A DNA stretch of 64,000 bases from assembly GCF_000832305.1 (NCBI RefSeq), contig NZ_CP010536.1:62001-126000 (forward strand), written 5' to 3'. Numbering within the stretch: position 1 is the stretch's first letter; each line of letters begins with the position of its first letter. Both the position numbers and the translations under genes were made by a program. The stretch is from Cupriavidus basilensis. Its GTDB lineage: Bacteria; Pseudomonadota; Gammaproteobacteria; Burkholderiales; Burkholderiaceae. A model generated the notes under the pieces. The model searched no databases. It had not been told where the DNA came from and saw only the letters and a program-made list of their open reading frames with translations. This document shows, piece by piece, positions 1-64,000 of the stretch.

Positions 1-58
1 ATTGGTGCATTCTCGGGGAACACAGCGAACCCTAAATACCCACTGCCATGAGGAAGAT

Positions 59-466
59 ATGGGACTTTTGCCAGAACCGTTCGAGCTGAAAGTGATGAAG
101 CTTGCTCTGCGAGGAGATGTGGCTTGGATTATGGGAATGCGAGATCAGCTGCCGTACCTGACAATTGCTGAGCGCAAGTCGACTGGTAGTGGCTTCACAA
201 CCGATTTCTGCTGTGCCCGTGCAGCTGTGACGGTTGTCGTCCCGCGTGCGGCAGACGGCCTACCTGTAAGGGAATATCCGCCGGCGGTCAATGCTCGACG
301 TCGTACCCCAACAGAAGGTCTCGTTAGCTTCATTGTGTGGCTGGGGCCTGATGGCAGGATTCGACAACTGGAAGCGTGTCCGTTGACGGACGATCAATGG
401 CCGGAGGATTTGTTCGAAGGCTTTTACGCGTTTCAAGACGATGTGGGAAATATAGTCGAAGACTAG
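59..466 (+). CDS. hypothetical protein, 135 aa
   Basis: I do not recognise this protein. The reading frame is open from the window edge, but the ATG at 59, preceded by a purine-rich AGGAAG at 51-56, is the most plausible start; TTG at 2 is an alternative and the gene could begin outside the window. It encodes an acidic soluble protein without a signal peptide or membrane segment, containing the segment GLVSFIVWLGPDGRIRQLE and an acidic C-terminus. Codon use is less GC-biased than in the genes downstream, which hints at accessory origin. The size and the decayed stretch behind it would fit an orphan immunity protein, but nothing in the sequence proves that. Confidence 0.5.
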   Translation: MGLLPEPFELKVMKLALRGDVAWIMGMRDQLPYLTIAERKSTGSGFTTDFCCARAAVTVVVPRAADGLPVREYPPAVNARRRTPTEGLVSFIVWLGPDGRIRQLEACPLTDDQWPEDLFEGFYAFQDDVGNIVED

Positions 467-949
467 GTTGGAACGTGGCGGGCGAGCGTACCCGCACTTG
501 CGCGGGCCAAAAACCGCGTCTGGGGCAAAAAACCACCGGCCGCCCCCGCGTCGGGGCGGTGACTGCCCGCTAGGCCATGCTGCGTTTAGGGTTGCGGGGT
601 GTCGCCAACGGCGGGTACGTCGGGTGCTGGATATGGTGCCATTGGCGGGGCCACAAGCGCGGTCGTCGCTCCGCTAGTTGGCAGGGCGCTGGGCGCCACG
701 ACCAATGTGGACCGTGATAGTGAGGTTCCCCTTCGCGCAACACCGACATCCCTGTATTCCCCAACTTTCCATGCTTCTGGTGCGGCAGCGCACCAGAACC
801 GTGCCGGGCGCACGTAACTGCGGCCTGCCATGGGCGTTTTCGGCCGCCATCGCGGCGCTTTCCATCCCTGGGTACCCCCAAAGTCACTGGCACGGTTGTT
901 GCGACGCAAAATTCAAGTAACTTGAATTTAGAGAAAGTCGCATGTAGTT
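467..949. other. intergenic stretch without a convincing gene
   Basis: No frame here has a credible gene. A short Gly/Ala-rich frame at about 599-817 on the + strand (GYGAIGGATSAVVAPLVGRA) resembles the low-complexity helical segments near the C-terminus of large filamentous surface proteins, so this may be gene debris, but that is weak. The last 60 bases hold the palindromic motifs listed separately. Confidence 0.4.
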
Positions 950-967
950 TTGCTCGAGTTACTTGAA
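909..967. promoter_or_regulatory. paired palindromic operator-like motif upstream of the liv-type operon
   Basis: A perfect inverted repeat, AAATTCAAG-TAA-CTTGAATTT, occupies 909-929. An 11-base part of it, TTCAAGTAACT (912-922), recurs inverted as AGTTACTTGAA at 957-967, 31-37 bases before the substrate-binding protein start. Two related sites about 45 bp apart are typical of cooperative repressor binding. The XRE-cupin regulator at the end of the cluster is the obvious candidate ligand sensor, but this link is inference. Confidence 0.6.
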
Positions 968-1003
968 TACCAACCGTTTGTCCACGTGTCGAAGGGGATG
1001 AGA

Positions 1004-2179
1004 GTGCGCAAGAAGAACACCGTAGTTGCCGCTGCCTTGTTGCTGGCCTCGGCCGGGTTGGCCGGGATGTCCGCGCCGGCTGCCGCCAAGGATGTCGTCA
1101 AGATTGCCTTCGTGGGCCCGCTGACTGGCGGCGTGTCGTCCATCGGCCTGGGCGGGCGCAACTCCGCCGACCTGGCGGTTCGCTTGCGCAATGCTGACCC
1201 GAAGTCGAAGTACACCTATGAGCTGGTCACGCAAGATGATGAGTGCCGCCCTAACGTGGGCGTGCAGGTGGCGACCAAGATCGCTGCCGACAAGAGCATC
1301 GTGGCGGGGGTGACGCATTTCTGTTCGGCCGTGGCAATGGGTACGGTTGGCGTGTACAACCGCTTTGGCATGCCGGCCGTGGTGTGGGGCGCCGTGTTGC
1401 CGGATGTCACTTACGGCAATAACTTCAAGGAGATCCATCGCGTCAACGGCACGATGATCAACCAGAGCGAGGTTGCGGCGAAGTTCATGACGGGCCTGGG
1501 CTACAAGAAGTGGGCGATCATCCATGACACCACCGATTACGGCAAAGGCCATAACAAGTACTTCAGCGAGTTCCTGAAAAAGGATGGCGGCACGGTGCTG
1601 GGTACGTTCGGCGTGACGGCCGACCAGCAGGATTTCACGACGGAGCTGACCAAGATCCGCGAGCTGAAGCCTGACGTTGTCTACTTTGGCGGCCTCACGC
1701 CGCTGGGCGTGCGTATCCGCACGCAGATGGAGAAGCTGGGCATCAAGGCGCAGTTCGAGGGGACCTCGGGCATCAAGTCCGATGCGTATATCCAGGGTAC
1801 GGGCAAGGAGCAGGCCGAGGGCTCGCTGGCCTTTATCGAGGGCGCGCCGTGGGAGAAGCTGCCCGGCGGCTTGTTCTTCGCGGGCAAGTACTCGCAGCAG
1901 AAGTACAGCGATCCGCCTGAGGCGTATGGCCCGTTTGCGTTTGCCGCGGCCAAGCTGATCATGGATGCGGTGGAGAAGGTGGGGCCGGATCGCAAGAAGG
2001 TGCGCGACACGCTCAATGCGACCAAGGATGCCGACACCATCATCGGCAAGGTGACGTTCGACGACCATCGCCAGAACATCGTGCCGCTGGTGACCAAGTA
2101 TGTGGTCGAGGATGGCAAGTGGGTGATCTGGGAGGACAGCACCTACGGCAAGGGCAAGAAGAAGCTCGCCGGCTTGTAA
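1004..2179 (+). CDS. ABC transporter periplasmic substrate-binding protein, LivK type
   Basis: Periplasmic receptor of a branched-chain-amino-acid-type (HAAT family) ABC importer; it would bind the substrate and deliver it to the permease pair encoded downstream. The N-terminus is a classic Sec signal (KKN, a hydrophobic Ala/Leu stretch, cleavage after APAAA), and the mature part opens with VVKIAFVGPLTGG, typical of Peripla_BP_6 proteins. GTG at 1004 is chosen because GAAGGGG (991-997) lies 6 bases upstream; ATG at 998 abuts that Shine-Dalgarno and is the alternative. First gene of a livKHMGF-amidase-carbamoylase cluster. The family also handles urea, short amides and aromatic acids, so leucine is not the assumed ligand here. 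Confidence 0.93.
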   Translation: MRKKNTVVAAALLLASAGLAGMSAPAAAKDVVKIAFVGPLTGGVSSIGLGGRNSADLAVRLRNADPKSKYTYELVTQDDECRPNVGVQVATKIAADKSIVAGVTHFCSAVAMGTVGVYNRFGMPAVVWGAVLPDVTYGNNFKEIHRVNGTMINQSEVAAKFMTGLGYKKWAIIHDTTDYGKGHNKYFSEFLKKDGGTVLGTFGVTADQQDFTTELTKIRELKPDVVYFGGLTPLGVRIRTQMEKLGIKAQFEGTSGIKSDAYIQGTGKEQAEGSLAFIEGAPWEKLPGGLFFAGKYSQQKYSDPPEAYGPFAFAAAKLIMDAVEKVGPDRKKVRDTLNATKDADTIIGKVTFDDHRQNIVPLVTKYVVEDGKWVIWEDSTYGKGKKKLAGL

Positions 2180-2220
2180 ATCACCGAAGCGTTAAACCAG
2201 GAAGGCACGATTCCACGGTC

Positions 2221-2257
2221 CCACGGGCCCGCGACCGCAAGGCGCGGCGGCCCGTGG
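2221..2257 (+). other. intercistronic hairpin between livK- and livH-type genes
   Basis: Perfect 9-bp arms CCACGGGCC (2221-2229) and GGCCCGTGG (2249-2257) enclose a 19-base GC-rich loop. There is no U-tract, so it is not an intrinsic terminator. Such hairpins behind binding-protein genes often stabilise the upstream message so that the receptor is made in excess over the membrane subunits; that role is inferred from position. Confidence 0.5.
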
Positions 2258-2310
2258 CCGAGTGCGCGTGGCGTCTGGCTTCTTGTCTGGATGGGGGAAA
2301 GGGGAACTCG

Positions 2311-3240
2311 ATGAGTGTGATTGGCCAATACGTCTTCAACGGTTTGATGCTCGGCATGATCTATGCCATGGTCGCCGTGGGATTTACGCTGTTTTTTGGC
2401 GTGCTGGATGTGATCAAGTTCTCGCACGGCGATACGCTGATGGTCGGCGCGTTTGCTGGCCTGGCGGCGTCTACCGGTGTGCTGATGCTCGACATCCAGT
2501 CGCCCTGGATCCGATTGCTGGCGGTGGTGCTGTGCGCGATCTGCGTGACGGGCCTGCTGGGCGCGGCGATTGCCAAATTCCTGATCCTGCCGCTGCGCAA
2601 GGCGGCACCGCTCAATACATTGCTGGCCACGCTGATGCTGGGCACGGTGATGCGCGAATCCGTGCGGCTGTTCTATCCCGATGGCTCCAACCCCAAGCCG
2701 TTTCCGGCGCTGCTGCCGACGGCTTCCATCGAGCTGGGCAGCTTGTCGCTGCGTGCCGATAACCTGATCCTGCTGGCTACCGGCATCGCCATCATCGTCG
2801 GCGTGCATCTGCTGATTACGCGTACCCGTTTCGGCATGGCGATCCGCGCGGTGGCGCAGGACGGCGAAACGGCACGGCTGATGGGCATCAACTTCGAGGC
2901 GGTGGTGCTGCTGACGTTCGCGCTGGGCTCGGGCATGGCCGCGCTGGCGGGCGTGATGAACGGGCTGTACTACAACGAGATCAATTTCAATGTGGGGCTG
3001 TTGCTTGGCGTGATCGGCTTTGCCGCGGCCATTCTCGGCGGGCTGGGGAACATCTACGGCGCCATCCTCGGCGGCTTCCTGTTTGCCGCGCTGCAGGTGC
3101 TTGGCAGCGCCACATTGCCTGCGCTGATTCCGGATATCCCGAGCGCGTACAAGGACGTCTTCGCTTTCGCCGTCGTCATCGTGCTGATGGCCTGGAAGCC
3201 GACCGGCCTGATCGCAGAAAAATCCAGTGAGCGGGTCTGA
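2311..3240 (+). CDS. livH: branched-chain amino acid-type ABC transporter permease, LivH family
   Basis: One of the two inner-membrane subunits of the importer. The 309-residue protein is hydrophobic throughout with about eight membrane segments. It starts with VFNGLMLGMIYAMVAVGFTL, characteristic of LivH, and carries the conserved GLGNIYGAILGGF segment near residues 245-260. ATG 2311 follows the purine tract GGGGGAAAGGGG at 2293-2304. It is followed after 4 bases by the LivM-type gene, with which it should form the transmembrane heterodimer. Confidence 0.93.
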   Translation: MSVIGQYVFNGLMLGMIYAMVAVGFTLFFGVLDVIKFSHGDTLMVGAFAGLAASTGVLMLDIQSPWIRLLAVVLCAICVTGLLGAAIAKFLILPLRKAAPLNTLLATLMLGTVMRESVRLFYPDGSNPKPFPALLPTASIELGSLSLRADNLILLATGIAIIVGVHLLITRTRFGMAIRAVAQDGETARLMGINFEAVVLLTFALGSGMAALAGVMNGLYYNEINFNVGLLLGVIGFAAAILGGLGNIYGAILGGFLFAALQVLGSATLPALIPDIPSAYKDVFAFAVVIVLMAWKPTGLIAEKSSERV

Positions 3241-3244
3241 CACC

Positions 3245-4429
3245 ATGAACACCTTGAACACCCCGAAGAATCACATCTCCAGCAGGCGTAATCCCGCCGT
3301 GGTGCTGGCGCTGGCCGGCATCGCGCTGACCGTCTACATGTGGTTGTTCCTGCATGCGGAGTCGCAGCTCAGCGTGGCCATCCTGCTGGCCGTTGCCATC
3401 GTGGCGGTCATTGCCGGACGGAAGCTGGGCGCCAACCGCGCGCTCGAGCAGGCCGGCGCCAGCCGCCCTGGCCTGGCCCGCTTGTGGGCGGTGGGCGGCA
3501 CGCTGGCGCTGATCGCCGCGTTCTACGATGCGCACTTCGCGCTGTTGATGATCTGCTCCGTGCTGCTGTACACCACGGCCTGCCTCGGCCTGACGCTGCA
3601 GTTTGGCTTCTCCGGCGTGGCCAACTTCGCGGGCGCGGCGTTCTTTGGCATTGGTAGTTATGCCACCGCCGTGATGGCCATGCACACCGGTATTCCGCAC
3701 TTGCTGATCATCGTCATCTCGGGCGTGATCGCGGCGCTGGTCGGCTCGATGCTGATCACGCCGGTGTTGCGCACGCGCGGGCACTATGCGGCCTTGGTGA
3801 CCATCGCCTTCGGCATCCTGTTCAAGACCTTCATCGAGGTCAACGACGTGCTGGGTGGGCCGCAAGGCCTGCAGGTGCCGGGCATGACCATCTTTGGTTA
3901 CGCGCTTAACGATGGCTTTACGGTGGCGGGTGTCGACGTGTCGTTCTACGTGAGCTATGCCTTGATCAGCTTGGGCATCTGTGCCGGCGTCTTTGCGACG
4001 GTAAAGGCGCTGGAGCGCTCGTGGGTGGGATTGAGCATGGACGTGGTGCGCACGGACGAGACGGCCGCCGCCACCTTCGGCTTGCATATCGCGCGCTGGA
4101 AGGTTGTGGCCTTCATGCTGGGCAATTTCTTCGCGGGCATCGCGGGCAGCATGTACGGGATGATCACCGGCTTCGTGGCGCCGAACAACTTCACGTTCTC
4201 GGATTCGCTGCTGATGCTATCGATCGTGATCCTGGGCGGGCTGGGCAATGCGGTCGGCCTGATTCCGGCGGCCATCATCGTGCTGGTGTTGCCGGAGAAG
4301 CTGCAGTTCATCCAGGAATACCGCTTTCTCTTCTACGCGGCGCTGGTGATCGCCATCCTGCTGTTCCGCCCCGACGGGCTGCTGCCGCGCAAGACGCGCT
4401 TGTTCTTTGGCCGGGAGACTTCGCGATGA
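3245..4429 (+). CDS. livM: branched-chain amino acid-type ABC transporter permease, LivM family
   Basis: Second membrane subunit, 394 residues. An unusually long N-terminal part (three hydrophobic segments before residue 110) precedes the LivM core, which begins around LTLQFGFSGVANFAGAAFFG. The cytoplasmic coupling region after VVRTDETAAATFG contacts the ATPases in this family, and the C-terminus has the usual LLFRPDGLLP. ATG 3245 is chosen since it lies 4 bases after livH and gives the normal start; its stop overlaps the ATG of the next gene (ATGA), indicating translational coupling. Confidence 0.93.
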   Translation: MNTLNTPKNHISSRRNPAVVLALAGIALTVYMWLFLHAESQLSVAILLAVAIVAVIAGRKLGANRALEQAGASRPGLARLWAVGGTLALIAAFYDAHFALLMICSVLLYTTACLGLTLQFGFSGVANFAGAAFFGIGSYATAVMAMHTGIPHLLIIVISGVIAALVGSMLITPVLRTRGHYAALVTIAFGILFKTFIEVNDVLGGPQGLQVPGMTIFGYALNDGFTVAGVDVSFYVSYALISLGICAGVFATVKALERSWVGLSMDVVRTDETAAATFGLHIARWKVVAFMLGNFFAGIAGSMYGMITGFVAPNNFTFSDSLLMLSIVILGGLGNAVGLIPAAIIVLVLPEKLQFIQEYRFLFYAALVIAILLFRPDGLLPRKTRLFFGRETSR

Positions 4430-5211
4430 GTGACAAGGCCATGATTGAAGTCAAGGGCCTGACCATGCGCTTCGGCGGCCTGACCGCGCTGGACAGCCTG
4501 GACATGACCATCCGCGAGGGCGAGATCCTCGGGCTGCTGGGCCCCAACGGATCCGGCAAGACGACCTTCTTCAATGTGCTGACCGGCCTGTACAAGGCGA
4601 GCAGCGGCACCATCAGCTACAACGGCGAGAACGTCATCGGCAAGACGCCACAGGACATCTACCGCAGCGGTGTGGCGCGGACCTTCCAGCGCTCGCGCTT
4701 GTCGTTGCCGCTCACGGTATTCGACAACATCGTCATCGGCGACTACCAGCACATGCAGCACGGGCTGGTGTTCAACCTGTTCCGGCGCAAGGCGTTTCGC
4801 GCGGAGTACGACGCCTATGTGGAGAAGGTAAAGGGGCTGCTGAATATCTTCAGCCCGCCGTTGGTGGCGCGGTTGTTCGAGCCCGTGGAGACCTTCACCA
4901 TGATCGACCGCCGCCGCATCGAGGTGTGCCGTGCGCTGATGAGCCAGCCGCGCCTGCTGTTGCTCGATGAGCCTTCGGCCGGCATGACGCATGACGAAAC
5001 GCATGCCCTGATGAGCGACATCCTGGATGTGCGCGGCAAGCTGCCCAACCTGTCGGTGGTGCTGATCGAGCACGAGATGAACGTGATCGAGCGCATTACC
5101 GACCGCTGCGTGGTGCTGAACTATGGCAAGAAGATCGCCGAGGGCACCTACACGGAAATCACCGCCGACGCCAATGTGCAGACCGCCTACCTTGGAGAGG
5201 AAGCCGCATGA
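4426..5211 (+). CDS. livG: ABC transporter ATP-binding protein, LivG family
   Basis: One of the two ATPases that power the importer, 261 residues. Walker A is GPNGSGKT at about residues 38-45, Walker B is LLLLDEPSAGM, and the switch histidine is in VLIEHEMNVI. The signature region reads ETFTMIDRRRIEVCRAL in place of the usual LSGGQ-type sequence, a common degeneracy in LivG-like subunits but worth noting. The start overlaps the livM stop by 4 bases and the stop overlaps the livF start by 4 bases, so the three are translated as a block. Confidence 0.93.
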   Translation: MSDKAMIEVKGLTMRFGGLTALDSLDMTIREGEILGLLGPNGSGKTTFFNVLTGLYKASSGTISYNGENVIGKTPQDIYRSGVARTFQRSRLSLPLTVFDNIVIGDYQHMQHGLVFNLFRRKAFRAEYDAYVEKVKGLLNIFSPPLVARLFEPVETFTMIDRRRIEVCRALMSQPRLLLLDEPSAGMTHDETHALMSDILDVRGKLPNLSVVLIEHEMNVIERITDRCVVLNYGKKIAEGTYTEITADANVQTAYLGEEAA

Positions 5212-5933
5212 GCACGCTCGATTCCCCCGGCACGCTCAGCGTGAAAGGGCTCACCACCGGGTATGACAAGGTCAACGTGCTGCATGACGTTTCCATCGAC
5301 GTGGCCCCTGGCAAGATCACCTGCATCCTCGGCGCCAATGGCGCGGGCAAGAGCACGCTGATTCGCGCCATCCTCGGCCTCACGCCGCCGCGCCAGGGCC
5401 AGGTCTTGTGGGATGGCAAGGACCTGGCTGGCGAGAAGACGCACAACATCATCGCTACCGGCATCGCTTGCATCCCGGAGGGGCGCAAGATCTTTCCGCG
5501 CATGACGGTGGCGGAGAACCTGGCGCTGGGTGCGTACCTGGAGACCGATGCGGCGCGCGTGCGCGATCGCCTGGCCAAGGTCTACGATATCTTTCCGCGC
5601 CTGAAGGAGCGGGCGACGCAGCTGGCGGGGACGATGTCGGGCGGTGAGCAGGCGATGGTGTCGATCGGCCGGGGCTTGATGGCGGAACCTAAGCTGCTGG
5701 TGATCGATGAGCCGTCGCTCGGGCTATCGCCGCTGTATGTGAAAGAGAACTTCAAGGTCATCAAGCAGATCAACGCACTGGGCATCACCGTGCTGCTGGT
5801 CGAGCAAAATGCGCGGCAGACGCTGGCCATTTCGCATTACGGCTACGTGCTGTCGCAAGGGCGCGTGGTGGCCCAGGGCACGGCCGAAGCGCTGGCCAGC
5901 AACGACGAAGTGCGCTCGGCGTATTTCGGCTGA
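5208..5933 (+). CDS. livF: ABC transporter ATP-binding protein, LivF family
   Basis: Partner ATPase of the importer, 241 residues, the usual LivF size. Walker A GANGAGKST, signature motif TMSGGEQAMVSIGRGLM (a variant of LSGGQ), Walker B LLVIDEPSLGLSP and switch region LLVEQNAR are all present, so this subunit can form a complete catalytic site with its own signature while LivG's is altered. ATG overlaps the livG stop (ATGA). It is followed after 12 bases by the amidase gene, so transport and hydrolysis are probably co-transcribed. Confidence 0.93.
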   Translation: MSTLDSPGTLSVKGLTTGYDKVNVLHDVSIDVAPGKITCILGANGAGKSTLIRAILGLTPPRQGQVLWDGKDLAGEKTHNIIATGIACIPEGRKIFPRMTVAENLALGAYLETDAARVRDRLAKVYDIFPRLKERATQLAGTMSGGEQAMVSIGRGLMAEPKLLVIDEPSLGLSPLYVKENFKVIKQINALGITVLLVEQNARQTLAISHYGYVLSQGRVVAQGTAEALASNDEVRSAYFG

Positions 5934-5945
5934 CGGAGAATAGGC

Positions 5946-7235
5946 ATGAACGATTTCCTGGCACTGCCGGCGCGTGAGCTGGCGGCACGCATGGCGCGGC
6001 GCGAACTCAGCGTGCAGGCATTGGTACGCGCGTACATCGCGCGCATCGACGCCGCCGAGGCCGGCATTCTGGCCTGGCAGCATTTCGATGGGGCGCAGGC
6101 ATTGCAGCAGGCACGGCAGCTGGATGCGGGGCCTGCCTTGGGCGCGTTGCACGGCTTGCCAATCGGCGTGAAGGACCTGATGGACACCGCCGACATGCCT
6201 ACCACCTATGGCTCGCCGATCTACGCCGGCCATCGGCCCGTCATGGACGCCGCCTGCGTGGCAATGGCGCGCGCCGCGGGTGCGGTGGTCATGGGCAAGA
6301 CCGTGACCACGGAGTTCGCTACGTTCCAGCCGGGTCCCACGCGCAACCCGCGCGCTCCCGCCGATGCCCCGCGCACGCCGGGCGGCTCGTCCAGCGGATC
6401 GGCGGCGGCGGTGGCTGCCGGCATGGTGCCGATCGCCTTCGGCACGCAGACTGCCGGCTCCATCATCCGTCCTGCCGCCTATTGCGGCGTGGTCGGCTAC
6501 AAGCCGACCTTTGGCACGCTGCCGTCGGCCGGCATCAAGTCACTCTCGCCCAGCCTGGATACCGTGGGCGTGCTGGCGCGCTGCGTCGACGATGCGGCCT
6601 TCTTCATCGGCGCGATGGCGCGCCTGCCGCTCACGCCGCCGCAGGCCGGGCAGGCGACGCGGCTGCGCGTTGGCATTTGCCGCACCCCGCATTGGGAGCG
6701 CGCGGGGGATGACAGCCGGCGTGCGCTGGACACGGCCGCGCGCTGGCTCGAGGGCCGTGGCGCCGTGTTGAGCGACCTGATCCTGCCCGCGCAATTCGAC
6801 GAACTGACGCAGGCCCAGATCGACATCATGGCGTATGAAGCCGCAGCCGCCTTCGCGCCGGAAATGCGCGCGCGGCCCGATGGTTTCAGCAGTGGCTTTG
6901 CCGCGTTGCTGGCGGCCGGCCGCGGCATCGACGGCAGCCGCTTCTTTGCCGCGCAGGCGCTTGCCGGTTCCGCACGCAGGGCCTTCGGGCAGATGTTCGA
7001 TTCCGTCGACATCGTCCTCGCGCCGAGCGCGCCGGGGGAGGCGCCGGCCGGCCTGGGCGCGACGGGCGATCCCATGTTCAACCGCATGTGGACGCTGCTT
7101 GGCAATCCCTGCGTCCATGTGCCTACCAGCACGGGTGCGCACGGCATGCCGGTGGGCGTGACGCTGATTGGCCCGTGCCGGGGCGATGCGCGCGTGCTTG
7201 CGGCTGCGCAGGCGCTTGAGCGCTGCGTGGCTTGA
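5946..7235 (+). CDS. amidase signature family hydrolase
   Basis: Cytoplasmic amide hydrolase (429 residues) of the amidase-signature family, which uses a Ser-cisSer-Lys triad. The lysine is in GLPIGVKDLMDTADMPTTYG (about residues 74-93), the Gly/Ser-rich core is GGSSSGSAAAVAAGMVP and the nucleophile serine lies in FGTQTAGSIIRPAAYCGV. A GGAG at 5935-5938 sits 7 bases before ATG. It follows livF directly and precedes an M20 hydrolase, so the natural substrate is probably an amide or carbamoylated compound brought in by the ABC system. Names such as AtzF, GatA or mandelamide hydrolase cannot be assigned from sequence alone. Confidence 0.9.
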   Translation: MNDFLALPARELAARMARRELSVQALVRAYIARIDAAEAGILAWQHFDGAQALQQARQLDAGPALGALHGLPIGVKDLMDTADMPTTYGSPIYAGHRPVMDAACVAMARAAGAVVMGKTVTTEFATFQPGPTRNPRAPADAPRTPGGSSSGSAAAVAAGMVPIAFGTQTAGSIIRPAAYCGVVGYKPTFGTLPSAGIKSLSPSLDTVGVLARCVDDAAFFIGAMARLPLTPPQAGQATRLRVGICRTPHWERAGDDSRRALDTAARWLEGRGAVLSDLILPAQFDELTQAQIDIMAYEAAAAFAPEMRARPDGFSSGFAALLAAGRGIDGSRFFAAQALAGSARRAFGQMFDSVDIVLAPSAPGEAPAGLGATGDPMFNRMWTLLGNPCVHVPTSTGAHGMPVGVTLIGPCRGDARVLAAAQALERCVA

Positions 7236-7275
7236 CGTGCGGTGATATGACCGATCCGAATACGAGGGGAATCCA

Positions 7276-8568
7276 TTGACTCAGCAAGATTCACTGGCGC
7301 GGCACGCGGCAGAACTGGCGCAGGACCATGTCAATAGCGGCCGCTTGCAGGCGGCCATTGCCGCGCTGGCGGCGTTTGGCGGTCGGGACGATGGCGGCGT
7401 CTCCCGCGAGACGCTGACCGATATCGACCTTGCCGCGCGGCGCTACCTGATCGAGCAGGCGCGCGCGCTGGGTTGCGAGGTGAGCACGGACGATTGCGCC
7501 AACCTGTTTTTCCGCCGCGCTGGCAAGGCGGACCTTCCGCCCGTGCTGACCGGCAGCCATGCCGACACGCAGCCGGTCGGGGGCAAGCTGGACGGCGCCT
7601 ACGGCGTGCTGGCGGGGCTCGAAGTCATCGCGGCCCTCAATGAAGCCGGCATCGAGACGCTGCGCCCGATCGAGGTGGTGGCCTGGACCAACGAGGAAGG
7701 CAGCCGCTTCGGGCCTGGGGCCATGGGGTCGAGCGCGTTTGTGGATCCGGCTTGCCTGCCGGCGTACCGTGCGTCGGTGGACGGCGCCAACATCCGCTTC
7801 GGCGATGCGCTGGACGCCGCGCTTGCCGCCACGGACGACGTGCCGCGCCGCCCGATGCAGCGGCCGATGTCGGCCTGCGTGGAGTTGCACATCGAGCAGG
7901 GCCCGGTGCTGGAGCGCGCGGCCGTGCCGCTGGGGGTGGTCACCGGCATCCAGAGCGTGCGGTGGTACCGCGTGGAATGCACTGGCGTGATGGCGCATGC
8001 GGGCACCACGCCCATGGACGAGCGCAGCGATGCCATGGCTACCGCCGTTGGCATTGCCCACCAGTTGTACGCCTACGCCGCTGCCGAGGCCGCCAGCCAG
8101 TTGCGGCTGACGCTGGGCCGCTGGCAGGTCGGCCCCAACTCCGTCAACACGATTCCGGGCAAGGTAGAATTCACGATAGATGTGCGCTGCGTGGACGAGG
8201 CAGTGCTGGCGCGTTTCGAGGCAACGCTGGATGCCATGATGGCGCAGGCTCGGCCGCGCCAGGGCGGCGTCACGTACCAATGTTTTTTCCGGCGCCCGCC
8301 AACGCACTTTCCCGCTGCCATGCTGAGCCTGATCGAGCGGGCCTGTGCGCGGGCCAGCGAGCAGGCATCGCAGGGCAAGCCGCTGCACCTCACATCCGGC
8401 GCGTTCCACGATGCCATGTACCTGGCGGAGCATTGCCCCACGGCCATGATTTTTGTGCCCAGCAAAGGTGGGATCAGCCATAACGCAGCAGAGGAAACAG
8501 CGCCGCACGAACTATTTCTTGGGGCGCAGGCGCTGGCCTATACGGTGGCCGCGCTGGCAAACCAATAG
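7276..8568 (+). CDS. M20 family Zn-dependent hydrolase, N-carbamoyl-L-amino-acid hydrolase / allantoate amidohydrolase type
   Basis: Binuclear metallohydrolase of the Hyd/AllC branch of M20, expected to remove a carbamoyl or ureido group from an N-carbamoyl amino acid or ureidoglycine-like compound. Metal ligands are visible in TGSHADTQP, LDGAYGVLAG, WTNEEGSRFGPG, HIEQGP and the C-terminal GGISHNAAEETAP; the dimerisation part contains GVMAHAGTTPMDERSDA. A TTG start at 7276 is set by GAGGGG at 7264-7269, 6 bases upstream, with no better ATG nearby. The 430-residue length is normal. It closes the liv-amidase gene series and is the only carbamoylase-like enzyme in the window, relevant to the hydantoinase cluster at 36-38 kb. 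Confidence 0.88.
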   Translation: MTQQDSLARHAAELAQDHVNSGRLQAAIAALAAFGGRDDGGVSRETLTDIDLAARRYLIEQARALGCEVSTDDCANLFFRRAGKADLPPVLTGSHADTQPVGGKLDGAYGVLAGLEVIAALNEAGIETLRPIEVVAWTNEEGSRFGPGAMGSSAFVDPACLPAYRASVDGANIRFGDALDAALAATDDVPRRPMQRPMSACVELHIEQGPVLERAAVPLGVVTGIQSVRWYRVECTGVMAHAGTTPMDERSDAMATAVGIAHQLYAYAAAEAASQLRLTLGRWQVGPNSVNTIPGKVEFTIDVRCVDEAVLARFEATLDAMMAQARPRQGGVTYQCFFRRPPTHFPAAMLSLIERACARASEQASQGKPLHLTSGAFHDAMYLAEHCPTAMIFVPSKGGISHNAAEETAPHELFLGAQALAYTVAALANQ

Positions 8569-8600
8569 CCCGGGTTCAGCCTGGGTTCTTCATCTTCAGC

Positions 8601-9239
8601 TTGTCTTGCACGGAACGTGAATTGAAAGCCAAAAGCGCCCTGGCGGTCGACCCGATCGACGCAAAAGATCAAAGCGACCCGAACGACAAGAAAACGCCTG
8701 CCTCCAGCCTGGGCGTGCGGTTGCGCCATGCGCGCCTGGTGTCGGGCTACACGCTGCTGCAGCTGGCGCAGAAGGCTGGCTGCTCGGAAAGCCTGATCTC
8801 CAAGCTGGAGCGCGGCCTGGCTTCCCCATCGTTCGCCATGTTGCACCGGCTCGCGGTTGCGCTCGACACCAATATCGCCGCGCTGACGAGCGAAGAGAAC
8901 CCCAGCGAAAGTCCTATCAAGCGCCAGGGCGAGCGTCCGGTCATCAAGGCGGGCGGCATCGCGCTGGAGCGCATTGTGCTGGCCAAGCGTGGCGGTTTGC
9001 TGCAGGCCAATATCCACATCGTGTCACCGGGCGAAGCCAGCGATGGGCAGATCGAGCACGTCGGCGAGGAAGTGGGCTATGTGCTTGAAGGCTCGCTTGA
9101 GCTGACGCTGGGCGACATGAGCTACACCGTTGGCGTGGGCGATGCGTTCACGTTCCCGAGCAGCGTGCCGCACGGTTACCGTAACGCCGGCACCGGCGTG
9201 GCGCGGGTGTTGTGGGTCAATTCACCGGCGACCTTCTGA
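8601..9239 (+). CDS. XRE-cupin transcriptional regulator
   Basis: DNA-binding regulator with an N-terminal helix-turn-helix of the XRE/Cro type (LGVRLRHARLVSGYTLLQLA to about residue 95, including SLISKLERGLASPSF) and a C-terminal cupin sensor domain (EEVGYVLEGSLELTLGD, PSSVPHGYRN). Proteins of this layout (PuuR/SutR-like) usually repress or activate adjacent amino-acid or polyamine catabolic genes in response to a small ligand in the cupin. It sits 32 bases after the M20 gene and probably controls the cluster through the palindromes at 909-967. The start is uncertain: TTG 8601 and TTG 8622 are both possible and the first 30 residues are low-complexity. Confidence 0.88.
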   Translation: MSCTERELKAKSALAVDPIDAKDQSDPNDKKTPASSLGVRLRHARLVSGYTLLQLAQKAGCSESLISKLERGLASPSFAMLHRLAVALDTNIAALTSEENPSESPIKRQGERPVIKAGGIALERIVLAKRGGLLQANIHIVSPGEASDGQIEHVGEEVGYVLEGSLELTLGDMSYTVGVGDAFTFPSSVPHGYRNAGTGVARVLWVNSPATF

Positions 9240-9241
9240 TC

Positions 9242-9271
9242 TTGACACCCCCCAACCCCCCATGTTCCAAT
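9242..9271 (+). promoter_or_regulatory. putative promoter for the structured leader
   Basis: A perfect -35 hexamer TTGACA occurs at 9242-9247, directly behind the XRE-cupin stop. The matching -10 region is weak (TTCCAAT around 9265-9271). Initiation would fall near 9278, just upstream of the first paired base of the leader at 9290, which is what a riboswitch promoter would need. Confidence 0.4.
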
Positions 9272-9289
9272 CCGCCCACATTCTGATTT

Positions 9290-9387
9290 GGGTCGACGCC
9301 CAAGCCAACCTGCCTTCCCGGGCAAGGTGGATCGCGAAAGCGGATGTGGCTCCTTGAGGAGCAACCAAACGGGCCATGCGTCGACCC
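9290..9387 (+). promoter_or_regulatory. candidate riboswitch aptamer (class not recognised) in the leader of the ADP-ribosylglycohydrolase gene
   Basis: A perfect 10-bp closing helix pairs GGGTCGACGC (9290-9299) with GCGTCGACCC (9378-9387). Inside it three hairpins can be drawn. P2 is 9305-9314 with 9321-9330 (two single-base bulges, loop TTCCCG). P3 is 9331-9335 with 9340-9345, closed by a GAAA tetraloop. P4 is 9349-9353 with 9358-9362 (loop TTGA). An unpaired AACCAAACGGGCCAT joins P4 back to the closing helix. The last four bases of the closing helix (ACCC, 9384-9387) are also the first four of the terminator stem, so the two folds exclude each other. I cannot match it to a known riboswitch class by eye. 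Confidence 0.6.
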
Positions 9388-9408
9388 TCCTAGCACGGAG
9401 GGTTTTTT
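9384..9408 (+). terminator. intrinsic terminator / SD-sequestering expression platform
   Basis: Stem ACCCTCC (9384-9390) pairs perfectly with GGAGGGT (9397-9403), loop TAGCAC, with U-tract to 9408. The 3' arm GGAGGG (9397-9402) is also an ideal Shine-Dalgarno for TTG at 9407, so the hairpin would block both elongation and initiation. Formation of the upstream closing helix would remove ACCC from the stem and switch expression on. Confidence 0.72.
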
Positions 9409-10531
9409 GTTTTCTGCTTCGGTCATTGATCACGAGATCACACGCAGCCGCTTCCAGGGCTGCCTGCTGGGCGGCGCTGTTGGCGACGCACTGGGCGCTC
9501 CGGTGGAGTTCCTGTCGCTCGCGCAGATCCGCGAGCGCTTCGGCAAGGATGGCATCACCAGCTACGCCCCGGCCTACGGGGGCGTCGGCACCATCACCGA
9601 TGACACGCAGATGACGCTGTTCACGGCGGAGGGCTTGCTGCGGGCGTGGGTGGGCGAGGCGAGCGGGGGCATGGGCAGTGTGCCTGGCGTGGCCTCGCGC
9701 GCTTATCTGCGCTGGTTGCTGACGCAGGGGATCCAGCCGGCGTTTCATCGCGATGTGCTGTCGGACCAGCCGGGATGGCTTTACCAGCAGGCGGCACTGC
9801 ATAGCCGGCGCGCGCCGGGAAACACTTGTTTGTCGGCGCTGGAGGCGATGCTCAAGCTGGGCGAGCCCGCGCGCAACGACAGCAAGGGCTGCGGCGGCGT
9901 GATGCGTGTGGCGCCGGCTGGCCTGTTTGTTTGGCGGCGCGCCGGGCAGCGATCGTCTCAGGATGCCTTTGCCCTGGGAGCGGAGCTGGCTGCGCTTACC
10001 CATGGACATCCAAGCGGATCGCTGACGGGCGGCGTGCTGGCGGTGTTGATCCGCGAGCTGGCCGACGGCGCTGCGCTGCCTGATGCCTTGGCGAGCGCCA
10101 AGGCGTGCTTGTCCGCGCGGCCGGGTCACGAGCAGACGCTGCTGGCGATCCTGCATGCGCAGGCGCTGGCCGACTCCGGCGTGGCCGCAGATGACGCCAT
10201 CGCGCGCCTGGGCGAGGGCTGGGTGGCGGAAGAGGCGTTGGCCATCTCCATTTACTGCGCGCTGGTCGCGCGTGATTTTCGCCACGGGGTTGTGCTGGCG
10301 GTGAATCACGATGGCGACTCGGATTCAACGGGCGCCATCACGGGAAACCTGCTGGGCACGTTGCTTGGCGTGGAGGCGATTCCGCCCGAGTGGCTGGCGC
10401 CTCTGGAGCTGCGTGAAGTGATCACCGAGCTGGCTGACGACCTGAGCGTGTTCCCGGAGTGGAACTTGGGCATCGACCCGGCAGACGAGGCGCTGGTTCA
10501 GCGCATCTGGACGAAGTATCCTGGGCTTTGA
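9407..10531 (+). CDS. ADP-ribosylglycohydrolase family protein (DraG-like)
   Basis: Predicted to hydrolyse ADP-ribose from a protein, nucleic acid or small molecule using a binuclear Mg site. Family motifs are present in order: GCLLGGAVGDALGAPVEF, the metal-binding TDDTQM, GCGGVMRVAP, ALTHGHPSG and the C-terminal NHDGDSDSTGAITGNLLG, which supplies the remaining metal ligands. The frame is open upstream to an ATG at 9344, but that would translate through the structured leader and terminator. TTG 9407, 4 bases after GGAGGG, is therefore preferred and gives 374 residues. No ADP-ribosyltransferase partner (DraT-like) is nearby, so a role in NAD or ADP-ribose salvage or in stress is as likely as DraG-type reversal. 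Confidence 0.87.
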   Translation: MFSASVIDHEITRSRFQGCLLGGAVGDALGAPVEFLSLAQIRERFGKDGITSYAPAYGGVGTITDDTQMTLFTAEGLLRAWVGEASGGMGSVPGVASRAYLRWLLTQGIQPAFHRDVLSDQPGWLYQQAALHSRRAPGNTCLSALEAMLKLGEPARNDSKGCGGVMRVAPAGLFVWRRAGQRSSQDAFALGAELAALTHGHPSGSLTGGVLAVLIRELADGAALPDALASAKACLSARPGHEQTLLAILHAQALADSGVAADDAIARLGEGWVAEEALAISIYCALVARDFRHGVVLAVNHDGDSDSTGAITGNLLGTLLGVEAIPPEWLAPLELREVITELADDLSVFPEWNLGIDPADEALVQRIWTKYPGL

Positions 10532-10589
10532 ATGTTGGGCGCTACGGCGGCGCTGTTTGATAGCAGAGAGCCTACAGCCGATAGCGGGA

Positions 10590-10609
10590 CCGGACATTGC
10601 CTTGTCCGG
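10590..10609 (+). other. hairpin between ADP-ribosylglycohydrolase and DUF445 genes
   Basis: Perfect 7-bp arms CCGGACA and TGTCCGG around a 6-base loop. It lies in the 135-base gap after the ADP-ribosylglycohydrolase stop; there is no U-tract, so termination is only possible, not shown. Confidence 0.35.
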
Positions 10610-10666
10610 AATGCAATCCATGATGGCGCTCCCATCTCCAAGCCCGGCAACGGGGCCCGGTATCCC

Positions 10667-11938
10667 ATGCATCAGGAAGAAGAACTCAGGGTCGCAAAGC
10701 GCAAGGCATTGGCCTTGCTGCTGTTCGCGTTTGCCGTTTTCGTCACCACGGTCCTGCTGCCGCGCGCGCCTTTGACGGATGGCGTGCGGGCGGCGGCGGA
10801 GGCGGCGCTGGTTGGCGGGCTGGCGGACTGGTTTGCCGTGGCGGCGCTGTTCCGGCGGATTCCGTTGCCGGGCTTTGCGCGCCACACCAACATCATCATC
10901 CGCAAGCGCGACGATATCGCGGATGGCCTTGCGGTGTTCGTGAAGGAGAAGTTCCTGGACGTGCAGTCCGTGGTTGCGCTGATCGAGCGGCACAATCCGG
11001 CGCTGGTGGTCACCCGCTGGCTGGAGTCGCCCGCCAACGCGCGGCAGATCGGTGATGTGGTGGTGAAGCTCGCGAGCGGCATGCTGGATGTGATGGATGA
11101 GCGCAATATCCAGTCGCTGCTGAAGCGGGCGGTGGATACGATGATCGACAAGGTCGATCTGTCGGAGTCCGCGGCGGCCATCCTCGACAGCCTGACCGCG
11201 AACGATCGGCACCAGGCGCTGCTCGATGAGACCATCGCGCAGTTGATCGCCCTGCTCAACGAGCCCCCGGCCCGTGCTTTTATCTCGGAGCGGATCGTGG
11301 CGTGGCTGAAGAGCGATCACCCCAGGAAGGAGCGGCTGCTTCCCACCGAGTGGATCGGGAGCAATGGCGCTGACATGATTTCCGCGGCGCTGAGCCGTGT
11401 GCTGACCCAGATCGAGGGCGATGCCGATCACGCGCTGCGCAAGCGCTTCGATGCGGCCGTGCGGCGTTTGATTCAACGGCTGAAGGACGATGCCACATTC
11501 CACGCCAAGGCCGAGGCGCTGAAGGCGCACCTGAAGCAGGATGGGACGCTGAACGCCTATGTCGGCGGGCTTTGGGCCGAGTGGCGCGATGGGTTCAAGC
11601 GCGACCTGGCGCGCGAGGATTCCGCCACGCACCGCAAGGTGGCGGCGGCGGGCCAGTGGATCGGCGCGGAGCTGGCGCGCAACGCGTCCCTGCGCGCATC
11701 GCTCAACGATCACCTGCGCGATGCGGCGCGCAACATGGCGCCGGACTTTGCGGAGTTCATCACGCGGCATATCAGCAGCACCATCCGCAGCTGGGATGCG
11801 CGCGACATGTCCAGGCAGATCGAGCTGAACGTGGGCAAGGACCTGCAGTACATCCGCATGAACGGCACGGTGGTCGGCGGGCTGATCGGCGCGGCGCTGT
11901 ACCTGATCGCGCAGCTGCCGGCGTGGCTCGCCCGCTAG
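10667..11938 (+). CDS. DUF445 family inner-membrane protein (YjiN-like)
   Basis: Function unknown. The 423-residue protein has an N-terminal membrane segment (LALLLFAFAVFVTTVLLP), then the conserved DUF445 stretch GLADWFAVAALFRRIPLPG and NIIIRKRDDIADGLAVFVKE, a long helical middle region, and a C-terminal hydrophobic anchor (VVGGLIGAALYLIAQLP). This layout suggests an elongated helical domain held at the membrane by both ends. ATG 10667 is chosen because homologous sequence begins just after it; the frame is open further upstream. No partner gene is evident. Confidence 0.85.
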   Translation: MHQEEELRVAKRKALALLLFAFAVFVTTVLLPRAPLTDGVRAAAEAALVGGLADWFAVAALFRRIPLPGFARHTNIIIRKRDDIADGLAVFVKEKFLDVQSVVALIERHNPALVVTRWLESPANARQIGDVVVKLASGMLDVMDERNIQSLLKRAVDTMIDKVDLSESAAAILDSLTANDRHQALLDETIAQLIALLNEPPARAFISERIVAWLKSDHPRKERLLPTEWIGSNGADMISAALSRVLTQIEGDADHALRKRFDAAVRRLIQRLKDDATFHAKAEALKAHLKQDGTLNAYVGGLWAEWRDGFKRDLAREDSATHRKVAAAGQWIGAELARNASLRASLNDHLRDAARNMAPDFAEFITRHISSTIRSWDARDMSRQIELNVGKDLQYIRMNGTVVGGLIGAALYLIAQLPAWLAR

Positions 11939-12031
11939 GCCTTAGTTTTGCCTTGCCAGCCAGAACCTGTCAGGGCCGCTTGCAATCGTGGTTCAATAGG
12001 CCCGGTACTTATTTTTTTGCAGTGAACCATC

Positions 12032-12367
12032 ATGACCCTGATCGACATCAAGACGCTCCAGCAAGCGGCCGCCGCATTTGGCGAGGCCCGTGGCTGGGGC
12101 AAGTATCACAGCCCCAAGAACCTGGCCATGGCGCTGAGCGTGGAAGTGGCCGAACTGGTCGAGATCTTCCAGTGGAAGACGGAGGAGGAGGCGCGCGGCA
12201 TCATGTCCACGGACGAGCGCGCGCACGTGGAGCAGGAGCTGGCGGACATCACGATCTACCTGGCGCAGTTGCTGACCGCGCTCGATGTTGACCTGAACGC
12301 GGCAGTGAAGGCCAAGATGGAGATGAATGCGGTGAAGTACCCGGCGAAGACGGGCGGCACGGATTGA
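12032..12367 (+). CDS. MazG-like nucleotide pyrophosphohydrolase
   Basis: Small cytoplasmic all-helical NTP pyrophosphohydrolase (111 residues) of the MazG/RS21-C6 group, expected to hydrolyse non-canonical or excess (d)NTPs to the monophosphate. The Mg-binding acidic motif is split between EVAELVEIFQW and ERAHVEQELADITIYL, giving the E-x-x-E and E-x-x-D pairs of the family. It stands alone between DUF445 and the M81 gene. The small size points to a housekeeping iMazG/dCTPase-like enzyme, not full MazG with tandem domains. Confidence 0.88.
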   Translation: MTLIDIKTLQQAAAAFGEARGWGKYHSPKNLAMALSVEVAELVEIFQWKTEEEARGIMSTDERAHVEQELADITIYLAQLLTALDVDLNAAVKAKMEMNAVKYPAKTGGTD

Positions 12368-12620
12368 GGTGGGGGGCGCCAGGGCAGCGGCGCCAGGGCC
12401 GTGGCGCCGCCCGGGAGGCCTTCTGCCCGCCACGCGCCGCGCGATGCAATTCCGGTCCCCCTCTTTCTCACCGTTCCATCCCGGGCCACATGCCGGTAGA
12501 CTTTGGTCGTTGCATCGGGGCCATGCCAGTCATTGGCCGCCGATGCCGCATCGCTGGTCCCCATCCCCCGTTCCGGCCGGACATTCCCGGCCGCTTCCAT
12601 GCTGGAGCCCCCGCACCGCC

Positions 12621-14102
12621 ATGAAGATCCTGATCGCACGACTGAACCACGAAACCAATACCTTCTCGCCGGTGGCGACGCCGCTGTCGTCCTTTCAGCC
12701 GCAATACGGCGAGGACGCGTATCGGGCGAGCAAGGGCACGCGCACGGCCATCGGTGCCTTTATCGACCTGGCCGAGGCGGCCGGCGCGGAGCTGGTGGTG
12801 CCGGTCACGGCCAGCGCCAACCCGAGCGGGCGCGTGGCGGCCGATGCGTATGCGGCCTTGTGCGATGCCATCGTGTCGGCAGCGCCCGGGTGCGATGCCG
12901 TGATGCTCGACCTGCACGGCGCCATGGTCGCGCAGAACAGCGACGACGGCGAGGGTGAGCTGCTGGCGCGCCTGCGCGAAGTGCTGCCGCACGCGCCGAT
13001 TGCCGTTGCGCTGGACCTGCACGGCAACGTGACGCAGGCCATGATCGATCACGCGGATATCGCGGTCAGCTTCAAGACCTATCCGCACGTGGACATGTAC
13101 GAGACCGGCGAGCACGCCGGCCGCCTGCTGATGCGCATGCTCGAGCAAAAGGCGCGGCCCGCGCTGGCCTGGCGGCGCCTGCCGATGGTCACGCACACAC
13201 TGCGCAGCAATACCGGCGAAGGCGCGATGCAGCGCGCGGTGGCGGCGGCCAGGCAGGCCGAGGCCGACGGCATGCTGGCGGTGTCGGTGCTGGCCGGCTT
13301 CGGGCTGGCGGATATCGCGGCGCCTTGCCTGAGCGTGCTGGTGGTGGCCGACGGCGGCCAGGCCGCGGCGCAGGCAGCGGCCGACAAGCTTGCCGCGCAG
13401 ATCTGGGCGGAGCGCGCGGGCTTTGTCTATGAGAGCGAGCCGCTGGCTGAATCGATTGCGCGCGCCGCGCAGCTGGCCGCGCAGGGCGGCAGCGGGCCGG
13501 TGCTGTTGCTGGACCATGGCGACAACTGCATGTCGGGCGGCACCTGCGACGATATGCAGGTCCTGCGCGAAGCCTTGCGGCAGGGATTGTCCGGCATCGC
13601 CGTGGGGCCGGTATGCGACCCGCAGGCCGTAGCCGCGATGATCGAGGCCGGCGTGGATGCCAGCGTGACGCTGCCGGTGGGCAACAAGGTGCCGCTGACC
13701 CAGCTTGGCATCTTCCCGACGCCGCTGACCCTGACCGGCCGGGTGGCCGCCATCAGCAATGGCGAATACGTGATCAGCGGCCCGACCTACACCGGCGCGC
13801 GCATTCGCATGGGCCGCACCGTGCTGCTCGATATCGGCGCGGCGCGGGTGGTGGTGACTGAGACCCCGCAGGAGCACTGGGACCTGGGCATCTTTACCCA
13901 TATTGGCGTGGATCCCTTGGCGCAGCGTTTCCTGTTGCTGAAGTCGCGCATGTACTGCCGGCCGGTGTTCGTGCCGATCGCAAAGGCGGTGGTGGAGTGC
14001 GATGGCGGTGGCGTGACGAGTTCGCGCTACGCGCAGTTCCCGTTTGCGCGTCTGACGCGGCCGGTGTATCCGCTGGAGGCGGACGTGACCTTGGGCGCGT
14101 AG
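12621..14102 (+). CDS. M81 family metallopeptidase (MlrC / microcystinase C-like)
   Basis: Zn-dependent hydrolase of peptidase family M81, whose founding member degrades the linear peptide left after microcystin opening. The N-terminal DUF1485 domain starts KILIARLNHETNTFSPV and contains DLHGAMVAQ, ALDLHGNVTQAMIDHADI and FKTYPHVDMYETGEHAG with the probable Zn ligands; the C-terminal MlrC domain includes LLLDHGDNCMSGGTCDD and FTHIGVDPLAQRFLLLKSRM. The 493-residue length is normal. Homologues commonly sit beside transporters and clearly have other substrates. Here it converges, 17 bases apart, on the GntR gene for an amino-acid ABC importer, suggesting an amino-acid-like amide as substrate. Confidence 0.9.
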   Translation: MKILIARLNHETNTFSPVATPLSSFQPQYGEDAYRASKGTRTAIGAFIDLAEAAGAELVVPVTASANPSGRVAADAYAALCDAIVSAAPGCDAVMLDLHGAMVAQNSDDGEGELLARLREVLPHAPIAVALDLHGNVTQAMIDHADIAVSFKTYPHVDMYETGEHAGRLLMRMLEQKARPALAWRRLPMVTHTLRSNTGEGAMQRAVAAARQAEADGMLAVSVLAGFGLADIAAPCLSVLVVADGGQAAAQAAADKLAAQIWAERAGFVYESEPLAESIARAAQLAAQGGSGPVLLLDHGDNCMSGGTCDDMQVLREALRQGLSGIAVGPVCDPQAVAAMIEAGVDASVTLPVGNKVPLTQLGIFPTPLTLTGRVAAISNGEYVISGPTYTGARIRMGRTVLLDIGAARVVVTETPQEHWDLGIFTHIGVDPLAQRFLLLKSRMYCRPVFVPIAKAVVECDGGGVTSSRYAQFPFARLTRPVYPLEADVTLGA

Positions 14103-14119
14103 CTGGCCGCCCGACCTGC

Positions 14120-15265
14120 TCACGCGATATACGAAACCTCGGGCAGCGCGAACGTCTCGCGCACCAGTTCCGCGCGCCGGGTCACTTTCTCGCAGGATAG
14201 TTCCAGATGGTCGCGCAGCAGGCCGGCGGCCTTGCGCGGCGCGCCATCGGCGGCTGCCTGCAGCACGGCGATGTGCTCGGACATGAAGGGGTCCGCTTCC
14301 GGCATCGGCGTGGATACACCCAGCACGTGCTTGCTCAGCGTGAGGATGCAGCGTGTGCGCTGCAGGCTGCCGAGCAATTCCTTGTTGGGGCACTGCGAGA
14401 GCAGCTGCACGTGCAGGTCATGCTCCAGGTTGTCCATGGCAGTGCGGCTGACCTTGGGGTAGACGCGCTGTGCCTTGTGCAGGTCGCCGATCATCCGCTC
14501 GATCTCCACGCGATCTGCATGACCGATGGCGGCGCGCAGCGCGGCGGGTTCGACCAATGAGCGCAGTTCGTAAAGATCATGGATGCGCTTGGCGTCCAGC
14601 GCCGTGATGACCCAGCGCAGGCGCTCGTCCTTCTCCAGGATGCCCAAGCTCTCCAGGCGCAACAATACGTCGCGCACCACGGTGCGGCCCACATTGAAGT
14701 GGCGGGCCAGTTCGATCTCGTTGACGCGATAACGGCCGAACACCGACAGGTGCACCAGGTCGCGCTCCACTTCGTCGTAGATCACTTCCCAGCCCAGCGT
14801 CTTGCGCGCGACATCCGGTTCGCGGTCCACGCCCAGCATGGCTGGGTCCAGCGCAATGCGCCGGGGCGCGGTGCCCGCGGGCCCTGCGACGAAGCCGCGC
14901 CCTTCGAAGCGGCTGACCACGCCATCGGCTTCCAGCTCGCGCAGGGCCTGGCGCACCGGCGAGCGGGTGGAGCGCAGGATCTCGGCCAGATGCCCCTCCA
15001 GCAATACCGTGCCCTGCTCAAGCGAGCCTTCCACGATGGCCTTGCGCAGCAGATCGACGATGACGGCGTAGATCGGCGCGTGCCGTTGCGCCTCGTCGGC
15101 ATCTTGCGTCAGTGCGAAGGGGGCGGTGCGCTTGTCTTGTCGCGCGGCCGTCGATGGACTCGGCACGTTGTCTCCGGATCGGTTGGCGGGTTTGGGTGGC
15201 GTTGGGTGCTGCGTCAGGCGCGTCGCTCGCGGAGTCGGCATGGTGCCAGGGATCGGGCGGCGCAT
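14120..15265 (-). CDS. GntR/FadR-type regulator with two winged-helix domains and an FCD ligand domain
   Basis: About 381 residues, much longer than the usual 230-260 for FCD-type GntR proteins. After about 60 disordered residues there is a GntR winged helix (PIYAVIVDLLRKAIVEGSL to FEGRGFVAGP) and then a second, diverged one (VIYDEVERDLVHLSVFGRYR, RHFNVGRTVVRDVLLRLESL). A C-terminal FCD domain follows, with metal-binding histidines in EHDLHVQLLSQ, SEHIAVLQAA and LRDHLELS. It is divergent from the amino-acid ABC operon and the 22-bp palindrome lies between them. The start is uncertain: ATG 15265 or ATG 15241, neither with a good Shine-Dalgarno. Confidence 0.85.
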   Translation of the reverse strand: MRRPIPGTMPTPRATRLTQHPTPPKPANRSGDNVPSPSTAARQDKRTAPFALTQDADEAQRHAPIYAVIVDLLRKAIVEGSLEQGTVLLEGHLAEILRSTRSPVRQALRELEADGVVSRFEGRGFVAGPAGTAPRRIALDPAMLGVDREPDVARKTLGWEVIYDEVERDLVHLSVFGRYRVNEIELARHFNVGRTVVRDVLLRLESLGILEKDERLRWVITALDAKRIHDLYELRSLVEPAALRAAIGHADRVEIERMIGDLHKAQRVYPKVSRTAMDNLEHDLHVQLLSQCPNKELLGSLQRTRCILTLSKHVLGVSTPMPEADPFMSEHIAVLQAAADGAPRKAAGLLRDHLELSCEKVTRRAELVRETFALPEVSYIA

Positions 15266-15296
15266 GAACACATGATACACGGGTATTTCCGCATAT

Positions 15297-15318
15297 TGAC
15301 GATTGCCGGCAATCGTCA
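15297..15318. promoter_or_regulatory. 22-bp perfect palindrome, probable operator
   Basis: TGACGATTGCC is followed directly by its exact reverse complement GGCAATCGTCA. It lies between the divergent GntR gene and the ABC permease operon, 32 bases upstream of the GntR start and 120 bases before the permease. Length and symmetry fit a GntR-dimer operator controlling both directions. Confidence 0.7.
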
Positions 15319-15437
15319 TATATTTCGGTCCATGCCGGTGCAAAGCCGCATCGAGACGAGAACAAGACACCGAGACAGGGTGGCGGCCAAGCCGGCGCTG
15401 CCCGCGAAAGAGCAAAAGCGCAAAAGGGCACATCCCC

Positions 15438-16121
15438 ATGGACTACCAGTTCGATTTCAGCTTCCTGGGCGCCAACTGGCGCGAACTGCTCGACGGGGCA
15501 TGGTTGACCCTGCGCATGTCTGTTGCGACCATCGTGCTTGGCTTTGTGCTGGGCACGGCGCTGGCGGTGGTGCGCACGCAAGGCCCGGCCTGGGCGCGCC
15601 GCTGCGTCACGGGATATGTGGATGTGATTCGCAATACGCCGCTGGTGATCCAGGCGTTCTGGCTGTTCTTCGGGCTGGCGGCGGTGCATGTGCGCGTGCC
15701 GGCGATGGCGGCGGCGGTGCTGGCGCTGGTGGTCAACGTATCGGCCTATACCACGGAGATCGTGCGCGCGGGCATCGAGTCGGTGCCGCGCGGCCAGCTG
15801 GAGGCGGCGTCGTGCCTGGGTCTGTCGCGCGGGCAGGTGCTGCGCCTGGTGGTGCTGCCGCAGGCGGTGGAGCGCATGTACCCGGCGCTGATCAGCCAGT
15901 TCGTGCTGATGATGCTGGCCACCTCGATCATGTCGCAGATCTCGGCGGAAGAACTCACCGCCGTGGGCTATCGCATCCAGTCGGAGACCTTCCGCGGTTT
16001 TGAGATCTACATCGTCATCGCCGTGGTCTACCTGCTGCTGTCGTGGCTGTTGCGGCTATCGATGGCGGGCGTGGGTGCCATTGCTTTCACGCGCCGCCGG
16101 CGCCTGAAGACGGCGCTCTGA
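15438..16121 (+). CDS. polar amino acid ABC transporter permease (HisM/GlnP family)
   Basis: Inner-membrane subunit of a PAAT-family importer, 227 residues with about five membrane helices. The N-terminal DGAWLTLRMSVATIVLGFVL is the HEQRo-family start and the ATPase-coupling EAA-type loop reads GQLEAASCLGLSRGQVLRLV. ATG 15438 replaces an upstream open stretch that lacks homology. First gene of the four-gene importer controlled by the divergent GntR. Confidence 0.92.
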   Translation: MDYQFDFSFLGANWRELLDGAWLTLRMSVATIVLGFVLGTALAVVRTQGPAWARRCVTGYVDVIRNTPLVIQAFWLFFGLAAVHVRVPAMAAAVLALVVNVSAYTTEIVRAGIESVPRGQLEAASCLGLSRGQVLRLVVLPQAVERMYPALISQFVLMMLATSIMSQISAEELTAVGYRIQSETFRGFEIYIVIAVVYLLLSWLLRLSMAGVGAIAFTRRRRLKTAL

Positions 16122-16131
16122 TTCCTTCCCT

Positions 16132-16155
16132 CCCTCCTTCCCTCCTTCCTTCTAC
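16132..16155 (+). repeat. CCTT-type simple-sequence tract between two permease genes
   Basis: An almost pure pyrimidine run of TTCC/TCCC units fills the gap between the two permease genes. It can change length by slippage and leaves the second permease without an obvious Shine-Dalgarno close by. Confidence 0.5.
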
Positions 16156-16176
16156 TTCGACGCGGAGCCAAGCATC

Positions 16177-16821
16177 ATGTCCAGCCTTTCCCTGGATCAA
16201 GTCTTGTTTATCCTGCGCGGCGCCGGCTGGACCCTGTTGCTGTCGGCCATGGGCTTTATCGGCGGCGCGCTGGCGGGCCTGCCGCTGGCACTGGCACGCA
16301 GCCGCGGCGGGCGCGTGCTGCGCACGGTCACCGGCGCCTTCGTGCAACTGGTGCAGGGCGTGCCGCTGCCGGTGATCATGTTCGTGGTGTATTTCGGCAT
16401 CAGCGTGGGCGGCTTCGAGCTGCCCGCGCTGGTGGCCGCCGGCATTGCCATGACGGCGTATTCCTGCGCCTACCTAGCCGAGATCTGGAAGGGCTGCATC
16501 CAGGCCGTGCCGCGCACACAGTGGGAGGCGGCCGAGTGCCTGGCGCTCACGCCGCTGCAGCGTGTGGTGCACGTGATCCTGCCGCAGGCCGCGCGTATCG
16601 CGGTGGCGCCCACGGTGGGCTTCCTGGTGCAGATCGTGAAGAACTCCTCGTACGCGGTGGTGATCGGCTTCTTCGACCTGACCTATTCGGCACGGGTGGT
16701 GAACAACTCCACCTTTGAGCCCTTCGTGGTGTTTTCCATCGCGGCGGTGCTGTATTTCGCCATCTGCTATCCGCTGTCGACGCTGTCGTACAAGCTGGAG
16801 CGCCGCTTCAAGCGGGGTTGA
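16177..16821 (+). CDS. polar amino acid ABC transporter permease (second subunit)
   Basis: Partner membrane subunit, 214 residues. It begins with a helix resembling that of the first permease (LRGAGWTLLLSAMGFIGGAL), and the coupling loop is TQWEAAECLALTPLQRVVHV. NSSYAVVIGFFDLTYSARV is the typical segment of the GlnP/HisQ type. It should form a heterodimer with the preceding permease and bind the ATPase encoded next. Confidence 0.92.
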   Translation: MSSLSLDQVLFILRGAGWTLLLSAMGFIGGALAGLPLALARSRGGRVLRTVTGAFVQLVQGVPLPVIMFVVYFGISVGGFELPALVAAGIAMTAYSCAYLAEIWKGCIQAVPRTQWEAAECLALTPLQRVVHVILPQAARIAVAPTVGFLVQIVKNSSYAVVIGFFDLTYSARVVNNSTFEPFVVFSIAAVLYFAICYPLSTLSYKLERRFKRG

Positions 16822-16892
16822 AAGCGGGCATGAAAGCGCGCATGAAGGCGGACCCGAATCAGCGAGAACCAAAAGACATCATGGAGACAAGC

Positions 16893-17621
16893 ATGGAAGA
16901 CATCGTCCGCTTCGACAAGGTGAGCAAATCCTTCGGGCAGGTGGAAATCCTCAAGGGCGTGAGTTTCTCGGTGCGCGCCGGCGAGGTGGTGGCGCTGATC
17001 GGGCGCAGCGGCTCGGGCAAGAGCACGGCCCTGCGCTGCATCAACGGCCTGGAACGCGTGAACGGCGGCGCGCTGCATGTATGCGGCCGCGCCATGCACG
17101 AAGACAACGTGCCGCTGGGAGAGCTGCGCAAGGAAGTGGGCATCGTGTTCCAGAGCTACAACCTGTTCCCGCACCTCACCGTGGAAGAAAACGTCATGCT
17201 GGCGCCGCGCAAGGTCAAGGGCGTCGGCAAGAAGGAAGCGCGCGAGCTGGCCATGCATGTGCTCAAGCAGGTTGGCATGGAAGAGCGCGCCGGCTATTAC
17301 CCGGAGCAGCTGTCCGGCGGCCAGCAGCAGCGCGTGGCCATTGCCCGCTCGCTGGCGATGCGGCCGCGCCTGATGCTGTTCGATGAAGTCACCTCGGCGC
17401 TGGATCCCGAGCTCACCGGCGAGGTGCTCAAGGTGATCGAGCGGCTGGCCGAAAAGGGCATGACCATGGTGCTGGTCACGCACGAGATGGCGTTCGCGCG
17501 CTCGGTGGCGGACCAGATCATGTTCATGCACCAGGGCATCGTCTGGGAAGGCGGCAGCGGCAAGCTGCTGGATGAGCCTTCGACGCCGGAGCTCAAGCAG
17601 TTCGTCGGCAACGGCCTTTGA
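16893..17621 (+). CDS. amino acid ABC transporter ATP-binding protein (GlnQ family)
   Basis: ATPase of the importer, 242 residues. Walker A is GRSGSGKST, the signature is LSGGQQQRVAIARSLAM, Walker B is LMLFDEVTSALDPE and the switch histidine is in LVTHEMAFARSV. ATG 16893 is preferred over 16881 and 16818 because GGAG at 16883-16886 lies 6 bases before it and the resulting length matches the family. Confidence 0.93.
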   Translation: MEDIVRFDKVSKSFGQVEILKGVSFSVRAGEVVALIGRSGSGKSTALRCINGLERVNGGALHVCGRAMHEDNVPLGELRKEVGIVFQSYNLFPHLTVEENVMLAPRKVKGVGKKEARELAMHVLKQVGMEERAGYYPEQLSGGQQQRVAIARSLAMRPRLMLFDEVTSALDPELTGEVLKVIERLAEKGMTMVLVTHEMAFARSVADQIMFMHQGIVWEGGSGKLLDEPSTPELKQFVGNGL

Positions 17622-17678
17622 TTTCGCGCTAGCTGCCTGCTAGCCCGCACAACTCAACCTACACAACGCAGACACCCC

Positions 17679-18485
17679 ATGTACCCTATGCACCTCAACC
17701 ACCGCCTGCTCGGCTCGCTCGCCGCCCTGCTGCTCGTTGGCGCATCCGTCAGCGCCTGGTCCGATACGCTCGATACCATCAAGCAACGCAAGAAGATCCT
17801 GGTCGCCGTGGATATCGGCGCGCCGCCCTACGGCATGCTCGACGCGCAGGCCAAGCAAAGCGGCTCGGACGTGGAGACCGCCCGCCTGCTGGCCAAGGAC
17901 CTCGGCGTGGAACTGGAGATCGTGCCGGTGACCGGCCCCAATCGCGTGCCCTTCCTGCTGACCAGGAAGGCGGACGTGGTGCTGGCTTCGTTCTCGGTCA
18001 CCGACGAGCGCAAGAAGGTGATCGACTTCTCGGATCCCTACGGCGTGATCCCGGTTGTGGTGGGCGGGCCCGCAAAGTCCAGCCTCAAGAGCTTTGCCGA
18101 CCTCTCCGGCAAGACCATCGCCGTCACGCGCGGTACCACCAGCGACCAGGAGCTCAGCCGTGGCGCCAAGGAAGTCCAGGGCCTGAACATCGTGCGCTAC
18201 GAGGACGATGCCACCACCAACACCGCGGTCGCCACCGGCCAGCAGGACTACCTGGCCGCCGCCATCAGCGTGATTCCCGCGGTGAAGAAGAGCAATCCCA
18301 CGCGCGACCTCGAAACCAAGTTCGTGATGAAATCCTATCCCTATGCCATTGGCCTGCGCAAGGGCGATGCCGCGCTGAAGAACTGGCTGGACGGCTGGGT
18401 CAAGGCCAACCTGAAAAACGGCAAGATCAACGACATCTACAAGCATTACTTCGGCATCGGGCTGCCGGAAGACATGATCAAGTAA
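17679..18485 (+). CDS. amino acid ABC transporter substrate-binding protein (PBPb)
   Basis: Periplasmic receptor of the PAAT importer, 268 residues, with a signal peptide (LLGSLAALLLVGASVSAWS) and a type-II periplasmic binding fold (KKILVAVDIGAPPYGMLD, ADVVLASFSVTDERKKVIDF, GKTIAVTRGTTSDQEL). Arginine and aspartate residues that grip the alpha-amino acid in this family appear in VTDERKK and the RYEDDATTN region. It follows the ATPase after 57 bases. The ligand cannot be read from sequence; the neighbouring dehydratase suggests a hydroxylated or acidic compound. Confidence 0.9.
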   Translation: MYPMHLNHRLLGSLAALLLVGASVSAWSDTLDTIKQRKKILVAVDIGAPPYGMLDAQAKQSGSDVETARLLAKDLGVELEIVPVTGPNRVPFLLTRKADVVLASFSVTDERKKVIDFSDPYGVIPVVVGGPAKSSLKSFADLSGKTIAVTRGTTSDQELSRGAKEVQGLNIVRYEDDATTNTAVATGQQDYLAAAISVIPAVKKSNPTRDLETKFVMKSYPYAIGLRKGDAALKNWLDGWVKANLKNGKINDIYKHYFGIGLPEDMIK

Positions 18486-18544
18486 GGATCAGGCAAGGCC
18501 CGCAAGCACTGGCAGGGCGACCATCACACCGCGAGACATTCCTC

Positions 18545-20113
18545 ATGACAACAGACCCCCTTGCCGCCAATCCCGTGCAGGCCCCACGTACCTCCCACAC
18601 CATCCGCCTGCATCCTGATGACGACGTGGTGATCGCGCGGGACCAGATGGTGGCCGGCACGCCGATCGCCGACGAAGGCGTGACCGTGATCGGACTGGTC
18701 CCGCCCGGCCACAAGATCGCCACCCGTGCGATCGCCAATGGCGAGGCGGTTCGGCGCTACGGCCAGATCATCGGCTTCGCCAGCCAGGATATCCGCGCCG
18801 GCCAGCACGTGCATACCCACAACCTCGCCATGGGCGACTTCACGCGGGACTATGCGTTCAGCGCGGAGGCCCGCGTGGTGCGGCCGGCGGCGCAGCCGGC
18901 CACGTTCGACGGCATCAAGCGCGCCGACGGCGGCGTGGCTACGCGTAACTACATTGGCATCCTTACCTCGGTGAACTGCTCGGCCACGGTGGCGCGCGCC
19001 ATCGCGGACCACTTCCGCCGCGACATCCATCCCCAGGCGCTGGCCGCCTATCCCAATGTGGACGGCGTGGTGGCCCTCACGCACGGTGTGGGCTGCGCGG
19101 TGGATCCGCAGGGCGAGGGGCTGGCGGTGCTGCAGCGCACGCTGGGCGGCTATGCGTGCCATCCCAACTTTGCCAGCGTGCTGGTGATCGGGCTTGGCTG
19201 CGAAACCAACCAGATCTCCGCGCTGCTGGCCACGCAGGGGCTCGCGCACAGTGACCGGCTGCAGACCTTCACCATCCAGGACACTGGCGGCACCACCAAG
19301 ACCATTGCCCATGGCATCGAGCTGATCAAGGCGATGCTGCCGAAGGCCAACGCGGTGGAGCGCCAGCCGGTGCCGGCGCACCATCTGGTGGTGGGCCTGC
19401 AATGCGGTGGCTCGGATGGCTACTCGGGCATCTCGGCCAACCCGGTGCTGGGTGCGGCGGTGGATCTGTTGGTGCGCAATGGCGGCACCGCGATCCTCTC
19501 CGAGACGCCGGAGATCTACGGCGCCGAGCACTTGCTGACACGGCGCGCGCAAACGCCAGAGATCGGCAGGAAGCTGGTGGCGCGCATCCGCTGGTGGGAG
19601 GCCTATTGCGAGCGCCACGGTGCCAGCATGGACAACAATCCCTCCGCCGGCAACAAGGCGGGCGGCCTGACCACGGTACTGGAAAAATCGCTGGGCGGCA
19701 TCGCCAAGGGCGGCTCCACCAATCTCGCCGAAGTGTACGAGTATGCGCAGCCCGTCCGCGTGCGCGGCCTGGTCTTCATGGACACACCAGGCTACGACCC
19801 GATCTCCGCCACCGGGCAGGTGGCCGGCGGTGCCAACCTGATCTGCTTCACCACTGGCCGGGGCTCTGCCTATGGCTGCGCGCCATCGCCCTCGGTCAAG
19901 CTTGCCACCAACACGGCGCTATGGCAGCGCCAGTCGGACGACATGGACCTGAACTGCGGCACGGTACTGGACGGCAGCGCCACCATCGCCGAACTCGGCG
20001 CGGCGCTGTTCGAGCTGATGCTGGACACGGCCTCCGGAAAGCGTTCGCGCAGCGAGTTGCATGGCTACGGCCAGAATGAGTTCGTGCCCTGGCAACTGGG
20101 GGCCATTACCTGA
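18545..20113 (+). CDS. UxaA family dehydratase (altronate / galactarate dehydratase-like)
   Basis: Fe-dependent sugar-acid dehydratase family, 522 residues: an N-terminal SAF domain (HPDDDVVIARDQMVAGTPIA) fused to the UxaA/GarD catalytic core. Conserved pieces are GVATRNYIGILTSVNCSATV, THGVGCAVDPQGEG, GLGCETNQISALL, QCGGSDGYSGISANPVLG, NPSAGNKAGGLTTVLEKSLG and TGRGSAYGCAPSPSVKLATN. Metal-binding cysteines are likely in these Gly/Cys segments. It lies 59 bases after the binding protein and is probably the catabolic enzyme for the imported compound. Hexarate specificity is not assured, since an amino-acid-type importer feeds it. Confidence 0.87.
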   Translation: MTTDPLAANPVQAPRTSHTIRLHPDDDVVIARDQMVAGTPIADEGVTVIGLVPPGHKIATRAIANGEAVRRYGQIIGFASQDIRAGQHVHTHNLAMGDFTRDYAFSAEARVVRPAAQPATFDGIKRADGGVATRNYIGILTSVNCSATVARAIADHFRRDIHPQALAAYPNVDGVVALTHGVGCAVDPQGEGLAVLQRTLGGYACHPNFASVLVIGLGCETNQISALLATQGLAHSDRLQTFTIQDTGGTTKTIAHGIELIKAMLPKANAVERQPVPAHHLVVGLQCGGSDGYSGISANPVLGAAVDLLVRNGGTAILSETPEIYGAEHLLTRRAQTPEIGRKLVARIRWWEAYCERHGASMDNNPSAGNKAGGLTTVLEKSLGGIAKGGSTNLAEVYEYAQPVRVRGLVFMDTPGYDPISATGQVAGGANLICFTTGRGSAYGCAPSPSVKLATNTALWQRQSDDMDLNCGTVLDGSATIAELGAALFELMLDTASGKRSRSELHGYGQNEFVPWQLGAIT

Positions 20114-20134
20114 GGGCAGTGGCTGGAACGTCAA

Positions 20135-20171
20135 CAAGCGGGCGGTCCCGCCCAGCAGGGTCGCCCGCTTG
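20135..20171. terminator. bidirectional hairpin between convergent genes
   Basis: Perfect 10-bp arms CAAGCGGGCG (20135-20144) and CGCCCGCTTG (20162-20171) lie between the stops of the convergent UxaA and glutathione peroxidase genes. No long U-tract follows, so termination strength is uncertain. Confidence 0.5.
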
Positions 20172-20194
20172 CTGTCACGCCAAAACCCAGCCGG

Positions 20195-20746
20195 TCAGCG
20201 GCCCTGGCCCAGCGCCGCATCGATCGCCTCAAGCAGGCGCGGATCGTTCGCCGCGACGTCCGGCGCGAAGCGCGCTACCACGTTGCCTTCCCGGTCGATC
20301 AGGAACTTCTCGAAGTTCCACAGCACATCGGTGGCGTTCTCCGGGTTCACGCCGTAGCCCTTCAGGCGCTCACGGAAAGGGCCGTCGCCGATGGCGGCCG
20401 GCTGCGCTTGCGTCAACGCCGCGTACAACGGATGCTGGTCCGGCCCGAGCACCGACACCTTCGAGAACATCGGGAAGTGCACGTCGTAGGTCAGCGTGCA
20501 GAATTCCTGGATCTGCGCCTCGTCGCCCGGCTCCTGGCCCTTGAAGTTGTTGGCCGGGAATCCCAGTACCTCCAGGCCCTCGGCGCGCTTGGCCTGGTAC
20601 AGCGCTTCGAGCCCTTCGTACTGGGGCGTCAGGCCGCACTTCGATGCCACGTTCACAACCAGCAGCACACGAGCGCGAAAATCCGCGAGCCGGCTGTCGG
20701 TACCGTCGATGCGTTTCAGGGGGATGTCGTACAAGGTGCTTGCCAT
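20195..20746 (-). CDS. glutathione peroxidase family protein (cytoplasmic)
   Basis: Thiol peroxidase of the GPx family, 183 residues without signal peptide, reducing hydroperoxides with thioredoxin or glutathione. The peroxidatic cysteine is in NVASKCGLTPQYEGLEALYQ (about residue 37); the conserved glutamine and asparagine are in FPANNFKGQEPG and the tryptophan in VLWNFEKFLIDREG. The resolving cysteine may be that in IQEFCTLTYDVHFPMF. It stands alone. The window also encodes an exported homologue at 30479-31117. Confidence 0.92.
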   Translation of the reverse strand: MASTLYDIPLKRIDGTDSRLADFRARVLLVVNVASKCGLTPQYEGLEALYQAKRAEGLEVLGFPANNFKGQEPGDEAQIQEFCTLTYDVHFPMFSKVSVLGPDQHPLYAALTQAQPAAIGDGPFRERLKGYGVNPENATDVLWNFEKFLIDREGNVVARFAPDVAANDPRLLEAIDAALGQGR

Positions 20747-21015
20747 TTTTCGTCCTTACGTGATCGCTACGGATTCCATGGAGCCGACAGTATGCGGGGC
20801 CTGGATGATTCTTGCTCGGCACGTCGCGGGTCGGTGGGGGGCGGATGCAAGGAGCGGGGGCAGCGCGCCAGCCCGCAAGGTATCTGCCGATCTGGCGCGC
20901 CACCACCCGAATCACCGCCACTGCGCGCAACCGCACACCCATTCCCCCGCAGTATTTCCTAAACTGCAAGACACTCGCCATTACGGCCGGCGCTCCCCGC
21001 GCTGGCGCTTCCGCC

Positions 21016-21285
21016 ATGCCGCGCCTTGTCTTTGCTTCTGCGATCCAGCGCCATATCCCGAGCCCGGAGCGGGAAGTGCCCGCGGCTACCGTTTGCGCCG
21101 CGCTGGAGATGGCGTTTCGGGAGCAGCCGGAGTTGCGCGGCTATATCCTCGATGATCAGGGCCAGTTGCGCCGGCACCTGGCGGTGTTTGTGGATGGCTC
21201 GGCCATTCGCGACCGCCGGCGCATGAGCGATCGCGTGGGCGCCAGCAGCCAGATCTTTGTGGTGCAGGCGCTGTCAGGCGGTTGA
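21016..21285 (+). CDS. MoaD/ThiS family ubiquitin-like protein with C-terminal Gly-Gly
   Basis: An 89-residue beta-grasp protein resembling MoaD/ThiS sulphur carriers and archaeal SAMPs. The family-typical middle is GQLRRHLAVFVDGSAIRDR and the protein ends ...FVVQALSGG, so the last two residues are the Gly-Gly that E1-like enzymes activate. ATG 21016 is preferred; the frame is open 200 bases further upstream without homology. It is 43 bases ahead of a beta-propeller gene and probably co-transcribed with it. No MoeB/ThiF-type E1, MoaE or ThiG is present, so classical molybdopterin or thiamine synthesis is unlikely to be the local role. Confidence 0.78.
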   Translation: MPRLVFASAIQRHIPSPEREVPAATVCAALEMAFREQPELRGYILDDQGQLRRHLAVFVDGSAIRDRRRMSDRVGASSQIFVVQALSGG

Positions 21286-21328
21286 CGGCTTGCCGCTGAA
21301 GGCTCGGCGTTCAAGCGTGGAGGTCAGC

Positions 21329-22483
21329 ATGAACGATCAACTGCTCATTGGCACGCGCAAGGGCTTGTTGATGCTGCGGCGCGACAGCGCGCTCGGCTGG
21401 CATCAGGAGTCGGTGCATTTCCTGGGCGAGCCCGTCAGCATGACGCTGGCCGATCCGCGTGACGGTGCCTTGTATGCGGCACTTAACCTTGGGCATTTTG
21501 GCGTCAAGCTATGGCGGCGCAGGGCGCGCGGCGTGCCGTGGGAGGCTTGCGCGGTGCCGGTTTATCCGCCCCAGCCAGAGCCGGATCCGTCCAGGGAAGC
21601 GGCCGTGCCGGGCGTACCCATCCCTGCGCAAACCGGCGATGCCGCGGTTGCCGCGCCGCCGGTGCCGTGGTCCTTGCAGCAGATCTGGTCGATGGAAACC
21701 GGCGGGGCTGATGAGCCCGGCGTGCTGTGGGCCGGCACCTTGCCGGGTGGCTTGTTCCGCTCTGGCGACGGCGGCGCCAGCTGGGCGCTGAACCGGCCGC
21801 TGTGGGACCGCCCCGAGCGCAGCGAGTGGTTCGGCGGCGGCTACGATGTGCCAGGCATCCACTCCATCTGCGTGGATCCGCACGATAGCCGCCACGTCAC
21901 CGTGGCCGTGTCGTGCGGCGGTGTGTGGCAGACGCGCGATGGTGGCGGGAACTGGGCCTGCACGGCGAGCGGCATGGTGGCCGACTACATGCCACCGGAG
22001 CGGCGGGAGGACGGCAATATCCAGGATCCGCACCGGCTGGCGCAATGTGCCGGCCATCCGCATGCGATGTGGGTGCAGCACCATGGCGGGATCTTTCGCT
22101 CTGGCGATGCGGGCATGCACTGGCAACGCTTGCAAGCCAAGCCGTCGAGCTTCGGCTTTGCGGTGGCGGCGCATCCGCGCAGGCCCAATACCGCGTGGTT
22201 CGTGCCGGCAGACAAGGATGCATGCCGCGTGCCGGTGGACGGCAAGCTGGTGGTCACCCGCACACGCGACGGCGGGGTGAGTTTCGAGGCATTCTCCGAG
22301 GGGCTGCCGGCGGCGCCGTCGTATGACCTGATCTACCGGCACGGGCTGGCGGTGGACCATACCGGCGAGCGGCTTGCCATGGGGTCCACCACCGGCGGCC
22401 TGTGGATATCGGAGAGCGGCGGGGAGCGCTGGAAGCTGTTCTCGGCACATCTGCCGCCGATTTACTGCGTGCGCTTTGTTTGA
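21329..22483 (+). CDS. beta-propeller protein of the exo-alpha-sialidase/BNR-repeat type
   Basis: Soluble 384-residue protein with Asp-box/BNR-like repeats: GGLFRSGDGGASWALN, GVWQTRDGGGNWACTA, GIFRSGDAGMHWQRL, VTRTRDGGVSFEAF and GGLWISESGGERWKLF, the pattern S/T-x-D/E-x-G-x-x-W of sialidase-fold propellers. There is no signal peptide, so it is cytoplasmic, unlike true sialidases, and catalytic sialidase arginines are not evident. ATG 21329 has GGAGG at 21319-21323. It directly follows the MoaD-like gene; the pair probably works together, with the propeller as scaffold, substrate or partner. The molecular role is unknown. Confidence 0.75.
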   Translation: MNDQLLIGTRKGLLMLRRDSALGWHQESVHFLGEPVSMTLADPRDGALYAALNLGHFGVKLWRRRARGVPWEACAVPVYPPQPEPDPSREAAVPGVPIPAQTGDAAVAAPPVPWSLQQIWSMETGGADEPGVLWAGTLPGGLFRSGDGGASWALNRPLWDRPERSEWFGGGYDVPGIHSICVDPHDSRHVTVAVSCGGVWQTRDGGGNWACTASGMVADYMPPERREDGNIQDPHRLAQCAGHPHAMWVQHHGGIFRSGDAGMHWQRLQAKPSSFGFAVAAHPRRPNTAWFVPADKDACRVPVDGKLVVTRTRDGGVSFEAFSEGLPAAPSYDLIYRHGLAVDHTGERLAMGSTTGGLWISESGGERWKLFSAHLPPIYCVRFV

Positions 22484-22575
22484 GTTGTCCGCGCCAGGGG
22501 CAAATAGAGGCCGGGAGACGGCTGGAGACGGCCGGATGCGGCAAATTGACGACAGAAGCGCGGCAGCCAGCCCGG

Positions 22576-22581
22576 TATAAT
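22576..22581 (+). promoter_or_regulatory. perfect -10 hexamer immediately before dbpA
   Basis: TATAAT ends 5 bases before the dbpA ATG (22587), so a transcript from it would be leaderless or nearly so. A TTGACG at 22546-22551 is 24 bases upstream, too far for a standard -35. Confidence 0.45.
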
Positions 22582-22586
22582 CCGGC

Positions 22587-24008
22587 ATGACCTCAAGCCC
22601 TACCCAATCCGCAGCGCCCGCCGCTGCCGGCGCCTCTTTCTCCAAACTGCCCCTTTCGCCCGCCACGCTGGCGACGCTGGAGCAGCTCGGCTACCAGACC
22701 ATGACCCCGATCCAGGCGGCCAGCCTGCCGATCGCGCTGGCCGGCCAGGACCTGATCGCGCAGGCCAAGACCGGCAGCGGCAAGACCGCCGCCTTCGCGC
22801 TGGCGCTGCTCAACCGCCTCGATGCGCGCCGTTTCGACGTGCAGGCGCTGGTGCTGTGCCCCACGCGTGAACTGGCCGACCAGGTCACGCAGGAAATCCG
22901 CCGCCTGGCGCGCGCGGAAGAAAACATCAAGATCCTGACGCTGTGCGGCGGCTCGCCGATGCGCCCCCAGGCCGACAGCCTGGCGCATGGCGCACATATC
23001 GCCGTGGGCACGCCCGGCCGCATCATGGATCACCTGGAGCGCGGCACGCTGAACCTGGATGCGCTCAACACGCTGGTGCTGGACGAAGCCGACCGCATGC
23101 TCGACATGGGCTTCTTCGACGACATCGCCTATGTGGCGAGCCACTGCCCCAAGGAGCGCCAGACGCTGCTGTTCTCGGCCACTTATCCCGAAGGCATCGC
23201 CAAACTCAGCCAGCAGTTCCTGCGCAAGCCGCGCGAGGTCAAGCTGGAAGAGCAGCACGACGACAGCAAGATCCGCCAGCGCTTCTTCGAGGTGGCCGAC
23301 AGCGACCGCCTGAACGCCGTGGGCCTGCTGCTCAACCATTTCCGCCCGGTCAGCACGCTGGCCTTCTGCAACACCAAGGCCCGCTGCCGCGACCTGGTCG
23401 ACCTGCTGCGCGCGCAAGGCTTCGAAGCCCTGGCGCTGCACGGCGAGCTGGACCAGCGCGAGCGCGACCAGGTGCTGGTGCAGTTCGCCAACCGCAGCTG
23501 CTCGGTGCTGGTCGCCACCGACGTGGCCGCGCGCGGGCTGGACATTGCCCAGCTCGAAGCGGTGATCAACGTCGACGTCACGCCCGACCCCGAGGTCTAT
23601 GTCCACCGCATCGGCCGCACCGGACGCGCGGACCAGGATGGCTGGGCGCTTAGCCTGGCGAGCATGAACGAGATGGGCCGCGTGGGCAATATCGAGCAGG
23701 CCATGGGCGCCGAGATGGAGTGGCAGCCCTTGTCCGACCTGACTCCCGCCAGCAACGAGCGCCTGCTGCCCCCCATGGTCACGCTGCAGATCCTTGGCGG
23801 GCGCAAGGAAAAGATGCGCCCCGGCGACATCCTCGGCGCGCTCACCGGCGACGCAGGCTACGCCAAGCACCAGATCGGCAAGATCAACGTGATGGACATG
23901 TCCACCTACGTGGCGGTCGAGCGTTCGATCGGGCGCGAGGCGATGCGCAAGCTGAATGACGGCACAGTGAAGGGCAAGCGCGTGAAAGTGCGCATGCTGA
24001 CGGAATAA
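22587..24008 (+). CDS. dbpA: ATP-dependent RNA helicase DbpA
   Basis: DEAD-box helicase acting in 50S ribosomal subunit assembly, 473 residues. Motifs in order: Q-motif TMTPIQAASLP, Walker A AKTGSGKT, PTRELADQV, VGTPGRIMDHL, DEAD box VLDEADRMLDMGF, SAT motif LFSATYPEG, VATDVAARGLDI and HRIGRTGRADQDG. The C-terminus (KINVMDMSTYVAVERSIGRE, then GKRVKVRML) is the DbpA RNA-binding domain that recognises 23S rRNA hairpin 92, which is what distinguishes it from other DEAD-box proteins. It is followed after 64 bases by a RIO kinase. Confidence 0.93.
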   Translation: MTSSPTQSAAPAAAGASFSKLPLSPATLATLEQLGYQTMTPIQAASLPIALAGQDLIAQAKTGSGKTAAFALALLNRLDARRFDVQALVLCPTRELADQVTQEIRRLARAEENIKILTLCGGSPMRPQADSLAHGAHIAVGTPGRIMDHLERGTLNLDALNTLVLDEADRMLDMGFFDDIAYVASHCPKERQTLLFSATYPEGIAKLSQQFLRKPREVKLEEQHDDSKIRQRFFEVADSDRLNAVGLLLNHFRPVSTLAFCNTKARCRDLVDLLRAQGFEALALHGELDQRERDQVLVQFANRSCSVLVATDVAARGLDIAQLEAVINVDVTPDPEVYVHRIGRTGRADQDGWALSLASMNEMGRVGNIEQAMGAEMEWQPLSDLTPASNERLLPPMVTLQILGGRKEKMRPGDILGALTGDAGYAKHQIGKINVMDMSTYVAVERSIGREAMRKLNDGTVKGKRVKVRMLTE

Positions 24009-24072
24009 CGGTGGCCGCGACGCTGCTGTCCCCGCGCATGGCGCGCTCGCCCTGCCCGCTTGGTGCTGCCCG

Positions 24073-24921
24073 ATGAAAACGCCGAAGCGGCTGCAGCCGC
24101 TGGTCGAAGACGGCCTGGTCGATGAGGTGTTGCGCCAGCTGATGAGTGGCAAGGAAGCCACCGTCTATGTGGTGCGCAGCGGTGGCGAGATCCGTTGCGC
24201 CAAGGTCTACAAGGATGCCGCGCAACGCAGCTTCCGCCAGGCCTCGACCTACCAGGAAGGGCGCAAGGTCAAGAACAGCCGGCAGGCGCGCGCCATGGAA
24301 AAAGGCACGCGCTACGGGCGCAAGGTGGCGGAAGAAGCCTGGCACAACGCGGAGGTGGATGCGCTGTACCGCCTTGCCGCCGCCGGCGTGCGCGTGCCCA
24401 CGCCGCATCTGTGCTTCGAGGGCGTGCTGCTGATGGAGCTGGTGGTGGATGCCCAAGGCAATGCCGCGCCGCGCCTGAACGACGTGGCGCTGAGCCCGGA
24501 GCAGGCGGTGGCATTCCACGACGCGCTGATCGAGCAGGTGATCCTGATGCTGTGCGCCGGCGTGGTGCACGGCGACCTCTCCGAATTCAACATCCTGGTG
24601 GATGCCGACGGCCCGGTCATCATCGACCTGCCGCAGGCGGTGGATGCCGCCGGCAACAGCGAAGCCAGCGCCATGCTGGAGCGCGATGTGGATAACCTTG
24701 CGTTTTACTTCGGCCAGTTTGCGCCGGCGCTCAACGGTACGCAGTACGGCAAGGAAATCTGGGCGCTTTACCAGGCCGGCTTGCTGCATCCTGGCGTGAA
24801 GCTGACCGGCCAGGTTGCCGTGGACGACACCCCGGTGGACGTGCAAGCCGTGCTGGCGGAAGTCGAAGACGTGATCCTGGAAGAAGAGGCGCGCCAGCGC
24901 TACCTGCAAAGCGCGGAGTGA
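24073..24921 (+). CDS. RIO1-family serine kinase
   Basis: Bacterial RIO-type protein kinase, 282 residues. The nucleotide-binding loop is SGKEATVYVVRSGG, the ATP-anchoring lysine is in CAKVYKDAAQRSF, the catalytic loop is VVHGDLSEFNILV and the metal-binding motif is VIIDLPQAVDA (eukaryotic RIO1 has DFPQ or similar). In archaea and eukaryotes RIO1 acts in small-subunit maturation. Its position behind dbpA suggests a ribosome-assembly link here too, but that is inference. Confidence 0.88.
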   Translation: MKTPKRLQPLVEDGLVDEVLRQLMSGKEATVYVVRSGGEIRCAKVYKDAAQRSFRQASTYQEGRKVKNSRQARAMEKGTRYGRKVAEEAWHNAEVDALYRLAAAGVRVPTPHLCFEGVLLMELVVDAQGNAAPRLNDVALSPEQAVAFHDALIEQVILMLCAGVVHGDLSEFNILVDADGPVIIDLPQAVDAAGNSEASAMLERDVDNLAFYFGQFAPALNGTQYGKEIWALYQAGLLHPGVKLTGQVAVDDTPVDVQAVLAEVEDVILEEEARQRYLQSAE

Positions 24922-24926
24922 CTGGC

Positions 24927-24948
24927 TGGCCGGATCATCATCCGGCCA
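24927..24948. terminator. bidirectional terminator-like hairpin
   Basis: Perfect 9-bp arms TGGCCGGAT and ATCCGGCCA with loop CATC, located between the convergent RIO kinase and DUF2855 genes. No strong U-tract on either side. Confidence 0.5.
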
Positions 24949-24960
24949 TTCGGTCATTCG

Positions 24961-26166
24961 TCATTCTTCGGTCATCCGGGCGCGGTCATTTGATCGCTCG
25001 CTTCCATCGAGCCGCACCACATACCCCGCCTTCGGCTCGCTCCCACCTGCCACCAGGCTCGCAATCCTGTCCTGCGCGGCGCCGAAGCCCTGCGCTTCGA
25101 TCAGCGTCAGCCAGCCGTTCGCCGGTGTCTTCACGTAATCGATAAATGCGCGCTGTGCCGCGTTGAAGCGCCGGTTCACGCCTTCGGGCCCCCAGTCGGC
25201 ATTGCGCTTGCGGATCTGCACCGGCGCGAAGTAGAACTCTGGCTTGGGTCCGGGCAGGCCGGTATCGCGCAGGAAGCCCGTGTTCTGCGCCGAGCCGGCA
25301 AAGCAGTCGTACACCAGTGCGCCGCCAAAGTGATGGTGCACGCGTGCGCGCAGCGCTTCGTCGCCGGAAAAGTCCACGTAGAGCGTGGGCGCGTCGGTGG
25401 GGAGTGTTTCCAGGTCGTCGTAGCCGACCACTTCCGCGTAGCAGCCAAGGCCTTCGACAAAGGGGCGGTTGCGCGCCGAGGTAATGGCGGCCAGCGAGAT
25501 GCCGGGGAGGTCGCGCAGGCAGAACGCGGTGCCATAGGCGGTTTTGCTGGAGGCGCTGGACACCACCAGCCGCGTGGCGCCGAAGAAGCGGTTGTCCTCG
25601 AGGAAGTCGGCCAGCATGAACGACGTGATGAACAGCGGCCGGTACAGCATCTGGTAGTTTTCCAGCTCGGGCGCATAGGCGGCGTCATGGGTCACGCGGG
25701 TGTACTGGTTGTAGGCGGAGGTCAGGGGCCGGCGGTGCTCGAGGGCATCGTAGAAGCCGCGCTCGGTCACGCGCTCGGGCTGCATGCGGATATGGCTGGC
25801 GATGGGGAAGTAGCCGTAGAAGCGCTCGCCCGCCGCCACGCCGGGCACCTTGGAGTCCACCACATCGGCAAAGCCCCACACCGGCATATGGCCCCATTCT
25901 TGTTGCCCGGTGGGAAAGAACTGCCAGTAGTTCATGGCGTCGCCGAAGGCGGCGTAGGTGATGTTGTTGGTGGTGAGCGCGAAGCGGTCGATCTTCAGCA
26001 GCACTTCGCCGGGGGCGGCGTCGGTGCGTTCCCGGCGCGCTTCCAGCTGGCTTTCATTTAGGGCATGCTTGCGTGTCAGCAGGCGGGTGACCGTGAGCGA
26101 TTGTTCGGCGCGGTCGTTGTGATTGCCGTGATTGCTGCCGTGATTGCTGTGCGTTGCCTGATCCAT
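24961..26166 (-). CDS. DUF2855 family protein
   Basis: Uncharacterised soluble protein of about 401 residues. The fold resembles medium-chain dehydrogenases/quinone oxidoreductases: an N-terminal GroES-like part (APGEVLLKIDRFALTTNNITY, HMPVWGFADVVDSKVPGVA) and a nucleotide-binding half around SSASSKTAYGTAFCLRDLPG and YDDLETLPTDAPTLYVDFSG. No zinc-ligand set is evident. It is divergent from a TetR gene that probably controls it. The start is ambiguous: ATG 26166, ATG 26178 and GTG 26190 each follow a GGGACA element in a tandem repeat. Confidence 0.82.
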   Translation of the reverse strand: MDQATHSNHGSNHGNHNDRAEQSLTVTRLLTRKHALNESQLEARRERTDAAPGEVLLKIDRFALTTNNITYAAFGDAMNYWQFFPTGQQEWGHMPVWGFADVVDSKVPGVAAGERFYGYFPIASHIRMQPERVTERGFYDALEHRRPLTSAYNQYTRVTHDAAYAPELENYQMLYRPLFITSFMLADFLEDNRFFGATRLVVSSASSKTAYGTAFCLRDLPGISLAAITSARNRPFVEGLGCYAEVVGYDDLETLPTDAPTLYVDFSGDEALRARVHHHFGGALVYDCFAGSAQNTGFLRDTGLPGPKPEFYFAPVQIRKRNADWGPEGVNRRFNAAQRAFIDYVKTPANGWLTLIEAQGFGAAQDRIASLVAGGSEPKAGYVVRLDGSERSNDRARMTEE

Positions 26167-26204
26167 CTTCTGTCCCATTTTCTGTCCCACTTTTTGTCCC
26201 TTTT
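26163..26204 (-). repeat. 12-bp tandem repeat supplying repeated SD-start modules
   Basis: Read on the - strand the region is three near-identical units GGGACAAAAAGT, GGGACAGAAAAT and GGGACAGAAGAT, each followed by G and so ending in a GTG, ATG and ATG in one frame (peptide GQKV-GQKM-GQKM). Copy number changes keep frame and alter the number of alternative starts of the DUF2855 gene. Confidence 0.6.
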
Positions 26205-26219
26205 TTACCGTCGAGGCCG

Positions 26220-26957
26220 ATGCCACCAATGTATCGCCGCAAGCCGGCCGCCGGGTTCGGAAACGCGGGCGCCGCTGCCGAGCCGGCGCAGGCGCCTGCC
26301 AGGCCGCTGAAACGCCCGTCGCAGCAGCGTGCGCGCTTCACCGTGGACGCCATCTACGAGGCCTTTGTTCGGATATGGCGGGCGCGTGGCTGGGACGGCG
26401 TGACCACGCGCGCCGTGGCGCTGGAGGCCGGGTGTTCCGTAGGCACCCTGTACGAGTACTTCCCCAACAAGGAGGCGCTGCTCTCTGGCTATGTGCGGCA
26501 CACCATCGAGCTGTTGCTGGCGCGCATCGAGGCCGAGGTGGCGTGCGCGCCCGGGCTGGACTGGCGCACGCGCGTCCAGCGCCTGGCACGGCTGACCTGC
26601 GGCGCCGACGATGCCTCGCTGGAGGGCTTCGAGCACGAGATGCTCGTGCTCGAAGCGCGCATCGCCGAGACCAGGCATCACCGCCGTGTGTTCGATGAGT
26701 TGTACGCGGCCTGGCAGCGTGCGCTGGCGGCATGCCCGGATTTGCCGGGCGCGCCGGACGCCGCCACGGTGCGCGGCCTGCTGGAGGCGGTCTGGGGCGC
26801 GCGCCGCTATCGCCTGCTGTTGCAGGCTGCCGAGTCCTCGCGGGCGGCTTGGGTGGTGCAGATGGAGCGGCTTTGCCTGCTGGCGCTGGGGGCCGCGCCG
26901 CTAACTTCGGACTCTATGGACTCTACGGACTCTATAGATTCTGCGGGTCGCTCCTGA
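26220..26957 (+). CDS. TetR family transcriptional regulator
   Basis: 245-residue repressor-type protein. The N-terminal helix-turn-helix spans about residues 37-85 (VDAIYEAFVRIWRARGWDGV, VALEAGCSVGTLYEYFPNKE); the C-terminal helices form the ligand pocket and dimer face. It is divergent from the DUF2855 gene, the likely target. The C-terminus runs into a 9-bp tandem repeat coding Asp-Ser-x units, and its last 26 bases overlap the 3' end of the CDGSH gene on the other strand. ATG 26220 is chosen; ATG 26229 is possible. Confidence 0.87.
   Translation: MPPMYRRKPAAGFGNAGAAAEPAQAPARPLKRPSQQRARFTVDAIYEAFVRIWRARGWDGVTTRAVALEAGCSVGTLYEYFPNKEALLSGYVRHTIELLLARIEAEVACAPGLDWRTRVQRLARLTCGADDASLEGFEHEMLVLEARIAETRHHRRVFDELYAAWQRALAACPDLPGAPDAATVRGLLEAVWGARRYRLLLQAAESSRAAWVVQMERLCLLALGAAPLTSDSMDSTDSIDSAGRS
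26909..26944 (+). repeat. 9-bp tandem repeat at the overlapping 3' ends of two genes
   Basis: GGACTCTAT, GGACTCTAC, GGACTCTAT and a diverged fourth unit code D-S-M, D-S-T, D-S-I, D-S-A at the TetR C-terminus, and hold the stop codon of the opposite-strand CDGSH gene (26932-26934). Confidence 0.6.
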
Positions 26958-27579
26958 ACCCCACCTTCTTGTGCGTGCCGTCGCAGAACGGCTTGTTGCC
27001 CGACTGGCCGCAGCGGCAAAACCAGGCCTCGGTCATGCGGGTGATGGTTCTGCCGGTGCCGCTGATCACTTCAAGATTGCCCTTGACGTGCAGCGGTCCG
27101 TTGGGGATGGGATGGATATCTAGCGGCCCATCGCGCTGCGCCAGCGGCTCCGATGCCACGGTGGCGGCCTCCCCGGTGGCGACGAAACCCGCGCTGGCGT
27201 GGCTGCTGTCGCACAGGGGCTTGTTGCGCGAAGCGCCGCAGCGGCACAGCGTCAGGCGAAAGCCGGCGGGCTGGCCATCGATGGTGATGGCGGCGCGCAG
27301 CGCCAGCGGGCCGTTCTCGAGCACGCGCACCACATTGACCGGGGGCGCCGCCTCGCCTGGGGAGTCGTCAACGTTCTGGTAGCTGATGGCGCCCGATGGG
27401 CAGTTGTGCGCAATCTCCGCGATTTCCTCGGCGCTGGCGTTGTCGGGGTGGATCCACTCGCCCTGTACGCCGGGCACGAACACATCCGGGCGGTCCAGCA
27501 CGCAGTGGCGCGAATGGATGCAGCGGCTATCGTCGAAGAGCACGATGACGCGCTTGCCGGCAACGGACTCGGTGGCCAT
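26932..27579 (-). CDS. iron-sulphur protein: divergent 4Fe-4S domain plus two CDGSH motifs
   Basis: 215-residue predicted redox protein. The N-terminal third (VIVLFDDSRCIHSRHCVLDR, HNCPSGAISYQ) is a divergent 4Fe-4S mono-cluster domain. Two CDGSH-type zinc-finger-like motifs follow, LCRCGASRNKPLCDSSH and FCRCGQSGNKPFCDGTH, each with the C-x-C...C-x3-H ligands of a 2Fe-2S cluster. That gives up to three clusters in one chain. Related proteins are annotated as glutamate-synthase-like or CDGSH proteins; no reaction is established. It converges on TetR with a 26-bp overlap. Confidence 0.88.
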   Translation of the reverse strand: MATESVAGKRVIVLFDDSRCIHSRHCVLDRPDVFVPGVQGEWIHPDNASAEEIAEIAHNCPSGAISYQNVDDSPGEAAPPVNVVRVLENGPLALRAAITIDGQPAGFRLTLCRCGASRNKPLCDSSHASAGFVATGEAATVASEPLAQRDGPLDIHPIPNGPLHVKGNLEVISGTGRTITRMTEAWFCRCGQSGNKPFCDGTHKKVGFRSDPQNL

Positions 27580-27780
27580 GGCTGGCCCTCCTGCGCATTG
27601 CGCGCCAGGTGGCGCGCGCTCTTCTCTTTATAGCGCTTGCCGGCGGGTTTGCGCAGTGCTTTTCAGCGGCTTTGTCTTTTTACAAAGATTCGTGTGCGTC
27701 ACCCTGTAAGGCATGCGCGCGTGGTGCTAATCTGAGAGCGATTGGCAGCGGCGCGGTGCGCAGGTGCCCTGTCAGGCGCT

Positions 27781-27796
27781 CCCGCGGTCGCGCGGG
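27781..27796 (+). other. hairpin in the leader of the CBS gene
   Basis: CCCGCG-GTCG-CGCGGG, a perfect 6-bp stem about 40 bases before the CBS-domain start. Role unknown. Confidence 0.35.
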
Positions 27797-27835
27797 TCGT
27801 GTTGCAATCCGTTGGGATCGAACAAGGAGTGGGTG

Positions 27836-28285
27836 ATGAAAACCGCACGGCAGGTTCTTGAGTCCAAACCGACCCAGGCTATCTACAGCATTCCCCCTGG
27901 CGCCACAGTTTATGCTGCGCTGCAACTGATGGCGGAAAAAGCCATTGGCGCGTTATTGGTGATCGAGCGCGGCGATATCGTTGGGATTTTGAGCGAGCGG
28001 GATTATGCGCGCAAGGTGATCCTGATGCAGCGGACTTCCCGGGAGACCTTCGTTCGCGACATCATGACGTCGGCGGTGATCTATGTGCGCGGGGATCAGA
28101 GTACCGATGAGTGCATGGCGTTGATGACGCAGCATCGGTTGAGGCACTTGCCGGTGATGGACGGCGATACCCTGGTGGGGATGTTGTCGATCGGGGATCT
28201 GGTCAAGGATATTATTTCCGAGCAGAAATTCATCATCGACCAACTGGAGCACTACATTAGCGGGACGCCGCATCTCAAGCTCTGA
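27836..28285 (+). CDS. CBS-pair domain protein
   Basis: 149-residue cytoplasmic protein made almost wholly of two CBS motifs (KTARQVLESKPTQAIYSIPP with GALLVIERGDIVGILSERDY, and VRDIMTSAVIYVRGDQS with HRLRHLPVMDGDTLVGMLSI). CBS pairs bind adenosine nucleotides and act as energy or redox sensors. The ATG is set by AAGGAG at 27824-27829. No fused enzymatic domain, so it likely regulates another protein in trans. Confidence 0.9.
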   Translation: MKTARQVLESKPTQAIYSIPPGATVYAALQLMAEKAIGALLVIERGDIVGILSERDYARKVILMQRTSRETFVRDIMTSAVIYVRGDQSTDECMALMTQHRLRHLPVMDGDTLVGMLSIGDLVKDIISEQKFIIDQLEHYISGTPHLKL

Positions 28286-28819
28286 TCTCATTGCCCGGGG
28301 ATTCCTGGTTGAAGGGCGCTGGTGAGCGGCGCCCCATACGGCCTTGGCACATCTTCATGGCTCGCTTCGCTCCGTGCGGCGGGTGGCTTGTCAGGCGTTG
28401 CCCAATCTGGCCCCGCTGTATCGGGTACGCTCCTGTCGCTGCCGGCGACAAAAAACCGCAAGATTTTCGTTTTTTCGCTTCGTGCCGGCTTGCTGGCAGA
28501 TAGCCGCTCGTATTGAGCAGAAGTGCGCATGTTCCGGTAAAAAGCACGTCTGCGCCGCATCAGAAACCAACTTAGTGCCGCACTCCATATTTGGTATCCG
28601 CATATAATTATGCATTCACTGAATTAGGCCCGCCCGGGCCGTGCAGGCGGCATCTGCCAGCTCGTGGCAGTGCTCGATTCGCGCAGCGCCGGGTACGCGT
28701 CAAATCGGTTGATTTCAATTTTGTGGTCATGTTCCCCGATGTAGGCTGACAAACGAGGTGGTTTGTTGGTGGTTGGGCGCAACGTTGGTTGCTCATGACT
28801 ACGCGCCCTGCTGCCTCCG
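28286..28819. other. 534-bp intergenic region with a dispersed repeat and a promoter-like element
   Basis: No convincing gene. It contains one copy of a dispersed repeat (28330-28370, listed separately) and an AT-rich promoter-like patch with TATAAT at 28603-28608 inside the imperfect palindrome GCATA-TAAT-TATGC (28600-28613). From there to the exporter start is about 210 bases, a long leader if used. Confidence 0.5.
28330..28370 (-). repeat. dispersed intergenic repeat, copy 1
   Basis: Read on the - strand, these 41 bases match 36625-36664 on the + strand with three substitutions and one extra base. The core includes GCGAAGCGAGCC and GGCCGTATGGGGCG. Two copies 8 kb apart in opposite orientation indicate a family of intergenic repeats. 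Confidence 0.7.
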
Positions 28820-30400
28820 ATGTCTTCCTCCACGCCTGCTTCATCTGCTGCTTCTGCTGCTTCTGCTGCTTCTGCTGTTGCCACCCCTGCCCTGAGCCAC
28901 CAGGCCATCATGCGAGTGATCGGCGGGATCATCCTTTGCATCTTGCTGTCTGCGCTGGACCAGACGGTGGTGATTCCGGCGGTGCCGGCGATTGCCAATG
29001 ACCTGAACGGGTTCGGCCATCTGTCGTGGATCGTGACAGCCTACCTGATCACTTCCACCGTTTCCACGCCCTTGTACGGCAAGCTGTCGGATACCTATGG
29101 CCGGCGCCGGCTGCTGATGCTGGCGATCGCGCTGTTCATCCTGGCCTCGGTGGCGTGCGCGATGGCGGCGACGCTGGAGCAGCTGATCCTGTTCCGCGCG
29201 CTGCAAGGCATTGGCGGTGGCGGCTTGATGTCGCTGGCGCAGGCGGCGATCGCGGATGTGGTGGCGCCGCGCCAGCGTGGGCGTTACCAGGGTTACCTGG
29301 CGACCGTGTGGGCGGTGGCTTCCATTGCCGGCCCGCTGGTGGGGGGCTGGACTTCGGATCATCTGTCGTGGCGCTGGCTGTTCTGGATCAATGTGCCGCT
29401 GGGGCTGCTGGCCATGTTCATGTGCTATCGGGGCTTAAGCCAGTTGCAGGTGCGTGGCGGCTCGGCGCGGGTGGACTGGGGCGGCGCGTTGCTGCTGACG
29501 GTTTCCATCGTGGCCTTCCTGCTGGCGATGAGCTGGGGCGGCGATGTCTATGACTGGATCTCGCCGCAGATCGCTGGCCTGGCGCTGCTGGCCTTGGTGG
29601 CGGTGGCCGCGCTGGTCTGGCAGGAGCGCCGCGCGGGCGACCCGATGCTGCCGCCGCGGCTGTTTGGCAACCGCGCTTATGTGCTGGGCGTGGCCGCGTC
29701 CGCGATGGCTGCGCTGAATATCTTCTTGTGCATCTTCGCGCTGCCGCTGCATTTCCAGCTGGTGCGCGGCGCCGACGCGTCGGAGTCCGGCTTGCTGGTG
29801 GTGCCGTTCCTGCTCTCCACGGTGGCGGGCAATTTCATCGTGGCCGGGCTGGCCCCGCGCCTGGGACGCATGCGCGGCATCCTGACCGGTGGTTTCATCG
29901 CGGCGGCGCTGGGCTTGCTGGCGCTCGTGGTGATTTCGCCGTCCACCCCGCTGGCGCTGGTGTTGCTGGCGATGATGCTGGCCGGCGTGGGGCTGGGCAT
30001 GACCATGGTCGGCACCTTGATGACGGTGCAGAACGTGCTGGAGCGCCGCGATACCGGCGCCGGCACCGGCGCGCTGCTAGTGCTGCGCTCGCTGGGCAGC
30101 GCCTTTGGCGGCGCGCTGGCCGGCACCTTGCTGACGCTGGAATTTCGCAATGCCCTGCACGCTTGCGGCGTGACGCAGGCGCTGGACCTGGGTGCGCTGC
30201 GCCACGGCAGCGAGGCGCTGGCCCATCTCTCTCCTGCGGTGCGGGATGTGCTCACGGGCGGCGTGGAGTCGGGCTTCCGGCTGATTTTTGCCGTGGGTAC
30301 CGTGGCCGCGCTGCTGGCGCTGGTAATCGTGCGCCGCATGCCGGACGTGGCGTTGCGCAGCAGCGTGACCGAGCACGCGGCCACGCTGGCCATGGAGTAA
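28820..30400 (+). CDS. MFS drug exporter, DHA2 family (EmrB/QacA-like, 14 helices)
   Basis: 526-residue proton-driven exporter. Motif A is GKLSDTYGRRRLL, motif C-like sequence is GPLVGGWTSDHLSWRWLFWI, and motif D1 includes LSALDQTVVIPAVPAIANDL, all diagnostic of DHA2. The first 27 residues are a low-complexity Ser/Ala tail encoded by TGCTGCTTC-type repeats, which can vary in copy number without frame shift. No membrane-fusion or outer-membrane partner is adjacent, so it probably exports into the periplasm. A run of nine Gs (30403-30411) follows the stop. Confidence 0.9.
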   Translation: MSSSTPASSAASAASAASAVATPALSHQAIMRVIGGIILCILLSALDQTVVIPAVPAIANDLNGFGHLSWIVTAYLITSTVSTPLYGKLSDTYGRRRLLMLAIALFILASVACAMAATLEQLILFRALQGIGGGGLMSLAQAAIADVVAPRQRGRYQGYLATVWAVASIAGPLVGGWTSDHLSWRWLFWINVPLGLLAMFMCYRGLSQLQVRGGSARVDWGGALLLTVSIVAFLLAMSWGGDVYDWISPQIAGLALLALVAVAALVWQERRAGDPMLPPRLFGNRAYVLGVAASAMAALNIFLCIFALPLHFQLVRGADASESGLLVVPFLLSTVAGNFIVAGLAPRLGRMRGILTGGFIAAALGLLALVVISPSTPLALVLLAMMLAGVGLGMTMVGTLMTVQNVLERRDTGAGTGALLVLRSLGSAFGGALAGTLLTLEFRNALHACGVTQALDLGALRHGSEALAHLSPAVRDVLTGGVESGFRLIFAVGTVAALLALVIVRRMPDVALRSSVTEHAATLAME

Positions 30401-30478
30401 GCGGGGGGGGGAGGCTTGCGCATCTATTTCACGCCCAACGGCGTAAACTACGGACAGACCATCTCCGGAGTTTCCTAC

Positions 30479-31117
30479 ATGCGCAGCCTTCCCGAACAGC
30501 GCTCACGCGCCCTGCAACGCATCGCCTTGTCCGGCGCGTTGGTCCTGGCCGCCGCCGCCGCTGTTGTCGCCACGCCGCGTCTTGCGCACGCCGCCGATGC
30601 CCCGGCGGCCACCGCCGCCAAGCCGGCCGGCGCCTGCCCGGCCTCGCTCAACTTCAAGTTCCCCCGCCTGCAGGACGAAGCGCCGCAAAACCTCTGCCAG
30701 TACGCCGGCAAGGTCGTGGTGGTGGTCAATACGGCCAGCTATTGCGGCTTTACCCCGCAATATGAAGGGCTGGAGGCGCTGTACGCCAAGTACCGTGAAC
30801 GCGGGCTGGTGGTGCTGGGCTTCCCGTCGAACGACTTTTCGCAGGAGCCGGGCTCTTCCAAGGAGATCGCCGACTTTTGCTACAACACCTATGGCGTGAA
30901 ATTCCCGATGCTGGGCAAGTCGCACGTGCGCGGCAGCGATGTCAATCCCATGTACGCGCTGCTGGCCAAGCAGTCCGGCACCACGCCCAAGTGGAATTTC
31001 TACAAGTATGTGATCGACCGCAACGGCCAGGTGGTGGGCAGCTATAACAGCCTGACCAAGCCCGACGACAAGCAGTTCGTGAGCAAGATCGAGCAACTGC
31101 TGGACGGCGCGCGCTAA
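30479..31117 (+). CDS. exported glutathione peroxidase family protein
   Basis: 212-residue GPx homologue with a long N-terminal signal peptide (positively charged start, then SGALVLAAAAAVV, cleavage near RLAHA), so it should act in the periplasm. The peroxidatic cysteine is in NTASYCGFTPQYEGLEALYA; the active-site glutamine is in FPSNDFSQEPGSS and the tryptophan in PKWNFYKYVIDRNG. ATG 30479 has GGAG at 30467-30470. It differs from the cytoplasmic copy at 20195-20746 and would need periplasmic thiol supply. Confidence 0.9.
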   Translation: MRSLPEQRSRALQRIALSGALVLAAAAAVVATPRLAHAADAPAATAAKPAGACPASLNFKFPRLQDEAPQNLCQYAGKVVVVVNTASYCGFTPQYEGLEALYAKYRERGLVVLGFPSNDFSQEPGSSKEIADFCYNTYGVKFPMLGKSHVRGSDVNPMYALLAKQSGTTPKWNFYKYVIDRNGQVVGSYNSLTKPDDKQFVSKIEQLLDGAR

Positions 31118-31212
31118 GCCGCCAGGCTGCACGATTCGATCCCTTCTTGACCAGCGTCAAGCCGCCAGGGCGCCGCCATCGCTACTTTCGCCGCTTTGGG
31201 GAGAGACAGACG

Positions 31213-32004
31213 ATGGCCATCACGCTATACGACGCCGGCGGGCACACCTGCCTGCTGTTTTCGGACCTGGTCGAGGAGGAGCACGGCGAGGTGGTGCAGA
31301 CCAACCAGTTCCTGATCGTCGACGCCGGCCACGGCGCGCTGATTGATCCGGGCGGGCACATGACCTACGGCGAGCTGTACCTTGCCATCAGCCGCTACTT
31401 TCCGCCCAAGCAGCTTGATTACGTGCTGGCGTCGCATGCCGATCCGGATATCGTGGCCTCGGTCGGGCGCTGGCTGACCGCCTCCGATAGCCGCATCCTG
31501 ATCTCGCGCGTCTGGGCGCGGTTCTTGCCGCATTTCTGCCAGGCGGGCAAGACGGAAGGGCGCATCGTTACCATCCCCGATGCCGGCATGCCGATCGCGC
31601 TGGGCAACTGCACGTTGCTGGCGGTGCCGGCACATTTCCTGCACTCGGAGGGCAACTTCCAGTTCTACGATCCCATCAGCAAGATCCTGTTCTCCGGCGA
31701 CCTGGGCGCGGCCATGACCAGCGCGCGGGAAGCCGGCGCGGTGGTGAGCGATTTTGCCGCGCACACCCACGCCATGCTGCCCTTCCACCGGCGCTACATG
31801 AGCGGCAACCGCGCGTGCCGGCTGTGGGCCAACATGGCGCGCGGGCTGGATATCGAGTGGATCGTGCCGCAGCACGGCCCGTCGTTTCGCGGTAAGGCGA
31901 TGGTGGCGCAGTTTATCGACTGGGTCTCCACGCTGGAGTGCGGGCTGGACCTGCTCAGCCAGGACAACTACAGGCTGCCGCCCGTCACCACAGCGCCAGC
32001 CTGA
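31213..32004 (+). CDS. MBL-fold protein resembling the flavodiiron (ODP) domain
   Basis: 263-residue metallo-beta-lactamase-fold protein related to the oxygen-binding diiron domain of flavodiiron/FprA proteins, but without flavodoxin or rubredoxin parts. Candidate metal ligands are in ASHADPDIVASV (H-x-D-x-D, where flavodiiron proteins have H-x-E-x-D), PAHFLHSEGNFQFYDPISK, LFSGDLGAA and VPQHGPSFRG. The stand-alone form suggests a diiron oxygen or NO sensor/reductase; activity is unproven. GGGGAGAG lies about 8 bases before ATG. It converges on the GST gene. Confidence 0.83.
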   Translation: MAITLYDAGGHTCLLFSDLVEEEHGEVVQTNQFLIVDAGHGALIDPGGHMTYGELYLAISRYFPPKQLDYVLASHADPDIVASVGRWLTASDSRILISRVWARFLPHFCQAGKTEGRIVTIPDAGMPIALGNCTLLAVPAHFLHSEGNFQFYDPISKILFSGDLGAAMTSAREAGAVVSDFAAHTHAMLPFHRRYMSGNRACRLWANMARGLDIEWIVPQHGPSFRGKAMVAQFIDWVSTLECGLDLLSQDNYRLPPVTTAPA

Positions 32005-32025
32005 TGCCCGGCACCGGTTGCGCGA

Positions 32026-32652
32026 TCAATCGCGCGCCAGCCCTTCGGCCACCAGCGCCTCGTGCACCTTGGGCCGCGCGGCCACGCGCGACAGGTAGGC
32101 CTGCAGCGCGGGGTAAGGGTTGAGCGGCATGCTCAGGAGATTGGCCCAGTTGGCAACGGCGAAGCAGTAGGCGTCGGCGACGGTGAATTGCGTGCCGCAC
32201 AGGTAGTCGCGCGTGGCCAGGTGCCGGTCCAGCTCGGCGAAGCGCAGCGCCACCTTGGCCTTGCAATCCTCGCGCGTGCTCTGCGCGGTTTCCTTGTGCC
32301 ACAGCCAGGGGCTGAAGACCTTGTGCAGCTCGGTCGAGACCAGCGTCAGCCAGCCCACCGCTTCCAGGCGCGCCCTGGTGCCGGCCGCCGGCAGCAGCGC
32401 CTTGCTCGGGGCGAGGTCCGCCACGTATTGCAGCAGCGATGCGGCTTCGGTGTGGCGCGAGCCATCGTCCAGTTGCAGCAACGGCACGTAGCCGCGCGGG
32501 CTTACCGCGTAGAAGTCGTCGCTGCCGCTTTCCGGCTCGGTCAGCTTGTGCCTGGCCAGGTCGACCTTGGCGAGCGAAAACGGCAGGCCGGCTTCGCGCA
32601 GTGCGATATGCACGGCCAGGGAGCAAGCGCCAGGGGCGTAGTAGAGCTTCAT
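32026..32652 (-). CDS. glutathione S-transferase, bacterial beta-class-like
   Basis: 208-residue GST: thioredoxin-like N-terminal domain opening MKLYYAPGACSLAVHIALRE, where the CS pair is the beta-class active-site region (cysteine 10), followed by SPRGYVPLLQLDDGSRHTEA and an all-helical C-terminal domain. ATG 32652 is fixed by GAGG eight bases upstream and homology; the frame extends further without it. Divergent from a LysR gene with two palindromes in between, so the LysR probably controls it. Confidence 0.9.
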   Translation of the reverse strand: MKLYYAPGACSLAVHIALREAGLPFSLAKVDLARHKLTEPESGSDDFYAVSPRGYVPLLQLDDGSRHTEAASLLQYVADLAPSKALLPAAGTRARLEAVGWLTLVSTELHKVFSPWLWHKETAQSTREDCKAKVALRFAELDRHLATRDYLCGTQFTVADAYCFAVANWANLLSMPLNPYPALQAYLSRVAARPKVHEALVAEGLARD

Positions 32653-32736
32653 CGGGAGGTCCTCGCTGTTTTGGGTTCGGGTTCGGTTTTTCAGGGTTTG
32701 CCGCCACGCCTTGTGGTGGCAGTGCAGGCAGTCTAG

Positions 32737-32782
32737 GATTGCGAAAGCGCAATCACAATGCGCACTCTTGCAAGTCATGACT
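32737..32782. promoter_or_regulatory. two palindromes in the GST/LysR divergent promoter
   Basis: GATTGCG-AAAG-CGCAATC occupies 32737-32754 with perfect 7-bp arms, and AGTCATGACT flanked by TTGCA and GCAA lies at 32768-32786. Both fit LysR-type binding sites (T-N11-A, inverted repeats). Confidence 0.5.
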
Positions 32783-32804
32783 GCAAATTTGCAACGAATA
32801 TCTC

Positions 32805-33716
32805 TTGAACATACCCTACCAACTCTCTTCCCCTGACCTCGACGTGGTGCTGGCGCTGGTGCGTGGCGCCACGCTGGCCGAAGCCGGGCGCCGGCTCGGG
32901 CTTGATGCCTCCACCGTGTTCCGTGCGCTGCAGCGCATCGAGAAAGGGCTGGGGCGGCGCTTGTTCGAGCGCAGCCGCGCGGGTTACCTGCCGACCGAAC
33001 TTGCCCAGCAGTTCGCGCAGCATGCCGAACGCATCGAGGCCGAGTTGGAGGCGGCGCGCGCCCATGCCTCGGTGTCGGCCGGCACGGTGTCGGGCCTGGT
33101 GCGCATCACCACCACCGATACCGTGCTGCATGGCATGGTGCTGCCGGCACTGGCGCCGCTCGGGCGCCGGCATCCCGGGCTGAGCTTCGAGCTGATCGCC
33201 ACCAATGAGCTGGTCAGCCTGACCCGGCGCGATGCCGACATCGCCGTGCGCGCCACGCGCCATCCGCCCGATCACCTGATCGGCAAGTGCCTCGGCCCCT
33301 TGCGCGTGGCGGTGTTCGCGGCGCGGGAGCTGGTGGAGGCGGCCGGCATCGCGATCCCCGGGCACGGCGGCGCCGTCGACCTTGCCGCGCTGGCCACGCT
33401 GCCCTGGATTGCGCCGGACGAGGCCATGCCCGATCACCCGTCGGTGCGCTGGCGCCGCAAGCACCTGCCGCGCGTGGTGCCGCAGTACCGCGTCAACAGC
33501 ATCGCCGGCGTGCTCGAAGGCGTCGAGGCAGGGCTGGGCGCCGGCATTGTTTCGCTGATGATCGGGCGGCGCAGCGGCAAGCTGGTGGCGCTCACCGGCA
33601 CGCTGGACGAGTGCGACACCGACCTGTGGCTGCTGACACATCCCGAGTCCCGGCATCTGCGGCGCATCGCCACTGTGGTCAGCCACCTGGCGGAACACGT
33701 CAGGCTGGATGCGTAG
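32805..33716 (+). CDS. LysR family transcriptional regulator
   Basis: 303-residue regulator: N-terminal winged helix (LAEAGRRLGLDASTVFRALQ, LGRRLFERSRAGYLPTE) and LysR substrate-binding domain. Start is TTG 32805 with no clear Shine-Dalgarno, and the usual first residues of the family (DLDVVLALVRGATL) begin about 10 codons later. Divergent from the GST gene; its 3' end is 18 bases from that of the next, convergent LysR gene. Confidence 0.88.
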   Translation: MNIPYQLSSPDLDVVLALVRGATLAEAGRRLGLDASTVFRALQRIEKGLGRRLFERSRAGYLPTELAQQFAQHAERIEAELEAARAHASVSAGTVSGLVRITTTDTVLHGMVLPALAPLGRRHPGLSFELIATNELVSLTRRDADIAVRATRHPPDHLIGKCLGPLRVAVFAARELVEAAGIAIPGHGGAVDLAALATLPWIAPDEAMPDHPSVRWRRKHLPRVVPQYRVNSIAGVLEGVEAGLGAGIVSLMIGRRSGKLVALTGTLDECDTDLWLLTHPESRHLRRIATVVSHLAEHVRLDA

Positions 33717-33734
33717 GGCTGCGAGAACTTGCGC

Positions 33735-34637
33735 TCACGGCGTGGCCAGCGCGGCCAGCGCGGCGGGAATGGCGCTGGCCAGAAAATCGTAGACCGCGCG
33801 GATGCGCGCGCTGCCGCGGATTTCCCGGTGCACGGTGAGCCAGACCGGCAGTGGTGGAATGGACAATTCGGGCAGCACCGTGCGCACGCGCGCATCGCCG
33901 GCGGCGATATAGCGCGCCGCAAAGCCCACGCCCAGGCCGGCGCGGATCGACTGCCACAGCACGATGTCGTCATCGCTGCGCACCGCAAACGCCTCGCGCG
34001 TGATCTCCGCGCCCATGGCGCGAAAGGCGCGCAGGATCGCGTCGTCGTGGTCGTAACCGATCAGGTCGAAGCGCGGCAGGTCCTGCGCCGTGCGCGGCAC
34101 GCCCTTGCGCCGCAGGTAGTCCTCATGGGCGCAGGTACATAGCGCCACCGACGCCACCTTGCGCGTGATCAGCGATGCCTGCACTGGCCGCACCATGCGG
34201 ATGGCGATATCGGCCTCGCGCCGCAGCAGGTTGCTGACGGCGTTGGACGACACCACTTCGATGGCGAGTTGCGGCTCGCGCAGGCGCAGGTCCGCCAGCA
34301 GCGGCGGCAGCAGGTAGCTGGCCACCGCGCGGCTTGCGGAGATGCGCACCGTCCCCGCAATGCCCGCCTGGCCGCGCGCCAGCGCGCGCGCGACCGCGTC
34401 CGCGCCCTGCTGCATCACCCGCGCGTGCCCGGCGATGGCGCGCGCAGCCTCTGTCGGCTGCAGGCCGTGGCCGGTGCGCTCGAACAGCGGCACGCCGAGC
34501 TGCGCCTCCAGTTGCGCCACGTGGCGCCCCAGCGTGGGCTGGCTGCTGGAAAGCTGGCGCGCCGCGCCCAGCAGGCTGCCGGTCTCCATCACGGCCAGGA
34601 AGGAGCGCATCAGCGCCCAGTCGAATGCTTCGGCCAT
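33735..34637 (-). CDS. LysR family transcriptional regulator
   Basis: 300-residue regulator with the standard start FDWALMRSFLAVMETGSLLG, HTH QPTLGRHVAQLEAQLGVPLF and C-terminal effector domain. It is divergent from the epimerase-like gene at 34764, its likely target; palindromes at 34667-34703 lie between them. Convergent with the other LysR gene. Confidence 0.9.
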   Translation of the reverse strand: MAEAFDWALMRSFLAVMETGSLLGAARQLSSSQPTLGRHVAQLEAQLGVPLFERTGHGLQPTEAARAIAGHARVMQQGADAVARALARGQAGIAGTVRISASRAVASYLLPPLLADLRLREPQLAIEVVSSNAVSNLLRREADIAIRMVRPVQASLITRKVASVALCTCAHEDYLRRKGVPRTAQDLPRFDLIGYDHDDAILRAFRAMGAEITREAFAVRSDDDIVLWQSIRAGLGVGFAARYIAAGDARVRTVLPELSIPPLPVWLTVHREIRGSARIRAVYDFLASAIPAALAALATP

Positions 34638-34666
34638 TTTCTCTCTCGCTCCTTGCCTGGCGACCT

Positions 34667-34703
34667 ATTCAAAAATGAATTCGTGTGTTGCATGTCCATG
34701 CAA
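34667..34703. promoter_or_regulatory. palindromes in the LysR/epimerase divergent promoter
   Basis: ATTCA-AAAA-TGAAT (34667-34680) and TTGCATG-TC-CATGCAA (34688-34703) are perfect inverted repeats one helical turn or so apart, between the LysR and epimerase-like genes; the latter has the T-N11-A form of a LysR box. Confidence 0.55.
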
Positions 34704-34763
34704 TTGTGGCGTAGCGAAGGATTGCCCACAATGGTCTTCAGGCGATGCCGCAAGGAGAACGTC

Positions 34764-35741
34764 ATGCTGGAGAACGCGATGCAGGAGAACAGGATGAGCG
34801 ATACCGTGTTGATACTCGGCGCCAACGGCCGGCTTGGCCGCACCCTGGTGGATGCTTTTGCGGCGGCCGGCTGGACGGTGCTGGCGCAGGCGCGCCGTGC
34901 GCTGGCGGGCACGGCGGCGCACAACGTGCGCGGCCTGGCGATCGATGTGGCGGACACCACCAGGCTGCTCGCCGCCGCGCGCGGCGCCAGCGTGGTGGTC
35001 AACGCGCTCAACCCGGTCTATACCGAATGGGAGCAGCACGCCGAAGCACTGGCGCGTTGTGGCATGGAGGTGGCGCAGTCGCTGGACGCCCTGCTGCTCT
35101 ATCCAGGCAACGTCTACAACTTCGGCGAGTCGATGCCGCCGCTGCTGCGCCCCGATACGGCCGAGCGGCCCAGCGCGCGCAAGGGGGAGATACGGCGCGC
35201 CATCGAGGCCGGCATGCGCGAGCGTGCGCCCGGGCTGCGCAGCGTGATCCTGCGCGCGGGCGATTTCTTCGGCGGCCCGGGGCGCGGCTCTTGGATGGAC
35301 CTGGCGATCGCCAAGTCGCTCGATCAAGGCAAGGTGATCTATCCCGGCCCGCGCGACCGCGCCCATGCGTGGGCCTACCTGCCCGACCTGGCGCAGGCCT
35401 TCGTTGCGGTGGCACGGCGCCACGCGGATCTGCACGGCCATGCCGTGCTGCATTTCGCGGGGGATACGCTCACGGGCGATGAACTGGTGAGCGCGCTGGC
35501 CGAAGCCAGCGGCATGGCGCACGCACCGCGCGTGGCCGGCATGCCATGGTGGCTGATTCGCGCAGGCGCTGCGGTGGTGCCCATGTGGCGCGAGCTGGCC
35601 GAGATGGCTTACCTGTGGCAGGTGCCGCACGCGCTCGATGGCACGGCGCTGGAAGCCCTGGTGGGCGAGCTGCCGCGCACGCCGCTCAAGCAAGCGCTGC
35701 GCACAAGCCTGGGCGAACTGGGTTTGAGGGTGGCCGCCTGA
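34764..35741 (+). CDS. NAD(P)-binding Rossmann / epimerase-like protein
   Basis: 325-residue atypical short-chain dehydrogenase/NAD-dependent epimerase relative. The dinucleotide motif is TVLILGANGRLGRTLVDAF; later features include LLLYPGNVYNFGES (position of the usual YxxxK, here YNFGES without the lysine in register) and the substrate-side VILRAGDFFGGPGRGSWMD. Two in-frame starts have good Shine-Dalgarnos: ATG 34764 (AAGGAG 34752-34757) and ATG 34794 (GGAG upstream). The longer form is given. Divergent LysR suggests effector-controlled expression. Confidence 0.8.
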   Translation: MLENAMQENRMSDTVLILGANGRLGRTLVDAFAAAGWTVLAQARRALAGTAAHNVRGLAIDVADTTRLLAAARGASVVVNALNPVYTEWEQHAEALARCGMEVAQSLDALLLYPGNVYNFGESMPPLLRPDTAERPSARKGEIRRAIEAGMRERAPGLRSVILRAGDFFGGPGRGSWMDLAIAKSLDQGKVIYPGPRDRAHAWAYLPDLAQAFVAVARRHADLHGHAVLHFAGDTLTGDELVSALAEASGMAHAPRVAGMPWWLIRAGAAVVPMWRELAEMAYLWQVPHALDGTALEALVGELPRTPLKQALRTSLGELGLRVAA

Positions 35742-35831
35742 GTGCGGCGCCAGGCCTGCCCCATGATGTCGGCGCGCGTCACCACGCTGCCAAAATGATG
35801 CCGCCAGCGCTTCGCGCCCCCGCAGCGCAAC

Positions 35832-36569
35832 TTAGTCCAGCATCGCCGCCAGCGTCGGCGGCAACCCGTGATTCGGCTTGCGCGGCGGGCGTGCGAAGCT
35901 GCCTTGCGCCGCGCCGGTGGGCGCCAGCGCAATCAAGCTCTCGCAATGCCGGATCGCGCTGGACACGCCATCGACCACCGGCACCGGAATCCGGTCCTTG
36001 AGCGTGCGTGCGAGCCCGGCCAGCGGCGCGCCGGCCACGATGATCACGTCCGCGCCGTCCTCGTGCACCGCCTTCAGGCTGAGTTCCTCCAGCCGCGCCG
36101 CATGATCCTCCTGCACGCTGCCGATATCGCGCAGCGGCTGCTGCAGCGAACGCACGCTGGCCAGCCGCGAGGCCAGCCCGTTAGCCGCCACGCATTCGCG
36201 GTACCAGGCCTCGATCCGGTGCGAAATCGCAATGATGGAAAAACGCTGCCCGAGCAGGCAGGCGCTGGCCAGCGCTGCCTCTGTCATCCCCACCACCGGC
36301 ACATTGAACAACTCCTTCAACCCCGCCAGCCCGGGATCGCCAAACGCAGCCACCACCAGTCCATCGAACTGCCCCTGATGCTCCGCCGCCACGCAAGCGG
36401 TCGCATAGCCGCCCACCAGCGCCTCGAACCGCGTCTCGATATACGCCACGCCGAACTGCGCCGTCGCCATCGTCAGGGCAGTCCCGGGCGAAGCCGTGCG
36501 CAATGCTTCCGCGTGGATCAGCTCGGTAACGCTCTCGGAAATATTGGGATTAACAACAAGAATACGCAT
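35832..36569 (-). CDS. Asp/Glu racemase superfamily protein, hydantoin-racemase-like
   Basis: 245-residue protein of the aspartate/glutamate/hydantoin racemase family. The start MRILVVNPNISESVTELI and the segments VVAAFGDPGLAGLKELFNVP and IIVAGAPLAGLARTL match the hydantoin-racemase branch. The two positions that normally hold catalytic cysteines (the residue before FGDPG and the residue in the LGCAG-type strand) are Ala and Gly/Ala here. Other cysteines are present (TACVAAEH, SACLLGQ, YRECVAANG, IRHCESL), so mechanism or function may differ. It is last in the - strand hydantoinase gene series, separated from hydantoinase by an intergenic repeat. Start ATG 36569 or 36575. Confidence 0.83.
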   Translation of the reverse strand: MRILVVNPNISESVTELIHAEALRTASPGTALTMATAQFGVAYIETRFEALVGGYATACVAAEHQGQFDGLVVAAFGDPGLAGLKELFNVPVVGMTEAALASACLLGQRFSIIAISHRIEAWYRECVAANGLASRLASVRSLQQPLRDIGSVQEDHAARLEELSLKAVHEDGADVIIVAGAPLAGLARTLKDRIPVPVVDGVSSAIRHCESLIALAPTGAAQGSFARPPRKPNHGLPPTLAAMLD

Positions 36570-36589
36570 GATCATGTCCGGAAAAAATG

Positions 36590-36770
36590 CCCAGCCAACA
36601 GACCCCCAGGGGCCCCCAGGCGATGCGAAGCGAGCCGTGAAGGTGTACCAGGCCGTATGGGGCGAGGGGGTGTCGCCCCATCCGGCGCGCCTTCTTTGCC
36701 TACTTTCTTGGCAAGACAAGAAAGTAGGTCGCCGCCCCGCAGGGGTGGTGAAACTGCCTTTGACTTTAGG
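36590..36770 (+). repeat. dispersed intergenic repeat, copy 2, with long hairpin
   Basis: Contains the 40-base match to copy 1 (36625-36664) and, beyond it, a perfect 12-bp hairpin: CCTACTTTCTTG (36699-36710), loop GCAAGA, CAAGAAAGTAGG (36717-36728). The hairpin-plus-GTCGCC pattern resembles intergenic repeats scattered in other proteobacteria. It separates the hydantoinase and racemase-like genes and could weaken read-through into the latter. Outer boundaries are approximate. Confidence 0.65.
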
Positions 36771-36816
36771 CTTTTGAATTTGAAGCTAAGCCACTCTCGT
36801 CAACTCAACAACACTC

Positions 36817-38232
36817 TCAAACCAGCGACGGCGCCCCCGCAGGCAAGAACTTGCCCCGCCCCGGCACCGGCTCCAGATACCTCCCATCCTCAACCAGCAA
36901 CTCCCCCCGCGAGAAGCAATGCACCGGCCACCCGGTAACTTCAATCCCCTCATAAGGCGTGTAATCCACCGCATGATGCAAAGCGCTATTGGCAATCCGC
37001 ACCTTGCGCGATGGATCCCACAACGCAATATCGGCATCCGCGCCAACTGCGATGGTTCCCTTGCGCGGATACAAGCCATAGAGCCGCGCCGGCCGGTACG
37101 AAGTCAGCTCGACAAACTGATGCAGCGAAAGCCGGCCTTGCGCGATGCCGCTGAACAGCAGCGGCAAGCGCGTCTCGATGCCGGGCACGCCATTGGGAAT
37201 GTGGTCAAACGGCTGGGCCGAGCCGCCCAGCTTCTTGCCTTGCGGATCGTCGTAGTTGAACGGCGCATGGTCCGAGGAAAACACGCTGAACACGCCATTG
37301 GCCAGCGCACGCCAGACGGCCTCCTGATTCTCCGCGTCGCGCGGCGGCGGGCTGCACACGCACTTGGCGCCTTCATAGCCATCATCGCCAGGCAAGTCCA
37401 TATCCTCGGCAGTCAGGTACAGGTACTGCGGGCAGGTCTCGGCCAGGATCGGCAGCCCCCTGCCCTGTGCCCAGCGAATCTGCTCGATCGCCTCCTTGCC
37501 GGAAACATGCACGATCAGGATCGGCACGTCGACCAGCTCGGCAAAGGTGATCGCACGATGCGTGGCTTCGCGTTCCACCAGCGCAGGCCGGGCCATGCCG
37601 TGGAAACGCGGCGAGATGCGCCCTTGCCCGACCAGCTTTTCAGTGAGCCACGAGATGCAATCCGCGTTCTCGGCATGCACCATCACCAGCGCATCGTTGC
37701 GCTTGGCCACGTCGAGCACGTCCAGCATCTCGCGGTCGGATAGCTTCAGATCGTCGTAGGTCATGTAGACCTTGAACGAGGTGTAGCCCTTGCGAATCAG
37801 CTCGGGCAATTCATGCTGCAAGACGTCCGGCGTGGGGTCCGCCACGATCAGGTGGAAGCCGTAATCCGCCACCGCGCGGCCTTCGGCGCGGCGATGGTAG
37901 TCCGCCACCGCTGCCTTGAGCGAGCCGCCCTTTTCCTGCGCCGCGAACGGGATCACCGTGGTGGTGCCACCGCACACGGCAGCGCGCGTGCCGGTGAAGA
38001 AATCATCCGCCATGCGCATGCCATCGGGCATGGGCTGGTCCAGGTGGACGTGGCCATCCACGCCGCCCGGCAGCGCCAGCAGGCCGGTGGCATCCATCTC
38101 GCGCGCGGCGCGCGGCAGGTCATGGCCCAGCATGGCGATGCGGCCGTCGCGCACGCCGATGTCGCAGGTGAAGCGGTCCGAGGCGGTGACCACTTCGGCA
38201 TTGCGGATGACAAGATCAAGTTCGGTGTTCAT
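36817..38232 (-). CDS. D-hydantoinase / dihydropyrimidinase family amidohydrolase
   Basis: 471-residue binuclear Zn amidohydrolase opening cyclic ureides (hydantoins, dihydropyrimidines) or imides. Metal site pieces: VDGHVHLDQP (H-x-H), the carboxylated lysine in SFKVYMTYDDLKL, VHAENADCI, IVHVSGKEA and the catalytic aspartate in FSSDHAPFNYDD. The length and C-terminal FTSYRPARLYGLYP-type region fit the family. ATG 38232 has AAGGAG 9 bases upstream. It is preceded by an arylmalonate-decarboxylase-like gene (13 bases) and followed by the racemase-like gene. Confidence 0.9.
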   Translation of the reverse strand: MNTELDLVIRNAEVVTASDRFTCDIGVRDGRIAMLGHDLPRAAREMDATGLLALPGGVDGHVHLDQPMPDGMRMADDFFTGTRAAVCGGTTTVIPFAAQEKGGSLKAAVADYHRRAEGRAVADYGFHLIVADPTPDVLQHELPELIRKGYTSFKVYMTYDDLKLSDREMLDVLDVAKRNDALVMVHAENADCISWLTEKLVGQGRISPRFHGMARPALVEREATHRAITFAELVDVPILIVHVSGKEAIEQIRWAQGRGLPILAETCPQYLYLTAEDMDLPGDDGYEGAKCVCSPPPRDAENQEAVWRALANGVFSVFSSDHAPFNYDDPQGKKLGGSAQPFDHIPNGVPGIETRLPLLFSGIAQGRLSLHQFVELTSYRPARLYGLYPRKGTIAVGADADIALWDPSRKVRIANSALHHAVDYTPYEGIEVTGWPVHCFSRGELLVEDGRYLEPVPGRGKFLPAGAPSLV

Positions 38233-38245
38233 GCGCCCTGCTCCT

Positions 38246-38974
38246 TCATTCCACTTCGGCAAACAAGCGGCCCCAGCCGCGCAGCGCGCGCGTGTCCACG
38301 CCGGCCAGGCGCAGCGATTTCCACACCACGGTGGAGATGGTGTCGTAGACGGGGATGCCGGTCTCGGCTTCCAGCGCTTGCACCAGGTGCGCCGCGCGCA
38401 GGTTGGTGCAGAACGTGGTGATGGCTGACGGCTTGTGCTGTGCCACTTCGCGCACCATGCGGCGGATGGTGTCTTCTTCCACCTCGGCGAAGCTGTAGTT
38501 CACGTGCAGGTCGAGGTGGCGCTCGGCCGTGCAGCGAAAGCCGTTGTGCTTGTAGTTCTGCACGATGCGTTGCTGCACATCGTCGAGATAGGGCGTGACC
38601 AGGCCGAAGTCGTGCGCGCCGGTCTTTTCCAGGATTTCGTTCAGCGCCAGCACCGAGGTGGTGGCGGGGATGCCGGTTGCTTCGGTGATCTGTCGGCACA
38701 GCGCCTGGTCTTTCTCGAAGCCGAGCCAGCCGGAAGACGTGCCGTTCCATGCGATCACGTCCACGCGCGCATCGGCCAGCAACTTGGCCGCGCCAATGAT
38801 CTTGTCGAGGTCGAACTGGCCAAGGGCCTGGTCGCGCAGCGAGATCTCGGTGACGGTGAAGCGCGAGAAATGCGCGCTGACATTGGGCAGGCCGCTCACC
38901 ATCGCGCTGGTGATGGGTTCCAGCGCGGTATTGGACGACGGCGTGAGCATGCCGAGGAGGGTGCGTTTGGTCAT
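38246..38974 (-). CDS. maleate isomerase / arylmalonate decarboxylase-like protein
   Basis: 242-residue member of the Asp/Glu racemase superfamily, AMDase/maleate-isomerase branch (TLLGMLTPSSNTALEPITSA is the typical N-terminus). The first catalytic cysteine of racemases and isomerases is absent; the position reads AWNGTSSGWLGF with a G-T-S motif like the dioxyanion hole of arylmalonate decarboxylase. One cysteine remains in ITTFCTNLRAA. A single-cysteine, GTS-type active site points to decarboxylation or one-base chemistry, not maleate isomerisation. ATG 38974; Shine-Dalgarno weak. Confidence 0.82.
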   Translation of the reverse strand: MTKRTLLGMLTPSSNTALEPITSAMVSGLPNVSAHFSRFTVTEISLRDQALGQFDLDKIIGAAKLLADARVDVIAWNGTSSGWLGFEKDQALCRQITEATGIPATTSVLALNEILEKTGAHDFGLVTPYLDDVQQRIVQNYKHNGFRCTAERHLDLHVNYSFAEVEEDTIRRMVREVAQHKPSAITTFCTNLRAAHLVQALEAETGIPVYDTISTVVWKSLRLAGVDTRALRGWGRLFAEVE

Positions 38975-39069
38975 GGGGTAATGCTCTTTAGGAGATGCCG
39001 CGCCGCTGCCGGCATATGCCGGCGCGGCGCGTGCGACTGTATGGCTAGCTGTGGAGGCGCGCGCTGCGC

Positions 39070-40368
39070 TCAGACCGGCAGCTTCTTCTCGTAGTCGATC
39101 GCGGTCGAGGAGATCAGCAGGCCCACGCCGGCGGCGGCAAAGAACATCAGCGCCAGGAAGTACGAGCCGGTGAACTGCACGATCATGCCGACGATGATGG
39201 GCACGGTGATGCCGCCGATATTGCCGCCCAGGTTCATGATGCCGCCCAGCACGCCCACCTTGTTGCGGGTGCCGAGGATGGACGGGATGCACCAGTACAG
39301 GCCGCACCAGCGCAGGAAGAACAGCGTGGAGGAGAGCAGGGCCACCACCACCACCGGATCCTTCACGTACGCCACCGAGAAGATCGACACGGTAGCCACC
39401 ACGGCGGCGATGCCGAACAGGGTGCGCATCACCAGGTTGGGCGCGCCGCCGGCGGCCTTCCACTTGTCGGCGATCCAGCCGCCGATGAGTTCACCGATAA
39501 AGCCGGAGAAGAAGATGATGAAGCTGGCGCCGCCCATCTGCTTGATGTCGAAGCCGTGCACCTTGTTCAGGTAGTTGGGCATCCACGTCAGCAGGCCGTA
39601 GAAGACGCTGTTGAAGCACATCCAGCCGGTCGCCATGCACCACACGGAGCGGTACTTGAGGAAGTCGAGCGAGCGGCCCGACAGGTTGGCCGGCTCGGCG
39701 CGATGCTCGCTGGCTTGCGCGGCTTCGATATAGCTCGCTTCCAGCTCATTGACGCCACGGTGCTCGCGCGGCGAGTTGCGCACGTAGTACCACGCCAGCA
39801 TGCCGGCCAGCACGGTGCCCACGCCGGCGACCACGAAGGCCAGGCGCCAGGAACCCAGCGCGGTGATCAGCCAGGTGATGATGATGGCGCCGAGCGCCGC
39901 GCCTAGCGGCGCGCCGCCGTCGAGCAGGGTGGCGCCGCGGCCGCGTTCGTTCTGCGTCATCCAGATCGCATTGAGCTTGCCGCCGGCCGGGTAGATCGGC
40001 GCCTCGGCCGCGCCAAGCCCGAGCCGGGTCAGCAACAGCGCGCCGGCACTGGTGCACACGGCCGCCATGGCCTGGAACGCGCCCCAGAAGACGGTGGCGG
40101 TGGCGATCACGATGCGCGGCTTGTACTTGTCCGCCAGCATGCCGCCGGGAATCTGCATGACCGCGTAGGTCCAGAAGAAGGAACTGAGGATCAGCCCTTG
40201 CATGGTGGGGCTGAGATCGAACTCCTTGGCGATCAGCGGCATCGCGACCGAGAGCGAGGCCCGGTCGATGTAGTTGATGGCGATGAGGAACAACATCATC
40301 AGGAAAATCTTCCAGCGCACGGAGCTCTTCGTCTCCGTTAGCGCTGCAGCCCGGCTTGTCGTTTGCAT
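39070..40368 (-). CDS. MFS transporter, anion:cation symporter type
   Basis: 432-residue, 12-helix importer of the ACS family, which carries organic acids such as phthalate, glucarate or allantoate. Family start is NYIDRASLSVAMPLIAKEFD, with motif A-like GMLADKYKPRIVI and the conserved GLGAAEAPIYPAGGKLNAIW. ATG 40368 has AAAGGAG nine bases upstream. First gene of the - strand cluster, probably supplying its substrate; divergent from the GntR gene. Confidence 0.9.
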   Translation of the reverse strand: MQTTSRAAALTETKSSVRWKIFLMMLFLIAINYIDRASLSVAMPLIAKEFDLSPTMQGLILSSFFWTYAVMQIPGGMLADKYKPRIVIATATVFWGAFQAMAAVCTSAGALLLTRLGLGAAEAPIYPAGGKLNAIWMTQNERGRGATLLDGGAPLGAALGAIIITWLITALGSWRLAFVVAGVGTVLAGMLAWYYVRNSPREHRGVNELEASYIEAAQASEHRAEPANLSGRSLDFLKYRSVWCMATGWMCFNSVFYGLLTWMPNYLNKVHGFDIKQMGGASFIIFFSGFIGELIGGWIADKWKAAGGAPNLVMRTLFGIAAVVATVSIFSVAYVKDPVVVVALLSSTLFFLRWCGLYWCIPSILGTRNKVGVLGGIMNLGGNIGGITVPIIVGMIVQFTGSYFLALMFFAAAGVGLLISSTAIDYEKKLPV

Positions 40369-40449
40369 GACGCTTGTCTCCTTTGGGGGAATGTTAGGCG
40401 GTTTGTGTTGTGTGTCGCGCAACTGGGACTGAGTATAGGATACGTAATC

Positions 40450-40459
40450 TGTAATTACA
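40450..40459. promoter_or_regulatory. TGTAATTACA palindrome in the MFS/GntR divergent promoter
   Basis: A perfect 10-bp palindrome in an AT-rich stretch 82 bases before the MFS start and 91 before the GntR start. FCD-type GntR proteins bind short palindromes of this general kind. Confidence 0.4.
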
Positions 40460-40549
40460 ACTCTCGTAAGTCATTGATTTTATTGTTATGCGAACGCACA
40501 ATTTTGGGATGTGTTAGCCTTCTTGTGGTGCATGTTCCCCATCTCGGTG

Positions 40550-41278
40550 ATGTCTGTGACTCAAACGCTTCCTAAATCCACCCGCCTGCGCACTCTCGGC
40601 ATGTCGGCCGAAATCGCCGCGCGGCTGCGCACCATGATCGAGGAGGGCGAGCTGCCCCCCGGTGCGCGCATCGACGAGCGCGCCTTCTGCGAGATGTTCG
40701 ACGTCTCCAAGACGCCGCTGCGCGAGGCGCTCAAGGTGCTGGTGTCCGAAGGCCTGGTGCTGCATCGGCAGTACATCGGCTACCGCGTGGCCCCGCTCGA
40801 TCTGGATGAACTGCGCTCCACCTTCGAGACGCTGCACGGGCTGGAGGCCACCGCCGGCGAACTCGCGGCGGCGCGCTTGTCCGAGGTGGCCATGGCGCGG
40901 CTGGAGCGCAAGCACCAGGCCATGCTGGAGGCTCACGCCGCCGGGCGGCGCACCGAGTACTTCCGCACCAACCAGGAAATCCACCAGTTGATCATCGACG
41001 GCGCGGCCAACCCCGTGCTGGCCGGCATCTACGCCATGCTGATGAGCAAGGTCCACCGCGCGCGCGGCGCCGCCAATGCGGATATGCTGCGCTGGCAGGA
41101 GTCGCACGAGGAACATGAGGCCATCATGGCCGCGTTGCGCGAACCGGGCCGGCCGCGGCTGGCGCAGGTGCTGCGCCAGCATTCCGAGAACACTGCAAAA
41201 GAAGTCCTGACCGTGGTCGCGCGGACCCTTTCCGAGCCCGCCGGCCACATCGCCACCGAAGCCAAGGGGAAACGATGA
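40550..41278 (+). CDS. GntR family transcriptional regulator (FadR/FCD type)
   Basis: 242-residue regulator: winged helix (EIAARLRTMIEEGELPPGAR, FCEMFDVSKTPLREALKVLV) and an FCD effector domain with metal-type ligands in FRTNQEIHQLIIDG and ESHEEHEAIMAAL. It is divergent from the MFS-decarboxylase-hydantoinase series and overlaps the FAH gene by 4 bases (ATGA), so it likely controls both sides. Start ATG 40550 is a judgement; several in-frame starts lie upstream. Confidence 0.87.
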   Translation: MSVTQTLPKSTRLRTLGMSAEIAARLRTMIEEGELPPGARIDERAFCEMFDVSKTPLREALKVLVSEGLVLHRQYIGYRVAPLDLDELRSTFETLHGLEATAGELAAARLSEVAMARLERKHQAMLEAHAAGRRTEYFRTNQEIHQLIIDGAANPVLAGIYAMLMSKVHRARGAANADMLRWQESHEEHEAIMAALREPGRPRLAQVLRQHSENTAKEVLTVVARTLSEPAGHIATEAKGKR

Positions 41279-42117
41279 AACTAGTACGTGTGGGTAAGCC
41301 GGGCGCGGAACGCCCGGGTCTGATCGATGCCGAAGGCCGCGTGCGCGACCTGTCCGGCGTGCTGGACGGCCTCGGGCCGCAGGCGTTGTCGGCCGAAGCG
41401 CTGGCGCGCCTGGCCAGGCTCGACCCGGCCACGCTGCCGGTGGTGCAGGCCGAGCGCTTCGGCGTGCCCTGGACCGGCATCGGCAAGATCGTGGCGATCG
41501 GCCTGAACTACGCCGACCACGCCGCCGAGGCGGGCATGGCGTTGCCGGCCGAGCCCATCGTCTTCCTGAAGGCAAACAGCTCGCTCAACGGGCCCAACGA
41601 CCCGGTGATGCTGCCGCGCGGCTCCGAGAAGACTGACTGGGAAGTGGAGCTTGGCGTGGTGATCGGCAAAGTGGCACGCGACGTCTCGCTCGCCGATGCG
41701 CTCTCGCACGTGGCCGGCTACTGCGTGGTCAACGACGTCTCCGAGCGCGAATTCCAGATCGAGCGCGGCGGCACCTGGGACAAGGGCAAGGGGTGCGACA
41801 CCTTCTGCCCGGTCGGCCCCTGGCTGGTCACGCGCGACGAAGTGCCCGACCCGCAGGCGCTGGGCCTGTGGCTGGATGTCAACGGCCAGCGCGTGCAGAA
41901 GGGCAGCACCGCCACCATGGTGTTCGACGTGGCCACGCTGGTGAGCTACGTCAGCCGCTTCATGACGCTGCACCCCGGCGACCTGATCTGCACCGGCACG
42001 CCGCCGGGCGTGGGCATGGGCTTCAAGCCACCGCGCTTTCTCAAGGCGGGCGACACCATGCGCCTGGGCATCGACGGCCTGGGCGAGCAGGGCCAGACGG
42101 TGGTGGCCTACGCGTAG
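41275..42117 (+). CDS. fumarylacetoacetate hydrolase (FAH) family protein
   Basis: 280-residue metal-dependent enzyme of the FAH superfamily (hydrolases, hydratases, decarboxylases acting on 2-oxo acids). Signature pieces: VAIGLNYADHAAEAGM, IVFLKANSSLNGPNDPVMLP, WEVELGVVIGK with the glutamate metal ligands, GYCVVNDVSEREFQIERGG and DLICTGTPPGVGMGF. Start overlaps the GntR stop. It probably processes an oxo-acid or ring-cleaved product of the adjoining pathway; exact substrate unknown. Confidence 0.9.
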   Translation: MKLVRVGKPGAERPGLIDAEGRVRDLSGVLDGLGPQALSAEALARLARLDPATLPVVQAERFGVPWTGIGKIVAIGLNYADHAAEAGMALPAEPIVFLKANSSLNGPNDPVMLPRGSEKTDWEVELGVVIGKVARDVSLADALSHVAGYCVVNDVSEREFQIERGGTWDKGKGCDTFCPVGPWLVTRDEVPDPQALGLWLDVNGQRVQKGSTATMVFDVATLVSYVSRFMTLHPGDLICTGTPPGVGMGFKPPRFLKAGDTMRLGIDGLGEQGQTVVAYA

Positions 42118-42156
42118 GGCGGGCCAAAGCCGCGCGCCATGACGACGGCTGTCTCT

Positions 42157-42180
42157 CCCTCTCCCCTCAGGGGGAGAGGG
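42157..42180. repeat. REP-like hairpin 1
   Basis: CCCTCTCCCC-TCAG-GGGGAGAGGG, perfect 10-bp stem, 40 bases after the FAH stop. Confidence 0.6.
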
Positions 42181-42276
42181 CCGGGGAGAGGGGTGGCTTA
42201 ACTAGGAGCCACTCAAAGCGAAGCCCGTGGTGTTGTCCAGCACGCAGGCGTAAAGAGCGCCCGCCCTCTCCCCCAT

Positions 42277-42302
42277 CCCCTCTCCCGCACGCGGGAGAGG
42301 GG
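42277..42302. repeat. REP-like hairpin 2
   Basis: CCCCTCTCCCGC-AC-GCGGGAGAGGGG, perfect 12-bp stem sharing the CCCTCTCCC core with hairpin 1, 120 bp apart; the pair looks like a composite intergenic repeat. Confidence 0.6.
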
Positions 42303-42574
42303 AGCACGACAACGCGGAGCCGGCGCTGTGCCTGGCCCTGGCTGTGCCGCTAGTTGTGCCGCTGGTACCGCTTGTACCGCTATCGACACCTGCCCCCACG
42401 GCCGCAAATCTCCCCATGATTCCAGCGAACGCGAGAACGTCCCCCGTTCGCAACAGTTGTTCCCCTGATTTCGCTACAAAGGGTTAAACCGTTTGCGCTC
42501 CGCGCCCAGCGTGAAATACTGTTTTCCATATGCCCTACGCCTCGTAAAGGGGCCTTGAGAAAAAGAGTACTGCC

Positions 42575-43843
42575 ATGTCAGAACACGCTCCCGAACTGAT
42601 CGAGTCACTTCTTGCCGACTCGCACGCGACCCGACCCGCCGCCTCCTTCGCCTCCACCACTTCCCGCGCTTCCCGATTCTGTGAACTGGCCGACACCGTC
42701 GACAGCCGCGCCGAGCTGGAAGCCATCCGCCACAGCATCCACCAGCACCCCGAGCTCGCCTTCGACGAAGTGCGCACCGCCGAGCTGGTCGCCACCGAGC
42801 TCGAAGGCTGGGGCTACGCGGTGACGCGCGGCGTTGGCGGCACCGGCGTGGTTGGCACGCTGTGCCAGGGCGACGGTCCGCGCAGCATCGGCGTGCGCGC
42901 CGACATGGACGCACTGCCCATTCATGAGCGCACCGGCCTGGCGTACGCCAGCATCCACGCCGGCAAGATGCACGCCTGCGGCCACGATGGCCACACCACC
43001 GTGCTGCTCGGTGCGGCGCGCCAGCTGGCCCGCACACGCAACTTCAACGGCACCGTCAACCTGATCTTCCAGCCCGCCGAGGAAATCGGCGCCGGCGGCG
43101 GCGCCGAGCGCATGCTCGCCGACGGCCTGTTCGAGCGCTTTCCCTGCGACGCGATCTTCGGGCTGCACAACCATCCCGGCGTGGAGGCCGGCACCTTCAT
43201 GTTCCGCGCCGGCCCCTTCATGGCGGCCTGCGATACGGTCGCCATCACCATCCGCGGCAAGGGCGGCCACGCGGCCCGCCCGCACCAGTCGATCGACCCG
43301 ATCCTGGTCGCAGGCAGCCTGGTGATGGCGCTGCAGAGCATCGTGTCGCGCAATATCGACCCGAACGAAACCGCCGTGGTCACCATCGGCACGTTGCATG
43401 CCGGGCATGTGGCCAATGTGATCCCCGAGAGCGCCAAGCTGGAGTTGAGCGTGCGATCGTTCAGTCCCGACGTGCGGCGCACGCTGGAGGATCGTATCCG
43501 GCGGCTGGTGACCTCACATGTGGAGGGCTATGGCGCGACGGTGGAGATTGACTACATCCGAGGCTATCCGGTGCTGATCAACAGCGAGCGCGAGACGGAG
43601 TTCGCCCGCCAGGTGGCAGAGGAACTGGTGGGGCCTGACAAGGTGGTGGCGAATTTCCCGCTGATCGCCGGGAGCGAGGATTTTGCTTACTTCCTGCAGC
43701 AACGGCCGGGGTGTTTTGTGCGGATGGGGAATGGGGCGGGGCAGCCTTTGCTGCATAACGCTGGGTATGATTTCAACGATGAGAATCTGACGGTTGGGGC
43801 GGCTTATTGGGCCAGGTTGGTGGAGAGGTATCTGGAGGCGTAA
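42575..43843 (+). CDS. M20D amidohydrolase (hippurate hydrolase / N-acyl amino acid hydrolase type)
   Basis: 422-residue metallo-amidohydrolase releasing amino acids from N-acyl derivatives. Motifs: HPELAFDEVRTAELVA, GVRADMDALPI, HACGHDGHTTVLLGAA with the metal-binding cysteine and histidine, FQPAEEIGAGGGAERML, GLHNHPGVEAG and GKGGHAARPHQSIDPI in the lid domain. The first 40 residues are an extra Ala/Ser-rich N-terminus not usual in the family. Convergent with the AraC gene. Confidence 0.9.
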   Translation: MSEHAPELIESLLADSHATRPAASFASTTSRASRFCELADTVDSRAELEAIRHSIHQHPELAFDEVRTAELVATELEGWGYAVTRGVGGTGVVGTLCQGDGPRSIGVRADMDALPIHERTGLAYASIHAGKMHACGHDGHTTVLLGAARQLARTRNFNGTVNLIFQPAEEIGAGGGAERMLADGLFERFPCDAIFGLHNHPGVEAGTFMFRAGPFMAACDTVAITIRGKGGHAARPHQSIDPILVAGSLVMALQSIVSRNIDPNETAVVTIGTLHAGHVANVIPESAKLELSVRSFSPDVRRTLEDRIRRLVTSHVEGYGATVEIDYIRGYPVLINSERETEFARQVAEELVGPDKVVANFPLIAGSEDFAYFLQQRPGCFVRMGNGAGQPLLHNAGYDFNDENLTVGAAYWARLVERYLEA

Positions 43844-43857
43844 AAGGGGGCAAGGTC

Positions 43858-43874
43858 AGGCCCGGGCCGGGCCT
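43858..43874. terminator. GC hairpin between convergent M20 and AraC genes
   Basis: AGGCCC-GGGCC-GGGCCT immediately after the M20 stop; no U-tract, so a weak or Rho-assisted terminator at best. Confidence 0.4.
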
Positions 43875-43947
43875 GTCAACACCGCAAAAATCAAGCCTCA
43901 GACACAGCACCAAGAGCCAACGGTTCGACCCTTGAGACCCCAAAAAA

Positions 43948-44829
43948 TCACCGAAAAAACCCACTAGGCGGCACCCCGAACTGCCTCCTGAACATAGTGG
44001 AAAACGCACTGGGACTCTCATACCCCAGATCCAGCGCCACATCCACCACCTTGGCCCCGGCGGCCAGCCCCTCCAACGCCGACAGCAGCCGAGCCTGCTG
44101 CCGCCACTGCCCGAACGTCATCCCGGTCTCCCGGGCAAAGCGCCGCTGAATGGTCTTGGGATCCACGCCCAGCCGCTCCCCCCATTGCGCCAAAGTCAGC
44201 GCTGTATCGGGCGCCCCGACAATCGCATCGCAGATCTCTCGCAATCCGGCATCGGCAGGACGCGGCAAGTGCAACGGCAACGTCGGCACCAGCATGACTT
44301 CATCCAGCAACAACCGCATCAGCCGCCCGTCCCGGGACGCTTCCGCGTAGGGCGAAGGGATATCGATCGCGGCGAGGATGAGCTCGCGCAGCAGTGGCGT
44401 GATGCCCAGCACGGTGCAGCGGCTGGGCAGGTTGTCAGCGGCGTCCGGCCGGATATAGGCGGTGCGCATGCGCACGTGCCCGACCATGCGGATCCAGTGC
44501 ACCACGCCTCCAGGCATCCACATGCCGCGCGTGGGGGGCACGATCCATTGCCCTTCGGCGGTGGCGACCACCATCACGCCATGCACCGCGTGCACCAGTT
44601 GCGCATTGGGATGCTGGTGCGGCTTGGTAACGTGGCCGGGCACATAGTCGGCGGCCATGGCGGTGACGGGCATGGCGCTGCGGTCGTACTGCAGGTAGGC
44701 GGGCGACTTGGCGTAGGAGTCGGCGCGGGGGGAGGCGGGCGGGGAGGAGGGGGGTGTGGGCGCGGCGCTTTCGGCGCTATCGGCGTTCTTGGCGCTTCGC
44801 TGCGTGATTGGGCGGGGGAGGCGGGGCAT
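43948..44829 (-). CDS. AraC family transcriptional regulator
   Basis: 293-residue regulator: an N-terminal cupin-like sensor (VTKPHQHPNAQLVHAVHGVM, WIVPPTRGMWMPGGVVHWIR) and C-terminal double helix-turn-helix (WGERLGVDPKTIQRRFARET, VALDLGYESPSAFSTMFRRQ). It lies divergent from the Fsr-like exporter, which it probably regulates. The first 35 residues are Pro/Ser/Ala-rich and may be partly untranslated. Confidence 0.9.
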   Translation of the reverse strand: MPRLPRPITQRSAKNADSAESAAPTPPSSPPASPRADSYAKSPAYLQYDRSAMPVTAMAADYVPGHVTKPHQHPNAQLVHAVHGVMVVATAEGQWIVPPTRGMWMPGGVVHWIRMVGHVRMRTAYIRPDAADNLPSRCTVLGITPLLRELILAAIDIPSPYAEASRDGRLMRLLLDEVMLVPTLPLHLPRPADAGLREICDAIVGAPDTALTLAQWGERLGVDPKTIQRRFARETGMTFGQWRQQARLLSALEGLAAGAKVVDVALDLGYESPSAFSTMFRRQFGVPPSGFFR

Positions 44830-44936
44830 GTCCTTTTCTCCAAGGTTCTGGCCCTATTCTCGCAGGACAGACGGGTTCGTGCCATTTAGGATGAGCGCCA
44901 GGATTCCCCATTGTCTTTTCAGCCCCCGTTTCCATC

Positions 44937-46193
44937 ATGAGCAGCCGCATCGAAACCGCGCCCGGCGGCGCGAATGCCTCGCCGCAAGGCCTGGCCCAGA
45001 CTTCCACTACCGCGCAGGCCACCGAGCGGACCGGCTTCCGGGTGCTGGGGGCGATCAGCTTTTCGCACTTCCTCAACGACATGATCCAGTCGCTGATCCT
45101 GGCCATCTATCCGATGCTCAAGGGCGGCTTCAACCTCAGCTTTACCCAGATCGGGCTGCTGACCCTGACGTACCAGATCACCGCCTCGCTGCTGCAGCCG
45201 GTGGTGGGCCTGTACACCGACAAGCATCCCAAGCCGCAGTCGCTGTCGATCGGCATGGGGTTCACGTTGTGCGGCTTGCTGCTGCTGTCGGTGGCGCCTA
45301 CCTATGGCGTGCTGCTGGTGGCCGCGGCGCTGGTGGGCACCGGGTCGTCGATCTTCCATCCGGAGTCGTCGCGCGTGGCGCGCATGGCGTCGGGCGGGCA
45401 GCACGGGCTGGCACAGTCGATCTTCCAGGTTGGCGGCAACGCGGGCAGCGCGACCGGGCCGCTGCTGGCGGCGTGGATCGTGCATCAGCAGAGCAGCGTG
45501 GCGTGGTTCTCGCTGGCGGCGTTGCTGGCGATTGCCGTGCTGTGGCAGATTGGCGGCTGGTATGGCCGTGAACTGGCGCACACCACGCGCAAGCGCAAGG
45601 CTGTCGCTGCCGCCGCGCCGCTGCCGCGCCGCACCGTGGTGCGGGCCATGGTGGTGCTGATGGCGCTGGTGTTCTCCAAGTATTTCTACATGGCGAGCCT
45701 GAACACGTATTACACCTTCTACCTGATGGAGCGTTTTGGCCTGACGCGGCAGAGTTCGCAGCTCTACCTGTTCGTGTTCCTGTTCGCGGTGGCGGCCGGC
45801 ACCATCCTGGGCGGACCGATCGGCGACCGCATCGGCCGCAAGCGCGTGATCTGGGCGTCGATCCTGGGCGTGGCGCCGTTCACGCTGATGCTGCCGCATG
45901 CCAACCTGTTCTGGACTGGCGTGCTGTCGTTCATCATCGGCTTTATCCTGGCGTCGGCGTTCTCGGCCATCCTGGTGTTCGCGCAGGAACTGATCCCGGG
46001 CAAGGTGGGCATGGTGTCGGGCTTGTTCTTCGGCTTTGCTTTCGGCATGGGCGGCATCGGCGCGGCGGTGCTGGGCAAGCTGGCCGATGCGCATGGCATC
46101 CAATCGGTCTACCAGCTGTGCGCCTTCCTGCCGTTGCTGGGGCTGCTGGCCATTTTCCTGCCAGACCTGGGCGGGCGAAAAAAGCTGGCCTGA
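44937..46193 (+). CDS. MFS exporter, fosmidomycin-resistance (Fsr) type
   Basis: 418-residue, 12-helix exporter. ISFSHFLNDMIQSLILAIYP, LTYQITASLLQPVVGLYTDK, GTGSSIFHPESSRVARMASG and SIFQVGGNAGSATGPLLAAW are characteristic of Fsr proteins. The family confers fosmidomycin resistance in E. coli when overexpressed; native substrates are not known. Divergent AraC regulator suggests inducible efflux. Confidence 0.88.
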   Translation: MSSRIETAPGGANASPQGLAQTSTTAQATERTGFRVLGAISFSHFLNDMIQSLILAIYPMLKGGFNLSFTQIGLLTLTYQITASLLQPVVGLYTDKHPKPQSLSIGMGFTLCGLLLLSVAPTYGVLLVAAALVGTGSSIFHPESSRVARMASGGQHGLAQSIFQVGGNAGSATGPLLAAWIVHQQSSVAWFSLAALLAIAVLWQIGGWYGRELAHTTRKRKAVAAAAPLPRRTVVRAMVVLMALVFSKYFYMASLNTYYTFYLMERFGLTRQSSQLYLFVFLFAVAAGTILGGPIGDRIGRKRVIWASILGVAPFTLMLPHANLFWTGVLSFIIGFILASAFSAILVFAQELIPGKVGMVSGLFFGFAFGMGGIGAAVLGKLADAHGIQSVYQLCAFLPLLGLLAIFLPDLGGRKKLA

Positions 46194-46205
46194 GCCTGCG
46201 CGCGG

Positions 46206-46340
46206 CGGCGCTCGGTTGAAGTCGATGGCGAGCACGCCGGCGGGTTCGCCGGTGGCGCGGCCGCCTTCGCGGATGGCGGCCGCGCAGGTGGCCCACCAGC
46301 GCACGCCGCAGGCGAGCGCGTACAGGTCGCCGCCGGCCAC
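46206..46340 (-). pseudogene. possible fragment of a sensory (Cache/GAF-type) protein
   Basis: An open stretch on the - strand reads GGDLYALACGVRWWATCAAA then IREGGRATGEPAGVLAIDFN, a pattern seen at the end of ligand-binding domains in chemoreceptors and diguanylate cyclases. There is no full gene around it: upstream lies the M20 gene, downstream the exporter. It is best read as a remnant, though chance cannot be excluded. Confidence 0.35.
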
Positions 46341-46368
46341 GTAGCTCCTGTCAGGGTGGCTGAGCCGG

Positions 46369-47688
46369 TCAGCGGCCGGTCTTGTCCTGCGACACGTCCA
46401 TGATCATGCGCGTGAGCAGGTACAGGCGCGGCGTGACCGAGTTGAGGTCGACGTATTCCGCATCGTTGGAGTGCGCGCCAAAGCCGCGCAGGCCAAAGCG
46501 CTCGATCACAGGCGCCTTGGTGGCGGCCGCGGCAAAGGCCGCATCGGTGCCGCCGCCTTCGGCGGTGTCGTACACGGCCAGCTTCTCGCCGATCTCCGCA
46601 TACACGCCTTGCGCGTGCGCGGCCAGCTTGCGCGCGGCGTCGGTGACTTCCAGCGGCGGGCGGCGACGTTCGAATCTGACCTCGACCTTGGTCTCGGGAA
46701 TCAGCTGCTTCTTCACGCGTTCCTGCAGCGTGCGCTCCAGGTTGTCGTAGTCGGCGGTGCGCAGCACGCGCACGTCGGCCTGGGCCGTGGCGGTGGCCGG
46801 GATCACGTTGCGGTTGGTGCCGGCCGAGGAGATCGTCCAGTTCACCTTGAGCCCGGTCTCGTGGTTGGACAGGTCGCGCATCTGCAGGATCTGGTGCGAG
46901 AGTTCATACAGCGCGTTGCGGCCGTTCTCGGGAGAGCTGCCGGCGTGCGACGCCTTGCCGTGCACGGTCAGCGAGATGGCGCCGATGCCGCTGGTGGCCA
47001 GCGACAAGCGGTCGCCGGTCACGCGCGTGGCTTCGCAGGAGAACACCGCGTCTTGCTGGCTGCCCATCCTGGTCAGCATGGCGCGCGCGCCCGGCGAGCT
47101 GATTTCCTCGTCGCCGTTGATCAGCACGGTCAGTGTGCCGTAGTCCTTGAAGCCCATTTTCTGCAGGATGGCCACCGTATGCAGGATCACCGCCACGCCG
47201 TTCTTGTCGTCGGCGATGCCCAGGCCGTAGGCGCGCTCGCCGTCGATGCGAAACGGCTGCTGCGCCAGCATGCCGCGCAGGTAGACCGTATCCATATGGC
47301 CGATCAGCATGATGTTGCGCTTGCCCGTGCCCTTGAACTGCGCCATCACCATCTTGCCCACTTGCTTGGGCGTGTCTTCCATGCGGTAGACCTCGGTAGG
47401 CTCGATCAACTGCGCGTCGCCGCCCATCGCGGCCAGCCGGTCGCGGATCAGCGCGGCGATGCGGTCCAGCCCTTCGATGTCCTTGCTGCCGGACTCGATC
47501 GAGACCAGGTCCTTGAGGGTGGCGATGAGCGCTGGCTTTTCTTGCTGGGACAGCTGGTAGGCGGGCTCCACCGGCGCCGCTTGCGCGGCAGCGGCGCAGA
47601 GCAGGGCGGCGAGCGTGGCCGCCGCTTTCAAGGATGGACTGCAGCGATGGGCAAGCGCGCTGGCGCGCGGGCTAAAGTTCAAGCGCAT
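46369..47688 (-). CDS. M20 metallopeptidase, glutamate carboxypeptidase (CPG2) type, exported
   Basis: 439-residue Zn carboxypeptidase with a signal peptide (SLKAAATLAALLCAAAAQA). Metal ligands: LIGHMDTVY, GLGIADDKNG, INGDEEISSPG, SCEATR and the C-terminal GFGAHSNDAEYVDL. CPG2-type enzymes remove C-terminal glutamate from folates and peptides in the periplasm. ATG 47688 has CGGAG seven bases upstream; the open frame extends beyond it without homology. Stands alone, reading towards the exporter gene. Confidence 0.9.
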   Translation of the reverse strand: MRLNFSPRASALAHRCSPSLKAAATLAALLCAAAAQAAPVEPAYQLSQQEKPALIATLKDLVSIESGSKDIEGLDRIAALIRDRLAAMGGDAQLIEPTEVYRMEDTPKQVGKMVMAQFKGTGKRNIMLIGHMDTVYLRGMLAQQPFRIDGERAYGLGIADDKNGVAVILHTVAILQKMGFKDYGTLTVLINGDEEISSPGARAMLTRMGSQQDAVFSCEATRVTGDRLSLATSGIGAISLTVHGKASHAGSSPENGRNALYELSHQILQMRDLSNHETGLKVNWTISSAGTNRNVIPATATAQADVRVLRTADYDNLERTLQERVKKQLIPETKVEVRFERRRPPLEVTDAARKLAAHAQGVYAEIGEKLAVYDTAEGGGTDAAFAAAATKAPVIERFGLRGFGAHSNDAEYVDLNSVTPRLYLLTRMIMDVSQDKTGR

Positions 47689-47809
47689 GTGGGGGCTCCG
47701 TGATGCAGTGAGGAAAAACGCAGTGGGGGGACAGATAAAAGGCAGGGCGGATTGCAGGGTTCGTGCCATGCGTGGCGCACGCGTTGCTGCGATGCGCCTG
47801 CCTGATGCG

Positions 47810-48388
47810 TCATTCGCCGGCCGTCTCGAAGCCCTGCAGCCAGCGCCGCAACAGGCTTGCCAGCTGCCTGCGCTCGGCGGCCGAGAGCCGCTCCAGCAAG
47901 CGATGCTCATTGGCCACGTGTACTTCCAGCGCGTGGTCGATGCGCACGCGGCCTGGCTGGGTCAGCTCGATCAGCAGCCCGCGCCGGTCATCCGGGTTGG
48001 GGCTGCGGCGCACCAGCCCGGCGCGCTCCAGATGGTCGATCCGGTTGGTCATGGTGCCTGAGGTGATCATCAGCGAATCGATCAGCGCGCCCGGCGACAT
48101 CGCATAAGGCGGGCCAGAGCGGCGCAGCGTGGCCAGCACGTCGAACTCCCAGGTATTCAGTCCGGTCGGCGCCAGCGCGGACTCCACCGCGCGGTCAGTA
48201 TGGCGCGCCAGGCGCCACACCCGGCCGATGATGCCCATCGGCGCGGCGTCCAGGTCCGGGCGCTCGCGCGCCCACTGGGCCAGGATATGGTCGACCCGAT
48301 CGCCCCCGCCTTCGGGGGCCTCGCCGTTGCCGGCTTTCGGGGAGGGCGCCGTCGCGCTGCTTGCCTTGGGTTTGCCGCGGGTAGCCAT
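47810..48388 (-). CDS. MarR family transcriptional regulator
   Basis: 192-residue winged-helix regulator (LNTWEFDVLATLRRSGPPYA, IDSLMITSGTMTNRIDHLER, AGLVRRSPNPDDRRGLLIEL). Divergent from the EamA transporter, with two near-identical palindromes between, so it very likely represses it in response to a small aromatic or toxic ligand. Confidence 0.92.
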   Translation of the reverse strand: MATRGKPKASSATAPSPKAGNGEAPEGGGDRVDHILAQWARERPDLDAAPMGIIGRVWRLARHTDRAVESALAPTGLNTWEFDVLATLRRSGPPYAMSPGALIDSLMITSGTMTNRIDHLERAGLVRRSPNPDDRRGLLIELTQPGRVRIDHALEVHVANEHRLLERLSAAERRQLASLLRRWLQGFETAGE

Positions 48389-48420
48389 GGTGGGCTGCTG
48401 TTGATCCTGGATGACGAGAA

Positions 48421-48475
48421 TCTTGACATCAAGGCTTTCGGTTCGTAAAGTGGATTTTATATCTTGATATCAAGA
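48421..48475. promoter_or_regulatory. twin MarR-type operators
   Basis: TCTTGATATCAAGA at 48462-48475 is a perfect 14-bp palindrome; TCTTGACATCAAGG at 48421-48434 matches it with two changes. Centres are 41 bp apart (about four helical turns), on the same face of the helix, in the MarR/EamA divergent promoter. Confidence 0.75.
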
Positions 48476-48508
48476 ATGTTGTCTTGAAGAAAATGGAGCC
48501 ATGACGAC

Positions 48509-49531
48509 ATGAAACCCGCCCCTCAGCGCGACCCCCGGCCCGTCTCGCCAGCGCGGCGCGCGGCGCGCCCATCCTCGTCGTCTTCCACGCCTGCCCCGCA
48601 GGTTCAGGTACGCACGGCGGATGTCCTGCTGACCGCTTCGGCGCCCCTGATCTGGGGCAGCACCTACCTGGTCACCAGCCAGTGGCTGCCGCCGGGACAG
48701 CCGCTGCTGTCCGGCGTGATCCGCGCGCTGCCGGCCGGCCTGGCGATGCTGGCGTGGGGCCGGCAACTGCCGCGCGGCGGCTGGTGGTGGAAGGCGGCGG
48801 TGCTGGGTGTGCTCAATATTGGCCTGTTCCAGGCCATGCTGTTTATCGCCGCCTACCGGCTGCCGGGCGGCGTGGCGGCCACCGTGGGCGCGATCCAGCC
48901 GTTGCTGGTGGCGGTGCTGGCGTGGCTGCTGCTGGGCGCGCGGCCGCGTCCGGCGACGTGGCTGGCCGGGCTGGGGGGCATCGGCGGCGTGGCCTTGCTG
49001 GTGCTGGGACCCGCCGCGCGGCTGGACGGCGTGGGCGTGGCGGCCGCGGCGGCCGGCGCGGTGTCGATGGCGCTGGGCACGGTGCTCGCCAAACGCTGGC
49101 GGGCACCGGTCTCGCCGCTGGTGCTCACCGCGTGGCAGCTCACCGCGGGCGCCTTGTTCCTGCTGCCGTTTGCGCTGGCCTTCGAGACCCTGCCGGCGCG
49201 GCTGACGGTGCCCAACGTGCTCGGCTACCTGTGGCTGTGCGTGGCCGGTGCCGGCGTGAGCTATGCGCTCTGGTTCCGTGGCATCGGCCGCTTGCCGACT
49301 GCGGCGGTGTCCGCGCTGGGCCTGCTCAGCCCCGTTAGCGCCACCGCGCTGGGCTTCCTGGTACTCGGCCAGCGCCTGAGCCCGGCGCAGATGGCCGGTG
49401 CGCTGCTGGTGCTGGCCAGCGTGTGGCTCGGGCAGCGCGCGCCGAAGGCGGCACCGGCCGCAGCCGGAGGCGCCGGGGCCTCAGATGCCTCAGATAAGGC
49501 GCATGGGCCGTTGGCACCGCGGCAAGGGTGA
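48509..49531 (+). CDS. EamA/DMT family transporter
   Basis: 340-residue transporter with ten predicted helices in two EamA repeats (SAPLIWGSTYLVTSQWLPPG, AAYRLPGGVAATVGAIQPLL and the second repeat from VSPLVLTAWQLTAGALFLLP). Such proteins usually export amino acids or metabolites. Under probable control of the divergent MarR. The N-terminal 35 residues are basic and unstructured. Confidence 0.9.
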   Translation: MKPAPQRDPRPVSPARRAARPSSSSSTPAPQVQVRTADVLLTASAPLIWGSTYLVTSQWLPPGQPLLSGVIRALPAGLAMLAWGRQLPRGGWWWKAAVLGVLNIGLFQAMLFIAAYRLPGGVAATVGAIQPLLVAVLAWLLLGARPRPATWLAGLGGIGGVALLVLGPAARLDGVGVAAAAAGAVSMALGTVLAKRWRAPVSPLVLTAWQLTAGALFLLPFALAFETLPARLTVPNVLGYLWLCVAGAGVSYALWFRGIGRLPTAAVSALGLLSPVSATALGFLVLGQRLSPAQMAGALLVLASVWLGQRAPKAAPAAAGGAGASDASDKAHGPLAPRQG

Positions 49532-49602
49532 ACTGCAAGGATGAACGCAAAGGTGAACGGCCAGGGTGAATGGCGCGCCGTTTTTGCGGCATCATGGCGG
49601 GC

Positions 49603-49884
49603 ATGACGTCCGCCGTACCTTCCCCCACCTCCCCCCGGCCCGCTTGCGATCACTGTCTGGCGCTAGCGGCGGATTCCCGCCGGCGCGAGCCGCATGAGCG
49701 GCTTGTGCTCAAGCACACCGCGCCGCTGGTCAGCCAGAGCGCCGCCGGCGTGCCGTTCAGCATGCTCACGTTCACGTGCCGCGAGTGCGGCACCGTATGG
49801 CGGCTCTATGACCGCGCCAACGAGCTCTTTGTCTCGTGGGTGCCGGACCGCGCGCTGGGCCGCGGCGCCGATCGGATAAGATAG
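49603..49884 (+). CDS. small protein with two CxxC-type motifs
   Basis: About 93 residues, not recognised. CDHCLALA near the N-terminus and FTCRECGTVWRLYD near the middle give four cysteines in two C-x-x-C pairs, so a zinc-ribbon-like fold is likely. Start could be ATG 49594 or 49603. No operon partner: the EamA gene ends 70 bases before and the Bug receptor starts 126 bases after. Confidence 0.62.
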   Translation: MTSAVPSPTSPRPACDHCLALAADSRRREPHERLVLKHTAPLVSQSAAGVPFSMLTFTCRECGTVWRLYDRANELFVSWVPDRALGRGADRIR

Positions 49885-50010
49885 CGCCTGCTTCCTGCCT
49901 GCGTGCTGACGGTCCAGCGCCCGGTTCCGGGCCGCCCGGCGGCGCCAGCACGGCCAGTTCCGTCGTTCCGTTGTTCCGTCTTCCAACCGTTGTCCTCGTC
50001 GTCCCCCGCC

Positions 50011-51024
50011 ATGTCCGTTTCCCACCGAATTCCCCCGCTGGCTGCTGCCTCCGTGTTTGCGGCCGCCCTGACGAGCCCGCTCGCCAATGCCGCTGACGCT
50101 GCCAGCGCCGCTGGTGCCGCTGGGGCATATCCAGCGCGCCCGATCCGGCTGATCGTGGCCTATCCCACCGGCGGCATCAGCGATACCGTGGCGCGCGCGC
50201 TCGGCGAGCGCCTGTCGGCCCAGATGGGTGCCTCGGTGGTGGTGGAAAACAAGGCCGGCGCGGGTGGCAGCATCGGCATCGACGCCGTGGCCAAGGCCGC
50301 GCCGGACGGCTACACGCTGGGCTTTGCCTCGACCAGCCCGCTCACGCTCAACCCGCACGTGGGCCGCGTCAACTACGATCCGCAGCGCGACATCGCGCCG
50401 GTCATGAGCGTGATGTACTCGCCGGTGCTGGTGATCGCCACGTCGAGCTTTGGCGGCAAGTCGTTCCAGGACCTGCTGGCGCAAGCCAAGGCCAAGCCGG
50501 GCTCGGTGCGCTGGGCCACGTCGGGCCTGGGCACGGTTGGCCATGTCATGCTGGAACAGGTCAGGTCGAAGGCCAAGGCCGACCTGACCCTGATCCCCTA
50601 CAAAGGCGCGGGCCAGCAGATGAACGACGCGCTCGGCGGGCAGTTCGAAGTGATGAGCACCAACGCCAGCCCCATGCTGACCCAGCACATGCAGGCCGGC
50701 CGGCTGCGCGCGCTGGCGGTGGGCGCACCCAAGCGCATCGCGTCGCTGCCCAATGTGCCGACCTTTGCCGAGCTGGGCTACCCCAAGGCCAACCTCACCT
50801 CCACCTTCGGCATCTTCGCGCCGGCGCACACGCCCGTGGCCATCATCACCAGGCTGAATGCCGAACTGAACAAGGCCCTGCAAGAGCCGGAGGTGCGCGA
50901 GCGCCTGCTCAAGGGCGGCGAAGTCCCCACCGGCGGTACTGCCGCGCAGTTCGCCAAGGCCATCCATGCGGAATACGACGACAACGCCCGCATCGTGAAG
51001 GAAGCGGGCATCAAGGCGGACTGA
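50011..51024 (+). CDS. tripartite tricarboxylate transporter substrate-binding protein, Bug family
   Basis: 337-residue periplasmic receptor (TctC/Bug). Signal peptide around LAAASVFAAALTSPLANA, then YPARPIRLIVAYPTGGISDT, VVVENKAGAGGSIGIDAVAK and NVPTFAELGYPKANLTSTFG, all Bug hallmarks. There are no TctA/TctB membrane genes nearby; orphan Bug receptors are abundant in Burkholderiaceae and are thought to share transporters or act in sensing. Confidence 0.92.
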   Translation: MSVSHRIPPLAAASVFAAALTSPLANAADAASAAGAAGAYPARPIRLIVAYPTGGISDTVARALGERLSAQMGASVVVENKAGAGGSIGIDAVAKAAPDGYTLGFASTSPLTLNPHVGRVNYDPQRDIAPVMSVMYSPVLVIATSSFGGKSFQDLLAQAKAKPGSVRWATSGLGTVGHVMLEQVRSKAKADLTLIPYKGAGQQMNDALGGQFEVMSTNASPMLTQHMQAGRLRALAVGAPKRIASLPNVPTFAELGYPKANLTSTFGIFAPAHTPVAIITRLNAELNKALQEPEVRERLLKGGEVPTGGTAAQFAKAIHAEYDDNARIVKEAGIKAD

Positions 51025-51041
51025 CGGGCCGGGCAGCCGCC

Positions 51042-51734
51042 TCACGGCTGCTCGATCAGGTCCAGCCGGCAGCCGGTGGCATACACCGCCGACAGGCGCA
51101 CGCCATTGCGCGGCTCCAGCGCCAGCTTGGTGCGCACGCGCGACAGGTGGCTGTCCACCGTGCGCGACGCGGACGGCATGCTGCGGTGCCAGACCGATTC
51201 CTCGATGGTCTGGCGCAGCAGCAACTGTCCGGCATGGCGAAACAGCAAGACCGCCAGCGCGTACTCCTTGGGCGCCAGCTTGACCAGGCGGCCGTTGACG
51301 AAGGCGCGCCGCTCGGCCAGCACAAAGCGGTACGCGCCCAGCTCAAGGTCGCCGCAGGCCTGCGCTACCGGCGCCATGCGCCGCAGCAGCGCATCGACGC
51401 GCGCGGCCAGCTCGGCGTGGCGCACCGGCGGTGGCAGGAAAGCATCCGCGCCATGGGCGAAGCACCGGGCGACGTGGTCGTCGTCGTTGTGCTGGCTCAG
51501 CAGCATGACCGGCAACGCATCGCCGAGGGTACGGCGTATCCACAGCAAGACGTCGCGCGCCGGGATGCCGGGAACCTCCCAGGCCATCAGCAGCAGCGCG
51601 TATGGCTCGTTGCGCAGCGCCTGCATCAGCGCGCCCCCTTCGCGAAAGCGCACTGCCTCATGGCCGCTGAGCCTGAGCGTCTGTTCCAGCAGGATGGCTC
51701 GCGCCGGGTTGTCCTCCAGTACTGCGACTCGCAT
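51042..51734 (-). CDS. OmpR/PhoB-type response regulator with a degenerate receiver
   Basis: 230 residues: receiver domain then OmpR winged helix (KLAPKEYALAVLLFRHAGQL, RTVDSHLSRVRTKLAL). The acidic pair is kept (VLEDNPA) but the phosphoacceptor aspartate is replaced by Ala51 (LLLMAWEVPG where the paralogue has LLLLDWQMPD). The conserved lysine of the KP motif is Pro (FLPPPV versus YMLKPV). It cannot be activated by the normal Asp phosphorylation. ATG 51734 has a GAGGAGAG just upstream; the frame extends 8 codons further. Divergent from a canonical homologue at 51961. Confidence 0.9.
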   Translation of the reverse strand: MRVAVLEDNPARAILLEQTLRLSGHEAVRFREGGALMQALRNEPYALLLMAWEVPGIPARDVLLWIRRTLGDALPVMLLSQHNDDDHVARCFAHGADAFLPPPVRHAELAARVDALLRRMAPVAQACGDLELGAYRFVLAERRAFVNGRLVKLAPKEYALAVLLFRHAGQLLLRQTIEESVWHRSMPSASRTVDSHLSRVRTKLALEPRNGVRLSAVYATGCRLDLIEQP

Positions 51735-51960
51735 GAACTCTCTCCTCGTGCGCGGCATTGCCAGGGCATCTTAGCGTCGCGGCCCGCATGGCGGATCGTG
51801 AATGGCAGCTGCCGCCGCAGATTGCGAAACTTCTCATCCGACGGACTTCTCTCGCGGCTTCTAATGACGGATAGCCCCGCATCGTCGGGTCACTCCCTGG
51901 CGCCGGTGGCGCCAATTACCGCGAGACCGGCGGGCGTCCAAGCCTTTCCGGCCAAATTGC

Positions 51961-52665
51961 ATGGGTATGAAGATCGCATCACTGGAAGATGAACCCGCCG
52001 AGGCGGCCCTGATCCGGCAGATTCTCGGCGAGGCCGGGCATGCCTGCACTACCTTCACGCGCAGCCGCGACCTGCTGCGGCAACTGCGCGAGGAGAACTT
52101 CGACCTGCTGCTGCTCGACTGGCAGATGCCGGATCTCTCCGGCAAGGAGGTGCTGACCTGGGTGCGCGCCAACCTGGACCGGCGCGTACCCGTGATGTTC
52201 CTGACCTGCCGCGTGGAGGAGGAAGACATCGTCGATGGCTTCGCCACTGGCGCCGACGACTACATGCTCAAGCCGGTGCGTCGCGGCGAGCTGCTGGCGC
52301 GCACCCGTTCGCTGCTGCGCCGCGCCTATCCGGACCCGGGCAGCGGCGGCGCGCAGGTCGCGCTGGCCGACTACGTCATCGACTGCGCCGCGCGCACGGT
52401 GGCGCATCGCGCCCGGCCGCTCAGGCTGACGCCCAAGGAGTTCGACCTGGTCGTGCTGCTGTTTCGCAACGAAGGGCGCATCGTGTCGCGCGACCATATC
52501 GTGGCGGCGGTCTGGGGGCGCGAGATCTCGCCGCTGTCGCGCACCATCGATACGCATATGTCGCGTGTGCGCAGCAAGCTTGCCCTGCATCCGGAGCACG
52601 GGCTGCGGCTGCTGCCCGTCTACACGCATGGCTACCGTCTCGAGCTCACCGGCGCGGCGCCATGA
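51961..52665 (+). CDS. OmpR/PhoB-type response regulator, canonical
   Basis: 234 residues. The receiver is complete: acidic pair in SLEDEPAE, phosphoacceptor Asp53 in LLLLDWQMPD, Thr82 in VMFLTCRVEE and Lys104 in MLKPVRRGE. The winged helix includes RLTPKEFDLVVLLFRNEGRI and RTIDTHMSRVRSKL. It is closely related to the divergent receiver-dead regulator, so the two likely arose by duplication and may share operators. Its stop overlaps the kinase start (ATGA). Start ATG 51961 or 51967. Confidence 0.92.
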   Translation: MGMKIASLEDEPAEAALIRQILGEAGHACTTFTRSRDLLRQLREENFDLLLLDWQMPDLSGKEVLTWVRANLDRRVPVMFLTCRVEEEDIVDGFATGADDYMLKPVRRGELLARTRSLLRRAYPDPGSGGAQVALADYVIDCAARTVAHRARPLRLTPKEFDLVVLLFRNEGRIVSRDHIVAAVWGREISPLSRTIDTHMSRVRSKLALHPEHGLRLLPVYTHGYRLELTGAAP

Positions 52666-53528
52666 CGGCGTGGCTGCGTTGTGAAATCCTGCGCTGGGTA
52701 GCGGGCCTGCGTGCTGTCGCGCGTTGCCTGGAGCATCTCGCCCTCAGGATGGGAGCGGGCACGGAAGAGGGCGGGCAAGACATGACTGCAGGCATGGCCG
52801 CCATCCGCGCGATGCCGCCTGCCGGCGGCGCCGTCGATGCGGCGGCCTGCGACAGCGCGGCGCTGGCATCCTGGCAAACTGCCATGCGGGCGTTGTCGCA
52901 CGATTTGCGTTCGCCGCAGAGTGCCATCCTGGCGCTGGCGCAATTGCCCCGGGACGTGCCGTGCGCATGCGCGCACGCGGCATTCGTGGCGCAGGCGGCG
53001 GGCTATGCGCAGGCGTCGCTGCGGCTCACCGACGACATCGCGCGGTTGTTGCGCGAGCTTGCCCACGGTTACCGCATGGAGATACTGGAGCTGACGGCGC
53101 TGGTGCGCGCGTCCGCAGACACGCTCTGCCTGCCTGCCGGGCGCACGCCCGAACTCGACCCGGCTGGCCGCAAGGCCTGGATACGGGGCGATGCCGCCAT
53201 GCTGTCCGAAGCCCTGCGCGTGCTGATGGCGCTGGCCATGATGTCCGCGGCCGGGAGCACGCCGCCGCGGGTGCGCCAGTGGCTCGACGGCCGCCTCTGC
53301 CGGATTTCGATCGCATTTGCGCCCGACCCGGACCCCGGCCCTGATGCGCAGGCGTGGCGGGCCGCGCGTGCCGGGACGCCGGCGATGCAGTTTTGCCGCC
53401 GCGTGCTGTTGCGCCATGGCGGCGCGCTCGATGCGGATCGCGCCGCGGATGCCAAAGCCGGAACGCAAGCCGGCGTTGTGTCCGACGGCGGCGTCACCTG
53501 GCATCTGCACTTGCCCATGCTGCCCTGA
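52662..53528 (+). CDS. histidine-kinase-like protein with degenerate ATPase domain
   Basis: 288 residues. The H-box is intact (ALSHDLRSPQSAILAL, phospho-accepting histidine). The catalytic domain is eroded: GDAAMLSEALRVLMALAMM stands where the asparagine-bearing N-box should be, no D-x-G-x-G box is present, and AMQFCRRVLLRHGGALDA replaces the G2-box helix. There is no clear transmembrane pair, only a weakly hydrophobic N-terminus. It may serve as a phosphotransfer or phosphatase partner, not a kinase. Translationally coupled to the response regulator. Confidence 0.8.
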   Translation: MTAWLRCEILRWVAGLRAVARCLEHLALRMGAGTEEGGQDMTAGMAAIRAMPPAGGAVDAAACDSAALASWQTAMRALSHDLRSPQSAILALAQLPRDVPCACAHAAFVAQAAGYAQASLRLTDDIARLLRELAHGYRMEILELTALVRASADTLCLPAGRTPELDPAGRKAWIRGDAAMLSEALRVLMALAMMSAAGSTPPRVRQWLDGRLCRISIAFAPDPDPGPDAQAWRAARAGTPAMQFCRRVLLRHGGALDADRAADAKAGTQAGVVSDGGVTWHLHLPMLP

Positions 53529-53530
53529 AA

Positions 53531-53557
53531 AACAAAAAAAGCACCCGAAGGTGCTTT
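53531..53557 (-). terminator. intrinsic terminator of the porin gene
   Basis: On the - strand AAAGCACC-TTCG-GGTGCTTT is followed by a T-rich run (TTTTGTTTTT), about 50 bases after the porin stop. The stable UUCG loop and U-tract make this a strong terminator; it sits right at the end of the kinase gene and may work both ways. Confidence 0.85.
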
Positions 53558-53609
53558 CCTGCAGTCAGGCGTTACCCCGCGCGAGCGCGGGGCATGCCGA
53601 CAAGGACAA

Positions 53610-54698
53610 TCAGAAAATGTGGCGAATACCGACTGCCGCACCGGTCTGGTTGTTCTTGCCCGGCAGTTCGGTCGTCACGCCGCCAGTCACCTTGTTGTAG
53701 TCCACGGTGCCGTAGACCTGGGTGCGCTTGGACAGCGAGTACTCGGCCAGCAGCACGCCGGTGTAGCGATTGCCAGCGTTGTTGGTCAGGCCATTCTTGT
53801 TCTTGATGTGGTCGCCGTAGAACACGCCGGTCAGCGCCAGGGCCGGGGTTGCCTGATAGGTCAGGCCCACGTAGCCGAGGGCGTCCTTGCGGGGGTTGTT
53901 CACAGCGTTGCCACCGACCGGAACCGGGTTGCCGGCAACGTTCATGAAGTTGGTGTCGATCTGGCCGGTCTTGTCCTTGCCGCCGACATAACCCACGAAT
54001 ACCTTCGCCGGGCCGATGGAGTACTTGCCAGCCGCGCCCCACATTTGCTGCTTGTTGCCGAAGGTGTCGCGGATTTCCTGGTACACGCCGCCGAAGCCGA
54101 ACGGACCAACCGTATAGGCTGCACGGGCGCCGAAGTACGGCTTGCCGGTGGAGCTGGCCTTGGTCAGGCTGCCCGGCTGCTCACCGAAGCCATAGCTGGC
54201 ACCCACGTCCAGGCCGCTGAACTTGCCGCCGTAGCTCACGACGTTGTTGGCGCGGAACTGGGTCAGGAAGAACGGCCAGGCGTTGGCTTGGTAGTTACCG
54301 ATGGTCAGCGGATCGAAGTCGCCGAAGAAGTTAAACCCTTCGGTGTACTGACGGCCCAGCTTGACGGTGCCGAAATCGCCTGCCAGACCCACATAAGCCT
54401 GACGATTGAACAGCACGCCCGACGAATTCATCGAGCCGTTGTCGAGGCTGTAGCCGCTTTCCAGCTGGAAGATCGCCTTCAGGTTGTTGCCGAGGGCTTC
54501 GCTGCCCTTCAGGCCCCAACGGCTTTGCGTCACAGCGCCGTCGGTCATCTGGAACTGGCTGTCGTTGGCCTTGTTGGAATTGTTCGTGTAGCGAATGCTC
54601 ACGTCTGCAATACCGTACAGGGTCACGGACGACGATTGTGCGTAGGCGCTGCCGGCCAGCAGCGTACCAAGTGCGAGGGTCAGGGCTGATTTCTTCAT
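53610..54698 (-). CDS. Gram-negative porin (Burkholderia-type general porin)
   Basis: 362-residue outer-membrane trimeric beta-barrel with signal peptide (KKSALTLALGTLLAGSAYAQ). It opens SSVTLYGIADVSIRYTNNSN and contains RWGLKGSEALGNNLKAIFQL, NRQAYVGLAGDFGTVKLGRQ and a C-terminal ...GIRHIF ending in aromatic Phe, the BAM recognition signal. ATG follows AAAAGGAG with 6-base spacing. Passive uptake of small hydrophilic solutes; position beside the two-component locus suggests a possible regulatory target. Confidence 0.95.
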   Translation of the reverse strand: MKKSALTLALGTLLAGSAYAQSSSVTLYGIADVSIRYTNNSNKANDSQFQMTDGAVTQSRWGLKGSEALGNNLKAIFQLESGYSLDNGSMNSSGVLFNRQAYVGLAGDFGTVKLGRQYTEGFNFFGDFDPLTIGNYQANAWPFFLTQFRANNVVSYGGKFSGLDVGASYGFGEQPGSLTKASSTGKPYFGARAAYTVGPFGFGGVYQEIRDTFGNKQQMWGAAGKYSIGPAKVFVGYVGGKDKTGQIDTNFMNVAGNPVPVGGNAVNNPRKDALGYVGLTYQATPALALTGVFYGDHIKNKNGLTNNAGNRYTGVLLAEYSLSKRTQVYGTVDYNKVTGGVTTELPGKNNQTGAAVGIRHIF

Positions 54699-54751
54699 GT
54701 GGCTCCTTTTCTATTCTGTGGTGTCAGCGATCGGATCGCGACGGCTGACGA

Positions 54752-54770
54752 GTTTACGTTTCGTGTAAAC
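54752..54770. promoter_or_regulatory. inverted repeat in the porin upstream region
   Basis: GTTTAC-N7-GTAAAC about 55-70 bases before the porin start, within an AT-rich patch. The 350-bp gap to minE holds no gene; this is its only clear structure and is a candidate regulator site for the porin. Confidence 0.45.
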
Positions 54771-55049
54771 GCCCGCGAAAATTTAACAAAACAGAAAAGA
54801 TTTAGACACTAATGCACGCCGTTGACGGTCTCTAAGCTGGCAATTGGTGCAAAAACGTTGCGACGCCGCGACAAATCTACGCAATGGTGCATCGCGAGAT
54901 GAAGCCAGCGTTACTCGTGTACCCCACGGCGTGGGGATAGTGCCGGCAGCGCGAACGCGCTCCGGTCAGCAGGGCAGGCCAGGCGGGCGTTTCACCGTGA
55001 AGCGCCGCCGCTTGAAGAACGGGCCGAGGAGCGCTGGCCCGGCTCAGGG

Positions 55050-55304
55050 TTATCCCTGTGGGATCTCGATCTTGACCTCGAGCACCTCGAGATTGTCCTG
55101 GCGCTCCAGGCTCACGCGCAGATCCTGGTCGCTGATCTTTACGTATTTGGAAATCACCGCGACCAGCTCGCGCTGCAAGGCAGGAAGGTAATCGGCCGGC
55201 GCGGAATGGCCGGTGCGTTCATGGGCGAGGATGATCTGCAGCCGCTCCTTGGCAACCGAGGCGGACTTCTTCTTCTCGCCGAGCAGGAAGGACAGAATCG
55301 ACAT
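55050..55304 (-). CDS. minE: cell division topological specificity factor MinE
   Basis: 84 residues: the N-terminal MinD-stimulating region ([20 protein letters not shown]) and C-terminal dimerisation domain ([20 protein letters not shown]). MinE drives MinD off the membrane and sets up pole-to-pole oscillation. AGGGGGG nine bases upstream. Third gene of the minCDE operon, 15 bases after minD. Confidence 0.97.
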
Positions 55305-55319
55305 GATGGTAGACCCCCC

Positions 55320-56135
55320 TTACTTGTTGCCGAAGATGCGCGAAAGCAGCCCCGGCTTCTGGTAGTCGGTGAAACGCATCGGCTTGTCCTTGCCGAGGAA
55401 GCGGTCCACCAGGTCGCCATAGGCGTCAGCCACGTCCGAGCCTTCCAGGTGGATGGCCGGCGTGCCCTGGTTGGATGCGTGCAGCACGGCCTCGGATTCC
55501 GGCACCACGCCGATCAGCTTGATGCGCAGGATTTCCTGGATATCGGTGAGCGACAGCATTTCGCCGCCGTGCACGCGCTTGGGGTTGTAGCGCGTGATCA
55601 GCAGGTGTTCCTTGATCGGGTCGCCGCCTTCGGCAGCGCGCTTGGTCTTGGACGACAGAATGCCCAGGATGCGGTCCGAATCGCGCACCGAGGACACCTC
55701 GGGGTTGGTCACGACCAGGGCCTCGTCGGCGAAGTACATGGCCAGCAGGGCGCCGGACTCGATGCCCGCGGGCGAGTCGCAGACGATGTACTCGAAGCCC
55801 ATGTCGACCAGGCCATTGATGACCTTCTCCACGCCTTCCTTGGTGAGTGCGTCTTTATCGCGCGTCTGCGAGGCCGGCAGGATGAACAGGTTTTCGCACT
55901 TCTTGTCCTTGATCAGCGCCTGGTTCAGGTTGGCTTCGCCCTGTACCACGTTGACCAGGTCGTACACCACGCGGCGCTCGCAACCCATGATCAGGTCGAG
56001 GTTGCGCAGGCCGACGTCGAAGTCGATCACGGCAGTCTTGTGGCCACGCAGGGCCAGGCCGGCGGAAAAGCTGGCGCTGGTGGTGGTCTTGCCTACGCCT
56101 CCCTTGCCGGAGGTCACAACGATGATTTTTGCCAT
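55320..56135 (-). CDS. minD: septum site-determining ATPase MinD
   Basis: 271-residue deviant-Walker ATPase that recruits MinC to the membrane. The deviant Walker A is VTSGKGGVGKTTTSASF, switch regions include VIDFDVGLRNLDLIMGCERR and YIVCDSPAGIESGAL, and the C-terminal amphipathic membrane helix is in DYQKPGLLSRIFGNK. Confidence 0.97.
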   Translation of the reverse strand: MAKIIVVTSGKGGVGKTTTSASFSAGLALRGHKTAVIDFDVGLRNLDLIMGCERRVVYDLVNVVQGEANLNQALIKDKKCENLFILPASQTRDKDALTKEGVEKVINGLVDMGFEYIVCDSPAGIESGALLAMYFADEALVVTNPEVSSVRDSDRILGILSSKTKRAAEGGDPIKEHLLITRYNPKRVHGGEMLSLTDIQEILRIKLIGVVPESEAVLHASNQGTPAIHLEGSDVADAYGDLVDRFLGKDKPMRFTDYQKPGLLSRIFGNK

Positions 56136-56197
56136 GGCTCTTGGATCCAGTAATGGTTGAAGCTTGCGCTGCTGTGGTTTGGGCTCTGCGGCGGGTG

Positions 56198-57013
56198 TTA
56201 CTTCATCCGGAGCGGTTCGAGAATCAGTTTCTCCCCGGACAGCCGCACCTGGGCCGATTTGCCCAGCACATCGGCGGGCAGCGGCAGTTCGGCGGTGCGG
56301 TAGATGCCGGCGATGGAGAGCAGTTCGGGCTCCAGGCAGGTGCAGAAGATGCGCGCCTGCGCGTAGCCCTTGACCCCCGCCAGCGCGCGGCCGCGCAGCG
56401 GGGCATAAATATGGATATTGCCTTCGGCGATGACCTCGGCGCCGTAGCTGACCAGGTCGAGGATCACCACGTCGCCGGCGGCGTAGATCTGCTGGCCGGA
56501 GCGCAGCGGCTTGTCGATCAGCATGGTGGGCACGCTGCGCGCCGCGGCTTGCGCGACGGCGGCCGCGGCGGCGGCTTCCACTTCGGTGGCCGCAGCCTTT
56601 GCCTCAGCCTGGGCCGCAGCCTGGGCGTCGGCCAGCGCTTCGGCCGGAGAAGGGCCTGCCGGCTCGGCCGGCGGGGTTTCGTCCCGGCCGCCGCGCCGGC
56701 TCTGGCTGTCGAGCAGCGGCAGGCCAAACGACTCGGCCCAGCCCCGCTGCGCCTCGCGGGCCACCACGCCGATAGCGCGGGCCTTGAGCTGGGCCAGGGT
56801 CTCGATCACCGAGTCCAGGGCCACCTGGTCGTCGCTTTCCAGCCGGCGCAGGTCCAGCGCCACCACATCGTTGGAGAAGAAATCGGGGGTCGATTCGAAG
56901 CGGGACAGGAGATCGTCACGCAGCGCTGCGATGTCCGTGGTCTTGAGAGCGAGGAGGAGGGCGTCGACATTGCCACTGCGCAGCTCGAAGCGTGGCGATT
57001 TCTTCTGGGACAT
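56198..57013 (-). CDS. minC: septum site-determining protein MinC
   Basis: 271-residue FtsZ-polymerisation inhibitor. N-terminal MinC_N domain ([20 protein letters not shown]) and C-terminal beta-helix ([40 protein letters not shown]), linked by an Ala/Glu-rich segment longer than in E. coli (about residues 112-160). First gene of minCDE, divergent from corA. Confidence 0.96.
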
Positions 57014-57157
57014 AGTCGGTGACCGTGGAAATGGGACATTCTAACTTCGTCTGGGTGCAGAACTGTAACAAATACCGGGTGACCCGGGACCAGTGCCGGA
57101 TGCGGCGCGTTGGCGGCGCTCTTGTTACGATTGCGCCATCTGAGCAACGGAGCAGTC

Positions 57158-58129
57158 ATGGGCGCGATCGTCAACAGTGTGGCCTACCGCAGCGGCAAGC
57201 GCGTGGGTGATGTCGCCCTGGACCAGATCAGTGACGCAATCTCGGTCCCCGGCACCTTCGTCTGGCTGGGCTTGCACGAACCGGACCTGCCGCTGCTGCG
57301 CAAGGTGCAGCAGGAATTTGGCCTGCATGACCTGGCGGTGGAGGATGCCCTTGATGCCCACCAGCGTCCCAAGCTGGAGACCTACGGCGACTCCATCTTC
57401 ATCGTGCTGAACACCGCACAGCTGGTGAACGACGAAGTGGTGGTCGGCGAGACCCACCTGTTCGTCGGCCCCAACTATGTGGTGTCGGTCCGTCACGGTG
57501 TGAGCAGCAGCTACGCCCCGGTGCGCGAGCGCTGCGAGAGCGACGCGCGCGCGATGGCCAACGGCCCGGGCTACGTGCTCTACGCGCTGATGGATTTCGT
57601 GGTCGACCACTACATGCCCATCGTCACCCGGCTCGAGGATGGCTTCGAGCAGCTCGAGCAGGGCATCTTCCGCGACGAGTTCGACCGTGCCGCGATCGAG
57701 CACCTGTACCACATCAAGCGCCAGGTGCTGCGCCTGCGCAATGCGGTCTACCCGATCGAGGAGATCTGCGGGCAACTGATCCGGCTGCACGAGGACCTGG
57801 TGCCCAGGGAGCTGCGCGCGTATTTCCGCGACATCGAGGACCATGCCAGCCGCCTGGTGCGCACCCTGGACGTGGTGCGCGAGATGCTGACCACCGCGGT
57901 GCAGGTGAACCTGGCGCTGGTCACGGTGGGACAGAACGAAGTGGTCAAGCGCCTGGCCGGCTGGGGTGCCATCCTGGCGATTCCCACCGTGGTGTTCAGC
58001 CTGTACGGCATGAACTTCAACTTCATGCCGGAGCTGAAATTCCACTATGCGTATCCGACCGTGATCGGGGTGACCGCGCTGGCCTGCGGCGGGCTCTGGC
58101 GCAAACTGCACAAGTCCGGCTGGATCTGA
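57158..58129 (+). CDS. corA: CorA family magnesium/cobalt transporter
   Basis: 323-residue pentameric channel. The large cytoplasmic domain ends in two C-terminal helices with the signature YGMNFNFMPEL between them (GMN motif), and a basic tail (RKLHKSGWI). GGAG at 57149-57152 sets ATG 57158; the frame is open 48 bases upstream. Confidence 0.94.
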   Translation: MGAIVNSVAYRSGKRVGDVALDQISDAISVPGTFVWLGLHEPDLPLLRKVQQEFGLHDLAVEDALDAHQRPKLETYGDSIFIVLNTAQLVNDEVVVGETHLFVGPNYVVSVRHGVSSSYAPVRERCESDARAMANGPGYVLYALMDFVVDHYMPIVTRLEDGFEQLEQGIFRDEFDRAAIEHLYHIKRQVLRLRNAVYPIEEICGQLIRLHEDLVPRELRAYFRDIEDHASRLVRTLDVVREMLTTAVQVNLALVTVGQNEVVKRLAGWGAILAIPTVVFSLYGMNFNFMPELKFHYAYPTVIGVTALACGGLWRKLHKSGWI

Positions 58130-58438
58130 GCCGCGTGGCGCGGCAACCCGGTTGCCACGCCCGCCGCCCCCACGCAGCCCCCGCCTTTCCCCGCCTTTCC
58201 CGGCCTTTCCCCGCCATTCCTCCCTGCGCAGTCCGGGGCGGGGCGCCATGCCATGTTTATGGGATTCCCACCTGCTGGCCGGCTCCTTAGTCTTGCCCGT
58301 GCCGGGGGACGCAAGCCCGCTGCCATCGGCCGGCTAACGAACAACAAGGTCATGCCGTAAATCATGTTGCCGGCACGGCGCTGGCAAAAAAGAAAAGCAG
58401 AAGAAACACCGGAATCCATTCTCAGGGGGGAACATCCA
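58130..58438. other. intergenic region with hairpin and 10-bp tandem repeats
   Basis: After corA a hairpin GGCAAC-CCG-GTTGCC (58142-58156, extendable to GCGTGGC/GCCACGC) could end transcription. Then four 10-bp units of CCGCCTTTCC type follow (58181-58220). AGGGGGG at 58424-58430 is the Shine-Dalgarno of the next gene. Confidence 0.5.
58181..58220 (+). repeat. four 10-bp tandem repeats (CCGCCTTTCC)
   Basis: Units 1 and 2 are identical, units 3 and 4 each differ by one base. Located between corA and the lipoprotein gene; a candidate variable-number repeat. Confidence 0.7.
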
Positions 58439-60526
58439 ATGAAGCTCCAATTTCAGACATTCGGGGTCGCGCTGAGCGGCGCGGCGCTGCTGGCGCTGGC
58501 CGCCTGCGGCGGTGGCGGCAGCGATAGCACAAGCAGCGGCTCCACCGGCGACAAGCCGGTCCTGGCCGCGGCCGCGGTGACCGGCACGGCCGCCACCGGC
58601 GCGGCGCTGGCCAACGCCAATGTGGCCATCACCGACAGCGCGGGCGCATCCCCCTGCCAGGAAGCCGCGATCACCACCAGCGCGCTGGGCACCTACACCT
58701 GTACCCTGAAGACGGGCGAGGTGGCGCCGTTCTTCGTGGTCGTAACCGACCCCACGGGCAACACCGCCCCGCTGGTCAGCGTGAGCACCGTCACGCCGGC
58801 CGCCGGCGCCAAGCTGACCATCAATGCCACGCCGCTGACCACGGCCATCGTGGCGCAACTCGCCGCCGACGGCAATCCGCTGACGTTCGTCAGCGGCAAG
58901 ACGGTGGACGCCGCCGCCTTGCAAAAGGTCACCGCCAACGTGGTCGCGCAGCTCGCCAGCGTGCTCGCCGCCATCGGCGCGCCCGCCAGCTACGATCCGT
59001 TCTCGACCGCCATCACCGCCGCCTCGACCGCCGGCGTGGGCAATACCGCCGACCAGGTGCTCGATATCGTCAAGGTGGTCACGGATCCGGCCACCGGCAA
59101 GCTGGCGCTGGCCACCGTCGACAACCCGACGCCCGTGGCCATCGCCACCGCCGCCAGCACGGGCGGCACGCTCGCCGCGCCGCCCGCCGGCGTCGCGGCG
59201 CTGCCGCAGGCAGCGCAGGCGGTCGCCAAGGGGCTCTCAGCCTGCTTCGCGCTGCCCGCCGCGCAGCGCGTGACGTCCTCCAATACCAGCCTGAGCGCGT
59301 CGCAGGGCGGCCCGGAAGTCGATGGGGTGGCGTCCGCATGCCAGAACATCGCCGCCGACATCAGCAACGCGGCCGGTGTCGATTTCCTGCACAACGGCTT
59401 TCACTTCGGGCAATTGCTCTATGGCATCCTGACCAGCGATACCATGACGGGCGCACAGTTCAGCGTGCCGGAAATCATGGCGTTCTATCCCGCCGCGTCG
59501 ACGGCCTCGGGGCGTGATGAAGCCATCTTCAATATCCGGTACCTGGACGCCAGCGGCAATCCCGGCAACATCATCACGACGGCCCGCGATATCGCGGGTG
59601 GCGCCACCAGCGCGCATCCGTCGAGCTGGTGGCTGGTCGGCAACCAGCAGCCGGTCGACGTCACGCTCAAGCTCCAGATCCGGCGCGTCGAGCAGATGAA
59701 TCCGGGTTTCAACAAGAGCAACAACAACTACAGCCACTTCCAGAACGGCATCCAGTTCATGATCAACGCCAAGGGCCCGGGCAGCGTCGTCAACAACGCT
59801 CCCCTGAGCTATGCGCGCGTGACCGGGCCCGGCTTGCCGAGCAGTGGCATCGTCTATATCGCGCCGGTCCCGGCCGAGGCGGGCCAGACCTACATGGACG
59901 TGAGCAACAAGACCGGCACGGTGCCCGTCACCGCCCAGTGCGGCAACGAGTTCAGTCCGCCCTCGCCGTCGTACAACTGCCCGAACTTCTGGTTCTCGCG
60001 GACCGCGGGCCTCAGCGGTAGCGCGGCCAGCACCCTGGCGGGCAACCCTGCCAGCCTGGTGTGGGCGCAAGCGGCGGACAACGCGGATGCCTCCAAGGTG
60101 GTCAAGGGTGCGAAGTACCGTATCGAGCTGTTCCATGGCACCAACACCACGCCGACCTACAGCTACAACAAGACCCTGCTGAGCGACCTCGTGCCGGCAA
60201 CGCAAGGCGCGAACCTGCCGTGGAACACGCTGGGCAGCAAGTCGCTGGCCGCACTGGACCCGTCCAACGCCAGCCTGGCCGGTGCGCAGACGTCGCTGAC
60301 GGCGGACTGGGTGCAGAATGTCTCCGCCCAGCAGATCGGCAGCGTTGCCGCCACGGTCGACAACAGCGGCACCTGGAGCACCTCCACGCCGGCGCCCAGG
60401 GGCGCGACCTCGATCGTGGTCAACGCGGCGGTGCCGGCCTTCACGGCCACCACCAGCCGCGGGCTGCTGTTCGGGTACCGCATGCTGGATAACAGCAACA
60501 AGTCGGCGGTCTTTACCTACAACTGA
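58439..60526 (+). CDS. large lipoprotein of unknown function
   Basis: 695 residues. Signal peptide ends in the lipobox LLALAACGGGG, so the mature N-terminal cysteine is lipidated and followed by a Gly/Ser linker. Residues about 45-110 look like a carboxypeptidase-regulatory/Ig-like module (GTAATGAALANANVAITDSA, ALGTYTCTLKTGEV). The rest is Ala/Thr-rich and then an extracellular-looking beta-rich part with paired cysteines (CQNIAADIS, TAQCGNEFSPPSPSYNC). I do not recognise the family. Strong Shine-Dalgarno AGGGGGG; a good terminator follows, so it is monocistronic. Confidence 0.85.
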   Translation: MKLQFQTFGVALSGAALLALAACGGGGSDSTSSGSTGDKPVLAAAAVTGTAATGAALANANVAITDSAGASPCQEAAITTSALGTYTCTLKTGEVAPFFVVVTDPTGNTAPLVSVSTVTPAAGAKLTINATPLTTAIVAQLAADGNPLTFVSGKTVDAAALQKVTANVVAQLASVLAAIGAPASYDPFSTAITAASTAGVGNTADQVLDIVKVVTDPATGKLALATVDNPTPVAIATAASTGGTLAAPPAGVAALPQAAQAVAKGLSACFALPAAQRVTSSNTSLSASQGGPEVDGVASACQNIAADISNAAGVDFLHNGFHFGQLLYGILTSDTMTGAQFSVPEIMAFYPAASTASGRDEAIFNIRYLDASGNPGNIITTARDIAGGATSAHPSSWWLVGNQQPVDVTLKLQIRRVEQMNPGFNKSNNNYSHFQNGIQFMINAKGPGSVVNNAPLSYARVTGPGLPSSGIVYIAPVPAEAGQTYMDVSNKTGTVPVTAQCGNEFSPPSPSYNCPNFWFSRTAGLSGSAASTLAGNPASLVWAQAADNADASKVVKGAKYRIELFHGTNTTPTYSYNKTLLSDLVPATQGANLPWNTLGSKSLAALDPSNASLAGAQTSLTADWVQNVSAQQIGSVAATVDNSGTWSTSTPAPRGATSIVVNAAVPAFTATTSRGLLFGYRMLDNSNKSAVFTYN

Positions 60527-60612
60527 CCGTGTAACTGACCGTACAACTGACGCAACGGATCAGGCGCTCCTGACGCGGCCGGCGCCACAGCCGGCTTCGG
60601 CGACCTGCATAG

Positions 60613-60646
60613 CCCCGCAAGGCCAACAGCCTGCGGGGTTTTTTTT
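60613..60646 (+). terminator. intrinsic terminator after the lipoprotein gene
   Basis: CCCCGCA pairs with TGCGGGG, an inner GGC-CAACA-GCC extends the stem, and eight Ts follow (60639-60646). Textbook Rho-independent form. Confidence 0.9.
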
Positions 60647-60712
60647 GGCGGGCGCCGATGCCCGGCAAGCGGGATGGGCGCCGCCACGGGCTTTCGCACC
60701 GTTTTTACGCGA

Positions 60713-60740
60713 TTTTTATATCTTCTTTACACCCCCGCCG
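60713..60740 (+). promoter_or_regulatory. KdpE-box-like sequence upstream of kdp
   Basis: TTTTTATATCTTCTTTACAC followed by CCCCGCCG closely resembles the T-rich KdpE operator of the E. coli kdpFABC promoter (as I recall it, TTTATACTTTTTTTACACC then CCGCCC). It lies about 70-100 bases before the first small open frame. No kdpDE gene is inside the window; they would be expected beyond kdpC. Confidence 0.6.
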
Positions 60741-60810
60741 TCCCTCTCTACCCCGTTTTTACCGCTCGATCCCTAATCTGCCATCTGTGAATCACTCACG
60801 GTGTGTTGCC

Positions 60811-60978
60811 ATGGACGGGATCTATTTCATTGGTTTGTTGCTGTTTGGTGCGCTGACCGGCGCATTGCTGCTCTTGTGCGCCGCACTCGGCGGCAAACCG
60901 CCGGGAGCGGCCGAGGGGCCGGGCGCAGACGCCGCCGACGCGCGCCGCAAGGACAGCGCCACCGACAGGAGGCTGTGA
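60811..60978 (+). CDS. small membrane protein upstream of kdpF
   Basis: 55 residues: one membrane helix (IYFIGLLLFGALTGALLLLC) and a hydrophilic tail rich in Ala/Asp/Arg. Its stop (TGA 60976-60978) overlaps the kdpF ATG by one base, so it belongs to the kdp operon. I do not know a function; it may be an accessory peptide of the pump. Confidence 0.6.
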   Translation: MDGIYFIGLLLFGALTGALLLLCAALGGKPPGAAEGPGADAADARRKDSATDRRL

Positions 60979-61067
60979 TGGACTGGGCTGACCTGCTGGG
61001 CGGCGTGCTCGCCGTTGCTGTCTTTATCTACCTCCTGATCGCCCTGTTCCGGCCGGAGAAATTCTGA
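60978..61067 (+). CDS. kdpF: K+-transporting ATPase subunit KdpF
   Basis: 29-residue single-helix peptide ([20 protein letters not shown], then KF) that stabilises the KdpFABC complex; the FxYLxxALxRPEKF pattern is typical. Overlaps its neighbours by one base on each side. Confidence 0.9.
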
Positions 61068-62887
61068 TGTCCACCGAATTCCTGGGACTACTGGTCCTCT
61101 ATCTAGCCATCCTGCTGGCGCTCGCGCCCTTCGTGGGGCGTTATATCCGCCGCGCGATGGAAGACGACCGCTATCTCGCCACGGCCTGGGGCCGCCCACT
61201 TGAGCGCGTGCTGTATCGCGTGGCGGGCGTGCGCGCCAATGCCGAGATGGGCTGGAAGCAATATGCCATCGCGGTCATCGCCTTCAACATGCTGGGCGTG
61301 GTGGTGGTCTATGCGCTGCAGCGCATGCAGGCCTGGCTGCCGCTTAACCCGCAAGGCTTCGGCGCGGTGTCGCCGGACTCGGCCTTCAACACCGCCGTGA
61401 GCTTCGTCGCCAATACCAACTGGCAGGGCTATGCGGGCGAATCCACCATGAGCTATCTCACGCAGATGCTGGCGCTCACGGTGCAGAACTTCTTCTCGGC
61501 GGCCACCGGCATCGCGGTGGTGTTCGCGCTGATCCGCGGCTTTGCGCGCCAGAGCGCGGCCACCATCGGCAACTTCTGGGTCGACATGACGCGCTGCACG
61601 CTCTATGTGCTGGTGCCGATTTCCGCTGCGATCGCGCTGGCGCTGGTCAGCCAGGGCGTGATCCAGAATTTCGACAGCTACAAGGAAGTCAGCCTGGTCA
61701 CGCCGGTCGAATACAGCCAGCCCAAGGTGGACGCAGCCGGGCAGCCCGTGCTCGACGCCAAGGGCGCGCCGGTGATGGAGGCCATGAAGACCGACAAGCA
61801 GACGCTGGCAATGGGCCCGGTGGCTTCGCAGGAAGCCATCAAGATGCTCGGCACCAACGGCGGTGGCTTCTTCAACGCCAATTCGGCCCATCCGTTCGAG
61901 AACCCGACCGAGCTTGCCAACCTGATCGAGATGCTGGCCATCTTCCTGATCCCGGCGGCGCTGTGCTTCACCTTCGGCGAGATGGTCAAGGACCGCCGCC
62001 AGGGCGTGGCGATCCTGGCGTCGATGGCGGTGATCTTCGTCGTGATGGCATGCGTCGCCGCAGCCTCCGAGCAGCAGGCCAACGCCGCGCTGGCGGGTTT
62101 GCCGATCGACCATGCGGCCAGCGCGCTGCAGGCGGGCGGCAATATGGAAGGCAAGGAAACGCGCTTCGGCATCGCCGCCACCGCGCTGTTCGCCACCATC
62201 ACCACGGCGGCGTCGTGCGGCGCGGTCAACGCCATGCACGACTCCTTCACCGCCATCGGCGGGCTGGTGCCGATGCTGCTGATGCAGCTTGGCGAAGTGG
62301 TGTTCGGCGGCGTCGGCTCTGGCCTGTACGGCATGCTGGTGTATGCGGTGCTCGCCGTGTTCATCGCGGGCCTGATGATCGGCCGCACGCCGGAGTACCT
62401 GGGCAAGAAGATCGAGACCTATGAGATGAAGATGACCGCGGTGGCGATCCTCGTCACGCCGCTGCTGGTGCTGCTGGGCACGGCCGTGGCGGTGATGGTG
62501 GAGCCGGGCCGCGCGGGCGTGTTCAACCCGGGCACGCACGGCTTCTCGGAGATCCTCTACGCGCTTTCGTCGGCCGCCAACAACAACGGCAGCGCCTTCG
62601 CCGGCCTGTCGGCCAACACGCCCTTCTACAACGTGCTGCTGGCCGCGGCGATGTGGTTCGGCCGCTTCTGGATCATCGTGCCGATCCTGGCCATGGCGGG
62701 ATCGCTGGCGGCCAAGCGCAGGCTGCCGGTGACGGGCGGCACCATGCCCACGCACGGCCCGCTGTTCGTGGTGCTGCTGGTCGGCTCGGTGCTGATGGTG
62801 GGCGCGCTCACCTATATCCCGGCGCTGGCGCTGGGCCCGGTGGCAGAGCAGCTGCAGGCGCCGGTGGTCTCGGCGGCTAGCAAGTAA
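61067..62887 (+). CDS. kdpA: K+-transporting ATPase subunit KdpA
   Basis: 606-residue K+-channel-like subunit of the high-affinity potassium pump. It carries the four P-loop repeats of the family, e.g. [39 protein letters not shown] and [20 protein letters not shown]. Start overlaps the kdpF stop; the kdpB start follows within 12 bases. Confidence 0.97.
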
Positions 62888-62898
62888 TGGAGAAACGC

Positions 62899-64000
62899 AT
62901 GCAACAAGAATCCATGGTGACGCGCAGCAAGAACGCCGGCGCGGCACCGGCAAACACTACCCCGGCCACCAGCGTGGTCACGCCGGCCCTGGCCGCGCAA
63001 AAGAGCGGCGGCCATCATCGCCCGCGCGGTGGCATGTTCGCGCCCGAGCTCGTCAAGCCGGCCCTGCTCGATTCGGTGAAGAAGCTCTCGCCGCGCGACC
63101 AGTTGCGCAACCCGGTGATGTTCGTGGTCTATGTGGGCAGCATCCTGACCACGATCCTGTTCTTCCGCGCGCTGTTCTCGCCCGCCACGGCGGGCGGCGA
63201 GAGCGCCGGGTTTATCCTGGCCGTGTCGGTGTGGCTGTGGTTCACCGTGCTCTTCGCCAACTTTGCCGAAGCGCTGGCCGAGGGCCGCAGCAAGCAGCAA
63301 GCCGAAGCGCTGCGCGGGCTCAAGACCACCGTCACCGCCAAGCTGGTCAAGGAAGGCCGGCGCGACTACCGCGCCGCCGGCGCCACCGAGGCGCGCGGCG
63401 CTGCCGCGCTGCGCCGTGGCGACGTGGTGCTGGTCGAGGCGGGCGACATGGTGCCCGGCGACGGGGACGTGATCGAAGGCGTGGCCTCGGTGGACGAGAG
63501 CGCCATTACCGGCGAATCGGCTCCCGTGATCCGCGAGTCCGGCGGTGACTTTTCTTCGGTCACCGGCGGCACGCGCGTGCTGTCCGACTGGATCGTGGTG
63601 CGCATCACCACCAATCCGGGCGAGAGCTTCATTGACCGCATGATCACCATGGTGGAAGGCGCCAAGCGCCAGAAGACGCCGAACGAACTGGCGCTGACCA
63701 TCCTGCTGGTGGGCCTGACCATCGTGCTGCTGCTGGCCACGGCCACGCTGCAGCCGTTCTCGGTGTACAGCGTGTTCGTCGCCAAGGCCGGCATGCCCGT
63801 CACCATCACCGTGCTGATCGCGCTGCTGGTGTGCCTGATCCCGACCACCATCGGCGGGCTGCTGTCGGCCATCGGCGTGGCCGGCATGAGCCGCATGATG
63901 GAAGCCAACGTGATCGCCACCTCGGGCCGCGCGGTGGAAGCCGCTGGCGACGTGGACGTACTGCTGCTCGACAAGACCGGCACCATCACGCACGGCAACC
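62899..64000 (+). CDS. kdpB: K+-transporting P-type ATPase subunit KdpB (partial, 3' end outside window)
   Basis: P-type ATPase energising the pump; 367 codons are inside the window. The actuator motif is in [12 protein letters not shown] and the phosphorylation site [10 protein letters not shown] lies at the very edge. A long Ala-rich N-terminus precedes the core. ATG 62899 (GGAG at 62889-62892) is preferred to ATG 62887, which overlaps the kdpA stop. Confidence 0.96.

Follow-up and report, generated by a model that had tools for sequence, protein, structure and literature searches.

A riboswitch-like leader lies directly upstream of an ADP-ribosylglycohydrolase gene in Cupriavidus basilensis, which raises the question of what this RNA would sense, in which direction it would act, and how the gene came to stand behind it. 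The window, by which we mean the whole 64-kb stretch of DNA that was analysed, had been given a first-pass annotation that recognised the gene as well as a leader with mutually exclusive helices and an intrinsic terminator, and both points are borne out here (Table 1). The same annotation described an ON switch of no known class with a ligand related to NAD, ADP-ribose or a nucleotide, whereas the comparisons below lead to a different reading. With a probability of roughly 0.86, the leader is a SAM-I/IV riboswitch that controls transcription termination, is repressed by SAM, and was inherited by the glycohydrolase gene after the loss of an operon. We know of no metabolic reason for a SAM-repressed glycohydrolase.

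Table 1. Features of the leader and its gene, in positions of the window
Feature	Position	Strand	Evidence or remark
Candidate -35 TTGACA	9242..9247	+	Read from sequence
Weak -10 TCCAAT	9266-9271	+	Spotted by eye, 18 nt past TTGACA
SAM-I/IV aptamer (Rfam RF01725)	9273..9378	+	55.9 bits, cut-off 41.1, full model 1-99
P1	9278-9282 with 9343-9347	+	Paired in 97.8% of cells, 18 rows; no both-sided changes
J1/2 CUGAU (family: AAGAG)	9283..9287	+	G11, A12 kept; A10, G13-C41 pair lost
P2	9289-9293 with 9298-9302	+	Competitor of antiterminator
P3 with SAM-binding internal loop	9305..9330	+	C44, A45, U57, G58 equivalents at 9306, 9307, 9328, 9329
Pseudoknot from P3 loop	9317-9320 with 9370-9373	+	100% of cells paired; 1 pair with both-sided change, in one row
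P4 hairpin, GAAA cap	9333..9342	+	Alignment of leaders
P5 hairpin	9349..9362	+	2 pairs with changes on both sides
Predicted antiterminator (closing helix of the first-pass annotation)	9290-9299 with 9378-9387	+	
Intrinsic terminator, then T tract	9384-9390 with 9397-9403; to 9408	+	
Shine-Dalgarno GGAGGG; TTG start	9397-9402; 9407-9409	+	
ADP-ribosylglycohydrolase gene	9407..10531	+	PF03747, 6.8e-74

Class membership and ligand pocket of the leader

Far from lacking a class, the leader passes the Rfam cut-off for SAM-I/IV, which is the sole Rfam match in the window and the sole copy found in the 8.4-Mb genome. The interval first proposed, 9290..9409, does hold the features described within it, and the three hairpins noted there, one with a GAAA loop, are present as P3, P4 and P5; the element itself starts further 5', so that P1 and P2 had been missed. 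An alignment (A1) was computed from 18 leaders of the window's type, drawn from 16 genomes and including the window, in which 90.7-100% of cells are paired per helix for P1-P5, P2 being the lowest because the G13-C41 pair is lost, and all four pairs between the P3 loop and the 3' strand are kept throughout. The leader structure is real, its support coming from the covariance-model match and covariation rather than from stability, the folding energy of 9270-9420 being unremarkable (z -1.31; 19 of 200 shuffles as low).

The TTGACA hexamer reported upstream is present, as is the Shine-Dalgarno sequence in the terminator arm, 4 nt before the TTG start. A promoter scan at its threshold returned 0 sites, with no good -10 hexamer after TTGACA, and in the relative L002 the arrangement TTGACA-17-TCTAAT was read by eye. 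The listing of open reading frames puts the glycohydrolase start elsewhere, at an in-frame ATG at 9344, inside P1.

With SAM-I/IV RNAs (RF01725, the 'SAM-I-IV-variant' in the part of PMC2864571 used here) the leader has in common P1, an undivided P2, P3, P4, P5, the P3-loop pseudoknot and the SAM pocket, and its P2 is free of an internal loop, as that part of PMC2864571 requires of the class. It differs in its J1/2, which reads CUGAU where the model consensus has AAGAG with a G13-C41 pair (the cut-off is passed regardless), and in the use of a P2 arm as antiterminator, while its relatives differ in their gene set, DUF3293-metK2-ADP-ribosylglycohydrolase. We treat the missing AAGAG and G13-C41 pair as lineage variation and not as the loss of a defining feature. 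Control of methionine or SAM genes, a further mark of SAM-I/IV, is predicted in relatives (metK2, a metY-like gene) and not in the window. The pocket of SAM-I (S-box) leaders is the same, but the window's P2 is a 5-bp hairpin with neither the kink-turn internal loop of SAM-I nor room for one, and has a 3' P5 and pseudoknot instead. The terminator logic of the leader resembles that of many SAM-I leaders. SAM-IV, as presented in the excerpted text of PMC6890682, has the 3' P5 hairpin and P3-loop pseudoknot in common with the leader but is marked by a P2 split into P2a and P2b and by having no P4, whereas the window's P2 is undivided and P4 is present. The SAM-SAH riboswitch of Rhodobacterales (excerpt of PMC4239095) is alike in being a riboswitch on metK, but belongs to a different RNA family. 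Judged by its sequence, then, the leader belongs to a known SAM sensor class, SAM-I/IV, at an unusual site, SAM binding itself being predicted.

The prediction is founded on the pocket. In SAM-I, positions 6-8, 11-12, 44-47, 57-59 and 87 lie within 5 Å of SAM (PMC6890682, in the excerpt used), and roles of G11/C44/G58 and of U7 are given in the corresponding part of PMC3764141; the SAM-I numbering of P3 positions in Table 1 follows the same portions of both papers. None of the 18 A1 rows, window included, departs from the others at the equivalents of A6-U88, U7-A87, G11, A12, C44-G58, A45 and U57, and position 8 is U in 16 rows and C in 2. The A10 position is U (16), C (1) or G (1), never the family consensus, and G13-C41 is never G-C (A.A, U-A, A-U or U.U are found); positions 9, 10, 13 and 41 fall outside the 5 Å list given in that excerpt of PMC6890682. 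The conserved pocket is thus that of SAM, from which SAM binding would follow, and a ligand related to NAD or ADP-ribose finds no support.

Such departures in 18 of 18 rows, together with a window gene that has no known tie to SAM, might also be accounted for by a SAM-I/IV fold with shifted specificity, whose relaxed J1/2 would sense a SAM relative (e.g., SAH, decarboxylated SAM, or methylthioadenosine). This is improbable, as the SAM-contact nucleotides compared are unchanged apart from position 8, and a SAM synthetase gene, metK2, follows in 8 of the 13 A1 loci with DUF3293. Moreover, L214, L215 and L216 combine the canonical AGAG with the same antiterminator, L215 also with DUF3293 next, and because such loci exist the relaxed J1/2 looks like drift inside the SAM class.

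Gene neighbours in relatives and the probable origin of the fused locus

Of the 60 genomes of the genus 9 carry RF01725, as do 74 of 398 at family level, all 78 places there being taken as loci. A model built from A1, termed R1, matches 31 of 399 genomes of the order and, in the class, 2 of 369, which speaks against a wide spread of the leader; the genome of the window is among those matched in both R1 counts. From 38 order-level places 14 were fetched, the window, the contig-end matches in G683 and G526, and 21 places at or below 63 bits being left out. A phage origin was considered and rejected, 9240-9430 having no match in the phage collection.

Among the 18 A1 loci, the leader is followed by DUF3293 in 13, a fused glycohydrolase in 4 (the window, L004, L005 and L010), and an integrase in 1 (L134). 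The metK2 gene follows DUF3293 directly or slightly further on in L002, L003, L008, L132, L146, L148, L154 (in two frames) and L156; the L146 protein, the sole one tested, shows all three Pfam SAM-synthetase domains and matches NCBIfam metK at 510 bits (cut-off 309). In 7 of the 12 genomes searched metK2 is additional to a metK that is 59-60% identical to it, and the remaining 5 have only that metK. Nine of the 13 DUF3293 loci (G003, G014, G039, G040, G270, G127, G361, G283 and G365) also have a glycohydrolase gene at most ~3 kb away and on the same strand, the exceptions being G006 (other contig), G094 (19 kb off), and G107 and G144 (nearby, other strand). Beyond the family the association with these genes weakens: among the 14 order-level loci, DUF3293 is next in 6 and cut short in a seventh (L210), metK2 is found in 1 (L209), and in L222 the leader precedes a gene named metY-like by eye; PF03747 had no match in any of the 10 order-level genomes searched. 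A literature search among open-licence papers returned none on DUF3293.

The operon appears to decay repeatedly, since the match to metK2 in G283 (L154) is split between two frames and an in-frame TGA interrupts DUF3293 in G144 (G144:C49:603-824). Other arrangements were observed as well. In L094 and L095 (genus g12) a canonical SAM-I/IV leader and terminator are followed by a small protein, which in L094 has no Pfam match, and DUF3293 is a later gene. In L210 some 57 DUF3293 codons run in frame into an unrelated ORF, giving 279 aa in all. The sequence of L220 departs from DUF3293 after ~11 codons, and the 5' half of its aptamer is replaced; this locus was set aside as a candidate in-frame capture, as the frame does not fit and there is no recognised partner, so that only L210 stands.

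The history of the window locus can be traced through intermediate arrangements. The order is leader-DUF3293-metK2-glycohydrolase in G270 (L132) and leader-DUF3293-glycohydrolase in G040, and the leader stands directly before the glycohydrolase in the window, G003, G005 and G058. The first ~10-11 codons of the window's glycohydrolase (to ~9439) resemble a DUF3293 start: the fused proteins begin LFSASVIDHEI (window), LFSASVFDREI, LFSASVIDREI or LFSASVSVIDRDI, like DUF3293 of G040 (LFSASVIDREL), and continue TRSRF.GCLLGG, like the glycohydrolase of G040 (ARSRFRGCLLGG). In a tree with 23 of the 80 homologue loci as outgroups, the glycohydrolases of the window, G003, G005, G058, G040 and G270 (two) form one clade (96/98) among leader-free homologues. 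The window's genome (G000), G005 and G058 each hold one metK and no DUF3293; the DUF3293 search gave no match in the window's genome and does find the gene in other genomes. Counting against the proposed history, G003 has, besides its fused copy, a complete DUF3293-metK2 locus at another site. Relatives such as these suggest that an ancestral operon of riboswitch, DUF3293, metK2 and ADP-ribosylglycohydrolase apparently lost DUF3293 and metK2 at the window locus and that the glycohydrolase was joined in frame to the DUF3293 start, by which it would have inherited the switch. The broken 3' part of a second ADP-ribosylglycohydrolase was also observed (L246 ~6042-6578; G000:C1 ~28041-28577), homologous to the one behind DUF3293-metK2 in G003.

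That the leader of this lineage is a relic, still folded but regulating nothing useful after the collapse of the operon, would fit the loss of DUF3293 and metK2 and the decay of the second glycohydrolase. It is nevertheless very unlikely, given that the four fused loci show hardly any change in their aptamers, the fusion is in frame in 4 of 4, and the other three fused glycohydrolases are 90-95% identical to the window's. An inherited switch, rather than a remnant, remains the preferred reading, and we infer that it works in the window's strain.

Competing helices and the expected polarity of the switch

The 10-bp helix reported earlier exists, GGGTCGACGC (9290-9299) being the exact reverse complement of GCGTCGACCC (9378-9387), and perfect helices of 10 bp or more, with a loop of 20 or more, arise in 19 of 2000 dinucleotide shuffles of 9260-9420. 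The overlap described with it is present too: ACCC at 9384-9387 belongs both to this helix and to the 7-bp terminator stem (ACCCTCC/GGAGGGT) with its T tract, and is kept in the 18 aligned leaders. Since P2 draws on 9290-9299 for its 5' arm and loop, P2 and the 10-bp helix exclude each other, and a role of the latter as the closing helix of an aptamer is not upheld; it competes with both aptamer and terminator and is most likely an antiterminator.

Compensatory changes in this helix are found among relatives. In A1 98.9% of its cells are paired and 3 of 10 pairs are changed on both sides, in 3 cells of rows L146 and L155 (2 of 18 rows), the helix of L155 being GGGTCGGTGC facing GCACCGACCC. Only 1 of 500 shuffles pairs as well, and sliding the partner by 1-3 columns abolishes the signal (31-59% paired). 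More changes are seen in distant leaders, which build the same design from different letters: GGGCTGACGC/GCGTCAGCCC in L219 and L221, as well as, in genus g12, TTTGTCGC/GCGACAAA in L091, L093, L094, L095 and L117 and TTAGTCGC/GCGACTAA in L092. Genus g12, which we take to be Polynucleobacter, has a canonical J1/2, and in 6 of its 8 loci the partner of the 3' strand is the P2 loop together with the 3' side of that hairpin, so that a competitor fits better than a fixed closing helix. No P1 pair is changed on both sides within the 18 rows, and the sole such change in P2 is at the G13-C41 position, which is unpaired in 10 of 18 rows; of five covariation measures for the aptamer helices one, 'further pair types', is not above shuffles (360 of 500). 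In the wider family P2 has at least 4 pairs in each of 92 parsed loci (55 distinct segments), L218 and L220 being mis-cut among them.

A SAM-I/IV riboswitch would use these folds as follows. When SAM is scarce, 9378-9387 would capture the 5' arm and loop of P2, and the resulting 10-bp antiterminator would block the terminator and allow the gene to be read. When SAM is abundant, its binding between P1 and P3 would lock P1, P2 and the P3-loop pseudoknot and leave 9378-9387 free, whereupon the terminator (9384-9403) would form and stop transcription, its hairpin also hiding the Shine-Dalgarno sequence. An OFF switch is expected because the SAM-stabilised P1-P3 fold would free 9378-9387 for the terminator, and class precedent makes SAM repression the most likely polarity in place of the ON switch first suggested. 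Both competing folds were computed; without ligand the energies of the two states are equal (-40.8 and -40.6 kcal/mol), whereas for the full transcript the fold of minimum energy contains the terminator alongside 6 bp left over from the antiterminator. Since the equilibrium fold keeps the terminator, any read-through in the absence of ligand would depend on co-transcriptional kinetics.

The least likely reading, an ON switch of a new class closed by 9290-9299/9378-9387 and sensing NAD, ADP-ribose or a nucleotide, can draw on a real overlap of helix and terminator, in which a ligand-stabilised helix would block termination, and on better covariation of this helix than of P1 or P2 within the 18 rows, but it is opposed by the Rfam match to a SAM class, by the need of P2 for the 5' strand, by the alternative P2 pairing in genus g12, and by the rarity of the leader among glycohydrolase homologues (see below).

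Probable recruitment, possible insertion and significance

Other leader-linked glycohydrolases lie far from the clade of the window's protein: 6 in metK2 operons, 3 near ybjN-like genes, and 1 on a Polaromonas plasmid. Those tested are 26-27% identical to the window's protein, as against 46-78% for the 80 homologues. Two well-separated groups stand behind DUF3293-metK2, and a third, ybjN-linked, in G365 and on the Polaromonas plasmid. At least 2 label changes are required on the tree, and in none of the bootstrap trees would 1 suffice, with the starred branches alone forcing just 1, in an analysis for which the program warns of long branches and whose outgroups are only relatives of the window's protein. 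Glycohydrolases were therefore likely recruited to the leader more than once, as far as sequences can tell. That the leader generally accompanies this glycohydrolase was rejected, R1 finding it in 2 (L011 and L013) of the 80 homologue loci, which reach at most 2 kb upstream and in some cases less. No link between such a leader and an ADP-ribosylglycohydrolase was found in the open-licence papers searched.

The plasmid in question is pPNAP04 of Polaromonas naphthalenivorans (L224 8001-11501), on which a leader-like stretch (75.6%, by blastn only) shares one strand with genes for DUF3293, YbjN and an ADP-ribosylglycohydrolase; the group is flanked by transposase genes, and a TerD/VWA cluster is nearby. 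Repeated recruitment raises the possibility, tentative and on balance doubtful, that SAM level is connected with the removal of ADP-ribose in a way not yet recognised, and that a mobile SAM-economy module carries this connection.

The terminator itself may be a site of rearrangement. In G270, L134 resembles L132 as far as the T tract of the terminator, and from there onward it is L162 that resembles L132, with an overlap of 10 nt (TTTTTTGTTT); in L134 a tyrosine integrase (PF00589) comes next. The region upstream of the operon in L162 (L243) encodes proteins that, by eye, we take to be products of trb conjugation genes. A similar junction is found in L216 (G558, another family), where the leader is followed by TTTTTTAT and then by an integrase 80% identical over 205 residues. 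ICEs of the Tn4371 family are reported with the direct repeats TTTTTCAT, TTTTTTAT and TTTTTTGT (in the part of PMC2789088 used here). A Tn4371-like element appears to have inserted at the riboswitch terminator T tract (TTTTTTGT / TTTTTTAT) in G270 and G558, which appears to separate the switch from DUF3293-metK2-glycohydrolase and to put an integrase gene downstream of it. The break of similarity at the T tract, with an integrase after the leader, suggests that insertion of an integrative element can detach the switch from the operon it belonged to. An ICE inserted at such a T tract was not found in the open-licence papers searched, nor was a SAM-I/IV leader on metK in Burkholderiaceae.

According to the excerpted text of a 2014 survey, metK in beta-proteobacteria was not covered by the regulators known to it (PMC4239095), and the metK2 operons described here supply a predicted regulator for a beta-proteobacterial metK. 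They also tie DUF3293 and this group of ADP-ribosylglycohydrolases, both poorly understood, to SAM supply. The fused locus would further illustrate how deletion and in-frame fusion may hand a switch on to a new gene, and the terminator T tract of a riboswitch may serve as an insertion site for integrative elements.
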